IMG/VR virus record: IMGVR_UViG_3300043446_003656
Coordinates: 1-60,775 of that record
Length of the DNA: 60,775 bases
Source of the DNA: a virus
Strand: one strand, 5' to 3'
The notes under the pieces were generated by a model. That model did not search any database. It saw only the letters and a program-made list of their open reading frames with translations, and had not been told where the DNA came from. The position numbers were made by a program, and so were the translations under genes. How positions within the stretch are numbered: the first letter of the stretch is position 1; each line of letters begins with the position of its first letter. This document shows, one piece after another, positions 1 through 60,775 of this stretch.

Positions 1-1
1 G

Positions 2-559
2 AATAAGTGGGTTCCTGTTAAAGGTAACAAACCACAGCCAGGTTGGGTAGTTTATTTTGACTTCCCTGGTGGTCGTGATATTGACCATGTTGGCTGGGTT
101 CTTAAAGATAATGGTGATGGAACTGCTTGGTGTATTGAAGGAAATACATCCGCTGATGGAAAGAAGGGTAGCCAGTCAAATGGTGGTGAGTGTGCAAAGA
201 AACTTCGTGCATATGGTCCCAACAAGAAAGGTCTTCAAGTATTTATTGCAGGATATGGAGCAGTTGACTATCCAGATGCAGATGCTCCAGCAACGCTTGA
301 AGAAAAGAAGATTGCACTTGCTGAAACCGTAAAAGCACAAGGTGTAGAAGTTCCTGCAGTTAAAACATGGACACCTATTAAAAAGGGTATGAAAACTCCA
401 AAGGTTAAAGAAATTCAAACGCTTCTTAAAATTAATGCAGATGGAGATTTTGGTGCTGGAACTGAAACAGCAGTTAAAAACTTTCAAAAGAAAGATAAAT
501 TGAAAGTAACTGGTATTGTTGATGAAGAAACATATCGTCATCTTAAAGGTGTAAAATAA
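2..559 (+). CDS. Endolysin, CHAP domain plus peptidoglycan-binding domain (5' partial)
   Basis: The reading frame is open from the window edge and ends at TAA 557-559. The visible N-terminal part carries the distal half of a CHAP amidase/endopeptidase: GWVVYFDFPGG followed by DIDHVGWVL, whose His is the usual general base. The catalytic Cys would lie upstream of the window. The C-terminal ~60 residues (KVKEIQTLLKIN, then DGDFGAGTETAVKNFQ) are a typical PG_binding_1 repeat. The protein should cleave host peptidoglycan at lysis. The two holin-like genes 3 kb downstream fit a lysis region. Family assignment is firm; the N-terminus is not visible. Confidence 0.9.
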   Translation, partial: NKWVPVKGNKPQPGWVVYFDFPGGRDIDHVGWVLKDNGDGTAWCIEGNTSADGKKGSQSNGGECAKKLRAYGPNKKGLQVFIAGYGAVDYPDADAPATLEEKKIALAETVKAQGVEVPAVKTWTPIKKGMKTPKVKEIQTLLKINADGDFGAGTETAVKNFQKKDKLKVTGIVDEETYRHLKGVK

Positions 560-1213
560 TTGAAAAACAAAATTAAATCAACAGTGTTAGTGGCTACATT
601 AGTAGCCACTACATTTGTTGGATATTCAGCATTAGCCACGCAAGATGGCATTTATAAAGATCAGATTACTGCATTAAACTCTCTTGTTGTAAAAGAAGAA
701 AGCAGATCTGGTTACGTAAGATCAAAATTTAAACATTGGGTTTCAACTGGAAACAATTGCGACGCAAGAAAATCTGTAATAATTTCTGAAGCAATTAAAA
801 AACCAACGGTAGATAAATCATGTAAAATTACTGGGGGAGAATGGTACAGTCCTTATGACGATGTAAAAGTTGCAGATGCATCTAAGCTAGATGTTGACCA
901 CATGGTTCCATTAGCAGAAGCCTGGGATTCTGGAGCATCTTCTTGGGATGCTTTAAGGCGTGAAAAATATGCAAATGATCAAACAGACCCAATTCATTTA
1001 ATTGCAGTAACGGCAGCATCCAATAGGTCAAAATCAGATCAGGATCCAGCCGAATGGTTACCAACAAATAAATCATATATTTGTCAGTATATTACTAATT
1101 GGATTGCAATAAAAGTTCGCTGGAATTTAAATCTTGATCAAAAAGAAAAAGATGCATTAATTTTAACCTTAAAACAATGCAAAAAAACTAAAATTGTAGT
1201 ATCAAAAATATAA
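560..1213 (+). CDS. Secreted HNH nuclease (GmrSD C-terminal / DUF1524-like)
   Basis: The start is TTG 560, one base after the endolysin stop, with AAAGGTG about 10 nt upstream. Residues 1-26 form a signal peptide (KNKIK, hydrophobic core, ALA). The mature protein contains DVDHMVPLAEAW (His114 in the DH-x-V-PL motif) and AASNRSKSDQDPAEWLP, the signature of the exported HNH/DUF1524 nucleases common in actinobacteria. Two Cys pairs (C67/C88 and C175/C207) may form disulfides. It probably degrades DNA outside the membrane, for example host DNA released at lysis; that role is inferred from its place in the lysis region. Confidence 0.82.
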   Translation: MKNKIKSTVLVATLVATTFVGYSALATQDGIYKDQITALNSLVVKEESRSGYVRSKFKHWVSTGNNCDARKSVIISEAIKKPTVDKSCKITGGEWYSPYDDVKVADASKLDVDHMVPLAEAWDSGASSWDALRREKYANDQTDPIHLIAVTAASNRSKSDQDPAEWLPTNKSYICQYITNWIAIKVRWNLNLDQKEKDALILTLKQCKKTKIVVSKI

Positions 1214-1237
1214 GTTTATTTAATTTGTAATTCATGA

Positions 1238-1243
1238 TATAAT
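1238..1243 (+). promoter_or_regulatory. Extended -10 promoter before the secreted coiled-coil gene
   Basis: TGATATAAT (extended -10, hexamer 1238-1243) lies in the gap after the nuclease gene, with only a weak -35 (TTTATT, 1215-1220). Predicted transcription start is near 1250, after the ATG at 1248, which argues against that ATG as the real start of the next gene. Confidence 0.5.
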
Positions 1244-1277
1244 ACTTATGGCTTTAAAAGCCCTGGAGGATTATAGA

Positions 1278-3212
1278 TTGGGAGATAAATTATGGAGATT
1301 ATCATTAACAGCCATCCTGGGCTTTGGATGGATGTTTTTAACTCCCGCCTATAGCGATGACCCACTTCAAATTGCTGCCAGCCAGATATCTCAACTTGAA
1401 TCAGATGTTCAAAAACTTACAGATCAGGCAAAAACTCAAGAACTAATAGATTTAGCAAAAAGCAAATATAGTGCAGCAGTTGCTGCAAAACAAAATATGC
1501 AGGATGCACAAACTGCGTATGATACTGCTGTTTCAGATGGTGCAACCGCAACAACAGCAAAAAATAATGCACAATCTGCGGTAGATTCTCAACAAACAGT
1601 TAGAGATTCCGCCTATACAAATCTGCAAAACAAACAAGATGCTTTAGATATAGCAAATATTAATTTATCAAATACTCCCGTACCATCGTCTGGCTCACAA
1701 GGAGTTTCATTTAGAATTTACCCGTTATCCAGAAGTGGAAATATTGCTTACTTATCTCAGTACGCTGGGCTAATGTGTCAAGGTGCACTTCCATATTTTT
1801 ATACATATGCTGGAGATGGTGCAATATGCGGATCATCTCAAAATATTATTGGTATATTTAACGCAACACTTACAATTCCAGAAGAAATTAATGATGTGTA
1901 TTTTGCTGGATATACAGACGATGGATTTAAATTATATGTTGATGGTGTATTGGAAATAAGTAACTGGATAGAACAGGGCGGAACTTGGAGTCAGTATTCA
2001 AGACACTTTAATACTTCAACAGATAAAACTTTAGAATTAGAAGTCTGGTGGTATAACGGCGGTGGACCAGGAATTATGACTATTGGCTGGGGGTATAATG
2101 GAATATGGACAGGAGTTCCAGGAGCATATTTATCTTACGGACAAGGATCTAGTCAAGAAGTTATAGATGCATATAATCAAGCTGTATTAGCACAGCAAAC
2201 AGCTCAAACAAACTATAACAATGCTTTATCTACATACAATACAGAAAATGATTTATTAATTCAATATAATCAAAACCTAACAACTGCTGAGCAAAACCTA
2301 ACAACGGCAAATGAAAACCTAACAAATGCTCAACAAAACCTAACAAATGCTACAAATAACTATAATACTGCAATAACAGAAATGCAGGTAGCAATTATTG
2401 ATGCACAAACAGAATATAATAAACAATGGGATTTTGAAGAAAAACAAAGAGTTGCTGCAGCAATTGCACAAGCATTAGCTAATCAACCACAGCCCACACC
2501 AGAACCTACAATAATAATAGATCCGACACCAGAACCTACTGTTGAACCTGTTGCTCCAACACCAACTCCTGAGCAAACAAAACCAACCGATCCCACTCCA
2601 GAGCCAACACCTGAAACAACACATTCGGTAGATCCAACTCCAGACCCAACTCCTGAGCCTTCAGTTGAGCCTTCACCAGAGCCTTCACCTCAGCCAACGG
2701 ATATAAATCCAAGTCTAACTCCTGAACCAACTCAAGATCCTGTTGTAATTCCTGATAAAACAGATAATTCTCCCGTATCTCCACAAATGGCAAATTTAAT
2801 TGCTGATATTACAAATTCTAACACATTAACTAAATTAACACCAGAACAAAAAATTGCTGTTGCGGGAACATTAGGTATTAAAACTGAAGAACTTGCTAAG
2901 GTAGCAGAACTAGCTAAGGCAGATCCAAATGTAGGACAAGCATTACAGGAATTCGGGGATAGAGCAAATGCTAATTTAAATGCCCCAATGCCCTACACAC
3001 TAGCAGATGCTACAACTGAAGTTGCAGCAGAAAAACTTTTGTCAGATCCAATTGGAGCGTTGACAAATATAGATTTAACACAAGTTCTTAGCCCATCTGA
3101 ATGGGGTAAAGATATGACAGATGATCAAAGAGAAAAGGCGCAAGAAGTAATTGTTCCTGTAATCATAGCATCTAATCTCGTGGCAGCAGCCATGACAAGG
3201 AGGATAAAATGA
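1278..3212 (+). CDS. Secreted coiled-coil / PA14-like / Pro-rich-stalk protein
   Basis: The likely start is TTG 1278, preceded by GGAGGA at 1265-1270; an in-frame ATG at 1248 lies on the predicted transcription start. Residues 1-26 are a signal peptide ending in PAYSDDP. The order is an Ala/Gln/Asn-rich coiled coil (about 30-130), a globular region with YTDDGFKLYVDGVLE typical of PA14/GLEYA carbohydrate-binding folds (about 140-290), a second coiled coil of NLT repeats (about 310-400), a long PTPEPTPEP-type stalk (about 405-505) and a helical C-terminus. It could be a host-surface-binding or virion protein; no enzymatic motif is visible. The stalk is a candidate substrate for the oxygenases in this window. 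Confidence 0.7.
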   Translation: MGDKLWRLSLTAILGFGWMFLTPAYSDDPLQIAASQISQLESDVQKLTDQAKTQELIDLAKSKYSAAVAAKQNMQDAQTAYDTAVSDGATATTAKNNAQSAVDSQQTVRDSAYTNLQNKQDALDIANINLSNTPVPSSGSQGVSFRIYPLSRSGNIAYLSQYAGLMCQGALPYFYTYAGDGAICGSSQNIIGIFNATLTIPEEINDVYFAGYTDDGFKLYVDGVLEISNWIEQGGTWSQYSRHFNTSTDKTLELEVWWYNGGGPGIMTIGWGYNGIWTGVPGAYLSYGQGSSQEVIDAYNQAVLAQQTAQTNYNNALSTYNTENDLLIQYNQNLTTAEQNLTTANENLTNAQQNLTNATNNYNTAITEMQVAIIDAQTEYNKQWDFEEKQRVAAAIAQALANQPQPTPEPTIIIDPTPEPTVEPVAPTPTPEQTKPTDPTPEPTPETTHSVDPTPDPTPEPSVEPSPEPSPQPTDINPSLTPEPTQDPVVIPDKTDNSPVSPQMANLIADITNSNTLTKLTPEQKIAVAGTLGIKTEELAKVAELAKADPNVGQALQEFGDRANANLNAPMPYTLADATTEVAAEKLLSDPIGALTNIDLTQVLSPSEWGKDMTDDQREKAQEVIVPVIIASNLVAAAMTRRIK

Positions 3213-3403
3213 AAATAATAAAAAGTATATTAATGTACGCTGGCGAGGTAATTAAAGAAAGCATTGCTCAAATATTTACCCTCCTAGGGTTTTTTATAGC
3301 GTGGTTAACTCTTACTGGAACAGCACAACAAGTAGTTGGGCTGGCAACTGTTGCATCTACAGTAATATGGTTAGCAACAATTCCTTTAAGAAAAGATAAA
3401 TAA
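3209..3403 (+). CDS. Small two-helix membrane protein, holin-like
   Basis: It is 64 aa and overlaps the preceding stop (ATGA). Two hydrophobic stretches (about residues 20-38 and 42-57) are followed by the basic tail RKDK. Size, topology and position between the endolysin region and the next membrane protein suggest a holin or holin accessory protein. It has no family signature, so the function is inferred from context. Confidence 0.6.
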   Translation: MKIIKSILMYAGEVIKESIAQIFTLLGFFIAWLTLTGTAQQVVGLATVASTVIWLATIPLRKDK

Positions 3404-3423
3404 ATGGAAGGAGGCAATAAATA

Positions 3424-3726
3424 ATGGCAAAGAAAAAAGTTGAAGTTGGATTTGGACTAGCCCCAGAAGCTTTGGAAGCTGGCCCAATTTCAAGTGTAAA
3501 AAACATATTCTTTAGAATAGTTGCTGTATTTGCTGCTTCAGGATTAAGCGTAATAGGTGCTGGTGCTGTAGTAGGAATTAGCACGGTAAAAGCTGTCATA
3601 TTGGCGGGAACTCTTGGAGTTGCCTCAGTAGTTGAAAAGCTTGCTCGTGGCTTTTTGGATGATGGCAAACTTACTATTACTGAAATAAATGCAGCATTTA
3701 ATTCAGTAGATAAAAAGGCAGAATAG
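3424..3726 (+). CDS. Holin-like membrane protein
   Basis: It is 100 aa with a strong ribosome-binding site (GGAGG, 3409-3413) ten bases before ATG. A polar N-terminus leads to two hydrophobic segments (about 30-52 and 56-74, rich in Gly/Ala/Val) and an acidic, charged C-terminus. This is the usual layout of actinophage holins, and it sits immediately after another small membrane protein. Holin activity is inferred. Confidence 0.6.
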   Translation: MAKKKVEVGFGLAPEALEAGPISSVKNIFFRIVAVFAASGLSVIGAGAVVGISTVKAVILAGTLGVASVVEKLARGFLDDGKLTITEINAAFNSVDKKAE

Positions 3727-3745
3727 TATAACATATCCTATATGG

Positions 3746-3751
3746 TATAAT
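3746..3751 (+). promoter_or_regulatory. Extended -10 promoter giving a leaderless mRNA
   Basis: TGGTATAAT ends 6 nt before the ATG at 3758. There is no Shine-Dalgarno sequence, so transcription would start at or next to the A of the start codon. The same spacing recurs at five other genes in this window. Confidence 0.6.
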
Positions 3752-3757
3752 TAATTT

Positions 3758-4399
3758 ATGCCTTATAAGATAGTACAACATGGAAATAAATTTTCAGTAA
3801 TTGCCCAGGATACTGGGCACGTAGCTGGAACACATCCAAGTAAAGAAAAAGCACAAGCTCAAGTGGCTGCATTATATGCTAATGAACCAGAAGCTAGAAA
3901 GTGCATGACATGTGGATGTGATGATTTAGGTAATGATCATCATTATATTTCAGATACTGAAAAATGTTCTTATTGCATTAATAAAAAACAGGGACCATGT
4001 TGGGAAGGGTACGAGTATGCAGGCACAAAAGAAAAAAATGGTAAAACAGTGCCAAATTGTATCCCTCTTAAGAAACAAATAATAACAGGTGGCGACGGCT
4101 GGAGTATTGAATTCAGTACTCCAGACTGTCAACATGGTTGGTCAATTTTAAAAGGCGGGACTGGACAATCCATCGGTTGTTATCTTACGAAAGAAGAAGC
4201 AGAAAAAGCTTTAGATGCTTTACAAATTAAAGAAACTGATATGACAAAATCTATTTGGGATGGGGTATTTATACCAAATGGGGAAGCATTATCTGGAATA
4301 AATTTTGGAACACAATATCAAGATAGCAGATTTTATTATCCATCAAAAGCAACATATGAAAATGATGGGAAGCCAAGAGTTGGTTACGGAAATGCCTAA
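3758..4399 (+). CDS. Phage protein with Cys cluster and C-terminal KSIWDG motif
   Basis: It is 213 aa. The N-terminus (MPYKIVQHGNKFSVIAQDTG, then HPSKEKAQAQVAALYANE) resembles the short 'KEKAEAQLRALYA' element found at the ends of some phage head proteins. A Cys-rich section follows (CMTCGCDD, CSYC, GPCWEGYEYAGTKEKNGK), then CQHGWS, and a C-terminus with MTKSIWDGVFIPN. The last motif recurs in the 12491-12895 protein. It is probably a structural or assembly protein; no family is assigned with confidence. The leaderless promoter above starts a run that continues through 5807. Confidence 0.65.
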   Translation: MPYKIVQHGNKFSVIAQDTGHVAGTHPSKEKAQAQVAALYANEPEARKCMTCGCDDLGNDHHYISDTEKCSYCINKKQGPCWEGYEYAGTKEKNGKTVPNCIPLKKQIITGGDGWSIEFSTPDCQHGWSILKGGTGQSIGCYLTKEEAEKALDALQIKETDMTKSIWDGVFIPNGEALSGINFGTQYQDSRFYYPSKATYENDGKPRVGYGNA

Positions 4400-4544
4400 A
4401 AAATCTTCAGGTAAATACAAAACTAAACATCCTTTTAACCCTATTCAAATAAAAGATGGTATGATTGTAAGGTTGAGAAAAGATGGAACAGTTAAAGCTG
4501 TTTTAGGTAAATACGGAGAATACAAAAAAGAAAAGAATAAATAA
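4392..4544 (+). CDS. Small basic hypothetical protein
   Basis: Not recognised. It is 50 aa, starting at ATG 4392 and overlapping the preceding stop (ATGCCTAA); longer in-frame starts inside the upstream gene are unlikely. It is Lys/Gly-rich (MPKKSSGKYKTKHP, DGMIVRLRKDGTVKAVLGKYG), so nucleic-acid contact is possible. It abuts the next start (TAATGA). Confidence 0.6.
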   Translation: MPKKSSGKYKTKHPFNPIQIKDGMIVRLRKDGTVKAVLGKYGEYKKEKNK

Positions 4545-5149
4545 TGAAAAAAGTATATTTAGACGAAAATGTTTTCTATATAGAAAATTTTTTGCCTACA
4601 GATTTATGGCAAAAAACTTTGGATATTTGCAAAAAAGAAGATGGATGGAAATTTGAAGATTTAATTGTACCTCAAAGAGGAACAAAAAATATGCCATATG
4701 AAATTTATCAGGAATATTGGGACATAGTTTTAGGTAAATTAAAAGAAATATACCCAGAATCTGATCATATGTATAGATATACTGGACATTTTTCTGCATT
4801 TAAGCCAGCAAATGAAGCAATCGCTGATGATTGGGCTTTTGGACTTCATGAAGATGACAATGGATATAAAGAAGGATATAAAATAGATTCAGAAAATCCA
4901 GTTATTTTGCATGGATGTATCTATTATATAAATGATGATTATGATGGTGGGGAAGTTGTTTACCCAAGAGCTAATTTAAGAATAAAGCCAAAACCTAATA
5001 TGTTTTTATCTCATCCAGGAACTTCTAAATATTTGCATGGAGTAACACAAGTATATGGAAAAACAAGATATACATCTCCGATGTTTATCTTGGACAGAAA
5101 GCAAAAACAATTAATAAACCAAGTAGATGCGTTTGAGGGCGATGACTAA
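4544..5149 (+). CDS. 2OG-Fe(II) oxygenase, prolyl-4-hydroxylase type
   Basis: It is 201 aa, the usual minimal length for a P4H-type double-stranded beta-helix. The N-terminal LDENVFYIENFLPTD is the opening strand shared by most paralogues in this window. Iron ligands are H102-E-D104 (GLHEDDNG) and H165 (KYLHGVTQ), with R175 (GKTRYTSP) for the 2-oxoglutarate carboxylate; the core YINDDYDGGEVVYP is typical. It hydroxylates an unknown substrate, most likely a protein side chain. It is followed with overlap by the SDR gene. Confidence 0.9.
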   Translation: MKKVYLDENVFYIENFLPTDLWQKTLDICKKEDGWKFEDLIVPQRGTKNMPYEIYQEYWDIVLGKLKEIYPESDHMYRYTGHFSAFKPANEAIADDWAFGLHEDDNGYKEGYKIDSENPVILHGCIYYINDDYDGGEVVYPRANLRIKPKPNMFLSHPGTSKYLHGVTQVYGKTRYTSPMFILDRKQKQLINQVDAFEGDD

Positions 5150-5807
5150 AAAATCTTTAATAATTAGTGGTACAGCAAGTATAGTGCCAGAAATGATATC
5201 AGTTTTAAAAAACAACAATTATCAAATTGATTTAACTTACAGGAACAAAGAAAAAATGTTGTTAAAGAAAGAATTATACGGAGAAGATGTAAATTGGATG
5301 TATTTGGATTTTGATTCTCCAGACTCAACAAATAATTTTTGTGAAAATTTAGCGTCTTATGATGTAGTAGTAATACTACCAGCGTCATCACCTGGTCGTG
5401 ATTTTTTTACAACTCCAGATTCTCAGTTGAGAATGTTCTATTCTAATTATGTTGTAAATGTAATGTTGGCTACAAAAAAAATATTAGAAAAATTATCGGA
5501 TGACGGTAAAATTATATATATATCTTCTGTTGCAGCAAATAGGCCAGTACCAGATATAAATTACGCAGTGGCAAAAGGAGTAATACAAATATTTTTTACA
5601 TCTTTATCTACCAAAGTAAGACCAAATCAAAGTGTATTTTCTCTTGCTCCAGGTTTAATTTATGATACTCAAGCGTTTTATGATAATGATCCGTCAAATT
5701 ACAACAATGACCCGTCACAACTAGCAACAAAAGAAGAAATTGCTTCTTTTTTAATTAAATCTGATGTAAATAATAACGGTAAAGTTATTAAACTTGGAAA
5801 AGATTGA
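5142..5807 (+). CDS. Short-chain dehydrogenase/reductase-like protein
   Basis: Start at ATG 5142 overlaps the oxygenase stop; an ATG at 5127 is also in frame. The protein is about 221 aa, the usual SDR size. ISGTASIVPEMI replaces the classic TGxxxGxG nucleotide loop, so cofactor binding may be atypical. YISSVAANRPVPDINYAVAKG holds the catalytic Ser and the YxxxK pair, and SLAPGLIYD is the usual strand after it. The substrate is unknown; overlap with an oxygenase gene suggests a shared modification step. Its TGA stop lies inside the -35 hexamer of the next promoter. Confidence 0.75.
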   Translation: MTKKSLIISGTASIVPEMISVLKNNNYQIDLTYRNKEKMLLKKELYGEDVNWMYLDFDSPDSTNNFCENLASYDVVVILPASSPGRDFFTTPDSQLRMFYSNYVVNVMLATKKILEKLSDDGKIIYISSVAANRPVPDINYAVAKGVIQIFFTSLSTKVRPNQSVFSLAPGLIYDTQAFYDNDPSNYNNDPSQLATKEEIASFLIKSDVNNNGKVIKLGKD

Positions 5808-5833
5808 CATTTTTTTATATTTTTTGGTATAAT
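5804..5833 (+). promoter_or_regulatory. Strong promoter for the tRNA-Trp / structured RNA unit
   Basis: TTGACA (5804-5809), an 18-nt spacer and TGGTATAAT (hexamer 5828-5833). The stop codon of the SDR gene is the TGA within the -35 box. Predicted start is about 5840, exactly where base-paired RNA begins. Confidence 0.75.
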
Positions 5834-5838
5834 ATAAA

Positions 5839-5904
5839 AGTCGGGGGAGACAGCGACTCTAAAAAACTGGTATAGTCCTGAGCAAGACTGTAAAAAACTA
5901 CTCC
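5839..5904 (+). ncRNA. Tandem small stem/pseudoknot elements in the tRNA-Trp leader
   Basis: Two units precede the tRNA. Unit 1 has stem AGTCG/CGACT (5839-5843 with 5854-5858) followed by CTAAAAAACTGG. Unit 2 has stem TATAGTC/GACTGTA (5871-5877 with 5886-5892), loop CTGAGCAA and tail AAAAACTACTCC, where loop GAG can pair with tail CTC. Unit 2 matches the leftward-strand pseudoknots at 26575-26601, 27981-28008 and 28219-28248. It ends 2 nt before the tRNA. The function is unknown. Confidence 0.5.
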
Positions 5905-5906
5905 AT

Positions 5907-5977
5907 ATGTCTCTAGTGTAAAGGTAGCACAACGGATTCCAAACCCGTTAGTCAGAGTTCAAATCTTTGGAGACGTG
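5907..5977 (+). tRNA. tRNA-Trp (CCA)
   Basis: The acceptor ATGTCTC pairs with GAGACGT (one G-T), the D stem is GTGT/GCAC, the anticodon loop is TTCCAAA and the T stem is CAGAG/CTTTG with loop TTCAAAT. The discriminator is G, as usual for Trp. The anticodon stem has one A-C mismatch next to the loop. CCA is not encoded. Confidence 0.8.
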
Positions 5978-5989
5978 CGAATACTCCAG

Positions 5990-6044
5990 AGCCGTCCCTG
6001 AAGTTATACTTTGGCGTTAGGCGTATATAACAGACCAAACGGCT
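5990..6044 (+). ncRNA. Structured RNA downstream of tRNA-Trp
   Basis: A nested fold is visible. The outer stem is AGCCGT/ACGGCT (5990-5995 with 6039-6044), followed by a symmetric 7/7 internal loop. The inner stem is GTTATA/TATAAC (6003-6008 with 6026-6031), closing a 17-nt loop. TTTGG in that loop can pair with CCAAA in the 3' internal loop, a possible pseudoknot. There is no reading frame of note. It belongs to the transcript from 5840 to the terminator at 6081; no known RNA family was recognised. Confidence 0.5.
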
Positions 6045-6059
6045 GGGGTTTCAAAAATA

Positions 6060-6081
6060 AAAATTGCCTTCGGGAATTTTT
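6060..6081 (+). terminator. UUCG-loop hairpin terminator
   Basis: AAAATT-(G)-CC-TTCG-GG-AATTTT followed by T: a hairpin with a TTCG tetraloop and an A/T outer stem ending in a T run. It closes the tRNA-Trp transcript before the Hsp20 gene. Confidence 0.65.
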
Positions 6082-6116
6082 AAAAAACTAACTTGCTTAA
6101 AGAAAAGGAGAATAGT

Positions 6117-6524
6117 ATGACTAATACTTTTGCATGGGATCTTTTTAATGATCCTTTTTTTATTGGCTTTCAGCCAAACATTAATTCATGGACACGTGTA
6201 ACAACACAAAACAATTATCCACCTTACAATGTAATAAAACAAGATGAAGATACATATCTTGTTGAACTTGCTTTGGCGGGATTTAATAAATCTGAAATTA
6301 ATGTAACAGTAGATAATGGCAATTTAATTGTCAAGGGTGAAAAAGAAAATAAAGATGTAGAATTCAAGCATAAAGGAATTGCTACACGTTCTTTTACACG
6401 TTCATTTGCTCTTGGAGAGTATATGGAAGTTACTGGAGCTGAATTTGAAAATGGAATGCTTTCAATTATTATTGAAAGAATTATTCCAGAAGAAAAAAAG
6501 CCAAAATCTATTGACATCAAATAA
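6117..6524 (+). CDS. Hsp20 / alpha-crystallin small heat-shock protein
   Basis: Start at ATG 6117 with AAGGAG nine bases upstream; 135 aa. The alpha-crystallin domain spans about residues 35-130: YNVIKQDEDTYLVELALAGF, INVTVDNGNLIVKGEK, then the GVL-like element NGMLSIIIER and an IDIK tail instead of the usual IxI/V anchor. It is an ATP-independent holdase that keeps unfolded proteins soluble. Cyanophages carry similar genes; here it pairs with GroES (15874-16200) as a phage chaperone set. Confidence 0.92.
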   Translation: MTNTFAWDLFNDPFFIGFQPNINSWTRVTTQNNYPPYNVIKQDEDTYLVELALAGFNKSEINVTVDNGNLIVKGEKENKDVEFKHKGIATRSFTRSFALGEYMEVTGAEFENGMLSIIIERIIPEEKKPKSIDIK

Positions 6525-6541
6525 ATAAAAAGGAGCATATC

Positions 6542-7072
6542 ATCAATATTAGTAAATTAGCAGAAAATATATTTTATTTTGAAAATATCATTGAAGATAT
6601 TGATGATATGCTTTTAAAAATACAATCAATCGAAAAGCGTGAAAATGAATTAAGACAAAATGGCACATATTTTGGCGTTAAGCATTTACTTGAAGGAAAT
6701 CTTTTACAACAAATAGAGAATATTTTTTGGGAAAATTTTATTTTAAGCACAAAAGAAAACAAAAATAATTTTAATTTAATTTTTAATGGACATGTTAGAA
6801 TGTATACCCCAGGTGCTGGGATCAGTCCACATACAGATGAATATTTTTTTGGAAAAAACAAATCAGATATGAAATATCCAGATTATACGGCTTTATTATA
6901 TTTTAACAACAATTATGAAGGTGGAGAACTGGGATTACCAGACTACAACATTTTATTTAAGCCAACACCTGGGAGTTTTTTAATATTTCCTAAAAATACA
7001 ACCCATGAAGTAAAAGACATATTATCTGGAAATAGATATATTGCAATGGCTTTTTTTGTGAAAAAAGATTGA
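6542..7072 (+). CDS. 2OG-Fe(II) oxygenase (P4H type) with a non-canonical start codon
   Basis: The first in-frame ATG is at 6608, but the frame is open upstream and encodes ISKLAENIFYFENIIEDIDD. This is the same opening strand as in the paralogues (LDENVFYIENFL, IDENIFRVENFI). AGGAG at 6531-6535 is placed for initiation at ATC 6542 (ATC 6539 or ATT 6548 are alternatives); no ATG, GTG or TTG is available. Iron ligands are in GISPHTDEYF and TTHEVKD, the 2OG Arg in GNRYIAM, and the core NNNYEGGELGLP. It would be about 176 aa. Family is certain; the start is inferred. Confidence 0.82.
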   Translation: MNISKLAENIFYFENIIEDIDDMLLKIQSIEKRENELRQNGTYFGVKHLLEGNLLQQIENIFWENFILSTKENKNNFNLIFNGHVRMYTPGAGISPHTDEYFFGKNKSDMKYPDYTALLYFNNNYEGGELGLPDYNILFKPTPGSFLIFPKNTTHEVKDILSGNRYIAMAFFVKKD

Positions 7073-7098
7073 CATTAAATATTTAATTAGTATATAAT
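7069..7098 (+). promoter_or_regulatory. Promoter of the 107-nt RNA and tRNA array
   Basis: TTGACA (7069-7074), an 18-nt spacer and TATAAT (7093-7098). The -35 hexamer again contains the upstream gene's TGA stop. Predicted start is 7105-7106, the first base of the 12-bp terminal stem of the RNA that follows. Confidence 0.75.
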
Positions 7099-7105
7099 AT
7101 AATCA

Positions 7106-7212
7106 GTACAGCAGACAACTTAGGATGGTATAGTTACAACACACAAGACCCTTATTGGTGGTTCGTGGTGGAATCTGGGCCATTGTGCAGTTCTAGGGAA
7201 TGTCTGCTGTAC
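7106..7212 (+). ncRNA. Structured 107-nt RNA heading the tRNA array
   Basis: The perfect 12-bp inverted repeat GTACAGCAGACA / TGTCTGCTGTAC (7106-7117 and 7201-7212) closes the element. Inside, CTTAG can pair with CTAGG, and CACAAGACCC with GGGCCATTGTG (one mismatch, one bulge), giving one long interrupted rod. It starts at the predicted transcription start and ends 6 nt before tRNA-Asn. No coding frame and no recognised family. It is the first RNA of the tRNA transcript. Confidence 0.65.
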
Positions 7213-7218
7213 CTTTAT

Positions 7219-7291
7219 TGGCCCATAGCTCAGTTGGTAGAGCGTCGAACTGTTAATTCGAATGTCCCAGGATCGAGACCTGGTGGGCCAG
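7219..7291 (+). tRNA. tRNA-Asn (GTT)
   Basis: Acceptor TGGCCCA/TGGGCCA, D stem CTC/GAG, anticodon stem TCGAA/TTCGA with loop CTGTTAA, T stem CCAGG/CCTGG, discriminator G. All helices are perfect. First of eight tRNAs in a row. Confidence 0.92.
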
Positions 7292-7292
7292 C

Positions 7293-7366
7293 GGAACAAT
7301 AGCCAAGTTGGTTAAGGCCCCGAACTCATAATTCGGTTATCGTAGGTTCAAGTCCTACTTGTTCCA
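7293..7366 (+). tRNA. tRNA-Met (CAT)
   Basis: Acceptor GGAACAA/TTGTTCC and anticodon stem CCGAA/TTCGG with loop CTCATAA. A CAT anticodon could also be a lysidine-modified tRNA-Ile2. However, a separate tRNA-Ile(TAT) follows and the acceptor lacks initiator features, so elongator Met is the simplest call. Confidence 0.88.
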
Positions 7367-7373
7367 CGAATAA

Positions 7374-7448
7374 CGGACGATATCCTAGCCTGGTTTTGGA
7401 AGTACTCTTATAAGGTATGTATCGTTGGTTCAAATCCAACTCGTCCGA
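7374..7448 (+). tRNA. tRNA-Ile (TAT)
   Basis: Acceptor CGGACGA/TCGTCCG is perfect. Anticodon loop CTTATAA sits on stem GTACT/GGTAT, which includes G-T pairs. T stem GTTGG/CCAAC. Anticodon TAT reads AUA directly, useful for an AT-rich phage; most bacteria decode AUA with lysidine-modified CAU. Confidence 0.85.
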
Positions 7449-7451
7449 CTT

Positions 7452-7527
7452 GCCTTGTTAGCTCAGTGGCCAGAGCATCCGCCTTGTAAGCGGAGGGTCA
7501 TCAGTTCGACTCTGATACGAGGCTCCA
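7452..7527 (+). tRNA. tRNA-Thr (TGT), CCA encoded
   Basis: Acceptor GCCTTGT/ACGAGGC, anticodon stem TCCGC/GCGGA with loop CTTGTAA, discriminator T. CCA follows at 7525-7527, so the 3' end appears to be encoded here, unlike in the neighbours. Confidence 0.92.
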
Positions 7528-7528
7528 T

Positions 7529-7601
7529 CTCTCTGTAGCTCAGGGGACAGAGCAGCAGGTTTCTACCCTGCGTGTCGGAGGTTCAAATCCTTCCAGGGAG
7601 G
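7529..7601 (+). tRNA. tRNA-Arg (TCT)
   Basis: Acceptor CTCTCTG/CAGGGAG (one G-T), anticodon stem GCAGG/CCTGC with loop TTTCTAC, discriminator G. It reads AGA/AGG, the dominant Arg codons in this window. Confidence 0.9.
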
Positions 7602-7605
7602 CTCT

Positions 7606-7676
7606 TCTCTTATGGTGTAATGGCAGCACAGAGGCCTTTGAAGCCTTTAGTTTTAGTTCGAGTCTAGATAAGAGAA
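7606..7676 (+). tRNA. tRNA-Gln (TTG)
   Basis: Acceptor TCTCTTA/TAAGAGA, anticodon stem GAGGC/GCCTT (one G-T) with loop CTTTGAA, discriminator A. It reads CAA. Confidence 0.88.
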
Positions 7677-7679
7677 CAG

Positions 7680-7752
7680 GTTCCTATAGCTCAGTTGGTA
7701 GAGCAGCAGACTTTTAATCTGCGGGTCGTTGGTTCGAGACCAACTGGGGACA
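7680..7752 (+). tRNA. tRNA-Lys (TTT)
   Basis: Acceptor GTTCCTA/TGGGGAC (two G-T pairs), D stem CTC/GAG, anticodon stem GCAGA/TCTGC with loop CTTTTAA, discriminator A. It reads AAA. Confidence 0.92.
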
Positions 7753-7753
7753 C

Positions 7754-7835
7754 GCCCGTATGGTGGAATAGGCAGACACAGCAGACTTAAAATTTGCCAT
7801 CGAAAGATATACCAGTTCAAGTCTGGTTACGGGTA
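7754..7835 (+). tRNA. tRNA-Leu (TAA)
   Basis: Acceptor GCCCGTA/TACGGGT, anticodon stem GCAGA/TTTGC with loop CTTAAAA, and a long variable arm as expected for class II tRNA-Leu; discriminator A. It reads TTA. Last of the array, 28 nt before the next gene. Confidence 0.88.
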
Positions 7836-7863
7836 CAATGATATAATTGTAGAAGGAGAAAAG

Positions 7864-8433
7864 ATGATAAAATTTGATGATTTAGAAAAAAATAGATATA
7901 AAATAGAGCAAATAGATGAAAATATCTTTCGGGTTGAAAATTTTATTACTGATCAAGAATGTAAAGATTTAATGCTTGAAATATTAAATAAAAGTGATAA
8001 AGATTGGCTATCTGACTTTGAAGAAAGATATACTGATAAAAATTTTGATTACACAGATCAATGGTATAAAAGAGCTTTAAATTTAACAGATTCTGAATAT
8101 CCGCAAAAATTAAAAAAAAGATTAAAAGATTTAATTAACTCTGATTTAAAAGTAAAATCTTTTTTAACTGTACAAAGACACGAGCCTGGCTCAGGTATTG
8201 AATTACATGTTGATAAAAAACATGATCCAAAATTAGAGTATGCTGCTGTTCTATATTTAAACGATGATTTCAATGGCGGGGAGCTTTATTTTCCTGAAAA
8301 AGATATAGAAATAATTCCTTTAAAAAATAGTTTAATTATATTTAATACTGATATAGAATATTCACACGAAGTAAAAAAAGTTTTGCCTGGCCCAACAAGA
8401 TACGCTATTGCTACTTTTATATGGAAACCTTAA
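7864..8433 (+). CDS. 2OG-Fe(II) oxygenase, prolyl-4-hydroxylase type
   Basis: Start at ATG 7864 after AGAAGGAG; a longer in-frame ATG at 7729 lies inside tRNA genes. 189 aa. Opening strand IDENIFRVENFITDQEC, iron ligands in IELHVDKKHD and YSHEVKK, 2OG Arg in GPTRYAIATF, and core LNDDFNGGELYFPEKD. It is the first protein gene after the tRNA array and overlaps the next gene by 13 bp. Substrate unknown. Confidence 0.9.
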   Translation: MIKFDDLEKNRYKIEQIDENIFRVENFITDQECKDLMLEILNKSDKDWLSDFEERYTDKNFDYTDQWYKRALNLTDSEYPQKLKKRLKDLINSDLKVKSFLTVQRHEPGSGIELHVDKKHDPKLEYAAVLYLNDDFNGGELYFPEKDIEIIPLKNSLIIFNTDIEYSHEVKKVLPGPTRYAIATFIWKP

Positions 8434-8912
8434 ATATATCAATAGCTGGGATGGGAGCAGTTGGGAAAGAATTAATAAAAATACTTCCAGACAATGTTAT
8501 TATAGATAAAATATTGGTAAAAAATTTACATAAGCATGAAAAAACAAAAAATGTTACATTGGATATGAATTTAATTTTAAAATCTGATTTAATCGTTGAT
8601 GTAATGGATGATGTGGACACATCTAGAATATTATTAAAAAAATGTTTTGAGTCAGAAAAAAATATTGTTTTATGTAATAAAGAATTTGTAAAGAACAATA
8701 TTGATTTAATTTGTCACGATGGACTATACAAAAGTAATGTTTATATGCATGGTATAGTATGTAGTAATAATTTAGATGAATTTATCCCAATTGATCACAC
8801 AAACTTAAAAAGTTTTATTGGTAAAGGTTACAAAATTTTTGGGTTTAGGGGCGGGGGGCCTCAAGAAACTGCAAAGTTTATATTAAGCGATATAATGAGA
8901 TCTTTACAATAA
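8421..8912 (+). CDS. Short NAD-binding protein, homoserine-dehydrogenase-like
   Basis: It is 163 aa with an N-terminal Rossmann start ISIAGMGAVGKELIKILP. The ordering of SDLIVDVMDDVDTSRILLKK and EKNIVLCNKEFVKNN follows the nucleotide-binding half of homoserine/aspartate dehydrogenases. The catalytic half (family about 300+ aa) is absent. The C-terminus IFGFRGGGPQETAKFILSDI resembles the family's closing helix. It may be a shortened enzyme with another substrate; the role is unresolved. Confidence 0.6.
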   Translation: METLNISIAGMGAVGKELIKILPDNVIIDKILVKNLHKHEKTKNVTLDMNLILKSDLIVDVMDDVDTSRILLKKCFESEKNIVLCNKEFVKNNIDLICHDGLYKSNVYMHGIVCSNNLDEFIPIDHTNLKSFIGKGYKIFGFRGGGPQETAKFILSDIMRSLQ

Positions 8913-8925
8913 TAGCAATTTGTAG

Positions 8926-8931
8926 TATAAT
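8926..8931 (+). promoter_or_regulatory. Promoter giving a leaderless mRNA
   Basis: TTTACA (8903-8908), 17-nt spacer, TATAAT (8926-8931), then six bases to the ATG at 8938 with no Shine-Dalgarno sequence. Confidence 0.6.
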
Positions 8932-8937
8932 TAATAT

Positions 8938-9126
8938 ATGGAAACTTTAAAAGAACGAGTTTTAACAAAATTAGATAGATGCGATAAATGCGGAGCTGAG
9001 GGATATGTTTTGGTTAAATTAATGTCGGGGAGCTTGGTTTTTTGCGGACATCATTTTATTGAAAATCAAGAAAAACTTTTAAAAATTTCTTATGACATAA
9101 TTGATGAAAGAGAGCATTTACAATAA
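8938..9126 (+). CDS. DUF7455-like zinc-ribbon protein
   Basis: It is 62 aa. RCDKCGAEGYVLVKLMSGSL and FCGHHFIENQEKL form the C-x2-C ... C-x2-H pattern of the DUF7455 family, widespread in actinobacteria and their phages. Zn binding is likely; the molecular role is unknown. Supports the host assignment. Confidence 0.75.
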   Translation: METLKERVLTKLDRCDKCGAEGYVLVKLMSGSLVFCGHHFIENQEKLLKISYDIIDEREHLQ

Positions 9127-9128
9127 AA

Positions 9129-9257
9129 ATGGGATCAAAAAGAAAATTAGAAAAAATTAAAAAAGCATTAGAGATTCGTCAAAAAACACATAAAGGCCCA
9201 GGCGGGAAAGTCCCAGGCTCTATGAATAAGAAAAAAACGGGGTATGCAAAACCATGA
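9129..9257 (+). CDS. Small basic peptide
   Basis: Not recognised. It is 42 aa, starting at ATG 9129 just after the previous stop and overlapping the next ATG (ATGA). Very basic (MGSKRKLEKIKKALEIRQK, GPGGKVPGSMNKKK). Tight packing and frame continuity support it. Confidence 0.6.
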   Translation: MGSKRKLEKIKKALEIRQKTHKGPGGKVPGSMNKKKTGYAKP

Positions 9258-9445
9258 AATTTCCATTAATTAAAACTATATCTTGGTATATTCTTCATTT
9301 CATAATGGTGTCTGGGATAGCAACTTGGATTTCTGGAGATCATAAAATTGGTATTACTATTGCTTCTGCAGAATTAGTTTTTGAAACAGCATTATATTTT
9401 GGGCACGAAACAATCTGGGAAAAGGTTAGAAAATCATGGAATTAA
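9254..9445 (+). CDS. DUF2061-like membrane protein
   Basis: It is 63 aa. KTISWYILHFIMVSGIATWI is the first membrane helix, and SAELVFETALYFGHETIWEK carries the E ... YxxHExxW signature of DUF2061 small membrane proteins. Function unknown in the family. Overlaps the Dps-like gene start by 10 bp. Confidence 0.75.
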   Translation: MKFPLIKTISWYILHFIMVSGIATWISGDHKIGITIASAELVFETALYFGHETIWEKVRKSWN

Positions 9446-9879
9446 TACAAGCATTAAAAATTTTACAAGCAGATGCCTTTAAAATATATTTACAGGCTCA
9501 CGGATACCATTGGAATGTAGAAGGCATGTTGTTTCCAGAAATGCATGAAAAATGGCTTGAAGTATACGAAGATATTTATTCATCAATTGATAACATTTCA
9601 GAAATGTTGAGAAAATTAGATGAACGTGCTCCTATGACTATTGAAGAAATTCTTTCAAATTCTTCAATTTCTGATATCTATAACGGAGCAAACGTAAAAG
9701 ATCAAATTGAATCATTTTTAAATTCAAACGACATTATCATAAACAGTATTAAAGCTGCTCATATATTAGCGGATAAAGTTGGAGAAATTGGAATTGCAAG
9801 CGACCTTGAAATTAGAGATTCTATGCATAAAAAATGGGGATGGCAATTAAAATCAACAATCAAGACATCTTTGGTATGA
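9436..9879 (+). CDS. Dps-like ferritin
   Basis: It is 147 aa, a four-helix ferritin-like protein. AHGYHWNVEGMLFPEMHEKW and EVYEDIYSSIDNISE give the Dps ferroxidase pattern (H-W-N, H-E, then D...E at the subunit interface). Dps proteins oxidise Fe(II) with peroxide and store iron, protecting DNA. With AhpC, AhpD and thioredoxin this forms a phage oxidative-stress set, and the iron chemistry is relevant to the Fe(II) oxygenases. It overlaps the next gene (ATGA). Confidence 0.85.
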   Translation: MELIQALKILQADAFKIYLQAHGYHWNVEGMLFPEMHEKWLEVYEDIYSSIDNISEMLRKLDERAPMTIEEILSNSSISDIYNGANVKDQIESFLNSNDIIINSIKAAHILADKVGEIGIASDLEIRDSMHKKWGWQLKSTIKTSLV

Positions 9880-10439
9880 TAGAAAAAATACAACAGTTAT
9901 TGCTTGAAAATAAAGTGGTAATTTTAGACGGTGCTTTTAAAGATACCCCAAGGTGGGATAGTTTTATATATTTAATTGATTTTTTATCTGCTGAAGATTA
10001 CTCTGGTACAGAAATAAGAAAAAGAAAACTGGGATTAAATAATGATTTATATTTAAGAGTTGCTGATGCTGTTGATATCGAGTCACAAAACAGCACTAAT
10101 AATTTAATGCCAGAGTTAAATAAAGTCGTTTCTTATTTTAACACTTTGTTTAAAGAAAAAACAAAATATTCTGAGTGCTATTTAAATCTTACTAAACATT
10201 GTGAATTTAAAGAGCCACATAATGATCAATGGACTGCAGTATCATGGAATTGTCAAGGAATTGTGGAGTGGAGAATTTATAAAAACGAAAACAATGAAGA
10301 ATATGATACGTTTATTTTAAACCCTGGAGACGTTATAATAGTTCCAAAATACATTAGGCATAGCGTAATCCCACTAACTCCAAGAGCCAGTATTTCACTA
10401 GCCTATAATATGGATAACAATATTGAATCTTACTCTTGA
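9876..10439 (+). CDS. Cupin-type 2OG-Fe(II) oxygenase-like protein
   Basis: Start at ATG 9876 overlaps the Dps stop; an in-frame ATG at 9834 is too deep in that gene. 187 aa. The metal site is suggested by FKEPHNDQWTA (H-N-D) and KYIRHSVIP, with TPRASISLAYN supplying the 2OG Arg; LNPGDVIIVP is the typical strand before the distal His. It is more divergent than the P4H-type set and resembles JmjC/cupin oxygenases. Its TGA stop lies within the -35 of the next promoter. Confidence 0.7.
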   Translation: MIEKIQQLLLENKVVILDGAFKDTPRWDSFIYLIDFLSAEDYSGTEIRKRKLGLNNDLYLRVADAVDIESQNSTNNLMPELNKVVSYFNTLFKEKTKYSECYLNLTKHCEFKEPHNDQWTAVSWNCQGIVEWRIYKNENNEEYDTFILNPGDVIIVPKYIRHSVIPLTPRASISLAYNMDNNIESYS

Positions 10440-10465
10440 CAAAGCATATTTTATAATAGTATAAT
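10436..10465 (+). promoter_or_regulatory. Promoter for the secreted subtilase
   Basis: TTGACA (10436-10441), 18-nt spacer, TATAAT (10460-10465). The -35 contains the oxygenase stop codon. AAAGGA precedes the ATG at 10496. Confidence 0.75.
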
Positions 10466-10495
10466 ATACATATAACTACTAACAAAGGAAAAAAA

Positions 10496-11407
10496 ATGAA
10501 GAAAATAGCTGCAATTTTAGCAGTACTTTTTGCTGTAACAATTCAACCAGTTCATGCTGAAACTCCAAAAACACTAGTAATTATTGACACTGGTGTTGAC
10601 ATGAGTCACCCTGCTTTAAATAATATTGTATATGAAGTGTGTGTTGCAGGATACAAATCTTGTCCTAACGGACAAAATTTTATGGAAGGTAAAGGTGCAG
10701 CAAATGTAACTTCGTCTATGTATTCAAATGAAGCTTGGTCGCATGGAACTAAAGTTGCTTCACTTGCATCAGGCATCCCAGTAATTGAGATCAGATGTGC
10801 TTCTTTAATTGGTACAAATGGCTACCTTGGATGCAATGCAAATACCTTGACAACAGCATTAAATTGGGTCATTGATAACAAAAATAAATTTAATATTGTT
10901 GCAGTTGCATCACCACTCGGCTCTTACAGCACGACATGTGATTTAAAAGCTGCATATGTTGCCCCAATAAACAAATTAAATTCATTAGGTGTTGCAATTA
11001 TGTTTCCAACGGGAAACGATTTTAAATATGTTTCTATTGACAATCCTGCTTGTGTTCCAGGCGTTATTGCAGTAAGTGCGACAGAAATTAAAATTGTTTT
11101 AGGTAAAACTCAACCAAAACAACTTGCTTTGTATGCAAACTATTCTGATCGTGTTGATTTTGCAGATGATGGCGGAACACTAACTAATCCAATGACTGTT
11201 GCAATCCCAGGTGGAAGCATGGGCACAGCGTGGGGAACATCATTATCTGTAGTTAATTTTGCAACAAAATGGGTAAAAGTTTTAAATGCCAAAAATCTAT
11301 CTTATAATGATGAGTATAATTTAATTAAAAATACTGCAGATTCATATACCAATATTATGGTAAAGAAAAACGTACTTGCAATTAATATTGCAAAGGCGTT
11401 ACAATAA
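10496..11407 (+). CDS. Secreted subtilisin-like serine protease
   Basis: It is 303 aa with a signal peptide (MKKIAAILAVLFAVTIQPVHA). The S8 triad is visible: Asp in VIIDTGVDMSHP, His in EAWSHGTKVASLAS, and Ser in GTAWGTSLSVVNF, where the usual GTSMA is GTSLS. VAVASPLGSYS and MFPTGNDF fit the substrate cleft and oxyanion Asn. Six Cys may form disulfides outside the cell. No propeptide is obvious. Possible roles are cleavage of host surface proteins or virion processing; neither is shown. Confidence 0.88.
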   Translation: MKKIAAILAVLFAVTIQPVHAETPKTLVIIDTGVDMSHPALNNIVYEVCVAGYKSCPNGQNFMEGKGAANVTSSMYSNEAWSHGTKVASLASGIPVIEIRCASLIGTNGYLGCNANTLTTALNWVIDNKNKFNIVAVASPLGSYSTTCDLKAAYVAPINKLNSLGVAIMFPTGNDFKYVSIDNPACVPGVIAVSATEIKIVLGKTQPKQLALYANYSDRVDFADDGGTLTNPMTVAIPGGSMGTAWGTSLSVVNFATKWVKVLNAKNLSYNDEYNLIKNTADSYTNIMVKKNVLAINIAKALQ

Positions 11408-11411
11408 TACC

Positions 11412-11912
11412 ATGCAAACATTTTTACCATACGCAACTAAACGAGACAGCCTAGACGCTCTAGATAACAAACGACTTAACAAGCAAATATTAGAATGCTA
11501 TCAAATTCTTAATATTTTGACTGGCAATTCTAAATCTAATGCTTGGCGTAATCACCCCGCAGTTTTAATGTGGGAAGGTGCTGAGTCAGAATTGTATCGC
11601 TATGCAATGACAGCAGTCGCACTAGCAGAAATGCGTGGAATTAAAACTGATAAAAATCGAGCTAACTTAAATGCTTTATCTCGTTCACGCAAGTCTCTAG
11701 CATGGGAAGACAATACTCCAATTTGGGCTTCCAGTCCTTCTGTGATTAAACGTGTAAATGCTACACATAAAGCAAATCTATATCGCAAAGATCCAATTTT
11801 CTATGCAGAGTTTGCATCTTCAGTAAATGATCCGTATAATAAACCTTGTTGCGATAAATGTCAATATTTTTGGCCAACACATAAGGAGAAAAATGGATTC
11901 ATTCATGGGTAA
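11412..11912 (+). CDS. Pyr_excise-type protein (pyrimidine-dimer DNA glycosylase family)
   Basis: Start at ATG 11412, four bases after the previous stop; 166 aa. MQTFLPYATKRDSLDALDNK then RLNKQILECYQIL and NAWRNHPAVLMWEG match the phage family related to T4 endonuclease V (PF03013), in which LDNKRLxKQ and NHPAVxMW are conserved. A C-terminal CCDKCQYFW adds a possible Zn site. Repair of UV damage is the family activity; many phage members are untested. Confidence 0.75.
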   Translation: MQTFLPYATKRDSLDALDNKRLNKQILECYQILNILTGNSKSNAWRNHPAVLMWEGAESELYRYAMTAVALAEMRGIKTDKNRANLNALSRSRKSLAWEDNTPIWASSPSVIKRVNATHKANLYRKDPIFYAEFASSVNDPYNKPCCDKCQYFWPTHKEKNGFIHG

Positions 11913-12207
11913 GAGCGATGACGAAATGATAGGATATCTTGAAGATCAAGGAGCTATTGTTTGGGACGGGGTAGCAGATAACGGAGAAGCAGTTTTTAAA
12001 TTTAATTTGGATAAATTAAAAGAAATTTTGCCAGAAATGTATGAAGAAATTATGGCAGATATTGATAATGATTTAATGAAATTGTATGACCAAGGATTTG
12101 TGGAAATTGAATATGATGAAGATTTAAATGCTTTGTTCAGACCTACTCAAAAAGGTGCTGAATGGGCAAAAAAAATGGGATTCCCAGAGTTTCCATTCCC
12201 AAATTAA
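11893..12207 (+). CDS. Acidic hypothetical protein
   Basis: Not recognised. Start at ATG 11893 with AAGGAG; 104 aa. Acidic and mostly helical (DDEMIGYLEDQGAIVWDG, FNLDKLKEILPEMYEEIM), ending FPEFPFPN. A wHTH-like layout is possible but not demonstrated. Confidence 0.55.
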   Translation: MDSFMGKSDDEMIGYLEDQGAIVWDGVADNGEAVFKFNLDKLKEILPEMYEEIMADIDNDLMKLYDQGFVEIEYDEDLNALFRPTQKGAEWAKKMGFPEFPFPN

Positions 12208-12250
12208 GAGTTTATAGGATATAATAGAACTAATCACACGGAGGTGAAAT

Positions 12251-12469
12251 ATGGACAATAATCAACAAACTCCATCTAAACAGACAGGTAAGCCAGATTT
12301 GTCGGCACAAACTTCTCCAGGTAACGGAGCATCAGCTACACTAACTAACGTTGACGCAGCAAGCAAAATGGGAGTTCCTAGTCCATTGACAGGAGCAGAT
12401 GTTTCTATGACTACAGCTCAAAAAGCTGGGGGTAAAATTGTGACAACCGAAGCTGGATCAAAAAACTAA
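12251..12469 (+). CDS. Low-complexity hydrophilic protein
   Basis: Not recognised. It is 72 aa, rich in Gln, Thr, Ser, Gly and Ala, with no Cys or hydrophobic core. GGAGGTG precedes ATG. A TATAAT at 12220-12225 may start a short transcript with the next gene. It is likely disordered. Confidence 0.55.
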   Translation: MDNNQQTPSKQTGKPDLSAQTSPGNGASATLTNVDAASKMGVPSPLTGADVSMTTAQKAGGKIVTTEAGSKN

Positions 12470-12490
12470 AAAGAAACAGGCGGTGAAAAA

Positions 12491-12895
12491 ATGACAGAAA
12501 CAACAAATAACGAGCAGGATTTAACAAAATCTTTTCCAGATGGCGTTAAGGGACCAATAATTAATCAAGAAATTTCTCCAACAGATGCAACTTCAGCAGT
12601 TGCTCCAACTTCTGAGGAGATGTCAGAAGCAAATGAAGAATCTATTGCTAAGGCTGACAAGTGCCCTACATGCGGTCAATCTATGCCAATTAAAAAAGCA
12701 GAAGATGCAGAAGAAATGGAAAAATCAGAAACTTGTGCAGATTGCGGTAACAACCCTTGCACATGTGAAAAAAAATCTGCAGAAGTAGAATCTAAAGAAG
12801 AAGAAGCAAAAGAAACTCCTGAAGATGAAAATAAAGAAATGAAGAAGTCTCTATGGGATGGATCATTTTCACCAAATATCAAAAGAGGACTATAA
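12491..12895 (+). CDS. Acidic double-Cys-knuckle protein with C-terminal KSLWDG motif
   Basis: It is 134 aa. Two Zn-knuckle-like pairs are visible (KCPTCGQSM and CADCGNNPCTC) in a Glu/Lys-rich, largely disordered chain. The C-terminus MKKSLWDGSFSPN matches MTKSIWDGVFIPN in the 3758-4399 protein. The shared tail suggests a common docking or processing signal, perhaps in virion assembly. A terminator follows. Confidence 0.6.
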   Translation: MTETTNNEQDLTKSFPDGVKGPIINQEISPTDATSAVAPTSEEMSEANEESIAKADKCPTCGQSMPIKKAEDAEEMEKSETCADCGNNPCTCEKKSAEVESKEEEAKETPEDENKEMKKSLWDGSFSPNIKRGL

Positions 12896-12919
12896 TTCTA
12901 TTTTTTAAAAAGATTTACA

Positions 12920-12944
12920 AAACAGCGGGCAACCCCCGCTGTTT
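12920..12944 (+). terminator. Rho-independent terminator
   Basis: Perfect 10-bp stem AAACAGCGGG / CCCGCTGTTT with loop CAACC, followed by TATTTG. It ends the 12251-12895 unit. Confidence 0.85.
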
Positions 12945-12961
12945 TATTTGAAAGGAAAAAA

Positions 12962-13336
12962 ATGAGAGTAGGAATATTAGGTAGTAAAGACTGGGAAAAT
13001 TATTCAGAAGTTATTAGATCCTTGACTGTTTTTATACAAGAAGCTCATGAATTAGGCCATGACGAATTGATTTTAGTGCACACTGGAAGTAAAGGTGCAG
13101 AAAATATGATTACTGAATATGTTGGAAAAACAAAAAAATTTTTGCGTGAAAAAGGCTTTAAAATTAAAGAAGAAGTAGCAGCCAGAAATTCTCAAATTAT
13201 AAAAGATATGTCTGTCATTGATTCAGATTTACAGTACGCTCTCCTATTTAGCACGGGAGATAAAAGAACAATTTCTTTTAAAAAAATATTAAAAGAATAT
13301 GGGATTCCATTTAGGATTATAGAGCTTGACAAATGA
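12962..13336 (+). CDS. DUF2493/SLOG-like Rossmann protein
   Basis: It is 124 aa. MRVGILGSKDWENYSEV, then DELILVHTGS-KGAENMI, follows the YspA/DUF2493 pattern in which a GSRxW-type strand is followed by a HGGxxGAD-like loop. SLOG-family members bind nucleotides or related ligands. AAAGGAAAAA precedes ATG. Confidence 0.65.
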   Translation: MRVGILGSKDWENYSEVIRSLTVFIQEAHELGHDELILVHTGSKGAENMITEYVGKTKKFLREKGFKIKEEVAARNSQIIKDMSVIDSDLQYALLFSTGDKRTISFKKILKEYGIPFRIIELDK

Positions 13337-13461
13337 AAATAAAAAATGATAAAATAGATGTAGAATTACTTACCAAAATGGTAAGTCTTTTAACAGAAAT
13401 TAGGGATTTGTTAAAAGAAAACAAAACTGAAAAAGAAAGCAGATTACCTAGAAAAATATGA
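13333..13461 (+). CDS. Small coiled-coil peptide
   Basis: Not recognised. It is 42 aa, with ATGA overlaps at both ends. A Leu-rich amphipathic helix (VELLTKMVSLLTEIRDLLKE) predicts self-association. Confidence 0.55.
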   Translation: MKIKNDKIDVELLTKMVSLLTEIRDLLKENKTEKESRLPRKI

Positions 13462-13694
13462 CAAATAACGTAGTAGAATTAAATATAAAAGAAGCACATA
13501 AGTTTGTTGAACAAAATTTTAAAAAAGGTTTTTTTTGGGATGGATGGACAATAGTAAAGTGGTCGCCTGGACATAATGGATATTTAAAAACAAATGGTAT
13601 GTACAGAAATAATAAATGGGGATATGCTAACAAATATTTTTTAACTAATAAGGGGACATGGTTAATTCCAACAAAATATGTCACAAATACTTAA
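13458..13694 (+). CDS. Hypothetical aromatic-rich protein
   Basis: Not recognised. It is 78 aa. Many Trp/Tyr/Gly residues (KKGFFWDGWTIVKWSPG, NNKWGYANKYFLTNKGTW) suggest a small beta-sheet fold. The 3' end overlaps the WhiB gene. Confidence 0.5.
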   Translation: MTNNVVELNIKEAHKFVEQNFKKGFFWDGWTIVKWSPGHNGYLKTNGMYRNNKWGYANKYFLTNKGTWLIPTKYVTNT

Positions 13695-13998
13695 AGAACT
13701 TGGAATAGATGAAAAAGACATTAAATGGTATCACCTTTCAGCATGTAAAGGTATGTCAATTAATTGGTTTTATGATGATTACGAAAACGATAAAATTCTT
13801 GCATCTACAACTGATCAAGTTTGTTTAAATTGCCCAGTAATTAAACAATGTTATAAAGAAGGTGTGGAAGCAAAAGAATTTGGAGTGCGTGGTGGAATTT
13901 ACATGAATCTTGGTAGAGTTGATAAACAAAATAACGCACACAAAACTAAAGAGACTTGGCTGCAGTTAAAAAAGATACATGGAAAAAATTTTTTATAA
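13678..13998 (+). CDS. WhiB-family iron-sulfur transcriptional regulator
   Basis: It is 106 aa. Four Cys in WhiB spacing (SACKGM, then VCLNCPVIKQCYKEG) would ligate a 4Fe-4S cluster, and EFGVRGGIYMNLG is the G[VI]xGG turn. A basic C-terminal segment follows. WhiB proteins are confined to actinobacteria and their phages and act with the primary sigma factor. The acidic spacing before the second Cys (FYDDYENDKILASTTDQ) is as usual. Likely a regulator of host or phage promoters. Confidence 0.88.
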   Translation: MSQILKELGIDEKDIKWYHLSACKGMSINWFYDDYENDKILASTTDQVCLNCPVIKQCYKEGVEAKEFGVRGGIYMNLGRVDKQNNAHKTKETWLQLKKIHGKNFL

Positions 13999-13999
13999 T
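13994..13999 (+). promoter_or_regulatory. -10 element giving a leaderless mRNA
   Basis: TATAAT at 13994-13999 ends six bases before ATG 14006 and overlaps the WhiB stop codon. No clear -35 and no Shine-Dalgarno. Confidence 0.45.
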
Positions 14000-14005
14000 A
14001 TACAA

Positions 14006-14248
14006 ATGGCAAAGGCCATAAGAAATGTTAAGATGCCAGTAAAGGATCTTAAAATGGATGTTAGGGCAAGACCTAACTACTTAGCTTTAACTGTTTATGA
14101 AGAAAATATAATGCAGTATGAAATTGATAAAAGAGCTGACATTATGGAGTATTTACTTTTATGCAAACAGTTAATAGAATCTTACGGGGTTCGTTGTGAA
14201 ATAGAAGGGGTAAAACATGCCAGAGCCAAGAAAAGTATGGTTAAATAG
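14006..14248 (+). CDS. Hypothetical phage protein
   Basis: Not recognised as a named family. Start at ATG 14006 is preferred over ATG 13979, which overlaps WhiB more. 80 aa, MAKAIRNVKMPVKDLKMDVR then PNYLALTVYEENIMQYE; the second half is a helix followed by a strand (LLLCKQLIESYGVRCEIEG). Confidence 0.5.
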   Translation: MAKAIRNVKMPVKDLKMDVRARPNYLALTVYEENIMQYEIDKRADIMEYLLLCKQLIESYGVRCEIEGVKHARAKKSMVK

Positions 14249-14402
14249 AGAAAAGGTATATGCAGATTTAATCTCTGAGGGGGCTTACGCCTCCAAAGTT
14301 AGATATGTTTATGGGGGAATACTTTACGACGTGTTAATTGAAAATGATGAGTTTGAATTTTTAGATGAAGAAAATGATTATGATCTTGGAGGAGAAGAAT
14401 GA
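14217..14402 (+). CDS. Small acidic-tailed protein
   Basis: Not recognised. It is 61 aa, overlapping both neighbours. MPEPRKVWLNREKVYADLIS and SKVRYVYGGILYDVLIENDE predict a small alpha/beta fold with an Asp/Glu-rich end (EENDYDLGGEE). Confidence 0.5.
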   Translation: MPEPRKVWLNREKVYADLISEGAYASKVRYVYGGILYDVLIENDEFEFLDEENDYDLGGEE

Positions 14403-14629
14403 AATGCTATTCATGCGGTAAGCAAAAAAATGAATTGCATACTAAAAAATCTGAATTGCTTGATGGGGTAGTATGTTTTATGTGCCAATCCTGCATAGAT
14501 GAAAAATTTGAACCTAGGTGGGTAATTGTACTTGCTGCTCGTTCAAAAGGACCAAATATTGTTAAAGAATTTATTGTTAAAAGAAGATATATTGGTTCTG
14601 AGATATTAGCAAATGAGCTACTTGCATGA
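14399..14629 (+). CDS. Zinc-ribbon phage protein
   Basis: It is 76 aa, ATGA overlap at both ends, GGAGGAGA before ATG. MKCYSCGKQKNEL and FMCQSCIDEKFEPRW form a C-x2-C ... C-x2-C zinc ribbon of a type common in actinophages. A basic C-terminal helix follows. Function unknown. Confidence 0.65.
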   Translation: MKCYSCGKQKNELHTKKSELLDGVVCFMCQSCIDEKFEPRWVIVLAARSKGPNIVKEFIVKRRYIGSEILANELLA

Positions 14630-14922
14630 TTGATGTAACTGGAGATTTAGAAAAAGCAATAGAACTTGACGAATGCGTAGTATATTTTACTGCATCTTGG
14701 TGTGCTCCTTGCAAACAACTTAAACCAGTATATGCAAAAATTGGGATGCAAGATAAAAATAAAAAATATTTTGTTATTGATGTTGACACTATTGACAAAA
14801 AATATTTAAATAAGTATAATATTATGAGTGTTCCAAAAATATTTAAATTTTCTCGTGGAGAAATATCAAAAGAAATTATTGGACGTACAGAGCAAGAAAT
14901 AATTGAACAGATTGATAACTGA
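14626..14922 (+). CDS. Thioredoxin
   Basis: It is 98 aa. CVVYFTASWCAPCKQLKPVY carries the WCAPC redox site, close to the canonical WCGPC. The cis-Pro strand is NIMSVPKIFKF. The fold is complete but short (typical 105 aa). It could reduce the AhpC, the ribonucleotide reductase C-terminal cysteines or host targets. Part of the redox set in this arm. Confidence 0.92.
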   Translation: MIDVTGDLEKAIELDECVVYFTASWCAPCKQLKPVYAKIGMQDKNKKYFVIDVDTIDKKYLNKYNIMSVPKIFKFSRGEISKEIIGRTEQEIIEQIDN

Positions 14923-14933
14923 GGGTTAAATTA

Positions 14934-15518
14934 ATGACAACTATTGCAGCAATTCAAGGTAAAAACTGGGTGGTAATGGGTGCGGAAACAAATTCTACAC
15001 ATGATGATTATCGCAGAGTTAAAATGACGGATGATAAAGTTATAAATAACAACGGCATACTTATTGCTGGGTGTGGTACAGGTAGAGGTATGAATTTACT
15101 TCAACACACCTTTAAAGCTCCTAAACCACTTCCAGAAAGAACTCCAGATCAATTAGATAAATGGGTTTCAAATATTTTTATTCCTGAAATGCGTCAATTA
15201 TTCATGGATCATGGATATGACATGAAAGATGAAGGAGATTATGCTCAGCATGATACTGTATTTATAATTGCGGTTCAAGGCATAGTTTATCTTATTGACG
15301 AAGATTATTCTTGGGATAGAGATATAAGAGGTTATATAACATCTGGTTCAGGTGGAGATTTTGCACAAGGTTCATTATATAGAGCATCAAAAAATGGAAA
15401 ATTATTTACAAATATAGCAGAAGCTAAAAAAGAAATGAAATTAGCCATTGAAGCAGCAATTGAATTTGATGTATATTCAGGTGGGGATGTAAGGATATAT
15501 GTTCAACAGCCAGAGTGA
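14934..15518 (+). CDS. Proteasome/HslV-like Ntn hydrolase
   Basis: It is 194 aa. MTTIAAIQGKNWVVMGAETN resembles the processed N-terminus of proteasome beta and HslV subunits, where the Thr after Met is the nucleophile. NNNGILIAGCGTGRG, and later ITSGSGGDFAQGSLYRA, match the family's GxG...GSGxxxA elements. The C-terminal helix/strand (AIEAAIEFDVYSGGDVRIYV) is also typical. Actinobacteria have proteasomes, so the host could supply partner particles. Protease activity is inferred. Confidence 0.78.
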   Translation: MTTIAAIQGKNWVVMGAETNSTHDDYRRVKMTDDKVINNNGILIAGCGTGRGMNLLQHTFKAPKPLPERTPDQLDKWVSNIFIPEMRQLFMDHGYDMKDEGDYAQHDTVFIIAVQGIVYLIDEDYSWDRDIRGYITSGSGGDFAQGSLYRASKNGKLFTNIAEAKKEMKLAIEAAIEFDVYSGGDVRIYVQQPE

Positions 15519-15690
15519 TAAAGATTTTTGGGAATGGTATGAAGTTGGAATAAATAATAATTGGATTACTAATTCTTTTTGTATGACTCATGACGGTGGT
15601 TACGGAGAAATGACTGATGAAGAACGTAATGAGTGGGAAGATGGTGGAGATCCATGCATGACAGTGGCGAGAATAACATACCTAGGTTAA
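15499..15690 (+). CDS. Small acidic protein
   Basis: Not recognised. It is 63 aa, overlapping both neighbours (20 and 34 bp). Trp- and acid-rich (KDFWEWYEVGINNNWITNSF, DEERNEWEDGGDPCM). Confidence 0.5.
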   Translation: MFNSQSDKDFWEWYEVGINNNWITNSFCMTHDGGYGEMTDEERNEWEDGGDPCMTVARITYLG

Positions 15691-15881
15691 GCAGTATAGA
15701 TTACACTGGATTAACCTCCCCCTATTGTCCAGTTTGTGGAGATTTAAAATTCAAAACATGGATAGCAGTTGATTCAGAAACATTTGAAATACAAATTTAT
15801 GGATCAGATGGAGAATGTTGGGAATGTGGAACCAAATATACAATAGTTGTTCCACAAGAGAAAGAGGCAAAAAATGACTAA
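15657..15881 (+). CDS. Zinc-ribbon protein
   Basis: Start at ATG 15657 is preferred over ATG 15633 inside the upstream gene; 74 aa. YCPVCGDLKFKTW and ECWECGTKYTIVVP form a C-x2-C ... C-x2-C ribbon. Function unknown. Overlaps the GroES start. Confidence 0.6.
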   Translation, partial: HDSGENNIPRLSSIDYTGLTSPYCPVCGDLKFKTWIAVDSETFEIQIYGSDGECWECGTKYTIVVPQEKEAKND

Positions 15882-16200
15882 TATAAATCCTTTAGGCAAG
15901 CTTTTACTTGTTAAAGAAATTGAAGTATCAGAATCTAAGTCTGCTGGCGGACTTATTATTGCAGCAACTGCTGCTGAAAGAGAATTAAAAAAGGGCCAAG
16001 TTGTAAAAGTTGGTCCAGGCGAAAGAAGTAATTTTAATGGAGAATTATACCCTGTTGATACAATTAAAGAAGGGATGATTGTATATTATTCCCCAAACCA
16101 TGCTACAGAAGTATCCGACCCTCAAACTTCTGAAAGATTTTATTTTATAAATAGTGGTGTTTTATTTGGATACGAAGAAATAGAGGATATCAGTGCATAA
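15874..16200 (+). CDS. groES: GroES co-chaperonin
   Basis: Start at ATG 15874 with AGAGG upstream; 108 aa. NPLGKLLLVKEIEVSESKSA opens the beta-barrel, and SAGGLIIAATAAER is the mobile loop (normally GGIVL), with the GI/L-I/V-I contact to GroEL kept. GQVVKVGPGER and EGMIVYYSPNHATEV are conserved strands. No GroEL is in the window, so it would work with the host chaperonin, as phage GroES-like proteins do for capsid folding. Confidence 0.93.
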   Translation: MTNINPLGKLLLVKEIEVSESKSAGGLIIAATAAERELKKGQVVKVGPGERSNFNGELYPVDTIKEGMIVYYSPNHATEVSDPQTSERFYFINSGVLFGYEEIEDISA

Positions 16201-16444
16201 AGGGATAGGAAGAGCCCAACAAATACGTGGTCATAAAAGACGTGCGAAAGTTTTAAATATGCGTAAGCGTAGACCATTTAGAAAAAATACATCAGAAGCT
16301 GGAAACATTTATTGGAATCATTTAATTAATGATGAAGCAAAAAAGCTGAACAATAAAAAGATTGAATCTGAAAGTAAAATTAGTACAAGTCAGGTAGAAT
16401 CAGTAAAGCCACAAGTTCATAGAAGAAAATCTGGATCTGCATAA
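16193..16444 (+). CDS. Basic hypothetical protein
   Basis: Not recognised. It is 83 aa, strongly basic at the N-terminus (GIGRAQQIRGHKRRAKVL, MRKRRPFRKN), then polar. DNA or RNA binding is possible. Overlaps both neighbours. Confidence 0.5.
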   Translation: MHKGIGRAQQIRGHKRRAKVLNMRKRRPFRKNTSEAGNIYWNHLINDEAKKLNNKKIESESKISTSQVESVKPQVHRRKSGSA

Positions 16445-16791
16445 TGAAAAAAGAATCTATTTTAGAAGAGGCTAAAAGAATTGTGCATGGGGAGCGTGGT
16501 GAAAATTATGGACATCCATTTGAAGATTTCTCTAGGACAGCAAAAATATGGTCTGCTATAATGGATGTTGAAGTAACTCCTGAGCAAGTTGCATTATGTA
16601 TGATTGGTGTAAAAATTAGTCGTGAGGTTAATCGTCCAAAAAGAGATAATATTGTAGACGGAGCGGGATACTTTGAAACTCTTGATATGGTAAAAAGAGA
16701 ACGAGAACGTAGAGCAAAAATGATGATGCATCCATCAATGACTAAATTGTTTGGTGTAAACCATATTGAAGATTGGGGTATGATAGATTAA
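16444..16791 (+). CDS. DUF6378 protein
   Basis: It is 115 aa. ILEEAKRIVHGERGENYGHP, FEDFSRTAKIWSAI and VNRPKRDNIVDGAGY match the phage DUF6378 family, which is helical and often compared with MazG-like nucleotide pyrophosphohydrolases. Family is clear; the activity is not established. Confidence 0.82.
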   Translation: MKKESILEEAKRIVHGERGENYGHPFEDFSRTAKIWSAIMDVEVTPEQVALCMIGVKISREVNRPKRDNIVDGAGYFETLDMVKRERERRAKMMMHPSMTKLFGVNHIEDWGMID

Positions 16792-16943
16792 TGAAAGATG
16801 TAATAATGTCTTTATTTACAGGAGGAATATGTGGTGTTGTATTTGCAATTGCAAAATTACCAGTGCCAGCTCCGCCTGTTTTATCAGGATTAATGGGGAT
16901 CGTTGGTTTATGGATAGGGTATAAACTTGTCCAAATATATTAA
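16791..16943 (+). CDS. XapX-like small membrane protein (DUF1427)
   Basis: It is 50 aa, starting at ATG 16791 on the previous stop. Two hydrophobic helices around AIAKLPVPAPPVLSGLMGIV, which carries the P-x-PAPP turn of XapX domain proteins. Function unknown in the family. Confidence 0.72.
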   Translation: MKDVIMSLFTGGICGVVFAIAKLPVPAPPVLSGLMGIVGLWIGYKLVQIY

Positions 16944-16980
16944 TTATAGATATATGGTAAGAAAGAGAGAGCAATACGAA

Positions 16981-17553
16981 ATGAAAACTGTAGGTTATAA
17001 ATTAAAGAAGTTTACTGTAGTGGGTGTTAAACCTGGATTTACAGCATCTTCAGATGATGCTTTTGAGGAAATTACGGATAAATCATTTCCTGGAAAGTGG
17101 AAAGTGATTATGTATTATCCAAAGGATTTTACATTTGTTTGTCCAACAGAAATCGTTGCATATGATAAATTATCTAAAGATTTTGAAGATAGAGATGCAG
17201 TTTTAATGTGCGGTTCTGTAGATAATGAATTTTCAAAACTTGCTTGGAGACAACATCATGAAGATCTTGGAAAAACCAATTCTTGGATGTTTGCGGATCA
17301 ACGCAAAGAAATTTATGATGATGAATACGAAGTTATTGACGGAGGCCTAGCTGAACAACTTGGAATTATTAATAATCAAGGCGTTACATGGAGAGCAACA
17401 TTTATTGTAGATCCTGAAAATGTAATTCAGCATATCACTGTTAATAATTTAGATGTTGGTCGTAATGCTGATGAAGCATTGCGTGTACTTGATGCATTGC
17501 AAACTGGAGAACTTTGTGCTTGCAATCGTCCAATTGGTGGAGCAACATTGTGA
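16981..17553 (+). CDS. ahpC: Peroxiredoxin, AhpC type
   Basis: Start at ATG 16981; 190 aa, full length. The peroxidatic Cys is in DFTFVCPTEIVAYD and the resolving Cys in GELCACNRPIGGATL; WRATFIVDPENVIQH is conserved. It reduces hydroperoxides. In actinobacteria it is recycled by AhpD, encoded two genes downstream and transcriptionally coupled through a GTGA overlap. Confidence 0.94.
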   Translation: MKTVGYKLKKFTVVGVKPGFTASSDDAFEEITDKSFPGKWKVIMYYPKDFTFVCPTEIVAYDKLSKDFEDRDAVLMCGSVDNEFSKLAWRQHHEDLGKTNSWMFADQRKEIYDDEYEVIDGGLAEQLGIINNQGVTWRATFIVDPENVIQHITVNNLDVGRNADEALRVLDALQTGELCACNRPIGGATL

Positions 17554-17726
17554 CATGGATTATATTGAACGGGGAAAAAGGTCACTCATGTGGCCTTCCC
17601 TGGTCAGTAGATGAACCAGGAATGGGGGCTATCCATTTACAAAAAAGACATGCGGGATCTGTGTGGGAATGTAAATGTGGTAAGCAGTATGAATGGTCAG
17701 GCAAAAAATGGAAAGATGCAATATGA
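17550..17726 (+). CDS. Small zinc-binding protein between ahpC and ahpD
   Basis: Start is GTG 17550 overlapping the ahpC stop (GTGA), with GGTGGAG upstream; 58 aa. Cys/His pattern SCGLPW ... HLQKRHAG ... ECKCGKQYEW suggests one Zn site. Not a named family. Its place inside the ahpC-ahpD unit suggests co-expression only. Confidence 0.6.
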   Translation: MTWIILNGEKGHSCGLPWSVDEPGMGAIHLQKRHAGSVWECKCGKQYEWSGKKWKDAI

Positions 17727-18235
17727 GTTGGGTAGATAGTTTAAAAGAATCTTTACCAGAATATGCTAAAGATATTAAATTAAATTTAGATGCTGTTATC
17801 AATAGAAGCACAGTAGATGCTGAATTAGCAACACATTTGGCTCTTGCTTCCGCTTTCGCTACTGGAAATGGCAAATTAATTGCTTTCATTGCAGCAGGAT
17901 CAAACAATGAAATTGAAAAAAATGCTGCATTAACTGCAGGGTCTATAATGGCTCAAAATAATATATGGTATCCGTATTTAGAAATGGCAAATGATCCAAA
18001 TCTAAAAGGTTTGCCAGCACAGCTTAGAATGAATGCTATTGCTACTCATGGCGGGACTTCAAAAGCAAATTTTGAAGCTTATTGTCTGGCTTCCTCTATT
18101 GTAGGTAAATGTCATTTTTGTGTAAAAGCACATTATGAAACATTAAAAGAAGAAGAGTATAGTGTAGAACAACTTCGAGATATTGGAAGAATAGCAGCGG
18201 TAATTAATTCTATTTCAAAGATTTTATCTGCATGA
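17723..18235 (+). CDS. ahpD: Alkyl hydroperoxidase AhpD
   Basis: Start at ATG 17723 overlaps the upstream stop; 170 aa, close to the 177 aa of mycobacterial AhpD. The CxxC-H site is VGKCHFCVKAHYETL. KESLPEYAKDIKLNLDAV and LRMNAIATHGG match the conserved N-terminal and middle helices. AhpD links AhpC to dihydrolipoamide, so the phage carries both halves of the actinobacterial peroxide system. Confidence 0.93.
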   Translation: MSWVDSLKESLPEYAKDIKLNLDAVINRSTVDAELATHLALASAFATGNGKLIAFIAAGSNNEIEKNAALTAGSIMAQNNIWYPYLEMANDPNLKGLPAQLRMNAIATHGGTSKANFEAYCLASSIVGKCHFCVKAHYETLKEEEYSVEQLRDIGRIAAVINSISKILSA

Positions 18236-18351
18236 GTGAATACAATCAAGCCTTGAGAGATATAAAAAAAATACTTGATTCTTCAGATATACCATATTCT
18301 TGGTGGGAAGCTCAAATGTTTATAATAGAAAGATTAAAAAATAATGAATAG
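18232..18351 (+). CDS. Small hypothetical protein
   Basis: Not recognised. It is 39 aa, overlapping the ahpD stop by four bases. Helical: YNQALRDIKKILDSSDIPYS, WWEAQMFIIERLKN. Confidence 0.55.
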   Translation: MSEYNQALRDIKKILDSSDIPYSWWEAQMFIIERLKNNE

Positions 18352-18436
18352 CATTGTATATGTTCTTACACTTGGCTTTATCTGTGGTTACATTGTTGGT
18401 TATATTCATGGAAATCCAAAATATAGGAGTAAATAA
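18344..18436 (+). CDS. Single-helix membrane peptide
   Basis: Not recognised. It is 30 aa, MNSIVYVLTLGFICGYIVGY then IHGNPKYRSK: one membrane helix with a basic tail. Overlaps neighbours (ATGAATAG and TAATG). Confidence 0.55.
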   Translation: MNSIVYVLTLGFICGYIVGYIHGNPKYRSK

Positions 18437-18615
18437 TGGAAAATGAATCAAGTAAAAATATAGATTATTTATCTAATATATATACAGATGGAGAAAAATA
18501 CTATTGGGTTTTATATAACGGATATAGATATTATTTTGATGATTTAGGTTATGATTTTAAAGATCAAGCAGAAAGAAAATTGATGTCGAAAATTAAAGAA
18601 ATAGAGGAAAGATAA
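18436..18615 (+). CDS. Tyr-rich acidic protein
   Basis: Not recognised. It is 59 aa with AGGAG before ATG; YYWVLYNGYRYYFDD is unusually Tyr-rich, followed by a charged helix (ERKLMSKIKEIEER). Confidence 0.5.
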   Translation: MENESSKNIDYLSNIYTDGEKYYWVLYNGYRYYFDDLGYDFKDQAERKLMSKIKEIEER

Positions 18616-18795
18616 ATGTTTTTGTTTAGTACGTTACAAATTTTAGGGTGGGTTGGCGTAGGCTATAACATTAAAGCTGATAATAATTGGGGTATTTTTG
18701 CTTCAATTCTTTTTGCATTTTTAATGGGATTAGCTCAAGCGTTACTTTCAATAACAGAGGGGTTGACAAATGGAAATACCAGTAAGTCCAAGTGA
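18616..18795 (+). CDS. Two-helix membrane protein
   Basis: Not recognised. It is 59 aa with two hydrophobic segments (LFSTLQILGWVGVGYNI and IFASILFAFLMGLAQALLS). AGAGGAAAG precedes ATG. It overlaps the next gene by 26 bp. Confidence 0.55.
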   Translation: MFLFSTLQILGWVGVGYNIKADNNWGIFASILFAFLMGLAQALLSITEGLTNGNTSKSK

Positions 18796-19012
18796 TTTAG
18801 ATTCAATAATCTATAATATAGCACGAGATTTGATTGAAGAACGTGCTATAAATGGATCAATTGATGGAGTTACAGAAGAAACAACACGTGAAGTAGTAAA
18901 CGATGTAGTGTTTATAGTAGAACGTTATATGTATTACATTAATAGTTTGATGGATACGGCAAGATTAAACAAAGCTAAAGAGTTATTTGAAAACCAAAAG
19001 GATTTTGAATAA
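18770..19012 (+). CDS. Hypothetical helical protein
   Basis: Not recognised. It is 80 aa, acidic and helical (LDSIIYNIARDLIEERAI, VNDVVFIVERYMYYINS). GAGGGG lies upstream of ATG. Confidence 0.5.
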   Translation: MEIPVSPSDLDSIIYNIARDLIEERAINGSIDGVTEETTREVVNDVVFIVERYMYYINSLMDTARLNKAKELFENQKDFE

Positions 19013-19155
19013 TGTCAATATGTAAATGTGGTATTTCAAAAACTTACCCCGAATGTGATTCTACCCATAAAAAAATAATTCAAGTCGAAAAACTTAGAAA
19101 AGCAATTATAGAAGCATTTGAAAAATATGAATCAGAGGAAAATATCAATAATTAG
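19012..19155 (+). CDS. CDGSH-type iron-sulfur mini-protein
   Basis: It is 47 aa. SICKCGISKTYPECDSTHKK gives C-x-C-x2-S-x3-P-x-C-D-x2-H, the 2Fe-2S motif of CDGSH proteins, with G-S replaced by S-T. A short charged helix follows. This is near the minimum length for the fold. It may carry electrons or act as a redox sensor beside AhpC/AhpD. Confidence 0.7.
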   Translation: MSICKCGISKTYPECDSTHKKIIQVEKLRKAIIEAFEKYESEENINN

Positions 19156-19166
19156 TTAATTAATGA

Positions 19167-19203
19167 TATAATTATATTTGTAATGATATCTCTCATATCA
19201 TTA
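19167..19203 (+). promoter_or_regulatory. Extended -10 promoter and 9-bp hairpin in the DUF1003 leader
   Basis: TGATATAAT (hexamer 19167-19172) is followed after 8 nt by the perfect hairpin TAATGATAT-CTCTC-ATATCATTA (19181-19203), which would lie at the very 5' end of the mRNA. GAAGGG and ATG 19213 follow directly. It could protect the mRNA end or tune initiation. Confidence 0.55.
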
Positions 19204-19212
19204 CGAAGGGTG

Positions 19213-19572
19213 ATGAATATCAGAAAAATAGCTAAGATAATAGAAAAAAGAACAGAGGAAATCTCTGACAGGGCTGCAAAAGCATTTGGAACCCCTTGGT
19301 TCTTGGTGCTACACGCTTTGTGGTTTATACTATGGGTAGAGCTTCAAGTAGAGCCCTTTCCGTATGGACTTCTAACAATGATAGTTTCTTTAGAATCTAT
19401 CTTGTTATCTGGGTTAATTTTAAGTGCAACTGACAGGGAATCTGCTCGTGATCGTCAGGTTATGAACAGAGATTTGCGAATTTCGAAAGAAACTCAAAAA
19501 TTATTAGAGCATATGCACGAGGAATTAATGGAGATAAAAGAATATTTGAATGGCGGGGTGGAGTCAGAATGA
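19213..19572 (+). CDS. DUF1003 membrane protein
   Basis: Start at ATG 19213 after GAAGGG; the in-frame ATG at 19183 falls in the hairpin. 119 aa. FGTPWFLVLHALWFILWVEL and PYGLLTMIVSLESILLSGLI are the two DUF1003 membrane helices, followed by the conserved SATDRESARDRQVMNRDLRI. The family's function is not known; the tail is a charged helix facing the cytoplasm. Confidence 0.85.
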   Translation: MNIRKIAKIIEKRTEEISDRAAKAFGTPWFLVLHALWFILWVELQVEPFPYGLLTMIVSLESILLSGLILSATDRESARDRQVMNRDLRISKETQKLLEHMHEELMEIKEYLNGGVESE

Positions 19573-19736
19573 CCCTACTCTATCTGGGTATCATCGTTGT
19601 ATTACTACAATCCTACATAAGGCTTCAATACAGATACAAAAATCTTGTTAATCAGCACGTATTTATTATGGAAGATCTTTTAAAAGATATTTCAGAAATA
19701 AAAAACAAATGCAAAAAAGATAAAAAATCTGAATAA
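19569..19736 (+). CDS. Small membrane-anchored coiled-coil protein
   Basis: It is 55 aa with an ATGA overlap with DUF1003. One N-terminal helix (TLLYLGIIVVLLQSYIRL) and a charged tail. The layout resembles an Rz/spanin-like or DUF1003 partner protein; not recognised. Confidence 0.5.
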   Translation: MTLLYLGIIVVLLQSYIRLQYRYKNLVNQHVFIMEDLLKDISEIKNKCKKDKKSE

Positions 19737-19754
19737 GCTTTATAAATATGATAG

Positions 19755-19784
19755 CCAGTATAGTCAGTTTTCTGGCTATACTGG
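19755..19784 (+). terminator. 13-bp hairpin, probable terminator
   Basis: CCAGTATAGTCAG-TTTT-CTGGCTATACTGG (one G-T) is followed by TCTTAT, a weak U tail. It closes the long rightward run from 16 kb before the next oxygenase gene. Confidence 0.6.
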
Positions 19785-19809
19785 TCTTATAATATACCAA
19801 CAAATATCA

Positions 19810-19878
19810 GATAAAAGATTATTAAAATTAAAGGAGACTTTTACAAATGATTACGGATATTGGCATGAGGCTAACTAA
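19810..19878 (+). pseudogene. 3' remnant of a duplicated oxygenase gene
   Basis: Frame DKRLLKLKETFTNDYGYWHEAN-stop nearly repeats the C-terminus of the next gene (NKRLLKLKETFINDHGYW-stop). About 43 of 51 bases match between 19813 and 20541 onward, and all differences are transitions, several of them synonymous. So a second copy was coding before most of it was lost. The remnant supplies the GGAG and ATG of the intact gene. Confidence 0.65.
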
Positions 19879-20590
19879 ATATAGAAAAGTTTTTGTTTCA
19901 AAAAAACTAAAGCAATTAACCCCTGCTTCTTGGATATGGGAAGATTTTCTATCAAAAAAAGAATTAGAAGAAATTTTAAATGAAATAGTTTATAATGAAG
20001 AAAAAGATCAAGGTTTTTCAAGTATATTAAAAAGATATAGGGAAAGACTTGAATCCGTTTTTGAAGGTGGAATTTTTGAAATAGATGGTCCTATGGAAAG
20101 AATTGTAAGATATGAAGGTTGGAAAAATGGTATGGCTCCACATATAGACGTTTTGGTACAACAAGATGAATTAATAGAAAACATTCTTCTAACTGATGAA
20201 CAGGCATCTAAATGTGAGTATACAGAAACTAAATTTGCAGGCTACGGAATGGTTATATACTTAAATGATGACTTTGAGGGCGGTGAGCTATATTATCCAG
20301 AGTACGATATTCTTTATAAACCACAGGCAGGAGCGTTAGTAATACATGACGCTGAAGCAATTCACGGGGTTAGAGCAACATTAAGTGGAGAAAGAATAAC
20401 TCATCAAACAACAATTTCTGTAATTTTTAAAGTAGAAAAAAATAAATTTGAAAAATGGAAAACAAAATATCCTAATCACAAAGATCTATACGTAGATAGA
20501 CTAAATAACGATGCTTTAGGTTTAAAAATAGCTAACAAAAGATTATTAAAGCTGAAAGAGACTTTTATAAATGACCACGGATACTGGTAA
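19847..20590 (+). CDS. 2OG-Fe(II) oxygenase, prolyl-4-hydroxylase type
   Basis: It is 247 aa. Start at ATG 19847 uses GGAG in the remnant; ATG 19865 is an alternative. Iron ligands are in MAPHIDVLVQ and AIHGVRATL, the 2OG Arg in GERITHQT, and the core LNDDFEGGELYYPEYDILYK. The C-terminal helix KIANKRLLKLKETFINDHGY is shared with the upstream remnant. Substrate unknown. Confidence 0.9.
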   Translation: MITDIGMRLTKYRKVFVSKKLKQLTPASWIWEDFLSKKELEEILNEIVYNEEKDQGFSSILKRYRERLESVFEGGIFEIDGPMERIVRYEGWKNGMAPHIDVLVQQDELIENILLTDEQASKCEYTETKFAGYGMVIYLNDDFEGGELYYPEYDILYKPQAGALVIHDAEAIHGVRATLSGERITHQTTISVIFKVEKNKFEKWKTKYPNHKDLYVDRLNNDALGLKIANKRLLKLKETFINDHGYW

Positions 20591-20747
20591 TTGCATTCAT
20601 ATATATAAGGATATAAAAGAAAATCCTTGTCCCTATTGCGGGAAAGAAACTCATGTGATAGACTGGGAATATCAAAACAAATTATATAAAAAATGGTTAA
20701 AAGATAACCCAGATGCATGGAAGCAAGTAGGATGGTGGAGTATATGA
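20571..20747 (+). CDS. Zinc-ribbon-like protein
   Basis: It is 58 aa, starting at ATG 20571 inside the oxygenase 3' end. NPCPYCGKETHVIDWEYQN gives one C-x2-C plus His; an N-terminal Cys/His (NCIHIYK) could complete the site. Not named. Overlaps the next ATG (ATGA). Confidence 0.55.
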   Translation: MTTDTGNCIHIYKDIKENPCPYCGKETHVIDWEYQNKLYKKWLKDNPDAWKQVGWWSI

Positions 20748-20956
20748 GTATGGAAATTTTATCAATGCCCCAGTGGAAATCTAGAGTTTTAAGGGCGGTA
20801 GCCTGGATTTTGGGTATGCGTGGGGAGCATGTTTATTGTATTACTATGAATGTAGATCTTAATGATCCAAAACAAGCAAAAGAATTGTTACAAAATGTTA
20901 CATTGGACAATTTATCCAAAAATGAGGCGAAAAATGAGCAAAAAACTGAAGCGTAG
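20744..20956 (+). CDS. Hypothetical protein
   Basis: Not recognised. Start at ATG 20744 (ATGA overlap) with GGTGGAG; 70 aa. SMPQWKSRVLRAVAWILGMR then HVYCITMNVDLNDPK; possibly membrane-associated. Confidence 0.5.
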   Translation: MSMEILSMPQWKSRVLRAVAWILGMRGEHVYCITMNVDLNDPKQAKELLQNVTLDNLSKNEAKNEQKTEA

Positions 20957-21080
20957 GTATTTAGCAATACCTATATTGATATTATTGACAACCTATTCAA
21001 TATATCGTATAATTATAGACATAATGTCAGCATTTGAAGATGTTGACTTTTTAACAGAAGAGGAAGAATATGAGCAATAA
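20934..21080 (+). CDS. Small basic-then-acidic membrane protein
   Basis: Not recognised. Start at ATG 20934 with GAGGCG; 48 aa. KKLKRRYLAIPILILLTTYS is a basic anchor and one membrane helix; the tail is acidic (EDVDFLTEEEEYEQ). Confidence 0.5.
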   Translation: MSKKLKRRYLAIPILILLTTYSIYRIIIDIMSAFEDVDFLTEEEEYEQ

Positions 21081-21258
21081 AATTGAACTTGTTCAAAATT
21101 TAATTGTAGATGCCATGATGGATGGCTATAAAAAAATGGCTGAAGTACAGGGCTTAAACGAGCAAGAACTCATGGATCAAAATAGGGCGGGAGTTGAAGG
21201 ATTTGCTACAACACTCGCCAATAAGATCAATATGATCTATTCTAATATAGACAATTAA
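21070..21258 (+). CDS. Hypothetical helical protein
   Basis: Not recognised. It is 62 aa, AGAGGAAG before ATG. Helical (KIELVQNLIVDAMMDGYKKM, GVEGFATTLANKINMIYSN). Confidence 0.5.
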   Translation: MSNKIELVQNLIVDAMMDGYKKMAEVQGLNEQELMDQNRAGVEGFATTLANKINMIYSNIDN

Positions 21259-21275
21259 TTAAAGCGGGAAGTGTA

Positions 21276-21554
21276 ATGTCCCATAAATACCTAGAATACC
21301 TAAGAGAGCATAATAGAGCTAAGGCATCTATATGTTCTTATTGCAAAAATAGGAGCGTAGACATCATAGCTGAAAAACATCAGATAAAATATGTATGCTC
21401 AGATCATTACATCTCCCCCACCGATTGTATATTGGATGTATCTGTCCCTGGAGTCTTACATTATACTTATCCACAGGGTAAGAAACCTGGACTTATGGAT
21501 CCAAATATAGGTGGATATATACCTAGAAATAAAGTGGAGCAAAGTGGAGTATAG
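21276..21554 (+). CDS. Zinc-ribbon protein, last gene of the rightward arm
   Basis: It is 92 aa. SICSYCKNRSVDIIAEKHQI and YVCSDHYISPTDC give a C-x2-C ... C-x2-H ribbon like the DUF7455 type, then a loose Pro/Gly tail. Its 3' end is built into the first two 10-bp iterons of the putative origin. Confidence 0.6.
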   Translation: MSHKYLEYLREHNRAKASICSYCKNRSVDIIAEKHQIKYVCSDHYISPTDCILDVSVPGVLHYTYPQGKKPGLMDPNIGGYIPRNKVEQSGV

Positions 21555-21963
21555 TGGAGAATATACAGTAGTTATCCACATATGTGCATAGGTTATCCAC
21601 AGATTTTATATACATAATATGGAACCATATATATGATGGCGTTCGTAATATACCACATATGCAAATTATGTGTCAAATCGTAATATATCTCAATATGTGG
21701 ACAACTTGTGGATATATGACCACATAGCATAAATTTTATATGTTGTCAAGCATTTATATGGTCAAATTGGTCATTATTTTGGTCATATAAAATTTATATG
21801 CATTTTTTACACAAAATGTACGATTAATTCGTAATATGTGTTCATAAATGCTTATTTATTCTATGTTTCTTTTATTTTATATATATTTTTCTATGGTATT
21901 CTAGGGAGCTTTCGTAATGGTATTTTTGGGAGGATCCAGGGGAAAATCCCGCCCCATCGTAAT
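21533..21963. other. Candidate replication origin (iterons, DnaA boxes, TCGTAAT repeats)
   Basis: Non-coding from 21555 to 22078. Three exact 10-bp units AGTGGAGNNN occur at 21533, 21543 and 21553. DnaA boxes: TTATCCACA at 21572-21580 and 21593-21601, TTGTCCACA on the minus strand at 21696-21704, and ATATCCACA on the minus strand at 21707-21715. TCGTAAT occurs five times (21643, 21678, 21829, 21912, 21957). The DNA between is very AT-rich, with GGTCA repeated three times near 21760-21795. It lies where converging gene blocks meet. Origin function is inferred; no initiator gene is visible. Confidence 0.55.
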
Positions 21964-21999
21964 CCCTATTTTGAAATCTGACCTGATCAAGAAAAAAGA

Positions 22000-22033
22000 A
22001 AGACCCCCGTGGTCCCGAATCCACGAGGGTCTT
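22000..22033 (-). terminator. Terminator of the leftward block
   Basis: AAGACCCCCGTGG / CCACGAGGGTCTT (one mismatch) with an 8-nt loop. On the minus strand it is followed by TCTTTTTTC, a good U tail. It may also work weakly rightward. Confidence 0.75.
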
Positions 22034-22078
22034 AATTGGACTTGGCGGAAGCCTGAACGCCCTATTGTTGCTATTTAA

Positions 22079-22444
22079 TTATACCACTGCATCTTTGTTT
22101 TTGTCAAGTCGCAATCCATGATAGTCTACAAATTCATCAAAGGAGTGTATCCCAGATTCATCTTCAATATAGTTCTTATCTAGCCAGATAGTAATTGCTG
22201 GGTGGTCTCCAGCCCCGTTGTCTGGACCAGCCCAGAGGCCGTATCCAGTCTCTTCGTTCCAATCAGGTCCGATTAGATTAGAGACAATAATGCGGGCACA
22301 ATATGATTCATCATCCCATCTTGGGCGGGCTTTTTCAAGAGCGTATGCTAAAGCACCATATCTATCTCCACCACCCCAATGACTATATAAACTAATTTGA
22401 TTACCATCAGTTTGAGCCAATGTATATACGATTCTGTCACCCAT
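22079..22444 (-). CDS. Hypothetical phage protein
   Basis: Not assigned to a named family. It is 121 aa, aromatic- and acid-rich: MGDRIVYTLAQTDGNQISLY, HWGGGDRYGALAYALEKAR, GLWAGPDNGAGDHPAITIWL. Last gene of the leftward block; its start abuts the stop of the next gene upstream. Confidence 0.6.
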   Translation of the reverse strand: MGDRIVYTLAQTDGNQISLYSHWGGGDRYGALAYALEKARPRWDDESYCARIIVSNLIGPDWNEETGYGLWAGPDNGAGDHPAITIWLDKNYIEDESGIHSFDEFVDYHGLRLDKNKDAVV

Positions 22445-22638
22445 TACTTTGTTACCTCTATTTCTATAGCATCTGATACTTCATTATATTTGACCCAATT
22501 ATACACGTCATCAACCATACAGTCAATAGCATATTGAGTTAATTCTTCTTCCAGATTATTTGGATCAAATTGAGCCAATAACTCTTCATCCATATCTGCT
22601 GTATCCACATATGTAGATATAATAGCTTTAACTATCAT
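22444..22638 (-). CDS. Small acidic protein
   Basis: Not recognised. It is 64 aa: MIVKAIISTYVDTADMDEEL, then an acidic helix and IEIEVTK. It resembles the C-terminal half of the 24440-25084 protein in ending with beta-strands. Overlaps the next gene upstream (ATGA). Confidence 0.5.
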   Translation of the reverse strand: MIVKAIISTYVDTADMDEELLAQFDPNNLEEELTQYAIDCMVDDVYNWVKYNEVSDAIEIEVTK

Positions 22639-22964
22639 TCCATACCCTCTAATGTAAGTTGCATTTCATCTTGCTCTTCATAGTAATTATTTACAACTGC
22701 AATTAATCTTTCACATAGTTCCACCACTTCACGCATTGTGACTGGTGTGGAATTATAATTACCTAAGTTGGACGTGATGTCTACATAATTTAACAAAAGT
22801 CTAAAGAACTTATGCTGCTCACGTACAGGTAAATGTGATATTTGCATAGCAACAAGTTCCAAGTTAATGTTGTTGTCAGACATAGCATCATAGGTTTGTT
22901 TTACATATTTTTCGTTTGGAGTTTTACCTCCTAGTTTATGAGTGATGGCTACAAATTTTGTCAT
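22635..22964 (-). CDS. Hypothetical helical protein
   Basis: Not recognised. It is 109 aa: HKLGGKTPNEKYVKQTYDAM, then helices and an acidic tail (YYEEQDEMQLTLEGME). It has its own promoter at 22974-23002. Confidence 0.55.
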   Translation of the reverse strand: MTKFVAITHKLGGKTPNEKYVKQTYDAMSDNNINLELVAMQISHLPVREQHKFFRLLLNYVDITSNLGNYNSTPVTMREVVELCERLIAVVNNYYEEQDEMQLTLEGME

Positions 22965-22973
22965 AAGTTCCCT

Positions 22974-23002
22974 ATTCTATCAGATACGAACGTTTTTGTC
23001 TA
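22974..23002 (-). promoter_or_regulatory. Leftward promoter
   Basis: On the minus strand TAGACA, 17-nt spacer, TAGAAT. The -10 ends 9 nt before the ATG at 22964. Confidence 0.55.
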
Positions 23003-23084
23003 ACGGTTTCACTATTTGAGACGGAGCTTTTACTCCCCCGTCGCATGCGCAGAATGTCATATGTGATTTACAATCTGCACACAT
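22980..23084 (-). CDS. Small Cys-rich peptide
   Basis: It is 34 aa, start ATG 23084 with AGTAGGG seven bases upstream. MCADCKSHMTFCACDGG has a C-x2-C ... C-x-C zinc-binding pattern. The frame is open upstream (CGT ACA CTG ... GTT) without a better start. Too short for automatic calling but well supported by its ribosome-binding site. Confidence 0.5.
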   Translation of the reverse strand: MCADCKSHMTFCACDGGVKAPSQIVKPLDKNVRI

Positions 23085-23167
23085 AACAAACCCTACTCTA
23101 ACCCCGCTGCGGTCCAAACCGTACAGTGTACGAGATGGCCGCAATGGGATCTGCGAGGAATAGGGGT

Positions 23168-23341
23168 TTACGCTAAAGGGACAGCTGTCACCTTAGTGCG
23201 CTGCTTAGGCTCCTTAATTGGACGGTCAAAAGTAAGACCGCTATCCTTAAGAACCTTAATCATCTCAGCCGAAAAACGGCCACGGGCTCCTGGTTGGAAT
23301 CCTTTTGAAATGAGATATGCACGTGCACTTTGCTTTTCCAT
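23168..23341 (-). CDS. Lsr2-like minimal DNA-binding protein
   Basis: It is 57 aa, start ATG 23341 with AAGGAA upstream. ARAYLISKGFQPGARGRFSA followed by EMIKVLKDSG aligns with the Lsr2 C-terminal domain (GHxVSxRGRIPADVIDAY): the RGR AT-hook-like turn and both helices are present. The Lsr2 N-terminal oligomerisation domain is missing. A basic tail follows (KEPKQRTKV). It could compete with host Lsr2 at AT-rich phage DNA. Fold by motif; role inferred. Confidence 0.7.
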   Translation of the reverse strand: MEKQSARAYLISKGFQPGARGRFSAEMIKVLKDSGLTFDRPIKEPKQRTKVTAVPLA

Positions 23342-23342
23342 G

Positions 23343-23690
23343 TTATTTCCTTCCTTCTAGGTTTTTGGTGTATTCCTCATCGTCAACATCTTCTACGTCA
23401 ACAATGAATCCTTTGTCTTGTAAGTAATCACGAATCTCTTCGTGCATTTGTTCAGGTCCGTATTCTAAATCAAAACGGATATCATTTTCTAAAATAGCAG
23501 ACATAATGTTATCTGGGGTTTCCCTCCATATCCACGACATCGCTTCTATGTCTTCGTAGTCTGACTGGTGCATGTCAATCAAGGTGTCGTAAACCCACAG
23601 GTCCACAAGCCCTGGTCTCCATGGTTGGAGTTCTGAGTACTTAGTTACAAGTACTTGCCCCTCTAAAAGCATTGATAATCTATCAGTCAT
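23343..23690 (-). CDS. Acidic hypothetical protein
   Basis: Not recognised. It is 115 aa with a Trp-rich middle (LQPWRPGLVDLWVYDTLIDM) and an acidic C-terminal half (FIVDVEDVDDEEY). One base separates it from the Lsr2-like gene, so they are likely co-transcribed. Confidence 0.55.
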   Translation of the reverse strand: MTDRLSMLLEGQVLVTKYSELQPWRPGLVDLWVYDTLIDMHQSDYEDIEAMSWIWRETPDNIMSAILENDIRFDLEYGPEQMHEEIRDYLQDKGFIVDVEDVDDEEYTKNLEGRK

Positions 23691-23910
23691 TATTCTCCCT
23701 ATGCCATTGTGCTAAAGTTCGGACGGTAAAATCTTGACCCAAATTGTAGCAGAAACGGACTGCCTGTGTCAAATCCTCGGTTTCGTAAAGAGGCGGGGAC
23801 AAGAGTTCTACATCAGAGGTATCGTAAACCTCAAATGAATCTACACCACCAGGGGAAACAGAATATTCAACTTCTAGAATTTCTAAAGGTGTTTTATTAT
23901 ACATATTCAT
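23683..23910 (-). CDS. Hypothetical protein
   Basis: Not recognised. It is 75 aa, MNMYNKTPLEILEVEYSVSP, ending VRTLAQWHRENND. Strand-rich N-terminal half, one helix. Overlaps both neighbours. Confidence 0.5.
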   Translation of the reverse strand: MNMYNKTPLEILEVEYSVSPGGVDSFEVYDTSDVELLSPPLYETEDLTQAVRFCYNLGQDFTVRTLAQWHRENND

Positions 23911-24238
23911 GCAACTCCTTCATATATCTCAAAAGGTGAGATACACCTATCATTTGCCCATTTAAAGATATATCCTCTATCTCTAAAGACTTATATTCAT
24001 CTGAATCCATATCTTCAATCTCATTCATCTGCTTTTCTATATGGGCAGAATCTTGTTCCAGACTGATTATATGTAACTTAGCATACTCTTCTAGTTGTTT
24101 AAACAATCTAAGGTGAATGTCCCACTCTGATTCATAGTCAGGGTCATTGCAACATGGGCATTCATTCTCACATGAAAACATATCTAACTCTTCATTGTAA
24201 TATGTAGAGCACTTACATGTTTCACACATTGATGCCAT
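23897..24238 (-). CDS. Cys-rich protein with coiled coil
   Basis: It is 113 aa. MASMCETCKCSTYYNEELDM and SCENECPCCNDPDYES give eight Cys in 33 residues, probably two Zn sites, followed by a long acidic coiled coil. Not a named family. Confidence 0.55.
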   Translation of the reverse strand: MASMCETCKCSTYYNEELDMFSCENECPCCNDPDYESEWDIHLRLFKQLEEYAKLHIISLEQDSAHIEKQMNEIEDMDSDEYKSLEIEDISLNGQMIGVSHLLRYMKELHEYV

Positions 24239-24440
24239 TAGTAACCTCCTTAATTAGTTCTTGGTGGAGAATTGTAACATATGGATGACGTTTTATCAAG
24301 CCCGTCATTTTGTCATCATGAGCACAAGTAAGCTCCAGGTTATAGCCATCCAGTTTCTCAACCTCTATACCATGCTTCCATGCATCCATGATCACCGCTC
24401 CATAATTGGAGCGGGACATGGCATCAATGGTTAATATCAT
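24222..24440 (-). CDS. Hypothetical protein
   Basis: Not recognised. It is 72 aa: MILTIDAMSRSNYGAVIMDA, then EKLDGYNLELTCAHDDKMTG. Overlaps both neighbours, consistent with one mRNA. Confidence 0.5.
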   Translation of the reverse strand: MILTIDAMSRSNYGAVIMDAWKHGIEVEKLDGYNLELTCAHDDKMTGLIKRHPYVTILHQELIKEVTNGINV

Positions 24441-25084
24441 TAGTATGCGCCTTCTTCAACACGTTCAATCTCAAAATTAGTAACAGAGATTTCTCCGCCA
24501 TATGAGTCAACATTTAAGTTATCAGAAACTAATGATTCAATGTCGTAGTCGCCATCAGCCATATCAACTTCAACTGTTAAGTCAACACGAACATAAGCAG
24601 TTACTTCAATTTCCTTAGTTAGTGGAACATCGAAGATTTCTGCAATCTGAGATAAAGTATCTTGTTCCGATGAGTCAGCATAAACTTCTTCTAAAAGTGT
24701 ACGTAGTTGAGATTCCTTGGAATACCAAGCATTTTGTTTTTCAACTAAGTTTTTATAATTGCGACGAGACTGGTCTAGAGCATATTCAATGTCTACAACT
24801 TTATCTGATGGGTAACTTACTTCCCCATTTTCAATCTTTTTGTATGTAACAAGCAGATTAGGGTTGTAGGTCTCTGGTGTCATTGTTTCCATAGTTTCTT
24901 CTTTCTTTTCGGTTATAGGGAGTATTGTAGCATCTGCCACTGACAAAAGTGTGGCGGGGGACCCACAAAGACATGTGAGTTCTGTCACATTAGGAGTATA
25001 TCCAGCTTTCATTGTATATTCAATTAAAGCATCACATTCACCCGTGCAGACATATGTATATTTAGACCAAGTTACTGTCTTCAT
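24440..25084 (-). CDS. Zinc-ribbon protein with C-terminal beta domain
   Basis: It is 214 aa. The N-terminus (YTYVCTGECDALIEYTM ... VTELTCLCGSPATLL) matches the 26095-26277 protein (YEYVCPNCDASMEYTM ... ITCPCGGKAVKV), so they are related ribbons. The middle is helical, and the C-terminal third is strands (IEVTAYVRVDLTVEVDMADG). Function unknown. Confidence 0.6.
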   Translation of the reverse strand: MKTVTWSKYTYVCTGECDALIEYTMKAGYTPNVTELTCLCGSPATLLSVADATILPITEKKEETMETMTPETYNPNLLVTYKKIENGEVSYPSDKVVDIEYALDQSRRNYKNLVEKQNAWYSKESQLRTLLEEVYADSSEQDTLSQIAEIFDVPLTKEIEVTAYVRVDLTVEVDMADGDYDIESLVSDNLNVDSYGGEISVTNFEIERVEEGAY

Positions 25085-25308
25085 TATAGGTAATATTCAT
25101 CTCCTTCTACATATCCATAATGCTCGTTGTATTGTTTTTTAATTTCAGGAGTAGCCCATTCAAAGAATCTCCATTCAGCATATAGATTTCCTTCATTTAA
25201 ATTAGAACTATTCCATTGATCAAACAGGTGTTCTTCAATATCAACCTGAATAGCACCTAATATATGTTCTCCTACTCTATCTGAGAATAGGTCATCTACA
25301 TCAGCCAT
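25084..25308 (-). CDS. Hypothetical protein
   Basis: Not recognised. It is 74 aa: LFSDRVGEHILGAIQVDIEE, then EWRFFEWATPEIKKQYNEHY. Overlaps the YubB-like gene end by 8 bp. Confidence 0.5.
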   Translation of the reverse strand: MADVDDLFSDRVGEHILGAIQVDIEEHLFDQWNSSNLNEGNLYAEWRFFEWATPEIKKQYNEHYGYVEGDEYYL

Positions 25309-26080
25309 TTATTTGCTCCATTCTGTAATCAGGGACATGTTCGGAATCCAAATATATCTTATGGGTCTGACATTCTTTGACACAATCAAGGTCTGCCTCG
25401 CCCAAATAATTACAAGATGAGCAAATCTCACCACAATCATTGTCGCAGTATTCTAGTGTATTTAATTCATCACAATCTCTACACTTATTATCATACTCTT
25501 CAATCTCTGTTACATTTCCACGGAGAATCTCATACTCCCCACCCCAACCTGTCTCCTCCTCAAAACTTAAAGTAAGTAAAGAATTAGGAACAAGATTAGA
25601 TAGTTTAGTTAGAACTGTGACAGCAGGAGACCATGCTGTATTATATTTATATACAACCCAGTTATCTTCACCCTCAGATTTATATTCAATTAGTTCTGTT
25701 TCAGGATATTCATCTCCGTCATGAACAGCAACATCCCATTTGGTTCCCCAGTTAGATGTATTCCAGTTATACCAATCGTGTTGAGTTTTAGCAAACTCTA
25801 CTTCCTTAGCAAACCAGTCAGGAGAATTTATGTCAATTCCAAGACGTGCAGGTTGCTTGACATATTCATCCATTGTAATACCGTCCTCTATTGGAGAATG
25901 CACATTCCAAAATGCAAAAACAGGGGCGGAATAAGTAGTCCATGATTGTTCCATTTCACCAGTCTTAGAATTCCAACTATCATGTAATACCTTGAATGGC
26001 TTATTTAATCTATCTTTAATCATATCTATTTCTTGCTTTGGACCTTGAATTGTCAAGGTGTTATATACCCAGTTTGGCAT
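25301..26080 (-). CDS. YubB/Api92-like (DUF1281) protein with zinc tail
   Basis: It is 259 aa. MPNWVYNTLTIQGPKQEIDM is the signature start of YubB-like ferredoxin-fold proteins found on plasmids and phages (PNW-x-x-N-x-L). WNTSNWGTKWDVAVHD and FEEETGWGGEYEI are further family elements. The C-terminus adds a Cys cluster (KCRDCDEL, YCDNDCGEICSSC). Molecular role is not established. Confidence 0.75.
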   Translation of the reverse strand: MPNWVYNTLTIQGPKQEIDMIKDRLNKPFKVLHDSWNSKTGEMEQSWTTYSAPVFAFWNVHSPIEDGITMDEYVKQPARLGIDINSPDWFAKEVEFAKTQHDWYNWNTSNWGTKWDVAVHDGDEYPETELIEYKSEGEDNWVVYKYNTAWSPAVTVLTKLSNLVPNSLLTLSFEEETGWGGEYEILRGNVTEIEEYDNKCRDCDELNTLEYCDNDCGEICSSCNYLGEADLDCVKECQTHKIYLDSEHVPDYRMEQING

Positions 26081-26094
26081 TATATTCCTTTCGG

Positions 26095-26277
26095 TTAGAG
26101 AGCCCCAATTATAGCATCATACTCTGACACTTTTACTGCTTTACCACCACATGGGCATGTGATATTTATCATATATATAGGTGATACCTCGGAAATATCC
26201 ATAGTATATTCCATAGATGCATCACAGTTTGGACATACATATTCATATACCCACCAGTTACCATTTAAAGTTTGCAT
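26095..26277 (-). CDS. Zinc-ribbon protein, leaderless
   Basis: It is 60 aa. YEYVCPNCDASMEYTM ... ITCPCGGKAVKV is a C-x2-C ... C-x-C ribbon shared with the N-terminus of the 24440-25084 protein. The promoter at 26284-26313 places the transcript start on the ATG. Confidence 0.65.
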   Translation of the reverse strand: MQTLNGNWWVYEYVCPNCDASMEYTMDISEVSPIYMINITCPCGGKAVKVSEYDAIIGAL

Positions 26278-26283
26278 TGCGGA

Positions 26284-26313
26284 ATTATAGCATTCGTAAA
26301 GGGATCATGTCAA
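26284..26313 (-). promoter_or_regulatory. Leftward promoter giving a leaderless mRNA
   Basis: On the minus strand TTGACA, 18-nt spacer, TGCTATAAT, then six bases to the ATG at 26277. CRP-like palindrome at 26366-26381 lies upstream. Confidence 0.7.
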
Positions 26314-26365
26314 CTCTTCTTAATCGTAAATATGGGACAAATTGGACATTTCTTAATGTTCTTAA

Positions 26366-26381
26366 TGTGATTTTTATCACA
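26366..26381. promoter_or_regulatory. CRP/GlxR-like palindrome 1
   Basis: TGTGATTTTTATCACA; both half-sites perfect. Centre is about -96 from the predicted start of the 26277 transcript. Confidence 0.65.
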
Positions 26382-26393
26382 GTATCGGCCACA

Positions 26394-26492
26394 CTATTTA
26401 CATTTTTTTAAATGATTATTTAAAGTTTCAAATGCAAATCCACTTCGGACTTGTATCTCAGCTTTACACTTTGGACAAATAACTATTTTCAT
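26394..26492 (-). CDS. Small CCHC zinc-finger-like peptide
   Basis: It is 32 aa, start ATG 26492. VICPKCKAEIQVRSGFAFET then LNNHLKKCK: C-x2-C ... H-x4-C, a single-knuckle Zn site. It lies between tRNA-Asp and palindrome 1. Confidence 0.55.
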   Translation of the reverse strand: MKIVICPKCKAEIQVRSGFAFETLNNHLKKCK

Positions 26493-26496
26493 TTTG

Positions 26497-26570
26497 CGAT
26501 TCGGACGGGACTTGAACCCGCAACCTCCACCGTGACAGGGTGGCGATCTAACCAATTGATCTACCGAACC
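26497..26570 (-). tRNA. tRNA-Asp (GTC)
   Basis: Minus strand: acceptor GGTTCGG/CCGAATC (one G-T), anticodon stem CCACC/GGTGG with loop CTGTCAC, T loop TTCAAGT, discriminator G. Only tRNA in the leftward block. A pseudoknot element ends four bases before it. Confidence 0.9.
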
Positions 26571-26574
26571 AAGT

Positions 26575-26601
26575 GGAGCAGTTTTACATCATGCTCAGGA
26601 T
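26575..26601 (-). ncRNA. H-type pseudoknot element A, after the DUF932 stop
   Basis: Minus strand: stem ATC/GAT closing loop CTGAGCAT, linker GTAAAAC, tail TGCTCC. Loop GAGCA pairs with tail TGCTC. It begins about 6 nt after the DUF932 stop codon and ends four bases before tRNA-Asp. Confidence 0.55.
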
Positions 26602-26607
26602 TTTTCT

Positions 26608-27639
26608 TTACGCTGTTAGCGCAAGAACTTTTTTCACAATAGAATTTTTTTCTGCTGTGATAACAGGGTCAAAGCCACTAGCGGAATAAATAAGCGATTC
26701 GCCATTTGCTTTTCGTGCTGTGCGATAATAATCTAAACGCTCAGTTAGGGCATTTACTACACCCCACGCTGTGCCTTTGATATTAGCGTTAGTTTCTGAA
26801 TTATGATAAAGGTCATCAAGCAGAACAACTTTGTTTTCCCACTTAGTAAGTGAACCTTTCTTATCATGCTCAGGCTTTGGATATAGCGTGTTGATAATCT
26901 CAGAGAATTTCTTATCTGTGACTTCACGCTGGAATAACAATTCTGCTTGCTTGCTAAATTCATCAAAGTAAGCAACAGATAGATTCAAGGCTTCACGAGC
27001 CTGTGCAATTTTGCCATCAACTGTCTGCGTATGGCGAATCTTGAAAGATTGCTTTGCAGATTTCATAGCAAAGTTAAGAGTATTTTGGCAACGAACACGA
27101 ACAGGCGTGATTGCTGCTTGAACAGCAACAGAACCATCATGGCTAGTATAAACAACTAGATATAGATTGGTTTTGTCGTTAGCACCCTTTGGGTCAAGAA
27201 CGAGAGTAGATGGAACATTCCATGTGCCAAATACAACACGACCATTTTTGAAAGACCCTGCTGAATCAACAGTGACATCAGGATTTGAATCGTGGAGATT
27301 TTCTGCGAAAGCAAATAAATCTTCATTTTGAACTTCTTTGTAGCGTGAACCTACAACAGAAAGAACATCTGTGTTGCCCGCTTCAAACGGATTGTCACGA
27401 ACAACAAGGAAAGATTCGGTTAAGAAATTGTGATTTGGTGCTAACTCAGAAACAGGCTCTAAGCGAACATTCCAATTCGAGAGATGAGCAGAATCCATAA
27501 TTTGTTTAATTGTAGGTTGCTCCTCATCTGTATTCCAAACATGATTAGCAGCAGAGTGCCAAGCAGGATTTGAGCGGGAATCAACAAGGGTGAAAGTCAC
27601 AGATTTATCTGCGATTTCTTTTGCGTGTGCAAGTGTCAT
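26608..27639 (-). CDS. DUF932 phage/plasmid-like protein
   Basis: It is 343 aa. FLVVRDNPFEAGNTDVLSVV, GSRYKEVQNEDLFAFAENL, VFGTWNVPSTL and VRVRCQNTLNFAMKSAKQSF are the conserved order of DUF932 (TIGR03299) proteins, widespread in phages and mobile elements. The biochemical function is not settled; a role in DNA replication or recombination has been suggested for relatives. Largest leftward gene, with its own promoter. Confidence 0.85.
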   Translation of the reverse strand: MTLAHAKEIADKSVTFTLVDSRSNPAWHSAANHVWNTDEEQPTIKQIMDSAHLSNWNVRLEPVSELAPNHNFLTESFLVVRDNPFEAGNTDVLSVVGSRYKEVQNEDLFAFAENLHDSNPDVTVDSAGSFKNGRVVFGTWNVPSTLVLDPKGANDKTNLYLVVYTSHDGSVAVQAAITPVRVRCQNTLNFAMKSAKQSFKIRHTQTVDGKIAQAREALNLSVAYFDEFSKQAELLFQREVTDKKFSEIINTLYPKPEHDKKGSLTKWENKVVLLDDLYHNSETNANIKGTAWGVVNALTERLDYYRTARKANGESLIYSASGFDPVITAEKNSIVKKVLALTA

Positions 27640-27666
27640 TTTTTACCTTTCTTTAGACGAACCCCA

Positions 27667-27696
27667 AGTATAACAGATTGGTTTAGCATTTGTCAA
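27667..27696 (-). promoter_or_regulatory. Leftward promoter of the DUF932 gene
   Basis: On the minus strand TTGACA, 18-nt spacer, TGTTATACT. AAAGAAAGG precedes the ATG at 27639. Confidence 0.65.
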
Positions 27697-27706
27697 TAGT
27701 ATCTCA

Positions 27707-27805
27707 CTATTTGATACGAAGAGTTTTATAAAATACCCATAAACCCACGCCTAGAATTGCTGGTGTGAGCAAAATCACAAACGGTGCTAAAAGTACAGTT
27801 TCCAT
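27707..27805 (-). CDS. Single-helix membrane peptide
   Basis: It is 32 aa, start ATG 27805 after AGGGGG. METVLLAPFVILLTPAILGV then GLWVFYKTLRIK: one membrane helix with a basic end. The leader is at most a few nucleotides. Confidence 0.55.
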   Translation of the reverse strand: METVLLAPFVILLTPAILGVGLWVFYKTLRIK

Positions 27806-27813
27806 AACCCCCT

Positions 27814-27843
27814 ATTTTATCGTAAGTCCATGGGTTTTGTCAA
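27814..27843 (-). promoter_or_regulatory. Leftward promoter
   Basis: On the minus strand TTGACA, 18-nt spacer, TAAAAT; drives the 32-aa membrane peptide. Palindrome 2 is centred about 54 bp upstream of the start. Confidence 0.6.
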
Positions 27844-27853
27844 GCTTTCTTAA

Positions 27854-27869
27854 TGTGATGTTAATCACA
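27854..27869. promoter_or_regulatory. CRP/GlxR-like palindrome 2
   Basis: TGTGATGTTAATCACA, perfect half-sites; the TGA of the left half also stops an open frame on the minus strand. Confidence 0.65.
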
Positions 27870-27980
27870 CGGGTCGGCCCGTCTCACAATATGGAATAGC
27901 GTCGTGGGCTACGAATTTAATTCCAGCTATTGCTGCACGATCTTATCGGTTATCACTCCTGGCTATTTATTTAATTGTGT

Positions 27981-28008
27981 GAAGCAGTTTTATAACTTGC
28001 TTAGGTTA
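27981..28008 (-). ncRNA. H-type pseudoknot element B
   Basis: Minus strand: stem TAAC/GTTA closing loop CTAAGCAA, linker TAAAAC, tail TGCTTC. Loop AAGCA pairs with tail TGCTT. Compared with element C both helices change with compensation. It starts seven bases after the stop of the next gene. The 27870-27980 stretch between it and palindrome 2 holds only an open frame lacking a start codon. Confidence 0.6.
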
Positions 28009-28014
28009 ATTTGT

Positions 28015-28182
28015 TTAGTAAGTTTTTACCATAGCAAAACGAGTTTGATTATTTGCTAGGCGCAACATAACACGAGTTACATTGTTACGAACAGGTGTAA
28101 ATTTTTCAATACGACCTGTTACTCCAGCATTTGATGTTGTGAATAAATCACCGATTTGGTAAGTGTATCCGCCAAGTGTCAT
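28015..28182 (-). CDS. DLFTTS-family small protein (copy 1)
   Basis: It is 55 aa, start ATG 28182 with GAAAGG. MTLGGYTYQIGDLFTTSNAG, VTGRIEKFTPV then VTRVMLRLANN. It is paralogous to 28777-28938 (YQVGDLFTTSKSKVTGTIKE), a small five-strand SH3/KOW-like pattern. Pseudoknots C and B bracket it in the leader and after the stop. Confidence 0.6.
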   Translation of the reverse strand: MTLGGYTYQIGDLFTTSNAGVTGRIEKFTPVRNNVTRVMLRLANNQTRFAMVKTY

Positions 28183-28218
28183 TTTTATTTTTGCCTTTCT
28201 ATTCGGGTTTAGTTAGGG

Positions 28219-28248
28219 TGAGCAGTTTATTATGACTTGCTCAGGTCA
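28219..28248 (-). ncRNA. H-type pseudoknot element C, leader of the DLFTTS gene
   Basis: Minus strand: stem TGAC/GTCA closing loop CTGAGCAA, linker TAATAAAC, tail TGCTCA. Loop TGAGCA pairs with tail TGCTCA over six bases. It lies 17 nt after the stop of the 28266-28691 gene and about 36 nt before the ATG at 28182. Confidence 0.6.
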
Positions 28249-28265
28249 GTTTCCCGATTTAGGAA

Positions 28266-28691
28266 TTATAGATAACGAGCAACAGCATTGTAAGTAGAAG
28301 TTGAAACTACTTCCTCATCTGTCATTTTCAGAATACGAATTGCGTTAGACAATTCCTCTTTCATCTCGTTGTATGTGTGTTGATGAAGTTGCTCAAAATC
28401 TCTCTGTGGTTCAACAGGGAAATCTGCTTCATTACAGGTTAGGTCAAAATCTACATTGAGAGTTTTGTTCCATGAGCGATAGTTGGTGCGGAAGTTCTCT
28501 GCTTTTGCTATGTTAGCAACAGCAAACTTACCTACTTCTTTGCGCCACTTCTCAACAGATTTTTGATACTTTGCTTCATTTTCAGATTGGTTTTCCCAAT
28601 CCTTTTCTAACTTAGCAAGGCGAGTTTCAAGTGCCTTGATGATTTTAGGGGTAGCGATTTTTACGCTAATTGCTTTTTGGTTTCTAGCCAT
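28266..28691 (-). CDS. Coiled-coil hypothetical protein
   Basis: Not recognised. It is 141 aa with a long charged helix (KALETRLAKLEKDWENQSEN, YQKSVEKWRKEVGK), then a helical end. AAAGGAAAC precedes ATG. Confidence 0.55.
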   Translation of the reverse strand: MARNQKAISVKIATPKIIKALETRLAKLEKDWENQSENEAKYQKSVEKWRKEVGKFAVANIAKAENFRTNYRSWNKTLNVDFDLTCNEADFPVEPQRDFEQLHQHTYNEMKEELSNAIRILKMTDEEVVSTSTYNAVARYL

Positions 28692-28729
28692 TTGTTTTGT
28701 TTCCTTTCGGGTTAGGGTTTGAGAGAGTT

Positions 28730-28763
28730 ATTATAGCAGGGGGGTCAGACATTGACCCCCCTG
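28730..28763 (-). promoter_or_regulatory. Hairpin fused to a -10 element
   Basis: Minus strand: perfect 11-bp stem CAGGGGGGTCA / TGACCCCCCTG with loop ATGTC, followed directly by CTATAAT (-10 at 28730-28735). It follows the upstream gene's stop, so it can terminate one transcript while its 3' arm forms the spacer of the next promoter. Confidence 0.6.
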
Positions 28764-28776
28764 TATTATTATTTAG

Positions 28777-28938
28777 TTATGCCTTGAAAGTAGTCCAGCG
28801 AGTATCGCCATTTACTTCAAGTTTCACACGCACCGAGCCAGATGCGTTCGGAACAATCTCCTTGATAGTTCCTGTGACCTTTGACTTGCTAGTAGTGAAT
28901 AAATCTCCTACTTGATAAGTTTTGCCATTTGCGGTCAT
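28777..28938 (-). CDS. DLFTTS-family small protein (copy 2)
   Basis: It is 53 aa, start ATG 28938 with GAAAGGAAG. MTANGKTYQVGDLFTTSKSK then VTGTIKEIVPNASGSVRVKL. Paralogue of 28015-28182. Function unknown. Confidence 0.6.
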   Translation of the reverse strand: MTANGKTYQVGDLFTTSKSKVTGTIKEIVPNASGSVRVKLEVNGDTRWTTFKA

Positions 28939-28969
28939 TTTGCTTCCTTTCTATTTGTTGTTAGGTGGT

Positions 28970-28999
28970 ATTCTAGCATACGAGCCATGTTACTCGCAA
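28970..28999 (-). promoter_or_regulatory. Leftward promoter
   Basis: On the minus strand TTGCGA, 18-nt spacer, TGCTAGAAT. Palindrome 3 is centred about 64 bp upstream of the predicted start, close to class I activator positions. Confidence 0.55.
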
Positions 29000-29019
29000 G
29001 TAGAAATCGTGTTATTTGG

Positions 29020-29035
29020 TGTGATTTACATCACA
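29020..29035. promoter_or_regulatory. CRP/GlxR-like palindrome 3
   Basis: TGTGATTTACATCACA; fits TGTGANNTANNTCACA exactly. It overlaps the stop codon of the 42-aa gene. Confidence 0.7.
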
Positions 29036-29159
29036 TAAATTCGAACGGGTCTCTATCCTCGAAAATAGACTCAAATAGTGCTAAATCTCCTGTCTCCAGG
29101 GCATAGTCTAAATCTAGTGCCATATTTTCTCTGATCCGCTCTGCTTGCTCATCTATCAT
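29031..29159 (-). CDS. Small acidic protein
   Basis: Not recognised. It is 42 aa, start ATG 29159 overlapping the next gene's stop (ATGA). MIDEQAERIRENMALDLDYA, then an acidic helix ending DRDPFEFM. Confidence 0.55.
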   Translation of the reverse strand: MIDEQAERIRENMALDLDYALETGDLALFESIFEDRDPFEFM

Positions 29160-29467
29160 TCTGCATCACCGATGCAATCTGAACAATCGCAATACCATGC
29201 ATGATTAACCCATGCATCAAGGTGGTGTCCCTCGACAATAGCATTAGCAGGTGCAGAGTCTTGCCCACGCCATGATACGCCTTCGGGTAGTTTAATTAAC
29301 TTATCATAGTCCTCATCATTACATGCTTCAATAGCTTCTATGCAAGGGTCAATCATAGAAAGCGGGACGGGTGGATAGTGATTACTCCTTAATTGTATTG
29401 CAATACTATCACGCAGAGATACATCTAAATCTCCACTTGCTAATTCGGTTGCTAAATTACTTCCCAC
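29156..29467 (-). CDS. Hypothetical protein
   Basis: Not recognised. It is 103 aa, helical (MGSNLATELASGDLDVSLRD) with a C-terminal Cys/His cluster (HAWYCDCSDCIGDAE) that may bind Zn. Confidence 0.55.
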   Translation of the reverse strand: MGSNLATELASGDLDVSLRDSIAIQLRSNHYPPVPLSMIDPCIEAIEACNDEDYDKLIKLPEGVSWRGQDSAPANAIVEGHHLDAWVNHAWYCDCSDCIGDAE

Positions 29468-29666
29468 TTACTTCTCCATTTCTATAAAAATTCATTGTGT
29501 GCATTTTGCCATTAGGTTCAAGTAGATTATAGGTTGCATAGTCTTTGGCATCTCCTACATCTACGCATTTTCTAAACGCATCTACGGCAGATAGCGCATC
29601 TGAAAATCTATAACTAGAGTGATAATTTCCGTCATAGTGTGTAGTTATTACATAGTTGTATTCCAT
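29457..29666 (-). CDS. Hypothetical protein
   Basis: Not recognised. It is 69 aa: MEYNYVITTHYDGNYHSSYR, a small alpha/beta pattern. GAAAGG precedes ATG; overlaps the next gene. Confidence 0.5.
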   Translation of the reverse strand: MEYNYVITTHYDGNYHSSYRFSDALSAVDAFRKCVDVGDAKDYATYNLLEPNGKMHTMNFYRNGEVSGK

Positions 29667-29689
29667 GATTATCCTTTCGAGAGTAGTTG

Positions 29690-29728
29690 ATTATAGCAGA
29701 GGGGACTGACATTGGTCAAATCCCCTCT
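29690..29728 (-). promoter_or_regulatory. Promoter fused with an 8-bp hairpin
   Basis: Minus strand: AGAGGGGA / TCCCCTCT (29721-29728 with 29698-29705) encloses TTGACC, and the hairpin directly abuts TGCTATAAT (-10 at 29690-29695, 18-nt spacer). Same design as at 28730-28763. Confidence 0.6.
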
Positions 29729-29733
29729 GAGCC

Positions 29734-30231
29734 TTACCATGAGGACTGATAATAAAAGGACAAATCCTCAAAATCGGGCAATTCGGTCAATTTGGACAAT
29801 TGCTTGATAGTTGATTTAATTCCATCCCAATAATATTCATCAATATCATATGAACCAAAAAAGAAACCTGCTTGTGGCATTAATTCTTTAGGGTCTTTAT
29901 GGAATAAGGCTTGACGGGCGGTAGTTAAAAGTTCCTTTAACTTATCATGAGATACATAGTATTCACCGCAGTCATCCTCGCCATCTTGTACATTTTGTAC
30001 AAACCAATTATGAACAGAATTAACTTTGCGCCAATAAGCAGCATTTACGCTAACACTTACGCCATAAATATCTTTTTCATCTGCTACATGATCTAAACCA
30101 GCAGCATTTACAATATTATTCCATTGTGGGAAAGTAGCAGCAGCATAGTCTATTTCATCTTGTTTATCAAGAATAGACCAATCTATTTTATTTACATATT
30201 TACGAGCAGAGAGATACATATCTAAACCCAT
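29734..30231 (-). CDS. Phage protein with MGLDMYLSAxKY start
   Basis: It is 165 aa. The start MGLDMYLSARKYVNKIDW is a recurring hallmark of an uncharacterised phage protein family. Trp/Tyr-rich, with WRKVNSVHNWFVQNVQDGED and GEYYVSHDKLKELLTTAR conserved in my recollection of that family. Function unknown. Confidence 0.65.
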   Translation of the reverse strand: MGLDMYLSARKYVNKIDWSILDKQDEIDYAAATFPQWNNIVNAAGLDHVADEKDIYGVSVSVNAAYWRKVNSVHNWFVQNVQDGEDDCGEYYVSHDKLKELLTTARQALFHKDPKELMPQAGFFFGSYDIDEYYWDGIKSTIKQLSKLTELPDFEDLSFYYQSSW

Positions 30232-30235
30232 TTAA

Positions 30236-30514
30236 TTATTCTCCTAACACATCTCTTGAAATTTGGTCAAACATTTCTACTTCCTCGACCATAGCATTAA
30301 ATTGACTTTCGGTCATAAGAATAGAAGTAATGCGAGTTGCAACATTGGCAGTTAAAGTGCCTGAGTATTTGAACATAAGAGAAATTAATTCTTCCTCTGA
30401 TAGATAATTTGCAGTTTTAACAATTTCAGCAGCCATAGTCATAACTTCGAAATCTGTCATGGCTTCTTTGCTTGCTTCTGCAATTGCGTGTGCTTGTGCA
30501 ATTCCACTTAACAT
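30236..30514 (-). CDS. Helical hypothetical protein
   Basis: Not recognised. It is 92 aa, almost all helix (GIAQAHAIAEASKEAMTDFE, AEIVKTANYLSEEELISLM). GAAAGGAAAC precedes ATG. Confidence 0.55.
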   Translation of the reverse strand: MLSGIAQAHAIAEASKEAMTDFEVMTMAAEIVKTANYLSEEELISLMFKYSGTLTANVATRITSILMTESQFNAMVEEVEMFDQISRDVLGE

Positions 30515-30544
30515 TGTGGTTTCCTTTCTTTCGGGTGAGGTGCA

Positions 30545-30573
30545 ATTATACTAAATCCCACCGACATTTTCAA
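30545..30573 (-). promoter_or_regulatory. Leftward promoter with ATGTC box
   Basis: On the minus strand TTGAAA, 17-nt spacer beginning ATGTCGG, TAGTATAAT. Palindrome 4 is about 83 bp upstream of the start. Confidence 0.65.
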
Positions 30574-30613
30574 TTTGACACGCCGTAATTCTCATAATTT
30601 GAGACAAAAATGT

Positions 30614-30629
30614 GGTGATAAATATCACA
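30614..30629. promoter_or_regulatory. CRP/GlxR-like palindrome 4
   Basis: GGTGATAAATATCACA, one mismatch to the half-site consensus. It is joined to the 35-bp repeat at 30626-30660. Confidence 0.55.
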
Positions 30630-30660
30630 TTCGTAACGACACGCCCGACTGCGTCGGCCA
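30626..30660. repeat. 35-bp repeat, copy 1
   Basis: CACATTCGTAACGACACGCC followed by CGACTGCGTCGGCCA; identical to 32099-32133. Its end contains the hairpin CCGAC-TGC-GTCGG. GC-rich against an AT-rich background. Confidence 0.75.
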
Positions 30661-30709
30661 ATGTCCGTTATGTCCAAATTATTTACGCATAAATTAAAGA
30701 ATTATGAAA

Positions 30710-30733
30710 GGGCCTGGTGTCAGATCCAGGCCC
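30710..30733 (-). terminator. Leftward terminator
   Basis: Minus strand GGGCCTGG / CCAGGCCC with an 8-nt loop, followed by TTTC. It ends the unit containing 30756-31242. Confidence 0.8.
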
Positions 30734-30755
30734 CTTCTCTCTCTCACCCGTTACA

Positions 30756-30953
30756 TTAAAAATCTACGGGCACATCTATATTTAAATCCTGGAATGCTAA
30801 CATAGCATAAACCTGAATCTCTTCTTCTGTTGCTTCGGACCAATCTACGTAGTTCATGAAATCCATTTGATTTTGTACACGCAGCGCAATTTCATCTGAA
30901 ACACCAAGCTTGTCAGCAATCATGTATGTAAAAATATTTCCGCCTTTAATCAC
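30756..30953 (-). CDS. Hypothetical protein
   Basis: Not recognised. It is 65 aa, acidic: MIKGGNIFTYMIADKLGVSD, then NYVDWSEATEEEIQVYAMLA. One base separates it from the upstream gene. Confidence 0.5.
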   Translation of the reverse strand: MIKGGNIFTYMIADKLGVSDEIALRVQNQMDFMNYVDWSEATEEEIQVYAMLAFQDLNIDVPVDF

Positions 30954-30954
30954 A

Positions 30955-31242
30955 TTACACCGCCAATTCTAAAATTGCACTAGTGCCACCGTGATTAATT
31001 TCTGCTAATTTGCTAATGATATCTGCACGAGACATTGATTTAAGGTCAGAGAAATATTCACGAATGCATGCAACATTCATTTGAGCAAATGTTTCTGCAG
31101 GCACAAGCATTAAACGCATATGGAATTCTGAGCCTTGGCGAATTTTTGAATTAAACTGTACACCGTCAACACTGAATGGATGACAATCCCATTCCGCTGT
31201 AGTAGTATCGGGAGCGATATATTCTGTATTTTTATTTTTCAT
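30955..31242 (-). CDS. Hypothetical protein
   Basis: Not recognised. It is 95 aa: PFSVDGVQFNSKIRQGSEFH, MRLMLVPAETFAQMN, then helices (DLKSMSRADIISKLAEINHG). GAAAGAAG precedes ATG. Confidence 0.55.
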   Translation of the reverse strand: MKNKNTEYIAPDTTTAEWDCHPFSVDGVQFNSKIRQGSEFHMRLMLVPAETFAQMNVACIREYFSDLKSMSRADIISKLAEINHGGTSAILELAV

Positions 31243-31271
31243 TTTTTCTTCTTTCGGGTTAGAGTTGGTTA

Positions 31272-31301
31272 ATTATATACTGGTGAGCAGGTCTTTGTCA
31301 A
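31272..31301 (-). promoter_or_regulatory. Leftward promoter
   Basis: On the minus strand TTGACA, 18-nt spacer, TATAAT; drives 31242 onward. Confidence 0.65.
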
Positions 31302-31303
31302 GT

Positions 31304-31478
31304 TTAGTTACAAGGACCAAACTCATCCCAAGCAAAATATTCATTTTCTTGACCAATGCAATCGCAAGCCAATCTTTCGACATTACCTTGCATGTCAAGA
31401 ATTACGAAACCTGCGCCCTCGCAATCATTACAAGGAACGCCAACGATTTCTGCAATTTCATCAAACGGAGTTTTCATT
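31304..31478 (-). pseudogene. CxxCxGxG zinc-knuckle gene with an apparent frameshift
   Basis: ATG 31478 has AGGAG upstream and reads MKTPFDEIAEIVG before an early stop (RSL-stop). One G of the GGG run (CCC at 31440-31442 on the plus strand) must be skipped. The frame then continues as VPCNDCEGAGFVILDM, CDCIGQENEYFAW to TAA 31304-31306. The C-x2-C-x-G-x-G...C-x-C pattern matches the intact 31775-31897 protein. An alternative in-frame ATG at 31462 lacks a ribosome-binding site. Could be sequencing error, decay or programmed frameshift. Confidence 0.55.
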
Positions 31479-31481
31479 TTA

Positions 31482-31688
31482 TTATTCTCCTGTGCTAACT
31501 GCTAAAGTTCGCCAAACTTTTTTGATACCATGAGTAGGGCGAATTTCTACGAGATAACTCTCGCAATTCTCACCATACCAAACGGCACGATTATCTTTTT
31601 CCGCATGAGTAATTTCACCCTCTACGGAACGGGAACGATAGAATTTTCCTACAAGTAGGCTTTCAATTGAGTAGATATTTGCTGACAT
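31482..31688 (-). CDS. MSAN-YSIE family small protein (copy 1)
   Basis: Start at ATG 31688 with AAAGAGG; an upstream ATG at 31748 lies in the promoter. 68 aa: MSANIYSIESLLVGKFYRSR then SVEGEITHAEKDNRAVWYG. Paralogue of 33990-34187. Strand-rich; function unknown. Confidence 0.65.
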   Translation of the reverse strand: MSANIYSIESLLVGKFYRSRSVEGEITHAEKDNRAVWYGENCESYLVEIRPTHGIKKVWRTLAVSTGE

Positions 31689-31712
31689 TTTTACCTCTTT
31701 CTTTGTGTCGCT

Positions 31713-31741
31713 ATTATAGCAAACGGGTCTGACATTTTCAA
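31713..31741 (-). promoter_or_regulatory. Leftward promoter with ATGTC box
   Basis: On the minus strand TTGAAA, 17-nt spacer starting ATGTCAG and ending TGC, TATAAT. Palindrome 5 is centred about 65 bp upstream of the predicted start. Confidence 0.75.
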
Positions 31742-31763
31742 GCGACACGCCGTAGCGTGTCAG

Positions 31764-31779
31764 TGTGATTTATATCACA
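31764..31779. promoter_or_regulatory. CRP/GlxR-like palindrome 5
   Basis: TGTGATTTATATCACA, extended to AGTGTGAT/ATCACACT (8-bp arms). Best match of the ten. It overlaps the stop of 31775-31897. Confidence 0.75.
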
Positions 31780-31897
31780 CTTCGGGGGTTTCGTGATTTG
31801 GATTACAATCACACCATTCAAAATCATAGTCCCCGTCAGGTGAAACCCAACCATTGACTATTCCTGAACCTTTACAATCTGAACAATTTTTATTCAT
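31775..31897 (-). CDS. CxxCxGxG zinc-knuckle protein
   Basis: It is 40 aa, start ATG 31897 overlapping the upstream gene by 8 bp. NCSDCKGSGIVNGWVSPDGD then FEWCDCNPNH. A DnaJ-type half knuckle; paralogue of the frameshifted 31304-31478. Confidence 0.6.
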   Translation of the reverse strand: MNKNCSDCKGSGIVNGWVSPDGDYDFEWCDCNPNHETPEV

Positions 31898-31982
31898 GGA
31901 TACACTCACTTTCTATTTCATGTCCAAACTCATCTACGAGTTCCTCATAAATTTCATCTATATAATCTAAAAAATCTGACAT
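31890..31982 (-). CDS. Small acidic peptide
   Basis: Not recognised. It is 30 aa, start ATG 31982 with AAAGGAAAA. MSDFLDYIDEIYEELVDEFG, helical and strongly acidic. Confidence 0.5.
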   Translation of the reverse strand: MSDFLDYIDEIYEELVDEFGHEIESECIHE

Positions 31983-32039
31983 TTAGTTTTCCTTTCTTAT
32001 TTTCTAACTATCGTTAGTTTAGCATAACCCACCGACATT

Positions 32040-32045
32040 TTTCAA
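32040..32045 (-). promoter_or_regulatory. Probable leftward promoter (-35 TTGAAA, ATGTC box)
   Basis: TTGAAA then AATGTCGGTGGG as at 33939-33961. The -10 is unclear (TATGCT or CTAAAC). Palindrome 6 lies upstream. Confidence 0.45.
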
Positions 32046-32086
32046 CTTACTAGCAAGTAATTTCATATTTTGAGACGCTCAAGTCC

Positions 32087-32102
32087 TGTGATAAATCTCA
32101 CA
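32087..32102. promoter_or_regulatory. CRP/GlxR-like palindrome 6
   Basis: TGTGATAAATCTCACA; perfect outer half-sites, continuing into the 35-bp repeat. Confidence 0.6.
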
Positions 32103-32133
32103 TTCGTAACGACACGCCCGACTGCGTCGGCCA
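32099..32133. repeat. 35-bp repeat, copy 2
   Basis: Identical to 30626-30660, again directly attached to a CRP-like palindrome. A 20-bp core (GACACGCCCGACTGCGTCGG) recurs at 33063-33082. Confidence 0.75.
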
Positions 32134-32150
32134 GTTAGTTGAATATTAAA

Positions 32151-32306
32151 CTATTTAAAAAAAGGCGAAACAAGATCACTAAATATTTTTAGTGATTTGT
32201 TTTTTTTATGTTTTGTTTTACGAGTATATTTCTTTTTATTTTTTTGTGGAGTTGCTGCATTACTGCGACGCAATTCCTGAACTCGTTTTACTTTTTCATT
32301 TGTCAT
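32151..32306 (-). CDS. Lys-rich basic protein
   Basis: Not recognised. It is 51 aa, start ATG 32306: MTNEKVKRVQELRRSNAATP, QKNKKKYTRKTKHKKN. The 3' end contains the hairpin ATCACTAAA/TTTAGTGAT (32175-32196). Probably binds nucleic acid. Confidence 0.55.
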   Translation of the reverse strand: MTNEKVKRVQELRRSNAATPQKNKKKYTRKTKHKKNKSLKIFSDLVSPFFK

Positions 32307-32308
32307 TG

Positions 32309-32404
32309 TTATACCTCACAATCATGTCCAAAATAAAATTCAGCTGCATCGTTTTCATCAAACATATCAAAACGACGATTACACTCTACGCATTTCTCAA
32401 ACAT
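32309..32404 (-). CDS. Small zinc-binding peptide
   Basis: It is 31 aa, start ATG 32404 with AAAGGAAAA. MFEKCVECNRRFDMFDENDA, ending FGHDCEV: C-x2-C ... H-x-C. Confidence 0.5.
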   Translation of the reverse strand: MFEKCVECNRRFDMFDENDAAEFYFGHDCEV

Positions 32405-32406
32405 TT

Positions 32407-32706
32407 TTAGTTTTCCTTTCTAATTTCATGCAAACGAATTACTTTTGCAAACTTTCTAGCACCTACACGGACACGCTCACCCGTGAAACAATTTGTACAA
32501 TACAAACCCTCATGAGCAAATTCGCAAATTTTGCAGGTGCGAATTGTAGGATTATCTAAACGCTTAACTACAATTTCTGAAATAGGTGTAGTCATTAAAC
32601 CTAATTCTAAATCCATGACTAAATCTTTATCAGCGAATTCAATAGGCTGAAATTCTAAATCGTTAATTCTTTTAATTTCTAAATTTGACATTGAAATTAC
32701 TCCCAA
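32407..32706 (-). CDS. Zinc-ribbon protein
   Basis: It is 99 aa, possibly starting at the second Met (MSNLEIKR, 32691). TIRTCKICEFAHEGLYCTNC then FTGERVRVGARKFAKVI: C-x2-C ... C-x2-C with a basic end. Function unknown. Confidence 0.6.
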   Translation of the reverse strand: MGVISMSNLEIKRINDLEFQPIEFADKDLVMDLELGLMTTPISEIVVKRLDNPTIRTCKICEFAHEGLYCTNCFTGERVRVGARKFAKVIRLHEIRKEN

Positions 32707-32885
32707 CTTCTAGTAGTAGCGAAAACCTTACGATTTGAAGGTTTATAATTTGGAAGGTAAGTTAGATTTACCTCATCTATAATTTGTTTTTGTGAAACTA
32801 AATCTAGGAAAGAGTTAGCGTATTCCTCAGAGGGAACTAGGAGAGTAGTAGAACTACCGCCTACTTTATAATTTAGTGAGAACAT
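32697..32885 (-). CDS. Hypothetical protein
   Basis: Not recognised. It is 62 aa, MFSLNYKVGGSSTTLLVPSE, helix, then YLPNYKPSNRKVF. AAAGGAGAAC precedes ATG. Confidence 0.55.
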   Translation of the reverse strand: MFSLNYKVGGSSTTLLVPSEEYANSFLDLVSQKQIIDEVNLTYLPNYKPSNRKVFATTRSWE

Positions 32886-32935
32886 TTGGTTCTCCTTTCT
32901 TTTTTATTTATTCTTATTTAATTTTGTATAATGGA

Positions 32936-32958
32936 ATTATAGCATGGGGGTCTGACAT
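32936..32958 (-). promoter_or_regulatory. Leftward promoter with ATGTC box, weak -35
   Basis: Minus strand TGCTATAAT with a 17-nt spacer starting ATGTCAGACCC; the -35 position reads CCAAAA. The poor -35 plus two upstream palindromes suggest activator dependence. Confidence 0.6.
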
Positions 32959-32997
32959 TTTTGGGGCGACAAAACGGACATTTGCGACAATTGGGAT

Positions 32998-33013
32998 TGT
33001 GAGTTAGGTCACA
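32998..33013. promoter_or_regulatory. CRP/GlxR-like palindrome 7
   Basis: TGTGAGTTAGGTCACA; exact fit to TGTGANNTANNTCACA. Centre about -76. Confidence 0.65.
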
Positions 33014-33038
33014 TTTTATTTTTACGCTCAAAAGTTCA

Positions 33039-33054
33039 GGTGATTTAGGTCACA
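33039..33054. promoter_or_regulatory. CRP/GlxR-like palindrome 8
   Basis: GGTGATTTAGGTCACA, one mismatch; second site 41 bp upstream of palindrome 7, close to four helical turns, same face of the helix. Confidence 0.6.
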
Positions 33055-33062
33055 ATCTTAAA

Positions 33063-33082
33063 GACACGCCCGACTGCGTCGG
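33063..33082. repeat. 20-bp core of the 35-bp repeat, copy 3
   Basis: GACACGCCCGACTGCGTCGG, identical to the core of copies 1 and 2, again next to a CRP-like palindrome. Confidence 0.65.
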
Positions 33083-33120
33083 TCCATTCGAACATTTGTT
33101 CGAGATGGATAGATCAGCTT

Positions 33121-33246
33121 TTATTCTTCTTCTTTTGGAAAAAATCCATTTTGCTTTATATCTAAATAAAGTTGTTTTGCGCAATAATAACAAACAATAA
33201 ATAAATTTAATTGAATTAGTGAAGTGATTAGTCTATTCAGCGTCAA
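33121..33246 (-). CDS. Possible small zinc-knuckle protein with TTG start
   Basis: It is 41 aa if started at TTG 33246, inside the upstream gene. NLFIVCYYCAKQLYLDIKQN then GFFPKEEE looks like a genuine C-x2-C protein, but no ATG is available and the ribosome-binding site is weak. Tentative. Confidence 0.35.
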   Translation of the reverse strand: MTLNRLITSLIQLNLFIVCYYCAKQLYLDIKQNGFFPKEEE

Positions 33247-33421
33247 GGTCAAACTCGCTTTCATCAAATTCAATCGCTAAATCTTTTTCATCTACTAAAT
33301 CAAGCGGGATTTCATCTGATTCAGTTTCAGTTTCGATTTCTTCATTTTCCCAATATTCAGGCTCTCTGTCCCATGGGTCATACTTTTTTTCCCAAGAGGG
33401 AACATAACTAGTCATGGTCAT
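33233..33421 (-). CDS. Very acidic protein
   Basis: Not recognised. It is 62 aa, with EYWENEEIETETESDEIPLD and a tail of DLDAE; likely disordered or a DNA mimic. Its start overlaps the next gene's stop. Confidence 0.55.
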   Translation of the reverse strand: MTMTSYVPSWEKKYDPWDREPEYWENEEIETETESDEIPLDLVDEKDLAIEFDESEFDLDAE

Positions 33422-33615
33422 TACTTTACCACACTTTCATTTTTTCCATAAACTGCTTGAATAAATCTATCTTCGTTAAAATTAGGGTTATCATCTGCAA
33501 ACATATCCGCAAAATCAAAAACTAATTCTTTGAAATCTGAAATTTCTACGGGGTAATTTGATAAGTAGCGATTTAGGATTTCCGCTACTGCTACATAGTC
33601 TTTTCGGGTCATCAT
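33421..33615 (-). CDS. Hypothetical helical protein
   Basis: Not recognised. It is 64 aa: KDYVAVAEILNRYLSNYPVE, FKELVFDFADMFADDNPNFN. Adjacent to 33617-33781 with one base between. Confidence 0.55.
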   Translation of the reverse strand: MMTRKDYVAVAEILNRYLSNYPVEISDFKELVFDFADMFADDNPNFNEDRFIQAVYGKNESVVK

Positions 33616-33616
33616 T

Positions 33617-33781
33617 TTACTGCACCTCTATTTTCATTATATTAGCAGAAAACTTTACTTTTTCTGCTTGCTTACTTTTATTTAAGTTAGCCACTAGGGT
33701 ATCTATATCGTTAATATTAGTAGCAACATTTCCAACAGATAGCAAACGGCTACCTTGCCATAGGGAGTATTCTATTTTCAT
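33617..33781 (-). CDS. Small hypothetical protein
   Basis: Not recognised. It is 54 aa, start ATG 33781 overlapping the next stop. MKIEYSLWQGSRLLSVGNVA, then helix and strand (KVKFSANIMKIEVQ). Confidence 0.55.
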   Translation of the reverse strand: MKIEYSLWQGSRLLSVGNVATNINDIDTLVANLNKSKQAEKVKFSANIMKIEVQ

Positions 33782-33882
33782 TATTTAGTCTCACTTTCTT
33801 TTTTAGTTAATACGGACATAGCCTCTAGGGTAGAAGCCTTACGCTGTGCCTCTACATAGGCACGGAACTCATCTAGGTTCAT
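33781..33882 (-). CDS. Small helical peptide
   Basis: Not recognised. It is 33 aa, start ATG 33882 with AAAGGATAAC. MNLDEFRAYVEAQRKASTLE. Confidence 0.5.
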   Translation of the reverse strand: MNLDEFRAYVEAQRKASTLEAMSVLTKKESETK

Positions 33883-33932
33883 TTGTTAGTTATCCTTTCT
33901 AAGATACTTACTTATTTATTTGTTATGGCGTT

Positions 33933-33961
33933 AGCCTACCATAAGCCACCGACAATTTCAA
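33933..33961 (-). promoter_or_regulatory. Leftward promoter
   Basis: On the minus strand TTGAAA, 17-nt spacer starting TTGTCGG, TAGGCT. Palindrome 9 is centred about 65 bp upstream of the start, the same distance as palindrome 5. Confidence 0.55.
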
Positions 33962-33983
33962 GCGACACGCCGATAGGCGTTAG

Positions 33984-33999
33984 TGTGATTTAGCCCACA
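33984..33999. promoter_or_regulatory. CRP/GlxR-like palindrome 9
   Basis: TGTGATTTAGCCCACA; one mismatch in the right half. Overlaps the end of 33990-34187. Confidence 0.6.
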
Positions 34000-34187
34000 C
34001 TTACGGCTACTGAGCGGTAGGTGTATCCTCCGCCACTTTTACGGATACGGACACGATACGCCTCAGCGTTATCATACCATACGGCGTGAGGGTGCTTTTC
34101 AGCCTCTACGATTTCGCCCTCTACGGAGCGGGAGCGATAAAGCTTACCTACTAGTAAGCCCTCTATTGAATAAAGATTAGCAGACAT
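33990..34187 (-). CDS. MSAN-YSIE family small protein (copy 2)
   Basis: It is 65 aa: MSANLYSIEGLLVGKLYRSR, SVEGEIVEAEKHPHAVWYD. Same order as 31482-31688, a recent duplicate by length and sequence. Confidence 0.65.
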   Translation of the reverse strand: MSANLYSIEGLLVGKLYRSRSVEGEIVEAEKHPHAVWYDNAEAYRVRIRKSGGGYTYRSVAVSVG

Positions 34188-34369
34188 TATTTAGACACTT
34201 TCCAATCTGTCCACATAGGTAGACGCTCAGGGTCAGTATCGTTATACCAACTTTCAATATTATTTTCACAAACCTCGCAGAAAGTGAAACGCTCATCTCC
34301 AACCATAGAGATAGCAGATTTATTAGGGGTGTGTGTCTTACACACTTCGTTAATTGTTAGTGTAGTCAT
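34187..34369 (-). CDS. Small zinc-binding protein
   Basis: It is 60 aa. VCKTHTPNKSAISMVGDERF, then TFCEVCENNIESWY: C-x2-H ... C-x2-C. ATG/stop overlap with the next gene. Function unknown. Confidence 0.55.
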   Translation of the reverse strand: MTTLTINEVCKTHTPNKSAISMVGDERFTFCEVCENNIESWYNDTDPERLPMWTDWKVSK

Positions 34370-34463
34370 TTGAGACCACCTTTCTTTAGTAGTTAATTTT
34401 GTTTTGCTGACCTGATTATTTGCTTACTTATTTAGTAAGGCTCACAGGATTTTTATTTAGTTT

Positions 34464-34697
34464 TTATTTCTTACAATACTTAGCGTATTTTACGAATAAC
34501 TTTCGGTATCCGCAGGTATCGCAGTATCTATTGAAGTAAGGTTGCTTAGTAGCAACACCTTGAACATCTGTCCAAGTAGTATGCTTACAAGTAGGGTCAT
34601 TACCCGCTACATTGTAGTCATTGTAGTAGTAAGGGACATGGCTCCAAAGTTGGTAGCCGTTAGCGATTACTTTATCTAATTTTTTTTCTAGTGACAT
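34464..34697 (-). CDS. Zinc-ribbon protein, first gene of the leftward block
   Basis: It is 77 aa, Tyr/Trp-rich (YQLWSHVPYYYNDYN) with CKHTTW and RYCDTCGYRKLF. GAAAGGAC precedes ATG. Confidence 0.55.
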   Translation of the reverse strand: MSLEKKLDKVIANGYQLWSHVPYYYNDYNVAGNDPTCKHTTWTDVQGVATKQPYFNRYCDTCGYRKLFVKYAKYCKK

Positions 34698-34729
34698 TTT
34701 ATTGTCCTTTCTTTTTATCTAATAAGTAA

Positions 34730-34758
34730 ATACTAGCACACCTCTCTGACATTTTCAA
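34730..34758 (-). promoter_or_regulatory. First leftward promoter with ATGTC box
   Basis: On the minus strand TTGAAA, 17-nt spacer starting ATGTCAG and ending TGC, TAGTAT. Palindrome 10 is centred about 74 bp upstream. Confidence 0.65.
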
Positions 34759-34789
34759 GTCGCAAAACGGACATTTCGGATATTTTTTA

Positions 34790-34805
34790 TGTGATTTAGA
34801 CCACA
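34790..34805. promoter_or_regulatory. CRP/GlxR-like palindrome 10
   Basis: TGTGATTTAGACCACA; one mismatch in the right half, central TA kept. Confidence 0.6.
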
Positions 34806-34910
34806 TTTTACGCTCAAAATGCTATCAAATCGGACATTATGGGCACACTATCTTTTTTATTTTTTGATTTTTAAACGTGGATCATACAATTTAAAAAAAT
34901 ATTAACATTT

Positions 34911-34940
34911 TTGTCAATTTGAAAAGTAAAATGTTATAAT
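34911..34940 (+). promoter_or_regulatory. Rightward promoter giving a leaderless mRNA
   Basis: TTGTCA, 18-nt spacer, TGTTATAAT; seven bases to ATG 34948, no Shine-Dalgarno. Divergent from the leftward block. Confidence 0.65.
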
Positions 34941-34947
34941 AAATTTT

Positions 34948-35751
34948 ATGTATAAAGCTTTGCAAGAATTTCAAGAACCTATCTTGTCTAAACTTAAAAA
35001 ATTAAGTGACGAGGTATATTTGTATGAAAATTTTTTGTCAGAAGAAGAATGTAAAGAAATCGTCGAAGAAGTAAAAAATACGCCAGATTATGTTTATCAA
35101 AAAGAAAAAAATTTAGTTTTAAAAGACTCATTTAATGTATCTAAATTAGCTCAATATAGAGATAGAATTAAAGAAGTATTTAATTTTAATGAAAAAGTAA
35201 AAGAAAAGCATATATCAAACAATTGGACTTTTGTTAGGATGAGACCAACTGGAGTTGGGGATGGTCCACATGTTGATTGGCCAAACTTTTTAAATAAAAT
35301 TAAAATTTCTATTAATGAATCAGAAGATGAAAAAATTAAAATAAAGTTTCAATGGGTAACAATTTTGATTTACTTTAATGATGATTTTGGTGGGGGAGAA
35401 ATAGTATACCCAGAATATGGAATAGAATATCACCCTAAAACAGGAGATTTACTTGTACATAATGCAGAAGTCGTACATACTGTCTATAGAGTTAAATCAG
35501 GAGAAAGATTTTTTTGGCAAGGGGACGTGGCAGCTGATTTTTTTACTGATGAAGATGGAATAAAAATTTATTCAGAAGCAAATGAAAAAATAGGTAATAA
35601 AGATACCGAAGGAGAAGATTTTCTTTTTTCAATAAACCATAGACCGATATTGTCAAAAAGATTGACAAAATGGGCAGAAGATGCAAAATGGAATCCTGAT
35701 GATGAAAGCTTTATAATTAATGGTATAATAAAGAAAACAAGGGAATTATAA
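34948..35751 (+). CDS. 2OG-Fe(II) oxygenase, prolyl-4-hydroxylase type
   Basis: It is 267 aa. SDEVYLYENFLSEEECKEIV opens the fold; iron ligands in GDGPHVDWPNF and EVVHTVYRV; 2OG Arg in GERFFWQGD; core FNDDFGGGEIVYPEYGIEYH. A C-terminal extension of about 65 residues (HRPILSKRLTKWAEDAKW) resembles that of the 19847 paralogue in position. Start is leaderless; its stop overlaps the next oxygenase gene. Confidence 0.9.
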   Translation: MYKALQEFQEPILSKLKKLSDEVYLYENFLSEEECKEIVEEVKNTPDYVYQKEKNLVLKDSFNVSKLAQYRDRIKEVFNFNEKVKEKHISNNWTFVRMRPTGVGDGPHVDWPNFLNKIKISINESEDEKIKIKFQWVTILIYFNDDFGGGEIVYPEYGIEYHPKTGDLLVHNAEVVHTVYRVKSGERFFWQGDVAADFFTDEDGIKIYSEANEKIGNKDTEGEDFLFSINHRPILSKRLTKWAEDAKWNPDDESFIINGIIKKTREL

Positions 35752-36335
35752 TGGGACCTTTTATAAACAGTCAAGAAGTACTAGAGCTTGGCGAAGATAT
35801 ATATATAATAGAAAATTTTTTAACTCAAGAAGAATGTCAATATTTTAAAGATTTATTTGATAAAGGTATTGAGGCAAATGGGCATAATCTAGAACTTGGT
35901 TTTGGTGTTGTTTCTAATAATTTTGAAGAAATTGAAAAAATTAGAGATAGAATTAAATCAATTATTGATCCAGTTTATGAACTTGGACACAATACAGCTG
36001 TGAATTTAATGAAAGTTGGAAATTCATGGGGACTACACTACGATGCTCAACAATTTGAAAAAATAAGAGGCAAGGCAAATCAAAAAGATCCTCTTGATGA
36101 ATATGATTTAGTTAAAGATAGTAAATACGGGACTGTGCTTTATTTTAACGAATTTGGTGGTGGGGCTTTAAATTATCCTTTGCAAAATATACAGTATAAG
36201 CCAATGCCTGGAACCTTAGTGGTTCATAGTTCAGAAAAAATATGTAGCCATGAAGTATTAGAGGTTACAGAAGGATACAGATATTCTTACTCTAATCATT
36301 TATCAATACCAATTTTAATACCTAGGAACTTATGA
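35751..36335 (+). CDS. 2OG-Fe(II) oxygenase, prolyl-4-hydroxylase type
   Basis: It is 194 aa. LGEDIYIIENFLTQEECQYF; iron ligands in WGLHYDAQQF and ICSHEVLEV; 2OG Arg in GYRYSYSNH. The core is FNEFGGGALNYPLQN, where the usual D-D before GG is lost. It is translationally coupled to both neighbours. Confidence 0.88.
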   Translation: MGPFINSQEVLELGEDIYIIENFLTQEECQYFKDLFDKGIEANGHNLELGFGVVSNNFEEIEKIRDRIKSIIDPVYELGHNTAVNLMKVGNSWGLHYDAQQFEKIRGKANQKDPLDEYDLVKDSKYGTVLYFNEFGGGALNYPLQNIQYKPMPGTLVVHSSEKICSHEVLEVTEGYRYSYSNHLSIPILIPRNL

Positions 36336-37075
36336 TGAAAGTTGCTATTTTTGGAGATTGTCATACTGCAAGAGTTTGGGAGCACCATAATTTTGATGAT
36401 AGTAAGTATACTCTCAGAATGTGGGGAAGAGCAGGAACTTGGTCATATGGCCTAGATTTAAAAGAAAAATCTTTAGAGAATATGGATAATTGCTCTCATG
36501 AGCAGGGAGATCCAAAATGTTCGCTATCTTCTGGAGTTGAAGTAGCAGGGCAAAAGATAATGTTATCTAAAATGAACGAGGGCTGGAACCCTAAAGTTTC
36601 TTTTAAAGAAGTGGAAGAATCTGATCTAATAATGCCTTGGATTGGCTACATAGATATAAGACAATACCTTCCAGTACATCAAAATGCAGATGAAGTAGCT
36701 AAAATAGTAGTTGATAAGTTTATTAAGTTTTTCCCAGATAAAAAAATTAGATTTATAGAGCCTTTACCTCAATTTACAGAAATGCTTTTAAAATATGAAG
36801 GAATACACCCTTCATATACCTATGAAGAAAGACTTGAGCAGAATAAACTATATATTGAGGGTTTAAGGAAATATTCAAAAGAGGCGGGATTTATGGAACC
36901 TGTTTCCCAACAGGATATATATCGTGTCACTGGTAGAAATGAGTTTACTACCGATATGACACATAATAGAGCTCCTCATCCTGTAGATGGACTAAAAGAT
37001 GAATATCATGCAAAAATATATGAATTATTTAGAGATGAAATAGAAAAGACTATTTCGTACTATCATCTTTCTTAG
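36332..37075 (+). CDS. SGNH/GDSL-hydrolase-like protein (copy 1)
   Basis: It is 247 aa. VAIFGDCHTARVWEHHNF stands where SGNH proteins have GDS, with Cys in place of Ser. PWIGYIDIRQYLP and KKIRFIEPLPQFTEML fit the central Rossmann-like strands, and THNRAPHPVDGL could supply the Asp-x-x-His. Relatives occur next to sugar-modifying enzymes in phages. Overlaps an oxygenase gene, so a shared modification role is plausible. Activity not certain because of the Ser-to-Cys change. Confidence 0.6.
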   Translation: MMKVAIFGDCHTARVWEHHNFDDSKYTLRMWGRAGTWSYGLDLKEKSLENMDNCSHEQGDPKCSLSSGVEVAGQKIMLSKMNEGWNPKVSFKEVEESDLIMPWIGYIDIRQYLPVHQNADEVAKIVVDKFIKFFPDKKIRFIEPLPQFTEMLLKYEGIHPSYTYEERLEQNKLYIEGLRKYSKEAGFMEPVSQQDIYRVTGRNEFTTDMTHNRAPHPVDGLKDEYHAKIYELFRDEIEKTISYYHLS

Positions 37076-37223
37076 TAACTAGTCTTCCTATTAAGGCATT
37101 TATGTAATTGGCAATTCTTGTACCCCGCCCTATATTTAAATTACAATCACATGATTCAGGATGCCTTACTTCCCTATTAAATGCTGGCGTAGTTAATGTT
37201 TTATGAAAATGCCTTGGCGACAT
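37050..37223 (-). CDS. Small leftward protein
   Basis: Not recognised. It is 57 aa, start ATG 37223 with GGGAGA. MSPRHFHKTLTTPAFNREVR, HPESCDCNLNIGRGTR: basic with C-D-C. Its 3' end overlaps the rightward SGNH gene by 26 bp. Confidence 0.5.
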   Translation of the reverse strand: MSPRHFHKTLTTPAFNREVRHPESCDCNLNIGRGTRIANYINALIGRLVTKKDDSTK

Positions 37224-37262
37224 AATATCTCCCTTTTTTTATAATTTTACCACAAAATGAGA

Positions 37263-37268
37263 TATAAT
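37263..37268 (+). promoter_or_regulatory. -10 element giving a leaderless mRNA
   Basis: AGATATAAT with seven bases to ATG 37276 and no Shine-Dalgarno; no clear -35. Confidence 0.45.
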
Positions 37269-37275
37269 AATAGCT

Positions 37276-37941
37276 ATGAGCGCAATTATAATTGGCGATT
37301 GCCATACTTTAAGATTAGCAGAAAACTCAGACTTTAATGTTTGGGCAAGACATGGTTTTAAAATGATTGATTTTGTAAATTCTGAAGATATATTGAATTT
37401 AAAATCACATGTTTCTTTCATTCCAGAGGAATACCTAAATAATAAAAAAGATATCCCAGATCGTATTCCTTTTTCGGCCTCATTAAATTATGACACTATT
37501 ATTTTTTGGCTTGGTTATGTTGAGGTTAAAGAGTATCTTCCAGGACACAGCGATGAAAGAATAAATTTAGTAGTTGGAGCTTATTTGGAAAAAATAAAAA
37601 ATTTATTTCCAGATAAAAAAATAATTATAATTGAACCATTGCCTCAGTTTGAAGAATTAGTTTATGTATACCCAGTACGTCCAGATACTGAAGAAAAAGT
37701 ACTATATACGTATGCTGAAAGAGATAAAGCTTCAGATAGATTAATTAATTCTATTAAAACAATAAATACAATGAATGAAAATTTTCAAATTATTCCAAGA
37801 TGCGAGATATACAAATCTTTAAATGTATCTTCACTAAATTCAGACATGATGTACTTTGAAGAATCAGTTAATAAAAAAATAGATGCACTAAGTCCAGAAA
37901 ACTACGCAGTGATTGCATCTATGCTAAAAGAGAAGATATAG
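37276..37941 (+). CDS. SGNH/GDSL-hydrolase-like protein (copy 2)
   Basis: It is 221 aa. IIIGDCHTLRLAENSDF, FWLGYVEVKEYLPGH and KKIIIIEPLPQFEEL align with the 36332 protein, so the two are paralogues. GDCH again replaces GDSx. The C-terminal His region is less clear. Leaderless start. Confidence 0.6.
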   Translation: MSAIIIGDCHTLRLAENSDFNVWARHGFKMIDFVNSEDILNLKSHVSFIPEEYLNNKKDIPDRIPFSASLNYDTIIFWLGYVEVKEYLPGHSDERINLVVGAYLEKIKNLFPDKKIIIIEPLPQFEELVYVYPVRPDTEEKVLYTYAERDKASDRLINSIKTINTMNENFQIIPRCEIYKSLNVSSLNSDMMYFEESVNKKIDALSPENYAVIASMLKEKI

Positions 37942-37942
37942 T

Positions 37943-38227
37943 CTATTTGCCACGCTTTTGTACTTCTGCGTTGCGCAGCATTGTAACTGCGTCTATATAT
38001 GAAAGTTTATATGTTGGTTCCAGTTTCGGCTCATTTTTCGGCTCACTAATTGTTTCACGTGGAACACCATAATATAACATTAAACCAAGTGTAATAATCA
38101 TTGGGACATATATTGGAGAAATTGAAGCAATAAACCAAAGAACTGTCAAGATACTAAATTGTTTAATTCCAAATCTTGCCTTGGATGGTTTGCTTCCATA
38201 TGACAATTCATGCATAGGATGCGACAT
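37943..38227 (-). CDS. Two-helix membrane protein
   Basis: Start at ATG 38227 (MSHPMHELSYGSK) is preferred because the longer ORF to 38257 overlaps the HNH gene more; 94 aa. QFSILTVLWFIASISPIYVP and MIITLGLMLYYGVP are membrane helices. The C-terminus has a Pro/Glu repeat (SEPKNEPKLEPTYK). Function unknown. Confidence 0.55.
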   Translation of the reverse strand: MSHPMHELSYGSKPSKARFGIKQFSILTVLWFIASISPIYVPMIITLGLMLYYGVPRETISEPKNEPKLEPTYKLSYIDAVTMLRNAEVQKRGK

Positions 38228-38442
38228 TTTTGTATCTCTTCTATTATAGTTTTCCATTGATATTTTCCGCCCTTTACCATATCTGATATTTGTATTTTTT
38301 TACCTGATTTTGTTTTATACTTTGTTTCTGGATCCAGATGATCAAAAGAAAGAGCTGCTGGATGCTTGTTGTACCCGCAGATCTCACATCCTGCTTTAAG
38401 TTTTATCTTGTCAATCCTTTTACGGATTTCTTGCGGTGTCAT
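38146..38442 (-). CDS. HNH endonuclease (homing type)
   Basis: It is 98 aa. GCEICGYNKHPAALSFDHLD and CRILCMNCHMEANH form the treble-clef HNH with two C-x2-C pairs and the central D-H. Free-standing HNH genes in phages are usually mobile. It interrupts no obvious gene here and overlaps the membrane-protein gene. Confidence 0.85.
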   Translation of the reverse strand: MTPQEIRKRIDKIKLKAGCEICGYNKHPAALSFDHLDPETKYKTKSGKKIQISDMVKGGKYQWKTIIEEIQKCRILCMNCHMEANHPRQDLELNNLVS

Positions 38443-38456
38443 ATACCGCTATTATA

Positions 38457-38645
38457 TCAATCTTCTACTTTTAAAGCAGGGTCTGGACCTAAAATTTTAC
38501 CTTCTGTATGAAATTTTTCTAACTCGTTTGCCTTATCAGGGTTTTGTAAAGCTAATAAAGTCATAAGTACATCATACACTCTTAAATTTTGTATGTAAAT
38601 TCCTGCTAATAATTCTTCTATTGCTTGTCTCTGTTCGTCGCTCAT
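38457..38645 (-). CDS. Hypothetical helical protein
   Basis: Not recognised. It is 62 aa: DEQRQAIEELLAGIYIQNLR, VYDVLMTLLALQNPDK. Overlaps the stop of the next gene (ATGA). Confidence 0.55.
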   Translation of the reverse strand: MSDEQRQAIEELLAGIYIQNLRVYDVLMTLLALQNPDKANELEKFHTEGKILGPDPALKVED

Positions 38646-39031
38646 TTAAAATTATCCTTACTGTGTTTATTCATAACTTGTACAAATTCTTTATTTCCAA
38701 ACCAATGTATTTTGCCATCTACTTCCCAATATAAATTAAATCTATTTAACAATGTTATTTTAATTGCATGACTTAAAACTTCTGCATCCAATCTTCCACC
38801 CGCTTCCGTAACTCTAAGATAGGGTACGCCATCTACTTCCTGCAGGCTAAAAATTGCTAGGATTTTATCTGGGCGCATTTCATCGGGGTATACATCTGGT
38901 TGCCTCAACCACTCGCATTCAAAGCCTCTACAGGGATTCTGTGGGCGATTCTCGTATTCTCCACAACCTGCACCAATTTGTAATATTGGACATGCAGATC
39001 CGCCAAGTTTAAATGTTTTGCCGTCTTGCAT
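38642..39031 (-). CDS. YkgJ-like Cys-cluster protein, start unresolved
   Basis: The ATG at 39031 gives 129 aa. The frame is open upstream to 39121 and encodes SCGECTKCCEGYLHGETDLV, the CxxCxxCC cluster that starts YkgJ-type Zn/Fe-S proteins. The rest (CPILQIGAGCGEYENRP, NPCRGFECEWL) completes the pattern. No ATG, GTG or TTG exists in that extension, so initiation at ATA 39109 or ATT 39100, or frameshifting from the upstream gene, is needed. Metal binding likely; substrate unknown. Confidence 0.6.
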   Translation of the reverse strand: MQDGKTFKLGGSACPILQIGAGCGEYENRPQNPCRGFECEWLRQPDVYPDEMRPDKILAIFSLQEVDGVPYLRVTEAGGRLDAEVLSHAIKITLLNRFNLYWEVDGKIHWFGNKEFVQVMNKHSKDNFK

Positions 39032-39092
39032 AACAAGATCAGTTTCTCCATGAAGATATCCTTCGCAACATTTAGTGCATTCTCCACAAGAT

Positions 39093-39323
39093 CTAGAAAT
39101 TTTCTTTATAGTAAACCTGCTTCATCATTTTTTCATACATGTCGGAACCTGGAATTATTTTATAGTCACACATTCCATAAAAACATCGCCATTCAGTTCT
39201 TTCTTCCAGGGGATTGAAAAAAGGAACCATATATGTTAGATGATCTTTATTTATACAGAGTATTGGATCTACTCTTCCATCAAGTGACATTTGATAATAA
39301 GTTGAAAATATTCTATGTTCCAT
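39093..39323 (-). CDS. Hypothetical protein
   Basis: Not recognised. It is 76 aa: MEHRIFSTYYQMSLDGRVDP, ILCINKDHLTYMVPFFN, WRCFYGMCDYKIIPG. The 3' end overlaps the YkgJ-like frame. Confidence 0.5.
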   Translation of the reverse strand: MEHRIFSTYYQMSLDGRVDPILCINKDHLTYMVPFFNPLEERTEWRCFYGMCDYKIIPGSDMYEKMMKQVYYKENF

Positions 39324-39330
39324 ATTTTAA

Positions 39331-39361
39331 AAAGGGAGGGAACCCTTTGATCCCCTCCCTT
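39331..39361 (-). terminator. Leftward terminator after the transglycosylase
   Basis: Minus strand AAGGGAGGG / CCCTCCCTT stem followed by TTTAAAA. Confidence 0.75.
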
Positions 39362-39369
39362 CCTTAAAC

Positions 39370-40014
39370 TTAGCTAGTCGCCAAGCCTATCACTATTGAG
39401 TTCATTCGAGTATTAACTCTTTGAACATATTCTCTGACGCTAAGACCTCCAGCACTGTGATACCAGAGTTTCTTATTACCAGCGTAGGCTGGCATATAGT
39501 GCGCAGCGATTACTTTTTCCCAATCGCCGTATTTTTTCCAGAGATAACGGACTTCGCCTCTCATACGAGCATCTTGTACCCATTCAGGTGCAAGACAAGC
39601 CGTTTTGAAACCTTTGTAGTTATTCCATGTTATAGGCATATACTGATATGCGCCACAAGCAGATGACCATTTTGATTTAGCCGAATACCTGCCATTTGAT
39701 TCTACCTGCTTTATAGAATACATAACGATTTCAATTTTTTCTTTGAAGCTAAGTGCTTTACTCAGTTTCTTTTTGTTATTAATATTATTATTAATATTAA
39801 TATTATATAATCTAATAGATATATATTTTATATTTAAGTTATTATATATATTAGATATATTTTTATTATATATAGCTTGATTTTTATTGTCAAGTTTTAT
39901 ATTTTCTAACTCCGTTTTAGCCTGCAATGCCATAGCATGTGGAGAGCCTAATAAAGAATTAGCCATAGTTATCAATATAACTAATGTTAGATGGAATTTA
40001 GTTTTAAAGTTCAT
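39370..40014 (-). CDS. Secreted lytic transglycosylase (SLT-like)
   Basis: It is 214 aa with AGGAGG before ATG. Signal peptide MNFKTKFHLTLVILITMANS ending SPHAMA. An Asn/Ile/Tyr-rich, very AT-rich spacer (about 38-80) follows. The SLT-like domain has the catalytic Glu in YSIKQVESNGRYS, then SACGAYQYMPITWNNY and VIAAHYMPAYAGN. It should cut peptidoglycan glycan strands, at entry or lysis. It is transcribed opposite to the glycosyltransferase gene from overlapping promoters. Confidence 0.82.
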   Translation of the reverse strand: MNFKTKFHLTLVILITMANSLLGSPHAMALQAKTELENIKLDNKNQAIYNKNISNIYNNLNIKYISIRLYNININNNINNKKKLSKALSFKEKIEIVMYSIKQVESNGRYSAKSKWSSACGAYQYMPITWNNYKGFKTACLAPEWVQDARMRGEVRYLWKKYGDWEKVIAAHYMPAYAGNKKLWYHSAGGLSVREYVQRVNTRMNSIVIGLATS

Positions 40015-40050
40015 TCCCTTACCTCCTAGTTTTACTGACAGGTAATATCA

Positions 40051-40079
40051 ATTCTAGCATGATATAATATTTTATACAA
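40051..40079. promoter_or_regulatory. Overlapping divergent promoters
   Basis: Minus strand: TTGTAT (plus 40074-40079), 17-nt spacer, TGCTAGAAT (plus 40051-40056). Plus strand: TGATATAAT (40063-40068) 21 nt before the TTG start at 40090. The two cannot easily be used at once, a simple switch. Confidence 0.55.
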
Positions 40080-40089
40080 GGAGCATTTA

Positions 40090-41133
40090 TTGAAAATATC
40101 ATTTACTGGGCCAGCTATGCGTTTTATGGATAGAAATGTTGGGTATGGCGAAGCATCACATCATATTATAAAATCATTTAAAAAACTGGGATTAGACGTA
40201 GAATTAGAAGCGAAAAAAGCAGACATAGAAATATCCTTTGCAGATCCTGGGAATTATACTTTTTATGATCCTTCTTCATATAAAATAGGATATTCTGCCT
40301 GGGAATCTTCTGAGATGTCTCAAAAATTTAAACAAAATATTGATAAGTGCGATGAATTATGGGGGACATCTTTTTGGATTTCAGATATTTATAAAAAACT
40401 ATTTCCTACAAAAAATATTTTTACTTATCAACATGGAATTAGTGAATCTTGGAAACCAAAATTAAGAAAAAATAATAGAGAACCATTTACCTTTTTACAT
40501 ATTGGAGAACCGTTTAGTAGAAAAGATGCTCAAATAGTTGTTGATTCTTTTGTTGAACTTTTTGGTCACGATCCTAGGTATAGATTAGTTTTAAAATGTC
40601 ATAAAATAAATACAACAAGAGTTAAACATCCAAGAGGGTATGATCTTTCTCCCGCAGCTTTATATGATAATATTGTTGAAATATCTGGAACATTAAGTGA
40701 AGAACAAATGATTGGCTTATATGATCAATCTGATGTTTTTGTTTATCCAAGTTGGGGAGAAGGATTTGGATTCCAACCATTGCAAGCTTTAGCAATGGGA
40801 ATGCCAGTAATTTGTGTTGATGAATGGGCAGATTATGATAAATTTATTACTTGGCCAGTTAAATCAAAATGGAAACTTAGTCCTTGGCAATCAAAACATC
40901 CAGGATATATGCTAGAGCCAGATAAAGAAAGTTTAAAAAATCAAATGTTAAAGTCAGTAGAAGAATACAATAAAGTTCTACCTGAGACTTTTAGAAATTC
41001 TTTTGATATACATAGGGAATATGATTGGATTGAAGTTACAAAACCTGCAGTAGCAAGATTAAAACAAATTTATGCAAATATATTAATAGAAAAAGAATAT
41101 TTTGATCTTGAGCGTTTAAAAAACAAAATGTGA
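40090..41133 (+). CDS. GT-B glycosyltransferase (GT4-like)
   Basis: Start is TTG 40090 with AAGGAG; 347 aa. N-terminal domain: ISFTGPAMRFMDRNVGYGEA. C-terminal domain: FLHIGEPFSRKDAQIVVDSF, then SGTLSEEQMIGLYDQSDVFV and WGEGFGFQPLQALAMGMPVI, the E-x7-E type donor site. It transfers a sugar from a nucleotide sugar; acceptor unknown. Candidate partner of the hydroxylases (glycosylation of hydroxylated residues). Confidence 0.87.
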   Translation: MKISFTGPAMRFMDRNVGYGEASHHIIKSFKKLGLDVELEAKKADIEISFADPGNYTFYDPSSYKIGYSAWESSEMSQKFKQNIDKCDELWGTSFWISDIYKKLFPTKNIFTYQHGISESWKPKLRKNNREPFTFLHIGEPFSRKDAQIVVDSFVELFGHDPRYRLVLKCHKINTTRVKHPRGYDLSPAALYDNIVEISGTLSEEQMIGLYDQSDVFVYPSWGEGFGFQPLQALAMGMPVICVDEWADYDKFITWPVKSKWKLSPWQSKHPGYMLEPDKESLKNQMLKSVEEYNKVLPETFRNSFDIHREYDWIEVTKPAVARLKQIYANILIEKEYFDLERLKNKM

Positions 41134-41179
41134 TAGAATATAAATCTTAATCAAAAAAGAAATAGAGGTCTACAAACAA

Positions 41180-43108
41180 ATGTCTGGAACTATACAAAAC
41201 CCATATGAAAATTTTATTGCACTGTCTCGTTATGCAAGATGGATTGAAAAAGAAAATCGAAGAGAAACTTGGCAAGAAACGGTAGATCGTTATTTTGATT
41301 TCATGGTTAATCATCTTAATGGGATGGGTTATTTTCCAGACAAAAAACTTGTATCTGATTTAAAAACGCAAGTATTTAATAGAAATGTGATGCCATCTAT
41401 GCGATCAGTGATGACTGCTGGACCAGCGTTAGAAAGAGATCATGTTGCAGGTTATAATTGTTCTTTTGTTCCAGTTGACAATGTAAGATCTTTTGACGAA
41501 ACAATGTATATACTTATGTGTGGTACTGGTGTAGGATTCTCTGTTGAGTATAAGTACGTTAATAAACTTCCTTCAGTCCCAGACACCTTAGAAAAAACAA
41601 CAACAGTAATTATTGTGGATGATTCTAAACAAGGTTGGGCAAAAGCGTATAGAGAATTGCTTGCCTTGTTATGGGCAGGACAAATCCCCTCAATAGATGT
41701 AAGTAAAGTTCGCCCAGCAGGAGCAAGATTAAAAACTATGGGCGGAAGATCGTCTGGCCCACAACCATTGATAAATCTTTTTGACTTTACTATAAAGATT
41801 TTTAAAAATGCTGCAGGTCGTCAACTTAAACCAATTGAAGCACATGACATAATGTGTAAGATTGGAGAAGTTGTTGTAGTCGGAGGAGTTCGTCGTTCTG
41901 CTATGATATCTCTTTCAAATATTAATGATATCGAAATGGCTCAAGCAAAAGTTGGAAATTGGTGGGAAAATAATTCACAAAGATCTCTTTCAAATAATTC
42001 CGTAGCTTACTCACGTCGTCCAGAAATGGCTCAATTTATTACAGAATGGAAAAACCTGTATGATTCAAAGTCAGGCGAACGTGGAATATACAACGTCGCA
42101 GCAGCACAAAAACAAGCATCAAGATGGGGACGTAGAGATCCAGAGATTCATTATGGAACAAACCCTTGTTCAGAAATTATACTTCGCCCATATCAATTTT
42201 GTAATCTTTCTGAAGTTGTAATTAGGCAAAATGACACAAAAGAAGATATAGCAGAAAAAGTAAAACTTGCGACAATTCTTGGAACTTGGCAATCAACACT
42301 TACAGACTTTAAATATCTTCGTAAGATTTGGAAAGACAATACAGAAGAAGAAAGACTACTTGGAGTTTCTCTTACTGGCCAATTTGGTCACAAGTTCATG
42401 TCTGGGAAAGAAAATTTAAAAGAATTAGAATCTTACTTAGAAAATCTTAGGGATTACGCCAGAGATGTAAATAAAGAAGAATCTCAAAAATTGAATATTA
42501 ATGAATCTGCAGCCATTACTTGTGTAAAACCTTCTGGTACAGTATCTCAATTAGTTGGCGTATCATCTGGAATGCATCCTTGGCATAATGATTATTATAT
42601 TCGTACTGTCCGTGGGGATAAGAAAGACCCACTATCTAAATTTTTAATGGATGCTGGGATACCTTTTGAGGATGATGTTATGAAACCAGATGCTACCACA
42701 GTATTCTCATTCCCAATGAAAGCCCCAGAAGGAGCTATATTAAGAAATGATCTTACGGCTATTGAACACTTAAATATTTGGCTTACATATCAAAGGGCTT
42801 GGTGTGAACATAAACCATCTATTACTGTTTCAGTCAAAGAAGATGAATGGATGGAAGTAGGAGCTTGGGTATGGAAGCATTTCGATGAAGTATCGGGAAT
42901 ATCTTTCTTACCTTATTCAGATCATACATATAAGCAAGCCCCATACCAAGATTGCTCTGAAGAAGAGTACCTAGAATCTTTAGCAAAAATGCCATCTGAA
43001 ATTAATTGGGACGCAATTTCACTCTATGAAACTGAAGACACAACCTCTGGGACCCAAGCTTTGGCTTGTGTGGCTGGGGAATGCGAAATTGTTGATATAA
43101 ACTCGTAG
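41180..43108 (+). CDS. nrdJ: Class II (B12-dependent) ribonucleoside-triphosphate reductase
   Basis: It is 642 aa, monomeric RTPR-like. Conserved elements: YNCSFVPVDNVRSFDETMYI, GTGVGFSVEYKYVNKLP, GGRSSGPQPL, TNPCSEIILRPYQFCNLSEV (radical/redox Cys), CVKPSGTVSQLVGVSSG and the C-terminal redox pair CVAGECEI. It makes dNTPs independently of oxygen using adenosylcobalamin. The C-terminal cysteines need thioredoxin, encoded at 14626-14922. No partner subunit is needed. Confidence 0.94.
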   Translation: MSGTIQNPYENFIALSRYARWIEKENRRETWQETVDRYFDFMVNHLNGMGYFPDKKLVSDLKTQVFNRNVMPSMRSVMTAGPALERDHVAGYNCSFVPVDNVRSFDETMYILMCGTGVGFSVEYKYVNKLPSVPDTLEKTTTVIIVDDSKQGWAKAYRELLALLWAGQIPSIDVSKVRPAGARLKTMGGRSSGPQPLINLFDFTIKIFKNAAGRQLKPIEAHDIMCKIGEVVVVGGVRRSAMISLSNINDIEMAQAKVGNWWENNSQRSLSNNSVAYSRRPEMAQFITEWKNLYDSKSGERGIYNVAAAQKQASRWGRRDPEIHYGTNPCSEIILRPYQFCNLSEVVIRQNDTKEDIAEKVKLATILGTWQSTLTDFKYLRKIWKDNTEEERLLGVSLTGQFGHKFMSGKENLKELESYLENLRDYARDVNKEESQKLNINESAAITCVKPSGTVSQLVGVSSGMHPWHNDYYIRTVRGDKKDPLSKFLMDAGIPFEDDVMKPDATTVFSFPMKAPEGAILRNDLTAIEHLNIWLTYQRAWCEHKPSITVSVKEDEWMEVGAWVWKHFDEVSGISFLPYSDHTYKQAPYQDCSEEEYLESLAKMPSEINWDAISLYETEDTTSGTQALACVAGECEIVDINS

Positions 43109-43142
43109 TTGTATGTTTCTGTGGATTAATGCCACTAAATGA

Positions 43143-43148
43143 TATAAT
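43143..43148 (+). promoter_or_regulatory. Extended -10 promoter before the tail-fibre genes
   Basis: TGATATAAT, 34 nt before ATG 43183, with TTGAGG upstream of the start; -35 not clear. Confidence 0.5.
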
Positions 43149-43182
43149 TAAAAAATAAAATATATTTTAATTTGAGGTAGGC

Positions 43183-43527
43183 ATGCAAAGTACAAATTTT
43201 GATGTGATTCAAGGAGACACCTGGTCTATAGATATAGAATATGAAGATGCTGAGGGCAACCCAATCAACATATCTAATTATAATATCTTAGCTGAAGTAA
43301 AAGATAAGCCAGGAGGTAATCTTTTATGTGCTTCATCTCAAAGTGAAAATGGAATTGAACTTATTAATTTCCCCGAAAAAAATAATGCAATAAGAGTGAC
43401 TTTTACTCCAGAAAAAACATCTAAGTTTAATATTCCAAAATGTGCATATCAAATAAAAGTTATTGAAACAGGAGACACACTGTTGTCGGGTTGGATAAAA
43501 GTAGACCCAGGAGTTATAGATGGCTAA
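43183..43527 (+). CDS. Tail/baseplate-associated beta protein
   Basis: It is 114 aa. FDVIQGDTWSIDIEYEDAEG, INISNYNILAEVKDKPGG and VIETGDTLLSGWIKVDPG follow the pattern of BppU-N-like baseplate domains (GDT strand, dltG-like strand). First gene of the tail-fibre block; its start follows GAGGTAGG. Confidence 0.6.
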   Translation: MQSTNFDVIQGDTWSIDIEYEDAEGNPINISNYNILAEVKDKPGGNLLCASSQSENGIELINFPEKNNAIRVTFTPEKTSKFNIPKCAYQIKVIETGDTLLSGWIKVDPGVIDG

Positions 43528-43969
43528 ATCTTATTATCAAACAACAAAAGTTGTAAAAGTTACTGATGAAAAAAAGGTAGTTGTAAGATCACCAGGACTT
43601 GCTGGTCCTAAAGGTGATGCTGGTACAACAGTATTAACAGGACCAGGTATTCCATCTTCATTGGTGGGAAAAGTTGGAGATCTGTATATAGACACTAATT
43701 CTAAAATTACTTATGGCCCAAAAACTATTAACGGCTGGCCAACACAACCATTGTTTGAAATGTTTAATAGAGATTTACTTGGACAAGTATTTAATATTGG
43801 TGTCGCATCTGATACTTGGGAAATAGAACATGGACTTGGATATAATCCTAATGCAACAACCATCTCATCTGATGGAACTGTTATAGAAGGAGATATATCC
43901 TACCCTGATGAAAATACAATCGTAATACGATTCATCGGGGTTACAACTGGAAAGGCTTATCTTTCCTAG
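43520..43969 (+). CDS. Short tail-fibre protein with collagen-like stretch
   Basis: It is 149 aa. LAGPKGDAGTTVLTGPG is a short Gly-x-y collagen-like run, followed by VGKVGDLYIDTNSKITYGP and a C-terminal beta domain (WEIEHGLGYNPNATTISSDG). The end domain also occurs at the end of the next protein. Collagen-like Pro is a natural P4H target. Confidence 0.65.
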   Translation: MAKSYYQTTKVVKVTDEKKVVVRSPGLAGPKGDAGTTVLTGPGIPSSLVGKVGDLYIDTNSKITYGPKTINGWPTQPLFEMFNRDLLGQVFNIGVASDTWEIEHGLGYNPNATTISSDGTVIEGDISYPDENTIVIRFIGVTTGKAYLS

Positions 43970-43990
43970 TTACGAAAGGGTGGTTAATAA

Positions 43991-45331
43991 ATGTCAAGAA
44001 AATTTCTGACCAATATTGATCTGAACACAAACGAACTGCAAAATGCAGTTGTTCAAAACCTTTCTTCTGCCCCGAATAGTGGCAATAAGGAAGGTCGTAT
44101 TTACTACGACTCTGTTACACACAAGTTAAGATACTTTGGTGCAGCAGGTGCGTGGTATGATTTAGCTGCAGGTGGTACGGCTGCCTCTACTGTCACTTTG
44201 ACAGGAGACGTAACTGGCACTGCTTATGTAAATCCCGCTACTGGGATTATAACTTTATCAACTACAATCGAGCATGATTATGTTGATTCAATTAGTGGCA
44301 CAGCTAATCAAATTGTCGTATCTGGTTCTGGTGGAGCAGGCTCTACACCAACAATCAGTTTATCTGATGATGTAAATATCACTAGTTCATTAAATGTAGC
44401 AAATGGTAAATTTACAGTAGATTCAAACGGCAATGCTTATGCTAATGGAACATTAGAGGTTGATGGTTCAACAACTTTACAGTCTGACTTAACAGTTAAT
44501 GGAAATTCCACATTAAATGGAACATTACAAGTTAATAACTCTGCAAACATCACTGGCGATGTTGAAATTGGTGGAACATTAACAATTGATGGAAATATCC
44601 AACTTTCAGGTATTGAATTTGTAAGTAATCTTGGTAATTCTATACAGGAAACTGGATCTAATCTTGTAATTACAGCAGGAAATGGAAACATTGTCCTAAA
44701 TCCAGACGGATCGCTTGTTGTCAATTCTGACATGTCTGCAAATGCAGTACATACACAAACAGTAGTTAACAATGACGGATCTCTGGCAGTACAATCTGAT
44801 ACATCTGTAGATATTTCTGCTCCAGCAGTAAGTATTACAGGTCCATTAAATGTAAACGATAATACTACATTTCAAAATAATGTAACAATCGAAGGTAATC
44901 TAGAAGTATTAGGAACACTTAATGCTATTAATAGAGAAACCCTTGATGTTGCAGACAATGAGATTACATTAAATTCAAATTGGACTGGTGCTCCAACTCA
45001 AGATGCTGCAATTAAAGTTACTCGTGGTACTGCAAACGATGTTGCTCTTTTATGGAGTGAATCTAATGATCAGTGGCAATTAACAAATGATGGAACAAAC
45101 TATCATTCAATTGCACGTAAATACGTTGAGGTAATTGGAGATGATTCAAATCGTCAATTCCAAATTACACATAATTTAAATACTTATGATGTAACAATTC
45201 AGGTTTATGAAAATAATCCTAATCGTGAGCTAGTAGAAACAGATATAAATATTGTTGATGCAAACAATATTATTGTTGGATTTACAGTAGCTCCTTCAAC
45301 AAACGCATATAGAGTAGTCGTAGTAGGCTAA
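43991..45331 (+). CDS. Tail-fibre protein
   Basis: It is 446 aa. N-terminal MSRKFLTNIDLNTNELQNAV, then EGRIYYDSVTHKLRYFGAAG, typical of fibres. A long beta-repeat (LTVNGNSTLNGTLQVNNSAN) spans about 100-300. The C-terminal domain HNLNTYDVTIQVYENNPNRE resembles the previous protein's end. AAAGGGTGG precedes ATG. Confidence 0.78.
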   Translation: MSRKFLTNIDLNTNELQNAVVQNLSSAPNSGNKEGRIYYDSVTHKLRYFGAAGAWYDLAAGGTAASTVTLTGDVTGTAYVNPATGIITLSTTIEHDYVDSISGTANQIVVSGSGGAGSTPTISLSDDVNITSSLNVANGKFTVDSNGNAYANGTLEVDGSTTLQSDLTVNGNSTLNGTLQVNNSANITGDVEIGGTLTIDGNIQLSGIEFVSNLGNSIQETGSNLVITAGNGNIVLNPDGSLVVNSDMSANAVHTQTVVNNDGSLAVQSDTSVDISAPAVSITGPLNVNDNTTFQNNVTIEGNLEVLGTLNAINRETLDVADNEITLNSNWTGAPTQDAAIKVTRGTANDVALLWSESNDQWQLTNDGTNYHSIARKYVEVIGDDSNRQFQITHNLNTYDVTIQVYENNPNRELVETDINIVDANNIIVGFTVAPSTNAYRVVVVG

Positions 45332-45348
45332 AAGGTAAAGGGGTCGGA

Positions 45349-45711
45349 ATGTCTAAAAAAATATTAGTTCCATTTAAGTTACTAACACTAGCTTCCGACC
45401 CTTTATCTGGTAACGAAGGCGAAGTTTATTTTAATACAACTGATAAAAGTATTAGAATCCATAACGGTGAATTTTGGATAACAATAGTTAAGAGTGATGA
45501 TCCAACTCCATTTTATCAACATACACATACTTATGATGGTGATGTACATACAATTGATTTACAAAATAAAATTGATTTTAAAACTTTATCAGGTGGTTCT
45601 GTAATTCAAGATTTACCTGTTATAATAGGTGTTGATGGTGGAAATCCAAATTCAGCAATAGATCCATCTTCATTTTCGGTGCTGGACGACGGAGAAATAA
45701 ATGGCAACTGA
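45349..45711 (+). CDS. Small tail-fibre-associated protein
   Basis: It is 120 aa. LASDPLSGNEGEVYFNTTDK then IRIHNGEFWITIVKSD is the fibre N-terminal module seen in the neighbours. The C-terminal half is beta-rich. Overlaps the next gene by 11 bp. Confidence 0.6.
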   Translation: MSKKILVPFKLLTLASDPLSGNEGEVYFNTTDKSIRIHNGEFWITIVKSDDPTPFYQHTHTYDGDVHTIDLQNKIDFKTLSGGSVIQDLPVIIGVDGGNPNSAIDPSSFSVLDDGEINGN

Positions 45712-46873
45712 TTTCCCAGAAAATTTAGACAATTTTACAAACCCAGATTCAAATAATCCTTTATCAAATCCATCTCACTCAGAACAACATGCAAATGCTA
45801 ACGATGCCATTGAAGCATTACAAGCAAAAGTTGGTATTGATGGTTCAACGGATCCAAATTCGTTAGATTATAGAATTTCACAATTAGAAATATCCCCACT
45901 TGATACAGAACAAATTCAAGATGCAATTGCTGCAGCATTTGCAGCGGGAGATCAAACAGATATAACTGTAAGTTATAACGATGCATTAGATTCATTAACA
46001 CTTTTAGTTAATAATGCACAAACAGCGGGTTATACAAGTGTTGTTCAACACTATGTAAAAAATTCTACAGGTTCAACAATTAATGCAGGAACTCCTGTAT
46101 ATATATCTGGCGCAACTGGCGCAAATATGCTTATATCAAAAGCATCAAATTCAGGAGAATCAACATCAAGCAAAACTTTTGGTTTGCTTGCTCAGGACCT
46201 AGCACAGAACGCAATTGGTTTTGTTGTAACAGAAGGTCTTCTATCTGGACTTGATACTCATATAGCAAATGCTGGAGATCCAGTATGGCTTGGCGCAAAT
46301 GGTCAATTAGTATACGGATTAGCCAATAAGCCAATAGCTCCTGCACACTTAGTATTTATAGGTATTGTAACTAGAGCACATGCTCAAGTTGGTCAAATAT
46401 TTGTTAAAATTCAAAATGGTTTTGAACTTAATGAATTACATGACGTAGACCTTGATTATTCAAATCCTCCAGCAGATGGAGATGTTTTATCTTTTAATTC
46501 AATAACTGGAATGTGGACAAACTCTACTGCAGTTAAAGACATAGAAAATAAACTAGGTTTAGAAGGAAATAATGATTTAGAAGTGACGGGAATTGAAAAT
46601 CCTACAGTCATAGATAGTTTTGATTCTACAGCTTACACAACAGCAAGTTATAGAATACAAATAAAGAAGGATAACTTACAAACATCCTCAAATGTAACAG
46701 CAATTTATATAGATGGAAGCATCTATATGTCTGAGTATGACGTGGTATCAAACACAGACACTGTTTTAGCAAATTTGGAATTTACTAAAACAGGAAGTAT
46801 AATTAATTTATTAGTGACTCCGTTGGTAAGTCCGATTATTGTCAGATATTACCGTACAGCACTTAAAAACTAA
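45701..46873 (+). CDS. Tail-fibre protein
   Basis: It is 390 aa. SHSEQHANANDAIEALQAKV-GIDG is a common fibre hinge, followed by VVQHYVKNSTGSTINAGTPV and VPVxGATGAN-like beta domains. C-terminal VIDSFDSTAYTTASYRIQIK is a jelly-roll-like end. Structural role inferred from context. Confidence 0.72.
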   Translation: MATDFPENLDNFTNPDSNNPLSNPSHSEQHANANDAIEALQAKVGIDGSTDPNSLDYRISQLEISPLDTEQIQDAIAAAFAAGDQTDITVSYNDALDSLTLLVNNAQTAGYTSVVQHYVKNSTGSTINAGTPVYISGATGANMLISKASNSGESTSSKTFGLLAQDLAQNAIGFVVTEGLLSGLDTHIANAGDPVWLGANGQLVYGLANKPIAPAHLVFIGIVTRAHAQVGQIFVKIQNGFELNELHDVDLDYSNPPADGDVLSFNSITGMWTNSTAVKDIENKLGLEGNNDLEVTGIENPTVIDSFDSTAYTTASYRIQIKKDNLQTSSNVTAIYIDGSIYMSEYDVVSNTDTVLANLEFTKTGSIINLLVTPLVSPIIVRYYRTALKN

Positions 46874-46881
46874 GGAAAATA

Positions 46882-48474
46882 ATGGCAACAGTAAATAAAA
46901 ACTTTGTAGTAAAAAATGGTCTGGTAGTTCAAGGATCTACCGCCACCGTAAATGGTAATAATATTCTTACTGAGAATAATGGCGATACATATATTCTCAA
47001 TTTGGTAGGCGGAGCTACACTAGTTAAATCTGTAGATAACACAGTATTTACAGTAGATAACACTGGCTACCTTACAATTAATTCAGAAGTTTTTGATTCA
47101 TATGGATCAGCAGCTGCAGCATATGATGATGCAGTAGCAGATTCAAATTCATACACAAATAATGCAATTTCAGCAGAAGTTACAAATAGAAACAATGCAA
47201 TTGCTACAGCTTCAAGCAACTTAGAAGATTATGCAGATAACGCAGCTGGTAATGCTGAATCTGCTGCAAACTCTTATACAGATGGCAAAATTTCAACAGA
47301 AGTTACAAACCGTAATAATGCAATTGCAACTGCTAAATCAGAAGCAATTTCATCTTCAAATGGTTATACAGATTCTGCAATTTCAACAGAAGTTACTAAT
47401 CGTAATTCAGCAATTGCTACCGCAAAAGGAGAAGCAATTTCAGATGCATCAGCAGATGCTACTACAAAGGCTAACGCAGCCCAAGCAGCAGCAGAGCTTA
47501 CAGCGTCAAATGCTCTTTCTTCTGCAGTAACAGATCTTGAAGGTCAAATTTCAGATGCAGAAACTAATGCAAATACTTATACAAATAACGCAATTACAGC
47601 ACTTAATCTTGCTGGCACATACGACGCTCTTGGAGCAGCGTCTGCAGCAGAAGCAGCAGCAAATTCATATACAGATGAAAAGGTAGCAGATCTTGTAGAT
47701 TCTGCACCAGCACTTCTTGATACACTTAATGAATTAGCAGCAGCAATTGCTGATAATCCAAACTATGCATCAGATGTTGCCAACCTAGTTGCAACAAAGG
47801 CTGATACTTCATATGTAAATTCAGAAATATCAGATCTTGATTCAGCAGCACAGGGTTATGCTAACGCTGCAAAATCAGCAGCAGAAGCAACCGCATCAGC
47901 AGATGCTACTACAAAGGCTAACGCTGCACAATCAGCAGCAGAAGCAACCGCATCAGCAGATGCTACTACAAAGGCTAACGCAGCCCAAGCAGCAGCACAG
48001 TCTTATGCAGATGGTATTGTAAATACACTTTCATCAAATACTTCTTCAGACATAACAGATGCTATCTCTACAGCTAATTCTTATACAGATTCAGCAATTG
48101 CATCTGGAGATTCAAATGCAACTCCAACATATGCTGGAATTAATCTTGATTGGGTAAGCAAATTAATTGCTGGATATGCAAGCGGATCAGGAACTTTAGT
48201 TCCAGTACAATGGTCTTCAAGTTACGGAACTGCTAAATTTACAGTTCACGTAAGAGACGGAATTCATTCACAAGCATCAGAAGTTTTGGTTGCCCGTGAT
48301 AGCTCAAATAATGTTCATGTAACAGAATATGCAATAGTTACAACAAATGGAATTCTTGCAGATGTTTCAGCAACTTATGATTCTGGCAATATGAAGATAA
48401 CTGTAACTCCAACTAATGGTCATACATCAGTTGAATGTGCAGCTTCAGGTTCAGCAATAATTTGGGCTGACTAG
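46882..48474 (+). CDS. Long helical tail-fibre protein
   Basis: It is 530 aa. The N-terminus MATVNKNFVVKNGLVVQGST matches the next small protein. Residues 75-420 are repeats of AEVTNRNNAIATA and ADATTKANAAQAAAE, a long coiled-coil shaft; a copy of a 63-bp unit is near-identical at about 47878-47990. The C-terminal domain resembles the other fibre ends. A pseudoknot follows the stop. Confidence 0.78.
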   Translation: MATVNKNFVVKNGLVVQGSTATVNGNNILTENNGDTYILNLVGGATLVKSVDNTVFTVDNTGYLTINSEVFDSYGSAAAAYDDAVADSNSYTNNAISAEVTNRNNAIATASSNLEDYADNAAGNAESAANSYTDGKISTEVTNRNNAIATAKSEAISSSNGYTDSAISTEVTNRNSAIATAKGEAISDASADATTKANAAQAAAELTASNALSSAVTDLEGQISDAETNANTYTNNAITALNLAGTYDALGAASAAEAAANSYTDEKVADLVDSAPALLDTLNELAAAIADNPNYASDVANLVATKADTSYVNSEISDLDSAAQGYANAAKSAAEATASADATTKANAAQSAAEATASADATTKANAAQAAAQSYADGIVNTLSSNTSSDITDAISTANSYTDSAIASGDSNATPTYAGINLDWVSKLIAGYASGSGTLVPVQWSSSYGTAKFTVHVRDGIHSQASEVLVARDSSNNVHVTEYAIVTTNGILADVSATYDSGNMKITVTPTNGHTSVECAASGSAIIWAD

Positions 48475-48478
48475 TTTT

Positions 48479-48510
48479 AAAGGTTTGGGGGAACCTTTCA
48501 AAATCCCCCA
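48479..48510 (+). ncRNA. H-type pseudoknot after the fibre gene stop
   Basis: Stem AAAGGTT/AACCTTT (48479-48485 with 48492-48498) closes loop TGGGGG, which pairs fully with CCCCCA (48505-48510) after linker CAAAAT. It begins four bases after the TAG stop. The architecture resembles the leftward elements A-C, with different sequence. It may also act as a terminator or mRNA end. Confidence 0.55.
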
Positions 48511-48543
48511 AAAAAAACAAATTTTAGGGGATAGTGAACTTAA

Positions 48544-48906
48544 ATGACAGTTACAAATAAAGATTTTAAAGTAAAGAACGGATTATCCGTTGCGGGGAAT
48601 GCTACATTTGATTCCCAGGTTATATTAGGCTCTACACCCCTAGCCTTTGATACAAATACAAATAGATTACAATTATTTATTAACGATGCTTGGAAAAGCA
48701 TCGCTACTCTTGATGATGTTGCTAACACATCAAATCAAATTAATTTTATGGATATTGGATTGGCAATTGATTATAATGGTCTTCCAGTTTACATAGTGCA
48801 AGGCAACGGTGTCACCCCGTCTGGTGACTCTAAATTCCTAGATGGGGGTAATCCATCAACAGCAAGTACAGATTTTATATTTGATTCTGGTGTAATAACC
48901 GTTTGA
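48544..48906 (+). CDS. Short fibre-family protein
   Basis: It is 120 aa. MTVTNKDFKVKNGLSVAGNA shares the N-terminal module with the 46882 protein; RLQLFINDAWKSIATLDDV is the usual fibre strand. The rest is beta. Possible adaptor or truncated fibre. Confidence 0.6.
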   Translation: MTVTNKDFKVKNGLSVAGNATFDSQVILGSTPLAFDTNTNRLQLFINDAWKSIATLDDVANTSNQINFMDIGLAIDYNGLPVYIVQGNGVTPSGDSKFLDGGNPSTASTDFIFDSGVITV

Positions 48907-48924
48907 GTTAAGCGTAATTTCTGG

Positions 48925-48930
48925 TATAAT
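48925..48930 (+). promoter_or_regulatory. Extended -10 promoter of the giant fibre gene
   Basis: TTGAGT (48903-48908), 16-nt spacer, TGGTATAAT; AGGGG precedes ATG 48954. Confidence 0.55.
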
Positions 48931-48953
48931 TTCAAAAATAAGGGGTAATAAAA

Positions 48954-51900
48954 ATGTCAACAGTAAGAATTCAAGTACGCAGAGGAACAGCAGCAGATTG
49001 GTCTTCCGTAAATCCAATATTAGCAGGCGGAGAGATTGGTTTTGAAACCAATACAGGCAAGCTTAAGGTGGGAGATGGCACAACAGCATGGTCTAGTTTA
49101 GATTATGTTGCTTCAGATGTTCCTGCGGTAAGCGAAATTGCAATGGATGCAATTTATGCTGCATTGACTCCAGGTTCAGGTTTATCAAAATCATATAATG
49201 ATGCAGATGATGAGATCAATATTGAAAATACTGGTGTACTATCATTTAATACACGAACTGGCTCAGTTACCCTTACAGACACAGACGTTAATAATGCCCT
49301 AGGTTACACAGCAGCAGATGCAGCAGATGTAGTATCTTTAGGAAATCAAACATCAAGCGATATTACAGCAGCAGTAGCAACTGCCAATGCTTACACTGAT
49401 GGTGCAATTGCTCAAGAAGTTTCAGATAGAGATACAGCAATACAGGTTGCTGTTGATGCAATTGACACAGATGCTATTGAAGAAGGTTCTTCAAATAAAT
49501 ATTACACTCTTGAAAGAGTACAAGACGCAGTAGGAGCAATGGCTGTAGAGGGATCTGGTGTATCTTTAAACTATGATGATGCAGCAGGAACTTTAACAAT
49601 TTCAGAAAATTTAGTTGCGGGACAAAATTTAGAAAAAACACAAAATAATGATGGTACAGTTACATTTCAAGTTAAAGATAGCCCATCTTTTGGTGGCAAC
49701 ACTGGAGTTGTAAACTTATTAGTAGGTAATGATATTTCAGTAGACGGAGAAATTACAGCAAATGATTTAACAGTCACTGGAAATCTAACGGTTAGTGGAA
49801 CAACTACCACAGTTAATTCAACAAATTTATCAGTTACAGACCCAATGATTTATATGGGAGAAAATAATAATTCAAATGCAGTAGATTTAGGTTTTGTTGC
49901 TTCGTTTAACGATGGAACATACCAACATTCAGGTCTAGTTAGAGATGCATCTGACGGATATTGGAAACTATTTTCTGGTGTTCAATCAGAACCAACATCA
50001 ACAGTTAATTTTTCATCTTATACAAAAGATAATTTAGAAATTGGAAGATTAGTTGCGGATGAAGCAAAAATTGGTGATGTTTTAGCTACAGAATTGCAAC
50101 ACGTTCATGGTGTTACATCTCCTATCCAAACACAAATTAATAACATTAACACAGATATTTCTTCGCTAGAAGATACAAAAGCAAATAAAGATTCAGAAAC
50201 TTTTATTGGAGACGTTGTATTTAATGTTGACACAGTTTCTTTCCCACAAAACTCAATAGACGGATCTGCGTTAGCAACTGGCAGTGTTGCAACTTCTAAG
50301 TTTGAAAATAATTCAGTTACTGAAGATAAGATAGCAGCATCAGCTGTAACTACTTCAAGAATAAACAATCAAGCAGTTACAACTGCTAAAATTGCAGATG
50401 ATGCGGTTACAAATAACGAATTAGCAGATGATGCAGTCTCAACATCAAAAATTGTAGGTTCTGCAGTAACAACAGATAAAATTAATGACGCAGCAGTAAC
50501 AACTGCTAAGATTAATAATGCAGCAATTACAACAGACAAGATTAATGACGCAGCGATAACAACTGGCAAAATTAACGATGCAGCAGTTACAACTGCTAAG
50601 ATTGATGATTCAGCAGTTACATCATCAAAAATTAACGACGGCTCTATCTTAACATCTAAGTTAGATACAGCAGCAGTTACAACTTCAAAGATTGATGCAG
50701 CAGCTGTTACAACTCCAAAAATTGTTGATTCAGCAATCACAACTGCAAAAATAAATGATTTAGCAGTAACAACAGGTAAACTTTCAGATGGTTCTATTAC
50801 AGAAGCAAAACTTGCAAACAATTCTGTAACTAACGATAAGGTAAATGATCTTGCAATATCAAAGGTAACAGGATTGCAAGACGCACTAGACGATAAAGCT
50901 CCTTTAAATGCTCCAACAATTACTGGAACAGCAACATTTACTGGAACCGTTAGTCTTCCATCTTCAACATCTATAGGTACAGTTTCTTCTACAGAAATTG
51001 GATACCTTGATGGAGTAACGTCAGCAGTTCAAACACAAATTGATGCTAAAGCTTCTTCATCAAGTGTAAATTCACATACATCTGCTACTACAAATGTGCA
51101 TGGAATTTCTGATACTTCCGCACTTGCTACAAAAACATATGCAGATTCTGCAGTAAGTACACATGAAGCAGACACTACAAATGTCCATGGCATTGCAGAT
51201 ACATCTGCACTTGCAACAAAAACCTATGCAGATGGTAAGGCATCAGATGCACAATCTGCTGCTGCTTCAGCACTTTCTTCACACGAGGCTGATACAACAT
51301 CAATTCACGGAATTTCTGATACTTCAAAGCTTGTAACAACAGACGATTCTGGAACAGTTACATCTACAATGATTGCTAATGGCACAATTGTAAATGCTGA
51401 TATTAATGCTTCAGCAGCAATTGATTGGACAAAATTAGCAGTATCTTCAACAGTATCTGCTACAGAATTAGGATATGTAGATGGAGTTACATCTGCTATT
51501 CAAACACAGTTAGATTCTAAAGCACCTACTGCTTCACCAACATTTACTGGTACAGTATCGGGTGTTACAAAATCAATGGTAGGCTTGGGCAATGTAGATA
51601 ATACTTCAGATGCAAATAAGCCAGTATCTACTGCAACACAGACTGCTCTTGATGCTAAATTAGCACTTGCAGGCGGAACAATGACTGGTGCACTTACACT
51701 ATCAGGTGCTCCTACAGCAGATTCTCATGCAGCAACAAAAGCATATGTAGATAACGTATCTGCAGGATTAAACTTCCATCAGCCAGTACGTGTTGCTACA
51801 ACAGGAAATATTACACTAAGCGGAACTCAAACAATTGATGGAGTTTCTTTATCAGTTGGAGATCGTGTACTTGTAAAAGATCAAACTACACAAACTCAAA

Positions 51901-52973
51901 ATGGTATTTACGTAGTTGCTTCAGGATCATGGACAAGAGCAACAGATGCAGATAATACTCCTTCAGGAGAACTTGCAGGTGGAGACTTCTGCTTAGTTCT
52001 TGAAGGTACTGTAAACTCTGGTTATGGATATGTTTGTTCTAACACATCAACAATTACAATTGGAACAACAAACATTACTTATTCAGCATTTAATGCTGCG
52101 AAGGCAGTATCTGCTGGAACTGGTTTGACAGAATCAACTCCAGGAACACTAGGAATTGATACTGCTACAACAGTAGATGTTTCAACATCACAAACACTAT
52201 CAAACAAGACATTTGTAGCCCCAGTTTTGGGAGCAGCAACAGCTACATCAATTAATAGCACAACAATTCCTACATCTAAAACATTAGTAGTAACAACAGA
52301 TAAATTATCTGTCCACGCTGCTACAACATCTGCAGAACTCGCAGGTGTAATTTCAGATGAAACTGGTACAGGAGCTCTTGTATTTGCTAACTCTCCAACA
52401 CTGGTAACTCCAGTGCTTGGAACACCAGCATCTGGCACAATGACAAATGTAACAGGACTTCCATTAACAACAGGTGTAACTGGAACTCTTCCAGTAGCAA
52501 ATGGTGGTACAGGAGTTACAACTTCAACAGGTAGCGGAAATGTTGTTCTTTCAACATCACCAACACTTGTAACACCAACATTAGGTGCAGCATCTGCAAC
52601 AAGCATTGCGTTCTCAGACGGAACTCAAACTCTTGCAGGAACACCTTCATTAACACCAATTAATACACAAACTGCTTCAATAACTCTTAGCTCATCATTT
52701 GCTAAAGATTCATTCGTTCAAATGAACGTTGCATCAGCAAATACTGTAACAATCCCACCAGATTCAACATATAGCTATGGAATTGGTGCATCAATTGACT
52801 TCCAGCAACTTGGAGCGGGACAAACAAGCTTCGTAGCTGGCGCAGGAGTTACACTCCAAGCAGCATCAATTAATGGTACTGCAGCATTAAAATTCAGAGG
52901 ACAATACTCAGTAGCAACTGCCCTTAAGGTAGCAGCTAATACATGGGCACTCTTCGGAGACTTATCAATCTAA
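48954..52973 (+). CDS. Giant tail-fibre protein
   Basis: It is 1339 aa. MSTVRIQVRRGTAADWSSVN, GEIGFETNTGKLKVGDGTTA is the common fibre N-terminal head. Repeats of DAAVTTAKIND type (about 450-625) form a thin beta-helix or fibre shaft. GNVDNTSDANKPVSTATQ, GTVSGVTKSMVGLG and a C-terminal PTLVTPVLGTPASGTMTNVT are typical phage fibre modules. It is the likely main host-recognition fibre. Confidence 0.85.
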   Translation: MSTVRIQVRRGTAADWSSVNPILAGGEIGFETNTGKLKVGDGTTAWSSLDYVASDVPAVSEIAMDAIYAALTPGSGLSKSYNDADDEINIENTGVLSFNTRTGSVTLTDTDVNNALGYTAADAADVVSLGNQTSSDITAAVATANAYTDGAIAQEVSDRDTAIQVAVDAIDTDAIEEGSSNKYYTLERVQDAVGAMAVEGSGVSLNYDDAAGTLTISENLVAGQNLEKTQNNDGTVTFQVKDSPSFGGNTGVVNLLVGNDISVDGEITANDLTVTGNLTVSGTTTTVNSTNLSVTDPMIYMGENNNSNAVDLGFVASFNDGTYQHSGLVRDASDGYWKLFSGVQSEPTSTVNFSSYTKDNLEIGRLVADEAKIGDVLATELQHVHGVTSPIQTQINNINTDISSLEDTKANKDSETFIGDVVFNVDTVSFPQNSIDGSALATGSVATSKFENNSVTEDKIAASAVTTSRINNQAVTTAKIADDAVTNNELADDAVSTSKIVGSAVTTDKINDAAVTTAKINNAAITTDKINDAAITTGKINDAAVTTAKIDDSAVTSSKINDGSILTSKLDTAAVTTSKIDAAAVTTPKIVDSAITTAKINDLAVTTGKLSDGSITEAKLANNSVTNDKVNDLAISKVTGLQDALDDKAPLNAPTITGTATFTGTVSLPSSTSIGTVSSTEIGYLDGVTSAVQTQIDAKASSSSVNSHTSATTNVHGISDTSALATKTYADSAVSTHEADTTNVHGIADTSALATKTYADGKASDAQSAAASALSSHEADTTSIHGISDTSKLVTTDDSGTVTSTMIANGTIVNADINASAAIDWTKLAVSSTVSATELGYVDGVTSAIQTQLDSKAPTASPTFTGTVSGVTKSMVGLGNVDNTSDANKPVSTATQTALDAKLALAGGTMTGALTLSGAPTADSHAATKAYVDNVSAGLNFHQPVRVATTGNITLSGTQTIDGVSLSVGDRVLVKDQTTQTQNGIYVVASGSWTRATDADNTPSGELAGGDFCLVLEGTVNSGYGYVCSNTSTITIGTTNITYSAFNAAKAVSAGTGLTESTPGTLGIDTATTVDVSTSQTLSNKTFVAPVLGAATATSINSTTIPTSKTLVVTTDKLSVHAATTSAELAGVISDETGTGALVFANSPTLVTPVLGTPASGTMTNVTGLPLTTGVTGTLPVANGGTGVTTSTGSGNVVLSTSPTLVTPTLGAASATSIAFSDGTQTLAGTPSLTPINTQTASITLSSSFAKDSFVQMNVASANTVTIPPDSTYSYGIGASIDFQQLGAGQTSFVAGAGVTLQAASINGTAALKFRGQYSVATALKVAANTWALFGDLSI

Positions 52974-52993
52974 TAAAAAAGGGGTAAAAATAA

Positions 52994-54478
52994 ATGGCAA
53001 AACTACAAGGTAGATTCGCTGAGGGAGCAGATTCAAGAATCCCACCATTAGCAGTAACAGGATTAACAGTTACAGATGTAGGAACAAGCAGACCATTTTT
53101 GGCAACTGCAAATACTACTTCTGCTGCATCAGCAGCAAATACGGGGGGAGCTTTTACTGTATCGTGGACAGTTCCTTCTAATTCTACCGCAGCCACACAA
53201 TACTCAATTACAACTAGCCCCAGTACATATACTGCTGTAGTTTCAGCTCCTGCAACCTCATATACTTTTCAAGGACTTGCATCTAACGTTTCATATTCTG
53301 TTACAGTAACTCCACAAAACAATTTTGGAAACAGTTTATCAACAACCTCAAGTTCTGTTTTATCTACAACAGTGCCAGATGTACCAACAGGTGCATCAGC
53401 AACAGCTCAAGTTAACCAAGATACAATTACATTTACTGCTCCATCAAATAATGGTGGTAAAGCATTAACTAATTTTTATGTTTTAGGTAGTGATGGAACT
53501 TCAGGAAATACAAATAGTGGTTCTACTTATACTGTAACAATTGGAGATACAGCAAATACTTCTCAATATTATAATGTTTATGCAGACAATGCAAACGGAA
53601 GATCTCTAGCCTCTGTTGCTACCGCTACGGTTACAACACTTGCTCCAAGCTTCTTTAGCCCACCGTTTTTCCCACCGTTCTTCCCACCAACATTCTTTGC
53701 CCCACCATTCTTCCCACCGTTCTTCCCACCATTCTTCCCACCATTCTTCCCACCAGGGTTCTTCTCCCCACCGTTCTTCCCACCGTTCTTCCCACCATTC
53801 TTCCCACCATTCTTCCCACCAGGGTTCTTCTCCCCACCGTTCTTCCCACCAACATTCTTTGCCCCACCATTCTTCCCACCAACATTCTTTGCCCCACCAT
53901 TCTTCCCACCAGGGTTCTTCTCCCCACCATTCTTCCCGCCAGGGTTCTTTGCCCCACCATTCTTCCCACCAAGATTTTGCATTGATCAAGATACAGTTAT
54001 TGCAATAGTTTCAGAATCTGGAGGATTAGATTGGATTGCTGCAAAAGATATTGAAATAGGAGCAAAAATTTGGTCAGTCACATGGGACGGGCTTGAATCT
54101 GAATATACCTTTGATCCTTATTCATGGAATTCTGAAAAAATAGATAATTTACATATGGTAACATCTGAAATTTCAAACATACTCAAGCATACAAAAGATG
54201 TTACAATGTTAATAAATAATGATCCAGACATGAGATTCTCCCTAGAACAAACTGTTTTAATAAAAAGAGAACAAACATATTTATTTGGAGCAACTGGACA
54301 AATAGAAATAGGAGATATCGTTATTGAACAACAAGTAGATGGATCTTTCAAAGAGATTCAGGTTACAGAAATAAATATAATAGATGAGCAGAGAGAAGTC
54401 TTTGAATTCGATGCTGCCCCTCACGACATATTAATTGCTGGAAATTTGATTGTTCACAACAAGAAAATCTTTGCTTAG
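52994..54478 (+). CDS. FN3 / Pro-Phe-repeat / Hint-domain virion protein
   Basis: It is 494 aa. Two FN3-like domains (AFTVSWTVPSNSTAATQYSI; DTITFTAPSNNGGKALTNFY) are followed by about 110 residues of PPFF repeats (about 220-328, e.g. SPPFFPPFFPPTFFAPPFF). A Hint/intein-like domain runs from C329 (CIDQDTVIAIVSE) to HN488-489 (ILIAGNLIVHN), then KKIFA. The residue after Asn is Lys, not Cys/Ser/Thr, and the usual block-B T-x-x-H is SLEQ. So cleavage rather than splicing, or an inactive domain, is expected. The Pro-rich arm is the best candidate substrate for the adjacent hydroxylases. Confidence 0.82.
   Translation: MAKLQGRFAEGADSRIPPLAVTGLTVTDVGTSRPFLATANTTSAASAANTGGAFTVSWTVPSNSTAATQYSITTSPSTYTAVVSAPATSYTFQGLASNVSYSVTVTPQNNFGNSLSTTSSSVLSTTVPDVPTGASATAQVNQDTITFTAPSNNGGKALTNFYVLGSDGTSGNTNSGSTYTVTIGDTANTSQYYNVYADNANGRSLASVATATVTTLAPSFFSPPFFPPFFPPTFFAPPFFPPFFPPFFPPFFPPGFFSPPFFPPFFPPFFPPFFPPGFFSPPFFPPTFFAPPFFPPTFFAPPFFPPGFFSPPFFPPGFFAPPFFPPRFCIDQDTVIAIVSESGGLDWIAAKDIEIGAKIWSVTWDGLESEYTFDPYSWNSEKIDNLHMVTSEISNILKHTKDVTMLINNDPDMRFSLEQTVLIKREQTYLFGATGQIEIGDIVIEQQVDGSFKEIQVTEINIIDEQREVFEFDAAPHDILIAGNLIVHNKKIFA
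53650..53976 (+). repeat. PPFF-coding repeat array
   Basis: About 327 bp of 12-bp units (CCACCNTTCTTC) coding P-P-F-F with variants TFFA, GFFS and RFC. Sharp strand skew (C/T on plus). It is in frame throughout, so it is coding and not a simple tandem insert. Confidence 0.9.
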
Positions 54479-55185
54479 TGTCTATTTATCATTTACATAT
54501 CCCTAGAACTTCTGGGATATATGTTAAGAATAATGTGTTACCCCATCTAATAACAGGTGGGGTTCCACATTTTGTATCTAACAGGACACATATAGATATT
54601 GATAAAATTTCTAATAGTAAATTTGTGGGCGGTCATTTTGGATTGATGCCGTTGGATTACATGGATAACCCAGAAATTTTTACTGTATTAAGAAACCCTG
54701 TTGATAGGTTTATTAGTTATTTTAAATATACCACTGGACGGATAAGAATGGGTCAAGAAGCAGAAGAAAAAAAATATCAATGGTTGTATGGAGAAGAATC
54801 TAAAATACAATCTAATTCACAATCAAAATTTTTAACTGGTAGAATTAACATAGATAAATTTAACAATGGAATACACTATTTACAAGAAAATGTAAAAAAC
54901 CATTGGTTTTTGGAAGATTATTCATTAAATTTAAATGATGTTTTGACGAACGTAGATAAATTTTACTCCTATAGTCTTGATAATCAAAACATATTTTTGG
55001 AAGATTTAAATAAAGCTTTATATAAAAATTTTGGATTCAATACTTTTAAATATAAAGATAAAGCTAATTGTTCTCCAGAAATAGGGGTTGTATTTTCTAA
55101 AAAAGATATAGATAGAATAATAGAATTAAACGAGCTAGATATGCAGGTATACGAATATGTACAAAAGAGTAAAAAAAGATACTAA
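54478..55185 (+). CDS. Sulfotransferase-like protein
   Basis: Start is GTG 54478 overlapping the previous stop (TAGTG); 235 aa. YHLHIPRTSGIYVKNNVL is the 5'-phosphosulfate loop of PAPS-binding sulfotransferases, and FTVLRNPVDRFISYFKYT the 3'-phosphate motif. The C-terminus is helical. It should transfer a sulfo group to a sugar or tyrosine. It sits between a Pro-rich virion protein and hydroxylases, so hydroxylated or glycosylated residues are candidate acceptors. Confidence 0.8.
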   Translation: MSIYHLHIPRTSGIYVKNNVLPHLITGGVPHFVSNRTHIDIDKISNSKFVGGHFGLMPLDYMDNPEIFTVLRNPVDRFISYFKYTTGRIRMGQEAEEKKYQWLYGEESKIQSNSQSKFLTGRINIDKFNNGIHYLQENVKNHWFLEDYSLNLNDVLTNVDKFYSYSLDNQNIFLEDLNKALYKNFGFNTFKYKDKANCSPEIGVVFSKKDIDRIIELNELDMQVYEYVQKSKKRY

Positions 55186-55747
55186 GTGGACCATACAACA
55201 CCTAGGTAATTTTAACATTCTTAATTTAAAAAAAGAGTTGCAGTCTTATAATGAGGAATGGTTTATTGATACTTCAAGGCAGGAAAAGGGTTATACACAT
55301 AGACAGACGCAGATGTATAGAATATGTGCTACTGATTATGAATGGATTCCAGGGACTCCAATTATAACTGAAAATTTTAATACAATTAAAAATGAATCTG
55401 CAAGAAAAGAATTATTTGACATTTATAAAGAATTAGAATATTATTATTCTGGAAAAGTAATAAGATGTGAATTTATAAAAATGTTTGGAAACTCTGAGAT
55501 TCTAAAACATACTGATGGTGGAGCATTGCTTCATTATTCTAGAAGAGTTCATATCCCATTAGTAACTAATAATTTAGTTACGTTTACAGTTTATAATAAT
55601 ACTATAAACATGGAAGAGTCTGGTTGGTATGAAATCAATAACCAATTACCCCACTCTGTTAGCAATAAAAGCGATCAAGACAGAATACATTTAATTATTG
55701 ATATATTGCCAGATGATATGCTTACTTATAAAATAGGAGAAAATTAA
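55157..55747 (+). CDS. Aspartyl/asparaginyl beta-hydroxylase-like oxygenase
   Basis: It is 196 aa. ILKHTDGGALLHYSRRVHIP gives the first His/Asp region, GWYEINNQLPHSVSNKSDQD the distal His and DRIHLIIDIL the carboxylate-binding Arg, matching the Asp_Arg_Hydrox/cupin family. It hydroxylates Asp/Asn in relatives; target unknown. Overlaps both neighbours (29 bp and TAATG). Confidence 0.78.
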   Translation: MYKRVKKDTKWTIQHLGNFNILNLKKELQSYNEEWFIDTSRQEKGYTHRQTQMYRICATDYEWIPGTPIITENFNTIKNESARKELFDIYKELEYYYSGKVIRCEFIKMFGNSEILKHTDGGALLHYSRRVHIPLVTNNLVTFTVYNNTINMEESGWYEINNQLPHSVSNKSDQDRIHLIIDILPDDMLTYKIGEN

Positions 55748-56406
55748 TGAAAAACTGGGATTCAGAAAGTATGCTTTTCCCAGGCGTATGGGTATACAAA
55801 AATGTTTTTAAAAAAGAATTGGATATCGTAAATAGAGTTGAAAATTTGATTGCTAACAATAAATCAAATTTCTCTTGGGTTGAAGCAACAGTAGGGTATC
55901 ATGAAAAAAAACCAGAGTACAGAGATTGTGTAGATTTTAAAATTGGAGAAATAAAAAATCCAGTTACAGAAGATCAAATAAAATTTAATGAAATTTGGAA
56001 AGATTCATATGAAGCACAAAGATATGCAGTCCAGGATTATTGCAATAGATATAACATAATTATGGATTATTGGGAAGTAATGAATTTTATTAAATATGGT
56101 CCAGGGCAACATTTCCAAGAGCACGGAGATGATGGGTTTTCATATAGTGCCACTGTCTCGTTAGTAGCATACCCAAATTCTGATTATGTTGGTGGTGGTT
56201 TATATTTTCCAAAATTAAATTTAAAAATACAGCCAGAAGCGGGAGATCTATATATATTCCCTTCTACATATTTATTTTCGCACCAAGCTTTGCCTGTAGA
56301 AAATGGTACTAAATATTCAATTGTTACAATGTTAGACTATAACGATCATTCACATTGTGAAGAGTTTTATAAAATGAGACAATCAAAAATTAATAAAAAT
56401 GTATAA
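55747..56406 (+). CDS. 2OG-Fe(II) oxygenase, prolyl-4-hydroxylase type
   Basis: It is 219 aa. Iron ligands in FQEHGDDGFS and LFSHQALPV. The 2OG anchor is Lys in NGTKYSIVTM instead of Arg, as in animal collagen P4H. Core VGGGLYFPKLNLKIQPEAGD. It has the most collagen-P4H-like 2OG site here, together with 58566. Overlaps DUF6065 copy 1. Confidence 0.88.
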   Translation: MKNWDSESMLFPGVWVYKNVFKKELDIVNRVENLIANNKSNFSWVEATVGYHEKKPEYRDCVDFKIGEIKNPVTEDQIKFNEIWKDSYEAQRYAVQDYCNRYNIIMDYWEVMNFIKYGPGQHFQEHGDDGFSYSATVSLVAYPNSDYVGGGLYFPKLNLKIQPEAGDLYIFPSTYLFSHQALPVENGTKYSIVTMLDYNDHSHCEEFYKMRQSKINKNV

Positions 56407-57100
56407 TATAAAAGCTTTTAAAACTCAACCAGAATTAGCTAATTTAGAACCATTGATTGCAAATAGAGATTGGATGGATAACACCTGGGAAGCACATGCT
56501 TACCATTGTTTTCCAGTAAGTCTTGCCAATAAACTTGGTTGGTCAATATCTTATCCAGAAGATATTGTTTTTATTTGGGACGGAATAAATGATTCAGAAC
56601 CAAGTCATGTAAAAATTTTACATGGTGAGAAATATGCATATTCTGGAAGAGCAAATGGGACAATAAGTTTTAAAACTGGAATAAAGTTTGAAACAGAAGA
56701 TAATCTAACAATGATCCATATGCCAGTTCCTAATTATTTTAGGGACGGTTGGACCCCATTTACAACTTTAATAAGTACATCTTGGTATAGTGGAGAATTG
56801 CCATCTGCAGCAATGATTACAAGACCAAATCAGGAAATTACAATTAAAGCAGGCACTCCAGTTGCAGCAATTTTACCTATAAATCTATCAGATTTACAAA
56901 ATTCAGAAATTAATTTTTTAAAATTATCTGAAATGAAAAAATCTAATGTTGACATGAATGAGTATTCAAATGCTATATATGAAGAAAATAGACTCGGAAA
57001 ATGGACAGATTATTATAGAAATGCAACAGACCATAATGGTAATAAAATCGGGGAACATCAGGTAAAGACTATTAAACTTAAGGTTAACGAAAATGTATAA
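56399..57100 (+). CDS. DUF6065 protein (copy 1)
   Basis: It is 233 aa. ANRDWMDNTWEAHAYHCFPV, SLANKLGWSISYPEDIVFIW and PNQEITIKAGTPVAAILP match DUF6065, a cupin-like family often found beside oxygenases and glycan enzymes. Paralogue of the next gene. No enzyme role is established. Confidence 0.78.
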   Translation: MYNIKAFKTQPELANLEPLIANRDWMDNTWEAHAYHCFPVSLANKLGWSISYPEDIVFIWDGINDSEPSHVKILHGEKYAYSGRANGTISFKTGIKFETEDNLTMIHMPVPNYFRDGWTPFTTLISTSWYSGELPSAAMITRPNQEITIKAGTPVAAILPINLSDLQNSEINFLKLSEMKKSNVDMNEYSNAIYEENRLGKWTDYYRNATDHNGNKIGEHQVKTIKLKVNENV

Positions 57101-57800
57101 TTTGAACGCTTATCAAATTAATAAAGAGGCAAAAACAAAGATAGAACCGCTAGAAACAAATAGAGATTGGATGAAAGATAATTTTTATGCATATAATTGT
57201 TTTCCAATAACAATGGTTAACAAATTAGGTTTTGCAGTATCTCTTACTCGTGATGTTTCATTTATGTGGCACGGATACTCTGGAGAAGGTTTGCGACACG
57301 ATATAGAAGTGTTTGAAGGTGAAGATTTATGCTATTTTGAGAGAGGTGGAGGTGTAATTGGATTCCCAACAGATTTTATCATTACATCTGATGAAAACGT
57401 CTCTTTGTTAACAATGCCTGTACCAAATCAATTTACAGACGGGATACAAGCATTTTCTTCTATAATTAGTAGTTCTTTTTATACAGGTGCGTTACATGTA
57501 GTTTGCAAGATTACATCTCCAAATAAAATAATTACAATAAAAGCGGGGACTCCAATTGCTGCGATACTTCCTATAAGTTTAGGGGATATACAGGATTCTA
57601 CTTTAAAAATAAATAATTGGGACAATTCTTTAAATGTTTTGCATGCTGAAAAATATGTGGATAGATTGAAAAAATATGGAGAAGAGAATAATAGACCTGC
57701 TATGTGGTATCAAAAAGCAGTAAACCAAAATGGGGAAAAAATTGGTTCACATGAGGTACAGAGTATAAAATTGCATGTAGAGAATGAAAATGTGGTATGA
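57093..57800 (+). CDS. DUF6065 protein (copy 2)
   Basis: It is 235 aa. ETNRDWMKDNFYAYNCFPIT, TMVNKLGFAVSLTRDVSFMW and PNKIITIKAGTPIAAILPIS. Tandem duplicate of copy 1, with the same 8-bp overlap pattern. Confidence 0.78.
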   Translation: MYNLNAYQINKEAKTKIEPLETNRDWMKDNFYAYNCFPITMVNKLGFAVSLTRDVSFMWHGYSGEGLRHDIEVFEGEDLCYFERGGGVIGFPTDFIITSDENVSLLTMPVPNQFTDGIQAFSSIISSSFYTGALHVVCKITSPNKIITIKAGTPIAAILPISLGDIQDSTLKINNWDNSLNVLHAEKYVDRLKKYGEENNRPAMWYQKAVNQNGEKIGSHEVQSIKLHVENENVV

Positions 57801-57820
57801 TATGGTGATAGGAATATAAA

Positions 57821-58573
57821 ATGGAAATAGTAAATGGAAATGAATGGATTAAAAATGCTCCAAAATCTATAACCCCATCAGGGTTTTTTGGTAGCGGTCC
57901 TGAAAACATCGTAGAGCTTGAAAACTTCTTAACAGAAGAAGAGCAAGCACGATTAATAAATTTTGCATTAAACAATAAAGTTTGGGACAAAACAGAAAGC
58001 CATGTTGATCAAGATGGTCTTGTGCTTTATGACCACAGCATTTGGGAAGATAGAGTTTGTACGGGTAACTCTTTAAAAGAATCTGACCCAACAATATTAG
58101 ACTTGTTATGGGACATGATAGATAGATTAAAAATAGAAGTAGATAAATTTTTTAACGTTGATGTACAAGCAACTGGGCCAGCCATAGTAAGATGGCCTGT
58201 TGGAGCAAGACAGGAGCCACATGCAGATAAAGAATTTTGGGTCGGAGAAGAAACAGGAAGACCAAACGATTTCCCTTGGTACGATATTGCGGGTTTATTT
58301 TATTTTAATGATGATTACGAAGGGGGAGAGTTATATTTTCCTCAACATGGAATAGAATTTAAACCAAAGCCAAGAGCAGCATATTTTTTCCCAGGAGATA
58401 AATATTATGCACACGGAGTAAGACCAGTAAAATCTGGAAATAGATTTACCTCCCCATTTTTTTGGACAATTATGAAACATACGGGAGAAAAACAACCGCC
58501 AGCAGATTATATTGGTGGTTTTGATAATGCAGAATACAAGAAAATATTTGAAAAAGGAGAAAATAATGCATAG
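57821..58573 (+). CDS. 2OG-Fe(II) oxygenase, prolyl-4-hydroxylase type
   Basis: It is 250 aa. NIVELENFLTEEEQARLINF; iron ligands in RQEPHADKEFW and YYAHGVRPV; 2OG Arg in SGNRFTSPFF; core FNDDYEGGELYFPQHGIEFK. GGAATATAAA precedes ATG. Overlaps the next oxygenase start. Confidence 0.9.
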   Translation: MEIVNGNEWIKNAPKSITPSGFFGSGPENIVELENFLTEEEQARLINFALNNKVWDKTESHVDQDGLVLYDHSIWEDRVCTGNSLKESDPTILDLLWDMIDRLKIEVDKFFNVDVQATGPAIVRWPVGARQEPHADKEFWVGEETGRPNDFPWYDIAGLFYFNDDYEGGELYFPQHGIEFKPKPRAAYFFPGDKYYAHGVRPVKSGNRFTSPFFWTIMKHTGEKQPPADYIGGFDNAEYKKIFEKGENNA

Positions 58574-59420
58574 CCTAAATATAAGAGAAGATTTAGACAA
58601 TTTAAGCTGGGAAGAGTTATATCCAGGAATAATTCTATATAAAAATATGTTAAAAGATCCTTTAAAGGCATATGAAGTTATGATGAGATCGGAAGAGAGT
58701 AGTGAAGGCAAATACTTCTTTAAAAAATGGGATCCATGGGCTCATTTTGGAACATATACTCAGGCAAAATCTATTGAAGAGCAAGAAGTTGCAGAAAAAG
58801 GAATAGTCTTTGAAGAAGAAAAAGCATTATTTGAAGAAATTGCAGTAGCATATGACAGAGCTATTTCTCATTATTTTAAACATACAGAAATTTCAATTCC
58901 AGAAAATGCAAGATATAGCGGACAGTCTTGGTGTAAATATTTTAATAAAATTGATAATTTAAATAACAATATGACAATGCAATATCATACAGATTATATT
59001 ATTTCTCAATCTGAAATGCCAGGAGAAAAATTTCATACTACATGTACATTTTATATAAATGATAATTATAATGGCGGTGATGTTGAATTTTATGTCAATG
59101 GAGATATAATGAATTATAAGCCAAGCGCAGGAGATTTAATGATATTCCCGTCACGAGTACCTTATTACCATGGTGTTAAAACTATTCCAGATGGTAATAA
59201 ATTTTTTATCAGAAATTTTATAATGGAAGATTTTAATGGTTCAGAGGAATGGTTAGAAAATCAAAGAAAATTTGGAGCTTATAAATGGGCTCAAAAAGAA
59301 CTAGAGAGAATCAAGCATGATGATCCAAGAAATATGCTTTATTTAAAAGATAACAATATAATTTCTTATGATGATTTAATGCAATTAAATTCTGAAGGAG
59401 ACAATGATGGAACTAACTAA
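58566..59420 (+). CDS. 2OG-Fe(II) oxygenase, prolyl-4-hydroxylase type
   Basis: Start at ATG 58566 with AAGGAG, preferred to ATG 58512 inside the previous gene; 284 aa. Iron ligands in MQYHTDYIIS and YYHGVKTIP; the 2OG anchor is Lys (DGNKFFIRNF) or the nearby Arg. Core INDNYNGGDVEFYVNGDIMN. A C-terminal helical extension (KWAQKELERIKHDDPRNMLY) is added. Confidence 0.87.
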   Translation: MHSLNIREDLDNLSWEELYPGIILYKNMLKDPLKAYEVMMRSEESSEGKYFFKKWDPWAHFGTYTQAKSIEEQEVAEKGIVFEEEKALFEEIAVAYDRAISHYFKHTEISIPENARYSGQSWCKYFNKIDNLNNNMTMQYHTDYIISQSEMPGEKFHTTCTFYINDNYNGGDVEFYVNGDIMNYKPSAGDLMIFPSRVPYYHGVKTIPDGNKFFIRNFIMEDFNGSEEWLENQRKFGAYKWAQKELERIKHDDPRNMLYLKDNNIISYDDLMQLNSEGDNDGTN

Positions 59421-60153
59421 ACTAGATGATGATATTTTTATTTATAGAAAATTTTTAACCGATGAAGAATCTGATGCAATAAAAGCTGTAATCGAAGAGT
59501 ATGCTGAAAAAGACCCAGATTACTGGAAAGTAATTTCTTTTTACGAATCTTATTCTGCTGGGTATCCAGATGCAGGAGATCCACTTTTTGAAAAACACGG
59601 ACTACCCTCAGATTTCCTGGATAAATTATATTGGAGATATGTTGATGCTTGTGCAGATTTAGCTGGTATTGATAGATCAAAAGTTTCAAAAATTAGTTTC
59701 CATATTCAAAGATGGTTGCCAGGAGCTTTTGCACAATTACATTCAGATAATTCAGATGAAAATGGCAAACTTGGCGCATTTACAAGAAGCAGATATGCAG
59801 GCTTTTTATATTTAAATGATGATTTTACTGGGGGGCTTTTAAAGTTTCAAGCTCAATATGGACAAAAAGAATTAACAGTTGTTCCAGAAAAGGGTATGTT
59901 TGCAATATTTCACGGAGGTCATAAAAATATGCATCAGGTCACTCCAATAGAAAGTGGAATAAGATACACCATTGGTTCATTTTTTGATGATCGTGAAGAA
60001 TCAGAATATACTCAAGAGGAAAGAGATGCTTGGGCCACTGAGTTAGCCGAAGTTAGAGCATTACAAAAAGAAGAACAAAAAGTTTGGGCAGAAGTTAAAG
60101 AAGATGGGTATAGATTAACTCCTCAAGGCCAAAAATACAGATTGGATGGATGA
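59404..60153 (+). CDS. 2OG-Fe(II) oxygenase, prolyl-4-hydroxylase type
   Basis: It is 249 aa. KLDDDIFIYRKFLTDEESDA; iron ligands in FAQLHSDNSD and NMHQVTPIE; 2OG Arg in SGIRYTIGSFF; core LNDDFTGGLLKFQAQYGQKE. Charged C-terminal helix. Overlaps the previous gene by 17 bp. Confidence 0.88.
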   Translation: MMELTKLDDDIFIYRKFLTDEESDAIKAVIEEYAEKDPDYWKVISFYESYSAGYPDAGDPLFEKHGLPSDFLDKLYWRYVDACADLAGIDRSKVSKISFHIQRWLPGAFAQLHSDNSDENGKLGAFTRSRYAGFLYLNDDFTGGLLKFQAQYGQKELTVVPEKGMFAIFHGGHKNMHQVTPIESGIRYTIGSFFDDREESEYTQEERDAWATELAEVRALQKEEQKVWAEVKEDGYRLTPQGQKYRLDG

Positions 60154-60154
60154 A

Positions 60155-60775
60155 ATGCAAGAAGCATCATCAATTATGCATAATGGTAAAAAACAATATG
60201 TAATGTTTGATTTATTTGAACAAAATCAAGATATTTGGTATTTAGAAAATGTTTTAAGTAGTCCAGAAAAGCTTGTTGAGTTTATTGAGGATTCAGATAA
60301 AGACGAATTGATCCTAGATATTATTCCAAAATGGGAACTCTGGACAGCAAGTGACGATAACACTGTTGTATATGGAGCTACAAAAACTATATTCAAGGAT
60401 AATAAAAATAAAAAAACAAATTCAGAAAAAACAAATAGAAGAGCTTTGTATATAATAAATAGCTTGCTGATGTCCATAGAAATGTCTTGGGATAAATATG
60501 CAGATGGTCATGGACTAAATAAAGATAATTATATCCTAGATCATAGTATTTTGCCAGTTAAAAAATGGAACGCTGGCATGAATATGGGTCCACATTTTGA
60601 TGGACAAGATGGTCACACAGAATTAGCTTTTTCTATGGTTACATATTTAAATGATGAGTACGAGGGCGGGGAAATAAATTTTCCAAATCATAATGTTATT
60701 ATAAAGCCAAAGCCTGGAAGTTGTATAATATTTCCTTCACAAAATCCATATGTTCATGAAGTAAAAACAATACAT
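60155..60775 (+). CDS. 2OG-Fe(II) oxygenase, prolyl-4-hydroxylase type (3' partial)
   Basis: Start at ATG 60155, one base after the previous stop; 207 codons run to the window edge. QNQDIWYLENVLSSPEKLVE; iron ligands in NMGPHFDGQDG and YVHEVKTIH; core LNDEYEGGEINFPNHNVIIK. The 2OG-binding residue lies beyond the window. The oxygenase cluster therefore continues outside. Confidence 0.87.
   Translation, partial: MQEASSIMHNGKKQYVMFDLFEQNQDIWYLENVLSSPEKLVEFIEDSDKDELILDIIPKWELWTASDDNTVVYGATKTIFKDNKNKKTNSEKTNRRALYIINSLLMSIEMSWDKYADGHGLNKDNYILDHSILPVKKWNAGMNMGPHFDGQDGHTELAFSMVTYLNDEYEGGEINFPNHNVIIKPKPGSCIIFPSQNPYVHEVKTIH

Follow-up and report, generated by a model that had tools for sequence, protein, structure and literature searches.

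In P1 oriR and in iteron plasmids such as pSC101 and RK2, iterons are accompanied by TTATCCACA boxes and adjacent AT-rich DNA, and DnaA aids a dedicated initiator. Coliphage 186, a small temperate phage of the P2 type, has been reported to need host DnaA. For prophage maintenance, extrachromosomal mycobacterial prophages have origins that use RepA or RNA; the paper that describes them mentions the P1 RepA iterons and makes no mention of DnaA (PMC7157519). We analyzed a 60.8-kb virus record (hereafter the window), which is probably a genome fragment and for which an earlier note had proposed a candidate replication origin with host-type DnaA boxes.

Like P1 oriR, pSC101 and RK2, the locus has direct-repeat iterons, TTATCCACA boxes and an adjoining AT-rich stretch. 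It differs from these origins in its repeat of just 10 bp and in that no RepA-type gene was identified beside the iterons, the screen for Rep initiators being confined to the adjacent 92-aa ORF, which had no Pfam or PHROG match. A further difference is that the related BE-cluster members of Stanwilliamsviridae are presumed virulent (PMC10690885) and have their own polymerase, helicase and primase. With bacterial oriC the locus shares several helically spaced DnaA boxes beside AT-rich DNA, but it is without dnaA/dnaN neighbours, has few boxes and carries additional iterons and TCGTAAT words. The exact pattern of iterons and boxes was found in none of the sequences of the genome_contigs set. By analogy with coliphage 186, a need for host DnaA may be proposed for the window phage, although the latter belongs with a family of phages of more than 100 kb with their own replisome. 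As for the mycobacterial prophage origins (PMC7157519), this would be an actinophage origin outside the virion genes.

Layout of the locus and clustering of its motifs

Boxes, iterons and TCGTAAT words are packed into about 500 bp (~21460–21970) between two converging operons, a rightward one and a leftward one whose end is at 22079 (Table 1). For 21533–21963, the motif inventory of the earlier note was borne out, i.e., two exact TTATCCACA boxes, the inverted TTGTCCACA, the near match ATATCCACA, three iterons and five TCGTAAT words. The exact box at 21467 has a counterpart at the corresponding place in the relative L031. Within the AT-rich stretch we found a 14-bp perfect inverted repeat (21729–21742/21784–21797), and 21791–21890, which adjoins the boxes, has 17% G+C and is among the lowest 0.33% of 100-bp segments. 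The earlier note called the locus the only long AT-rich non-coding stretch, but it is neither the only long non-coding one nor the most AT-rich place: a crude ORF call gave others of 500–650 bp, and 39.7–39.8 kb is more AT-rich. The iterons do overlap the gene end, as had been described, but this is incidental because they lie past the gene in several relatives. The GC-rich hairpin is a probable terminator between the converging operons; relatives also have hairpins at the corresponding place.

Table 1. Features of the candidate origin and its surroundings in the window.
Feature	Position	Strand	Remarks
Last ORF of rightward operon, 92 aa	21276..21554	+	3' end overlaps first iterons
DnaA box TTATCCACA	21467..21475	+	exact; within 3' end of ORF 21276-21554; 66 bp outside 21533-21963
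Three AGTGGAG iterons TAAAGTGGAG CAAAGTGGAG TATAGTGGAG	21530..21559	+	exact 10-bp period; starts 21533, 21543, 21553
DnaA box TTATCCACA	21572..21580	+	exact; 105 bp after first box
DnaA box TTATCCACA	21593..21601	+	exact; 21 bp after preceding box, i.e., two helical turns
TCGTAAT word 1	21643..21649	+	
TCGTAAT word 2	21678..21684	+	
DnaA box TTGTCCACA	21696..21704	-	
Near-match box ATATCCACA	21707..21715	-	11 bp from TTGTCCACA
AT-rich stretch, candidate unwinding region	21721..21890		holds GGTCA words
TCGTAAT word 3	21829..21835	+	
TCGTAAT word 4	21912..21918	+	
TCGTAAT word 5	21957..21963	+	
GC-rich hairpin AAGACCCCCGTGG/CCACGAGGGTCTT	22000..22033		between converging operons
DUF932 gene, leftward operon	26608..27639	-	synteny marker for finding the locus in relatives

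Exact TTATCCACA occurs three times in the 60.8 kb, each time at the locus; shuffled windows held 0.8 copies on average and never three within 431 bp. Five TCGTAAT words in 431 bp compare with a maximum of three over 200 shuffles, and the phased triple iteron appeared in none of 200. In a weighted 300-bp box score, with weights of our own choice, the locus reached 12.0, with 2.0 at the next place and no more than 5.0 in any of 30 dinucleotide shuffles. Identical weights picked out the corresponding locus as the top DnaA-box cluster of the genome, exceeding shuffles, in nine of ten phages scanned. TCGTAAT was rejected as an origin-only word, further copies being present outside the locus.

Spacings between boxes (105, 21 and 11 bp) agree with the helical repeat. 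Across viral contigs in general, TTATCCACA pairs showed 10.5-bp phasing (R 0.70, n at least 171, a sample that may include near-copies) with R 0.05 for the reversed control, a comparison that uses spacing alone, pair counts not being comparable between the two. Among the matches listed for viral contigs L207–L326, pairs within 39 bp were mostly 11–13, 20–22 or about 32 bp apart. This phasing supports the view that helically spaced TTATCCACA pairs in viruses would be bound by DnaA, and viruses may often carry DnaA-box arrays.

GC skew had been named as a check on the origin. A sign change is present, but it runs the way that a terminus or converging transcription would produce and not the way that an origin would. 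Cumulative skew has a local maximum at the locus, i.e., a terminus-like turn, and skew was higher left than right of the locus in most comparisons, including third codon positions of same-strand genes, in samples that were small and confounded by gene class. We hence rejected GC skew as origin evidence; it is also a weak origin test here because the operons converge and many phages are without replication skew. Both flanking operons run into the locus, and forks leaving it would therefore meet transcription head-on.

Eight CRP/GlxR-type palindromes TGTGAN6TCACA (24974, 26366, 27764, 27854, 29020, 31764, 32087 and 32998) all lie in the leftward operon region at 25–33 kb, several of them upstream of TATAAT-like −10 words, and a reversed control gave none. 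Freshwater relatives have two to eight each, Streptomyces phages none or one. Their placement suggests early promoters that may be under a host CRP-type regulator.

Affiliation and conservation of the locus

Stanwilliamsviridae are Streptomyces phages of about 130 kb. The window DUF932 protein is about 49% identical to that of Stanwilliamsviridae. Terminase is absent from the window; that of the relative G003 is 60–65% identical to the Stanwilliamsviridae terminase. We regard the window phage as a probable uncultured freshwater relative of this family, with a likely actinobacterial host. Relatives include records of 102–112 kb; two of these, G002 and G003, end in short direct repeats, a feature of circular contigs. 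Megablast of 18–26 kb against phages gave no match. At 16927–18235 of the window, an AhpC-type peroxiredoxin gene is followed by a 180-aa ORF that resembles AhpD by eye. The AhpC matches kept were mostly from Betaproteobacteria (59–63% identity); Betaproteobacteria were rejected as host, as the terminase of the relative points to actinophages.

G003 encodes a DNA_pol3_alpha-type polymerase, a DnaB_C helicase, a DnaG-like primase and RecA. Weak IstB matches were discarded as a separate helicase loader, since they fall within the DnaB-type helicase gene. Neither a Bac_DnaA nor a Bac_DnaA_C domain was found in G003 or the other records searched. The window itself is without a DnaB-type helicase gene, and its replisome is therefore deduced from relatives.

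Relatives were found via the DUF932 protein. In nine other freshwater relatives a box cluster lies 4–5.6 kb downstream of the DUF932 gene, with two to four exact boxes at the locus (L005, L007, L009, L011, L012, L013, L014, L015 and L031) that vary in number, order, spacing and strand. L004 and L040 derive from a single contig almost identical to the window. In G003 (112 kb) and G004 (107 kb), all three exact TTATCCACA of each genome are at the locus. Ten further relatives (L006, L010, L016, L020, L021, L023, L025, L026, L027 and L028) have the AT-rich locus with three or four TCGTAAT words and zero exact boxes there, and show GTGGAG-type iterons where the captured stretch includes that part; L029 and L033 are also without boxes and have fewer TCGTAAT words. 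About half of the relatives carry DnaA boxes at the locus. Almost every member of the freshwater clade has iterons and TCGTAAT words, phased GTGGAG-type repeats being present at the locus in 18 of the 20 relatives tabulated.

On a midpoint-rooted DUF932 tree, the box label needs 3 changes compared with 8.3 for shuffled labels; it therefore tracks descent, with few gains or losses. Because ten freshwater relatives have iterons and/or TCGTAAT words without an exact box, the boxes are, as judged from sequence comparison, a lineage-specific addition that is dispensable for the locus, the constant parts being the iterons and TCGTAAT words. Box conservation, which the earlier note had proposed as a check, was thus found in ten freshwater loci (window included) and seven Streptomyces phages and not in the ten freshwater loci that keep the rest. 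The dependence on host DnaA that had been suggested does not hold in general; use of host DnaA is likely in the lineage of the window phage.

A ParB-site-like word, TGTTTCACGTGGAACA, lies at 38051–38066 of the window. Exact GTTTCACGTGAAAC occurs in L020 (16143), L021 (15784), L025 (3956), L027 (4405) and L031 (78), and falls inside the origin-like locus in L020 and L021. Both words resemble the parS consensus. In L036, ten copies of TGTGGATAA stand in a longer CCTGTGGATAACTAGGTTAACA-like repeat at 5980–13142, mostly intergenic and ahead of rightward ORFs, which would be a promoter-like use of a DnaA-box-like word.

All seven Streptomyces phages of the Stanwilliamsviridae that we checked (Samisti12, Gilson, Phredrick, Wakanda, Annadreamy, Yaboi and Comrade) have TTATCCACA clusters at 118.7–123 kb, at the corresponding end. 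In each of the six with annotation examined, the cluster sits in a gap of 0.9–1.8 kb without annotated genes; in some sister phages, small hypothetical genes have been annotated there. Aligned across eight Samistivirus phages, 89% of the first box, 56% of the second and 33% of the third were invariant, compared with 33% of the whole gap. The Streptomyces phages checked showed no GTGGAG iterons. Gilson (NC_048742) has TCGTAAA words on the + strand at 97106, 99425, 102411, 104573, 120416 and 120461, the final two in the origin gap and each after similar GGCAAATTTT-type text; they are possibly a family-specific intergenic signal. MiniFlayer and MulchRoom, satellites that depend on such helpers and are without replication genes, have no box cluster and hence gave no support as an independent origin test. 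No origin description for this phage family was found in the searchable literature, outside which most subscription papers lie.

Alternative functions of the locus

The locus is a real, conserved, largely non-coding, origin-like place across the phage family. We favour, with rather more confidence than doubt, that ~21460–21970 would be an iteron-type phage replication origin recruiting host DnaA in some lineages. The proposal of a candidate origin with host-type DnaA boxes thus stands as a candidate, and the boxes recur in freshwater relatives and Streptomyces phages.

We consider it unlikely that the locus is instead a regulatory or terminator region, with boxes, TCGTAAT words and iterons as regulator sites or stop signals. 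Such a role would suit its position between converging operons with a hairpin at the end, the presence of TCGTAA words elsewhere, and the distant relative L036, where TGTGGATAAC is found in the promoter-like motif repeated ten times, mostly in intergenic DNA. However, helically spaced box arrays are atypical of single operators, and Gilson and Wakanda (Loccivirinae) have the cluster though their flanking genes do not converge.

Ranked after it, and likewise improbable, is a DnaA sink: the array would titrate host DnaA, as datA does in E. coli, and silence host initiation early in infection, with the phage origin elsewhere. The boxes vary among relatives while the rest of the locus is constant, as expected for an accessory function, and no phage DnaA was found. 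On the other hand, three to five boxes per genome are few for a sink if the phage does not reach a high copy number, they adjoin iterons and AT-rich DNA, and the analysis, which was no systematic origin search, brought up no better candidate.

A packaging boundary, with the array placed where the long terminal repeat ends and the terminase cuts, is highly unlikely. In Samisti12 (NC_042012; boxes 122951–122995) 49 bp separate the end of the last box from the right terminal repeat (10,666 bp) that follows it, and in Yaboi (NC_048730; boxes 118726–118758) 60 bp (repeat of 12,432 bp), but the distance to the repeat is 6.3 kb in Gilson and 5.5 kb in Wakanda, so that box position does not follow the cut. 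Chance clustering, for which the AT-rich region and the short words might speak, is practically negligible, as shuffles never matched the observed cluster and diverged phages have it at the corresponding place.

Initiation at the candidate origin

For an iteron-type origin, the mechanism would most likely be modelled on P1 oriR and similar plasmid origins. An initiator protein, phage- or host-encoded, would bind the 10-bp GTGGAG iterons and may bind the TCGTAAT words as well. In the box-bearing lineage, host DnaA would bind the helically spaced TTATCCACA array, help to open the adjacent AT-rich stretch and help to load the phage's own DnaB-type helicase, whereupon the phage DnaG-type primase and DnaE-type polymerase would take over. 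DnaA binding, unwinding and initiation at this place, as well as the existence of an iteron-binding protein, are what we infer.

A wider idea, possible but rather doubtful, is that one conserved phage origin swaps host-recognition signals among close relatives, i.e., DnaA boxes in one lineage and the exact parS-like GTTTCACGTGAAAC (L020 and L021) or CRP-type palindromes in others, with its own iterons and TCGTAAT words constant. If true, the swapped signals would plug the same locus into different host systems.

A phage that is large, virulent and equipped with its own replisome is commonly taken to start replication without the host initiator. With a family-wide origin candidate that has DnaA boxes in cultured Streptomyces phages, dependence on host DnaA becomes directly testable, and the natural box-plus and box-minus relatives offer a ready-made comparison.

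Follow-up and report, generated by a model that had tools for sequence, protein, structure and literature searches.

What are the short structured elements that recur between the genes of this virus, and what might they do there? The window analysed here is the whole 60 775-nucleotide stretch of IMG/VR virus record IMGVR_UViG_3300043446_003656, in which the first-pass annotation had proposed a family of small H-type pseudoknot RNAs with covarying helices, three of them leftward and one rightward. The window was scanned with a covariance model trained on 59 elements from other viruses and on none from the window itself. All four elements were recovered (E = 7.8e-9 to 1.3e-4), and the next match scored E = 0.087. 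The element, about 27 nt long, is an H-type pseudoknot whose first helix (P1) has 4 bp and whose second helix (P2) has 5 bp, in the order P1, L1 (CU), P2 5′ strand, L2 (1 nt), P1 3′ strand, L3, P2 3′ strand. The P2 strands are GAGCA and UGCUC or covariants of these, and L3 is usually NNAAAC. The places given for the elements earlier were right; their boundaries are refined below, where they are listed with their neighbours.

28266..28691, minus strand: coding sequence of 141 aa without a Pfam or PHROGs match; its stop codon precedes E1
28248-28220, minus strand: element E1, E = 2.2e-6; P1 TGAC/GTCA (28248-28245 paired with 28236-28233), P2 GAGCA/TGCTC (28242-28238 paired with 28224-28220), L1 CT, L2 A, L3 TAATAAAC (8 nt)
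28015..28182, minus strand: small coding sequence of 55 aa between E1 and E2; its stop codon precedes E2
28008-27982, minus strand: element E2, E = 1.7e-8; P1 TAAC/GTTA, L3 TAAAAC
27814..27843, minus strand: promoter-like site TTGACA-18-TAAAAT after E2 (11/12, consensus match only)
26608..27639, minus strand: gene for a DUF932 protein (PF06067, phrog_1221), ending before E3
26602-26576, minus strand: element E3, E = 7.8e-9; P2 GAGCA/TGCTC, L2 T, L3 TAAAAC
26496..26570, minus strand: tRNA-Asp(GTC), directly after E3
26284..26313, minus strand: promoter-like site TTGACA-18-TATAAT after E3 and tRNA-Asp (12/12, consensus match only)
5804..5833, plus strand: promoter-like site TTGACA-18-TATAAT upstream of E4 and tRNA-Trp (12/12, consensus match only)
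5874-5903, plus strand: element E4, E = 1.3e-4; P1 AGTC/GACT, L3 of 9 nt
5907..5978, plus strand: tRNA-Trp(CCA), directly after E4

The P2 of E2 (AAGCA/TGCTT) is compensatory relative to that of E1. The P1 of E3 has only three pairs (ATC/GAT), with A.G at the outer position. E4 is the weakest of the four members: its P2 (GAGCA/TACTC) contains a C.A mismatch, while its P1 can be extended to 7 bp starting from position 5871. Three of the elements had been described as following a stop codon closely and two as ending just before a tRNA, and the measured distances agree: 17, 6 and 5 nt from stop codon to P1 for E1, E2 and E3, and 5 nt from E3 to tRNA-Asp and 3 nt from E4 to tRNA-Trp. No coding sequence stops just upstream of E4, which is preceded instead by the perfect promoter match.

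Four copies alone make a slender case for covariation, and the two helices were assessed in much larger sets. In 130 sequences chosen blind to P1, its three outer pairs are formed in 128, 124 and 107 (shuffled means of 63, 55 and 60), and each position shows all four Watson-Crick types. Since the next pair outward is at chance, P1 has exactly 4 bp; compensation in the first stem therefore stands as proposed, but the 7-bp stem of E4 is atypical. The five P2 positions are paired in 201-207 of 212 elements selected without regard to P2, with covariants including AAGCA/TGCTT, GGACA/TGTCC, GGGTA/TACCC and GGCCA/TGGCC. Here too the proposed compensation is borne out, whereas the sixth T-A pair of the suggested TGAGCA/TGCTCA helix is at chance, which leaves 5 bp. 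In the alignment 97.9% of cells are paired, double-sided changes occur in three of the four P1 pairs and four of the five P2 pairs, and sliding the partner columns by 1-3 lowers pairing to 26-40%. Because the alignment drew on pairing elements, the counts that are blind to P1 or P2 provide the fair test. A descriptor search returned 282 non-identical elements, compared with none in reversed sequence. L3 is 6 nt long in 243 of the 282, a length sufficient to span the groove of P1. The element thus has two helices, a loop that pairs with the 3′ tail and compensatory change in both helices, as an H-type pseudoknot should. The first-pass annotation had staked its claim on further instances with compensatory changes, and these large independent sets uphold it, with 112 double-sided changes against 38 in shuffled alignments. 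A recurrent sub-variant in which the tail AAAAGGCTC replaces AAACTGCTC and P2 has 4 bp (GAGC/GCTC) may form a subclass (loci L009, L019, L051, L053, L067, L071, L077, L106, L112 and L119).

We have high confidence that the RNA family itself is new. No family in Rfam 15 matches the element itself, and the motifs of a large 2017 survey are reportedly contained in that release. Searches of the open literature found no description of the element. In its geometry it nearly coincides with the minor-groove-triplex frameshift pseudoknots of the BWYV type, which have an L1 of 2 nt, an L2 of 1 nt and an A-rich L3 of about 6-7 nt; unlike these, it lies outside reading frames and has neither a slippery site nor an in-frame extension.

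The family is very widely distributed. An exact scan of IMG/VR for CCTGAGCAAN{4,12}AAACTGCTC found at least 120 viral contig stretches, and among the matches listed the loci held 141 copies. A scan of bacterial and archaeal genomes gave 94 stretches from very diverse phyla, although the copies with at most one outer P1 pair (somewhat over a quarter) are probably due to chance. Annotated phages with the element, cultured ones among them, include those of Staphylococcus (phiETA and many relatives), Lactobacillus (Lj771 and KC5a), Bacillus (Pagevirus), Anoxybacillus and Moorella, as well as the thermophilic phage D6E. It is also present in Arthrobacter, Mycobacterium, Streptomyces and Synechococcus phages, and in Roseobacter SIO1, Lentibacter, Ruegeria, Paracoccus and crAss-like phages. 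Of 20 records scanned with the covariance model, 18 matched at E <= 1.6e-5, one of them a Vibrio phage. A single genome can carry up to eight copies in 14 kb, beside unrelated genes.

The most telling clue to what the element does is its position, which is tied to the gene upstream. A co-oriented coding sequence lies directly upstream of 190 of 214 intergenic elements by simple ORF calls, and deposited annotations agree with this placement. In 96 of these 190, P1 lies 5-9 nt past the stop codon. Where the element lies between two coding sequences, it is found at most 9 nt past the stop in 46% of cases (13% if placement were uniform); the interval before the next start codon is loose, with a median of 60 nt. 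The 5-9 nt spacing equals the distance at which pseudoknots contact the ribosome in frameshift and readthrough signals. The element might accordingly be read as acting at the mRNA entry channel, where a roadblock or insulator would aid termination or recycling or, in a variant of the same idea, would keep post-termination ribosomes off tRNAs, ribozymes or the next gene; a plant-virus RNA discussed below, coremin, does block scanning ribosomes (PMC10520033). We nevertheless consider a ribosome-directed role rather unlikely, as the spacing has a long tail of 10-60 nt, the stop codon of one recurrent mini-gene (see below) falls inside P2, and such a role would not predict that tRNAs, ribozymes and U-tracts lie next to the element. 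Readthrough or frameshifting as a general role was rejected, since the stops are mostly TAA (112 of 147) and the in-frame extension is short (median of seven codons).

The features that follow the element are equally distinctive. It is present at 33 of 77 junctions leading from a coding sequence to a tRNA, at none of 69 leading from a tRNA to a coding sequence and at none of 56 between tRNAs (Fisher p = 1.6e-11 for the first against the second, in loci sampled for carrying the exact core, with related phages that are not independent and with simple ORF calls). The tRNA starts 4-12 nt after TGCTC in 35 cases, and the curated record of Arthrobacter phage Amigo has the order gp60, element, tRNA-Gly. 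In the window, a cluster of eight tRNAs (Asn, Met, Ile, Thr, Arg, Gln, Lys and Leu) occupies 7219-7836, and the covariance-model scan found no element in front of it.

Hammerhead ribozyme cores lie directly after seven elements, where about one would be expected (L125, with two in a row, L162, L168, L149, L002 and L088), and their inferred cleavage sites are about 5-11 nt past P2. At L125 two consecutive genes are built as gene, element and hammerhead, and Rfam scores one of the two ribozymes over threshold. No Rfam ribozyme model matches over the element itself, the one hammerhead match lying downstream of an element. Theta (HDV-like) ribozymes, which are self-cleaving nested double pseudoknots, also occur near phage tRNAs (PMC10879173). 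The phage element shares with them its position as a structured RNA adjoining phage tRNA genes, but is a single pseudoknot of about 27 nt in which no catalytic core was recognized.

T-runs of at least five directly follow 38 of 279 elements, compared with 0-5 in other nearby windows (about eightfold), and mostly begin 0-5 nt after P2. This enrichment would suit a new type of pseudoknotted intrinsic terminator made of P2 and a U-tract. Such a terminator is improbable as the general explanation and could hold for a subset only: the other 86% of elements, all four in the window among them, are without a U-tract, and P2, with its 5 bp and a loop of about 11 nt, makes a weak terminator hairpin.

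Convergent junctions contain the element more often than divergent ones (29 of 968 versus 11 of 1004; p = 0.0035), and convergent genes follow 36 elements; no downstream gene is therefore needed. This bears on the likeness to preQ1-I or SAM-II riboswitches that had been noted in the design. The likeness holds for topology, in that all are small H-type pseudoknots with an A-rich L3, and the strongly conserved loop letters would suit ligand binding. The riboswitch hint itself is not supported: neither the preQ1-I models nor the SAM-II model of Rfam, nor any other riboswitch model, matches the element at E <= 10, and the genomic context differs as well. Riboswitches generally form the 5′ leaders of related biosynthesis or transport genes, and the element does not. 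It has other conserved letters, lies at gene 3′ ends, anchored to the upstream stop codon and untied to downstream starts, and is present in many copies per genome beside unrelated genes. Where a tRNA, a ribozyme or a convergent gene comes next, a riboswitch would have no gene downstream to control, and the conserved P2 letters covary and so are not invariant for ligand contact. A ligand-binding role is thus very improbable.

The common factor of these placements appears to be the end of a message, past a stop codon and before recognizable 3′-end-forming features. Judged by sequence context, the elements lie at RNA 3′ ends, where a stabilizer of mRNA 3′ ends would be expected. From the observed structure and position we infer, at about even odds (a probability of roughly 0.5), that the element is a 3′-end cap that shields phage mRNA from 3′→5′ exonucleases. 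The pseudoknot would sit at the 3′ end of the message, just past the terminating ribosome, and an RNA 3′ end would be made nearby by RNase P (at the tRNA 5′ end), by hammerhead cleavage or by a terminator. Groove triplexes formed by the A-rich L3 and by the CU in L1 would lock the fold. An exonuclease such as PNPase or RNase R entering at the new 3′ end would then stall at P2, and the upstream reading frame would survive. In this way the element would substitute for a terminator hairpin or REP element in messages that owe their 3′ ends to processing, and genes adjacent on a single transcript could decay independently. REP elements and intrinsic-terminator hairpins are plain hairpins that stabilize the 3′ ends of bacterial mRNAs. 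The proposed function, guarding the 3′ end of the upstream gene in a polycistronic RNA, is common to them and the phage element, but the latter is a sequence-conserved pseudoknot found across many phage groups.

The cap reading is favoured because the element is anchored to the upstream stop and stands before tRNAs, hammerheads and U-tracts. It is also favoured because the promoter-like sites after E2 and after E3 and tRNA-Asp would, if active, start new units. E4 counts against it because a promoter-like site, and not a coding sequence, precedes this element. Also against it, no 3′-end-forming site was recognized in most cases in which the element separates two coding sequences.

A recurrent mini-gene also bears on the 3′-end cap. 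It has about 20 codons and a strong SD, encodes the peptide MKRFxxPRxAHCxEGCxxxS* and is conserved across many phyla (Aminicenantes, Omnitrophota, Desulfobacterota, Actinomycetota and others; L122, L127, L131, L133, L140, L173, L177, L183, L185, L188, L191, L193, L195, L209 and L213). Its UGA stop codon lies inside the L1/P2 part of the element, and a terminator-like hairpin often follows. The cap is favoured here because the mini-gene ends in the element, often ahead of such a hairpin. The product is perhaps a modified peptide. Decoding of the UGA as selenocysteine was rejected, as the frame past it is not conserved.

The main rival to the cap is a barrier in the opposite direction, a bacterial counterpart of the viral xrRNAs that would stop RNase J and preserve the RNA downstream. 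In phages of staphylococci, lactobacilli and Bacillus and in thermophilic phages, the portal or head-morphogenesis gene comes before the element and the scaffold-capsid genes come after it, an order that fits a 5′ barrier better because the gene needed in quantity is downstream, so that scaffold and capsid mRNA, for example, would be preserved. The hosts of element-bearing phages belong mostly to groups with RNase J, which also counts in favour of the barrier. A structural precedent is coremin, the xrRNA-C of plant RNA viruses, which resists Xrn1 and so stops a 5′→3′ enzyme in eukaryotes; it comprises hp1 with a 4-6 nt YGAD/YGNNAD loop, a spacer and a required second hairpin, hp2 (PMC10520033). 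The two RNAs have in common a stem of about 4 bp closed by C-G, a loop that begins with C and ends with A and a UUAAACU spacer (coremin GUCCGAAGACGUUAAACUAC, phage GUC-CUGAGCAA-GAC-GUUAAACUGCUC), and both occur in 3′ UTRs and between genes; the similar stem and UUAAAC spacer support the barrier. However, a loop-tail helix is not known in coremin, whereas the phage element forms one, the covarying P2 of 5 bp. The pairing of the phage loop CUGAGCAA with the tail places the element outside the coremin class, and by inspection no conserved second hairpin lies beside it. Coremin mechanically blocks its enzyme, while blocking by the phage element is a proposal.

The barrier reading is unlikely on balance. 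The element keeps its position relative to the stop codon that precedes it, and in many cases all that follows is a tRNA, a ribozyme or a convergent gene, none of which would benefit. In addition, the element is present in a Vibrio phage, and Vibrio is not known to have RNase J. Among sampled genomes the element was found in none of 369 gammaproteobacterial and 8 of 400 Bacilli genomes, by a procedure of low recall that scored about the top 20 candidates per genome. A strict correlation with RNase J hosts was rejected all the same, as the Vibrio phage has a good copy. A search for the element in E. coli with one P1 variant and a high score requirement gave no match. The gammaproteobacterial rarity counts against the 3′-end cap as well, because 3′→5′ exonucleases are common to all bacteria, although the Vibrio phage does carry a copy. 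The cap, the 5′→3′ barrier and a ribosome-directed role are not separable by sequence alone.

If the cap reading is right, for which the chances are about equal either way, the element would be a previously undescribed and very widespread device of DNA phages: a triplex-type pseudoknot of about 27 nt that acts as a directional exonuclease stop at message ends, serves as a module in phages of Firmicutes, Actinobacteria, Cyanobacteria, Alphaproteobacteria, Bacteroidetes and candidate phyla, and forms the first such class of blocking RNA in bacterial viruses. Among structured phage RNAs it would rank with the smallest and the most widespread, and it would have escaped notice in the well-studied genomes of Staphylococcus phage phiETA, Lactobacillus phages, Roseobacter phage SIO1 and Arthrobacter phage Amigo. 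It would also provide a simple rule for how phage message 3′ ends are kept intact after tRNA, ribozyme and terminator cuts. The concept of viral RNAs that block nucleases, taken from RNA viruses of eukaryotes, would then reach DNA phages as well, and a very small, transferable part would become available with which to adjust the stability of mRNA in operons.

Several further observations were made around the elements. In three clostridial loci the DUF2800 RNA, an orphan Rfam family (RF02960), begins 1-2 nt after TGCTC:

L134, 5432-5592: DUF2800 RNA after the element
L143, 2981-2824: DUF2800 RNA after the element
L179, 1849-1691: DUF2800 RNA after the element

This adjacency hints that the DUF2800 RNA too may act at message 3′ ends, and suggests that it and the phage hammerheads could belong to the same 3′-end machinery as the element.

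CRP/GlxR-like palindromes (TGTGAN6TCACA) occur in the window at 26366-26381, 27854-27869, 29020-29035, 31764-31779 and other positions, and a CRP-like palindrome lies just upstream of both leftward promoter-like sites (27814..27843 and 26284..26313). Across the locus set such palindromes are found within 200 nt downstream of 24 of 282 elements, compared with a background of 1.6%, suggesting phage promoters under the putative control of a host regulator of the CRP family.

In an Ignavibacteria CRISPR array (L198, CP054675.1; 30-nt repeat) with a cas1 gene nearby, the element occurs in at least four spacers, and a second array-bearing locus (L212) has one further such spacer. All of these spacer-borne elements, at least five in number, have the same orientation relative to the repeat. 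Their presence indicates that hosts have sampled the element from invaders. An origin of the spacers from RNA was rejected, as no reverse transcriptase was found in the L198 genome.

Elsewhere in the window, positions 6117-6524 hold an HSP20 gene, and positions 41180-43108 encode a B12-dependent ribonucleotide reductase related to Streptomyces phage enzymes.
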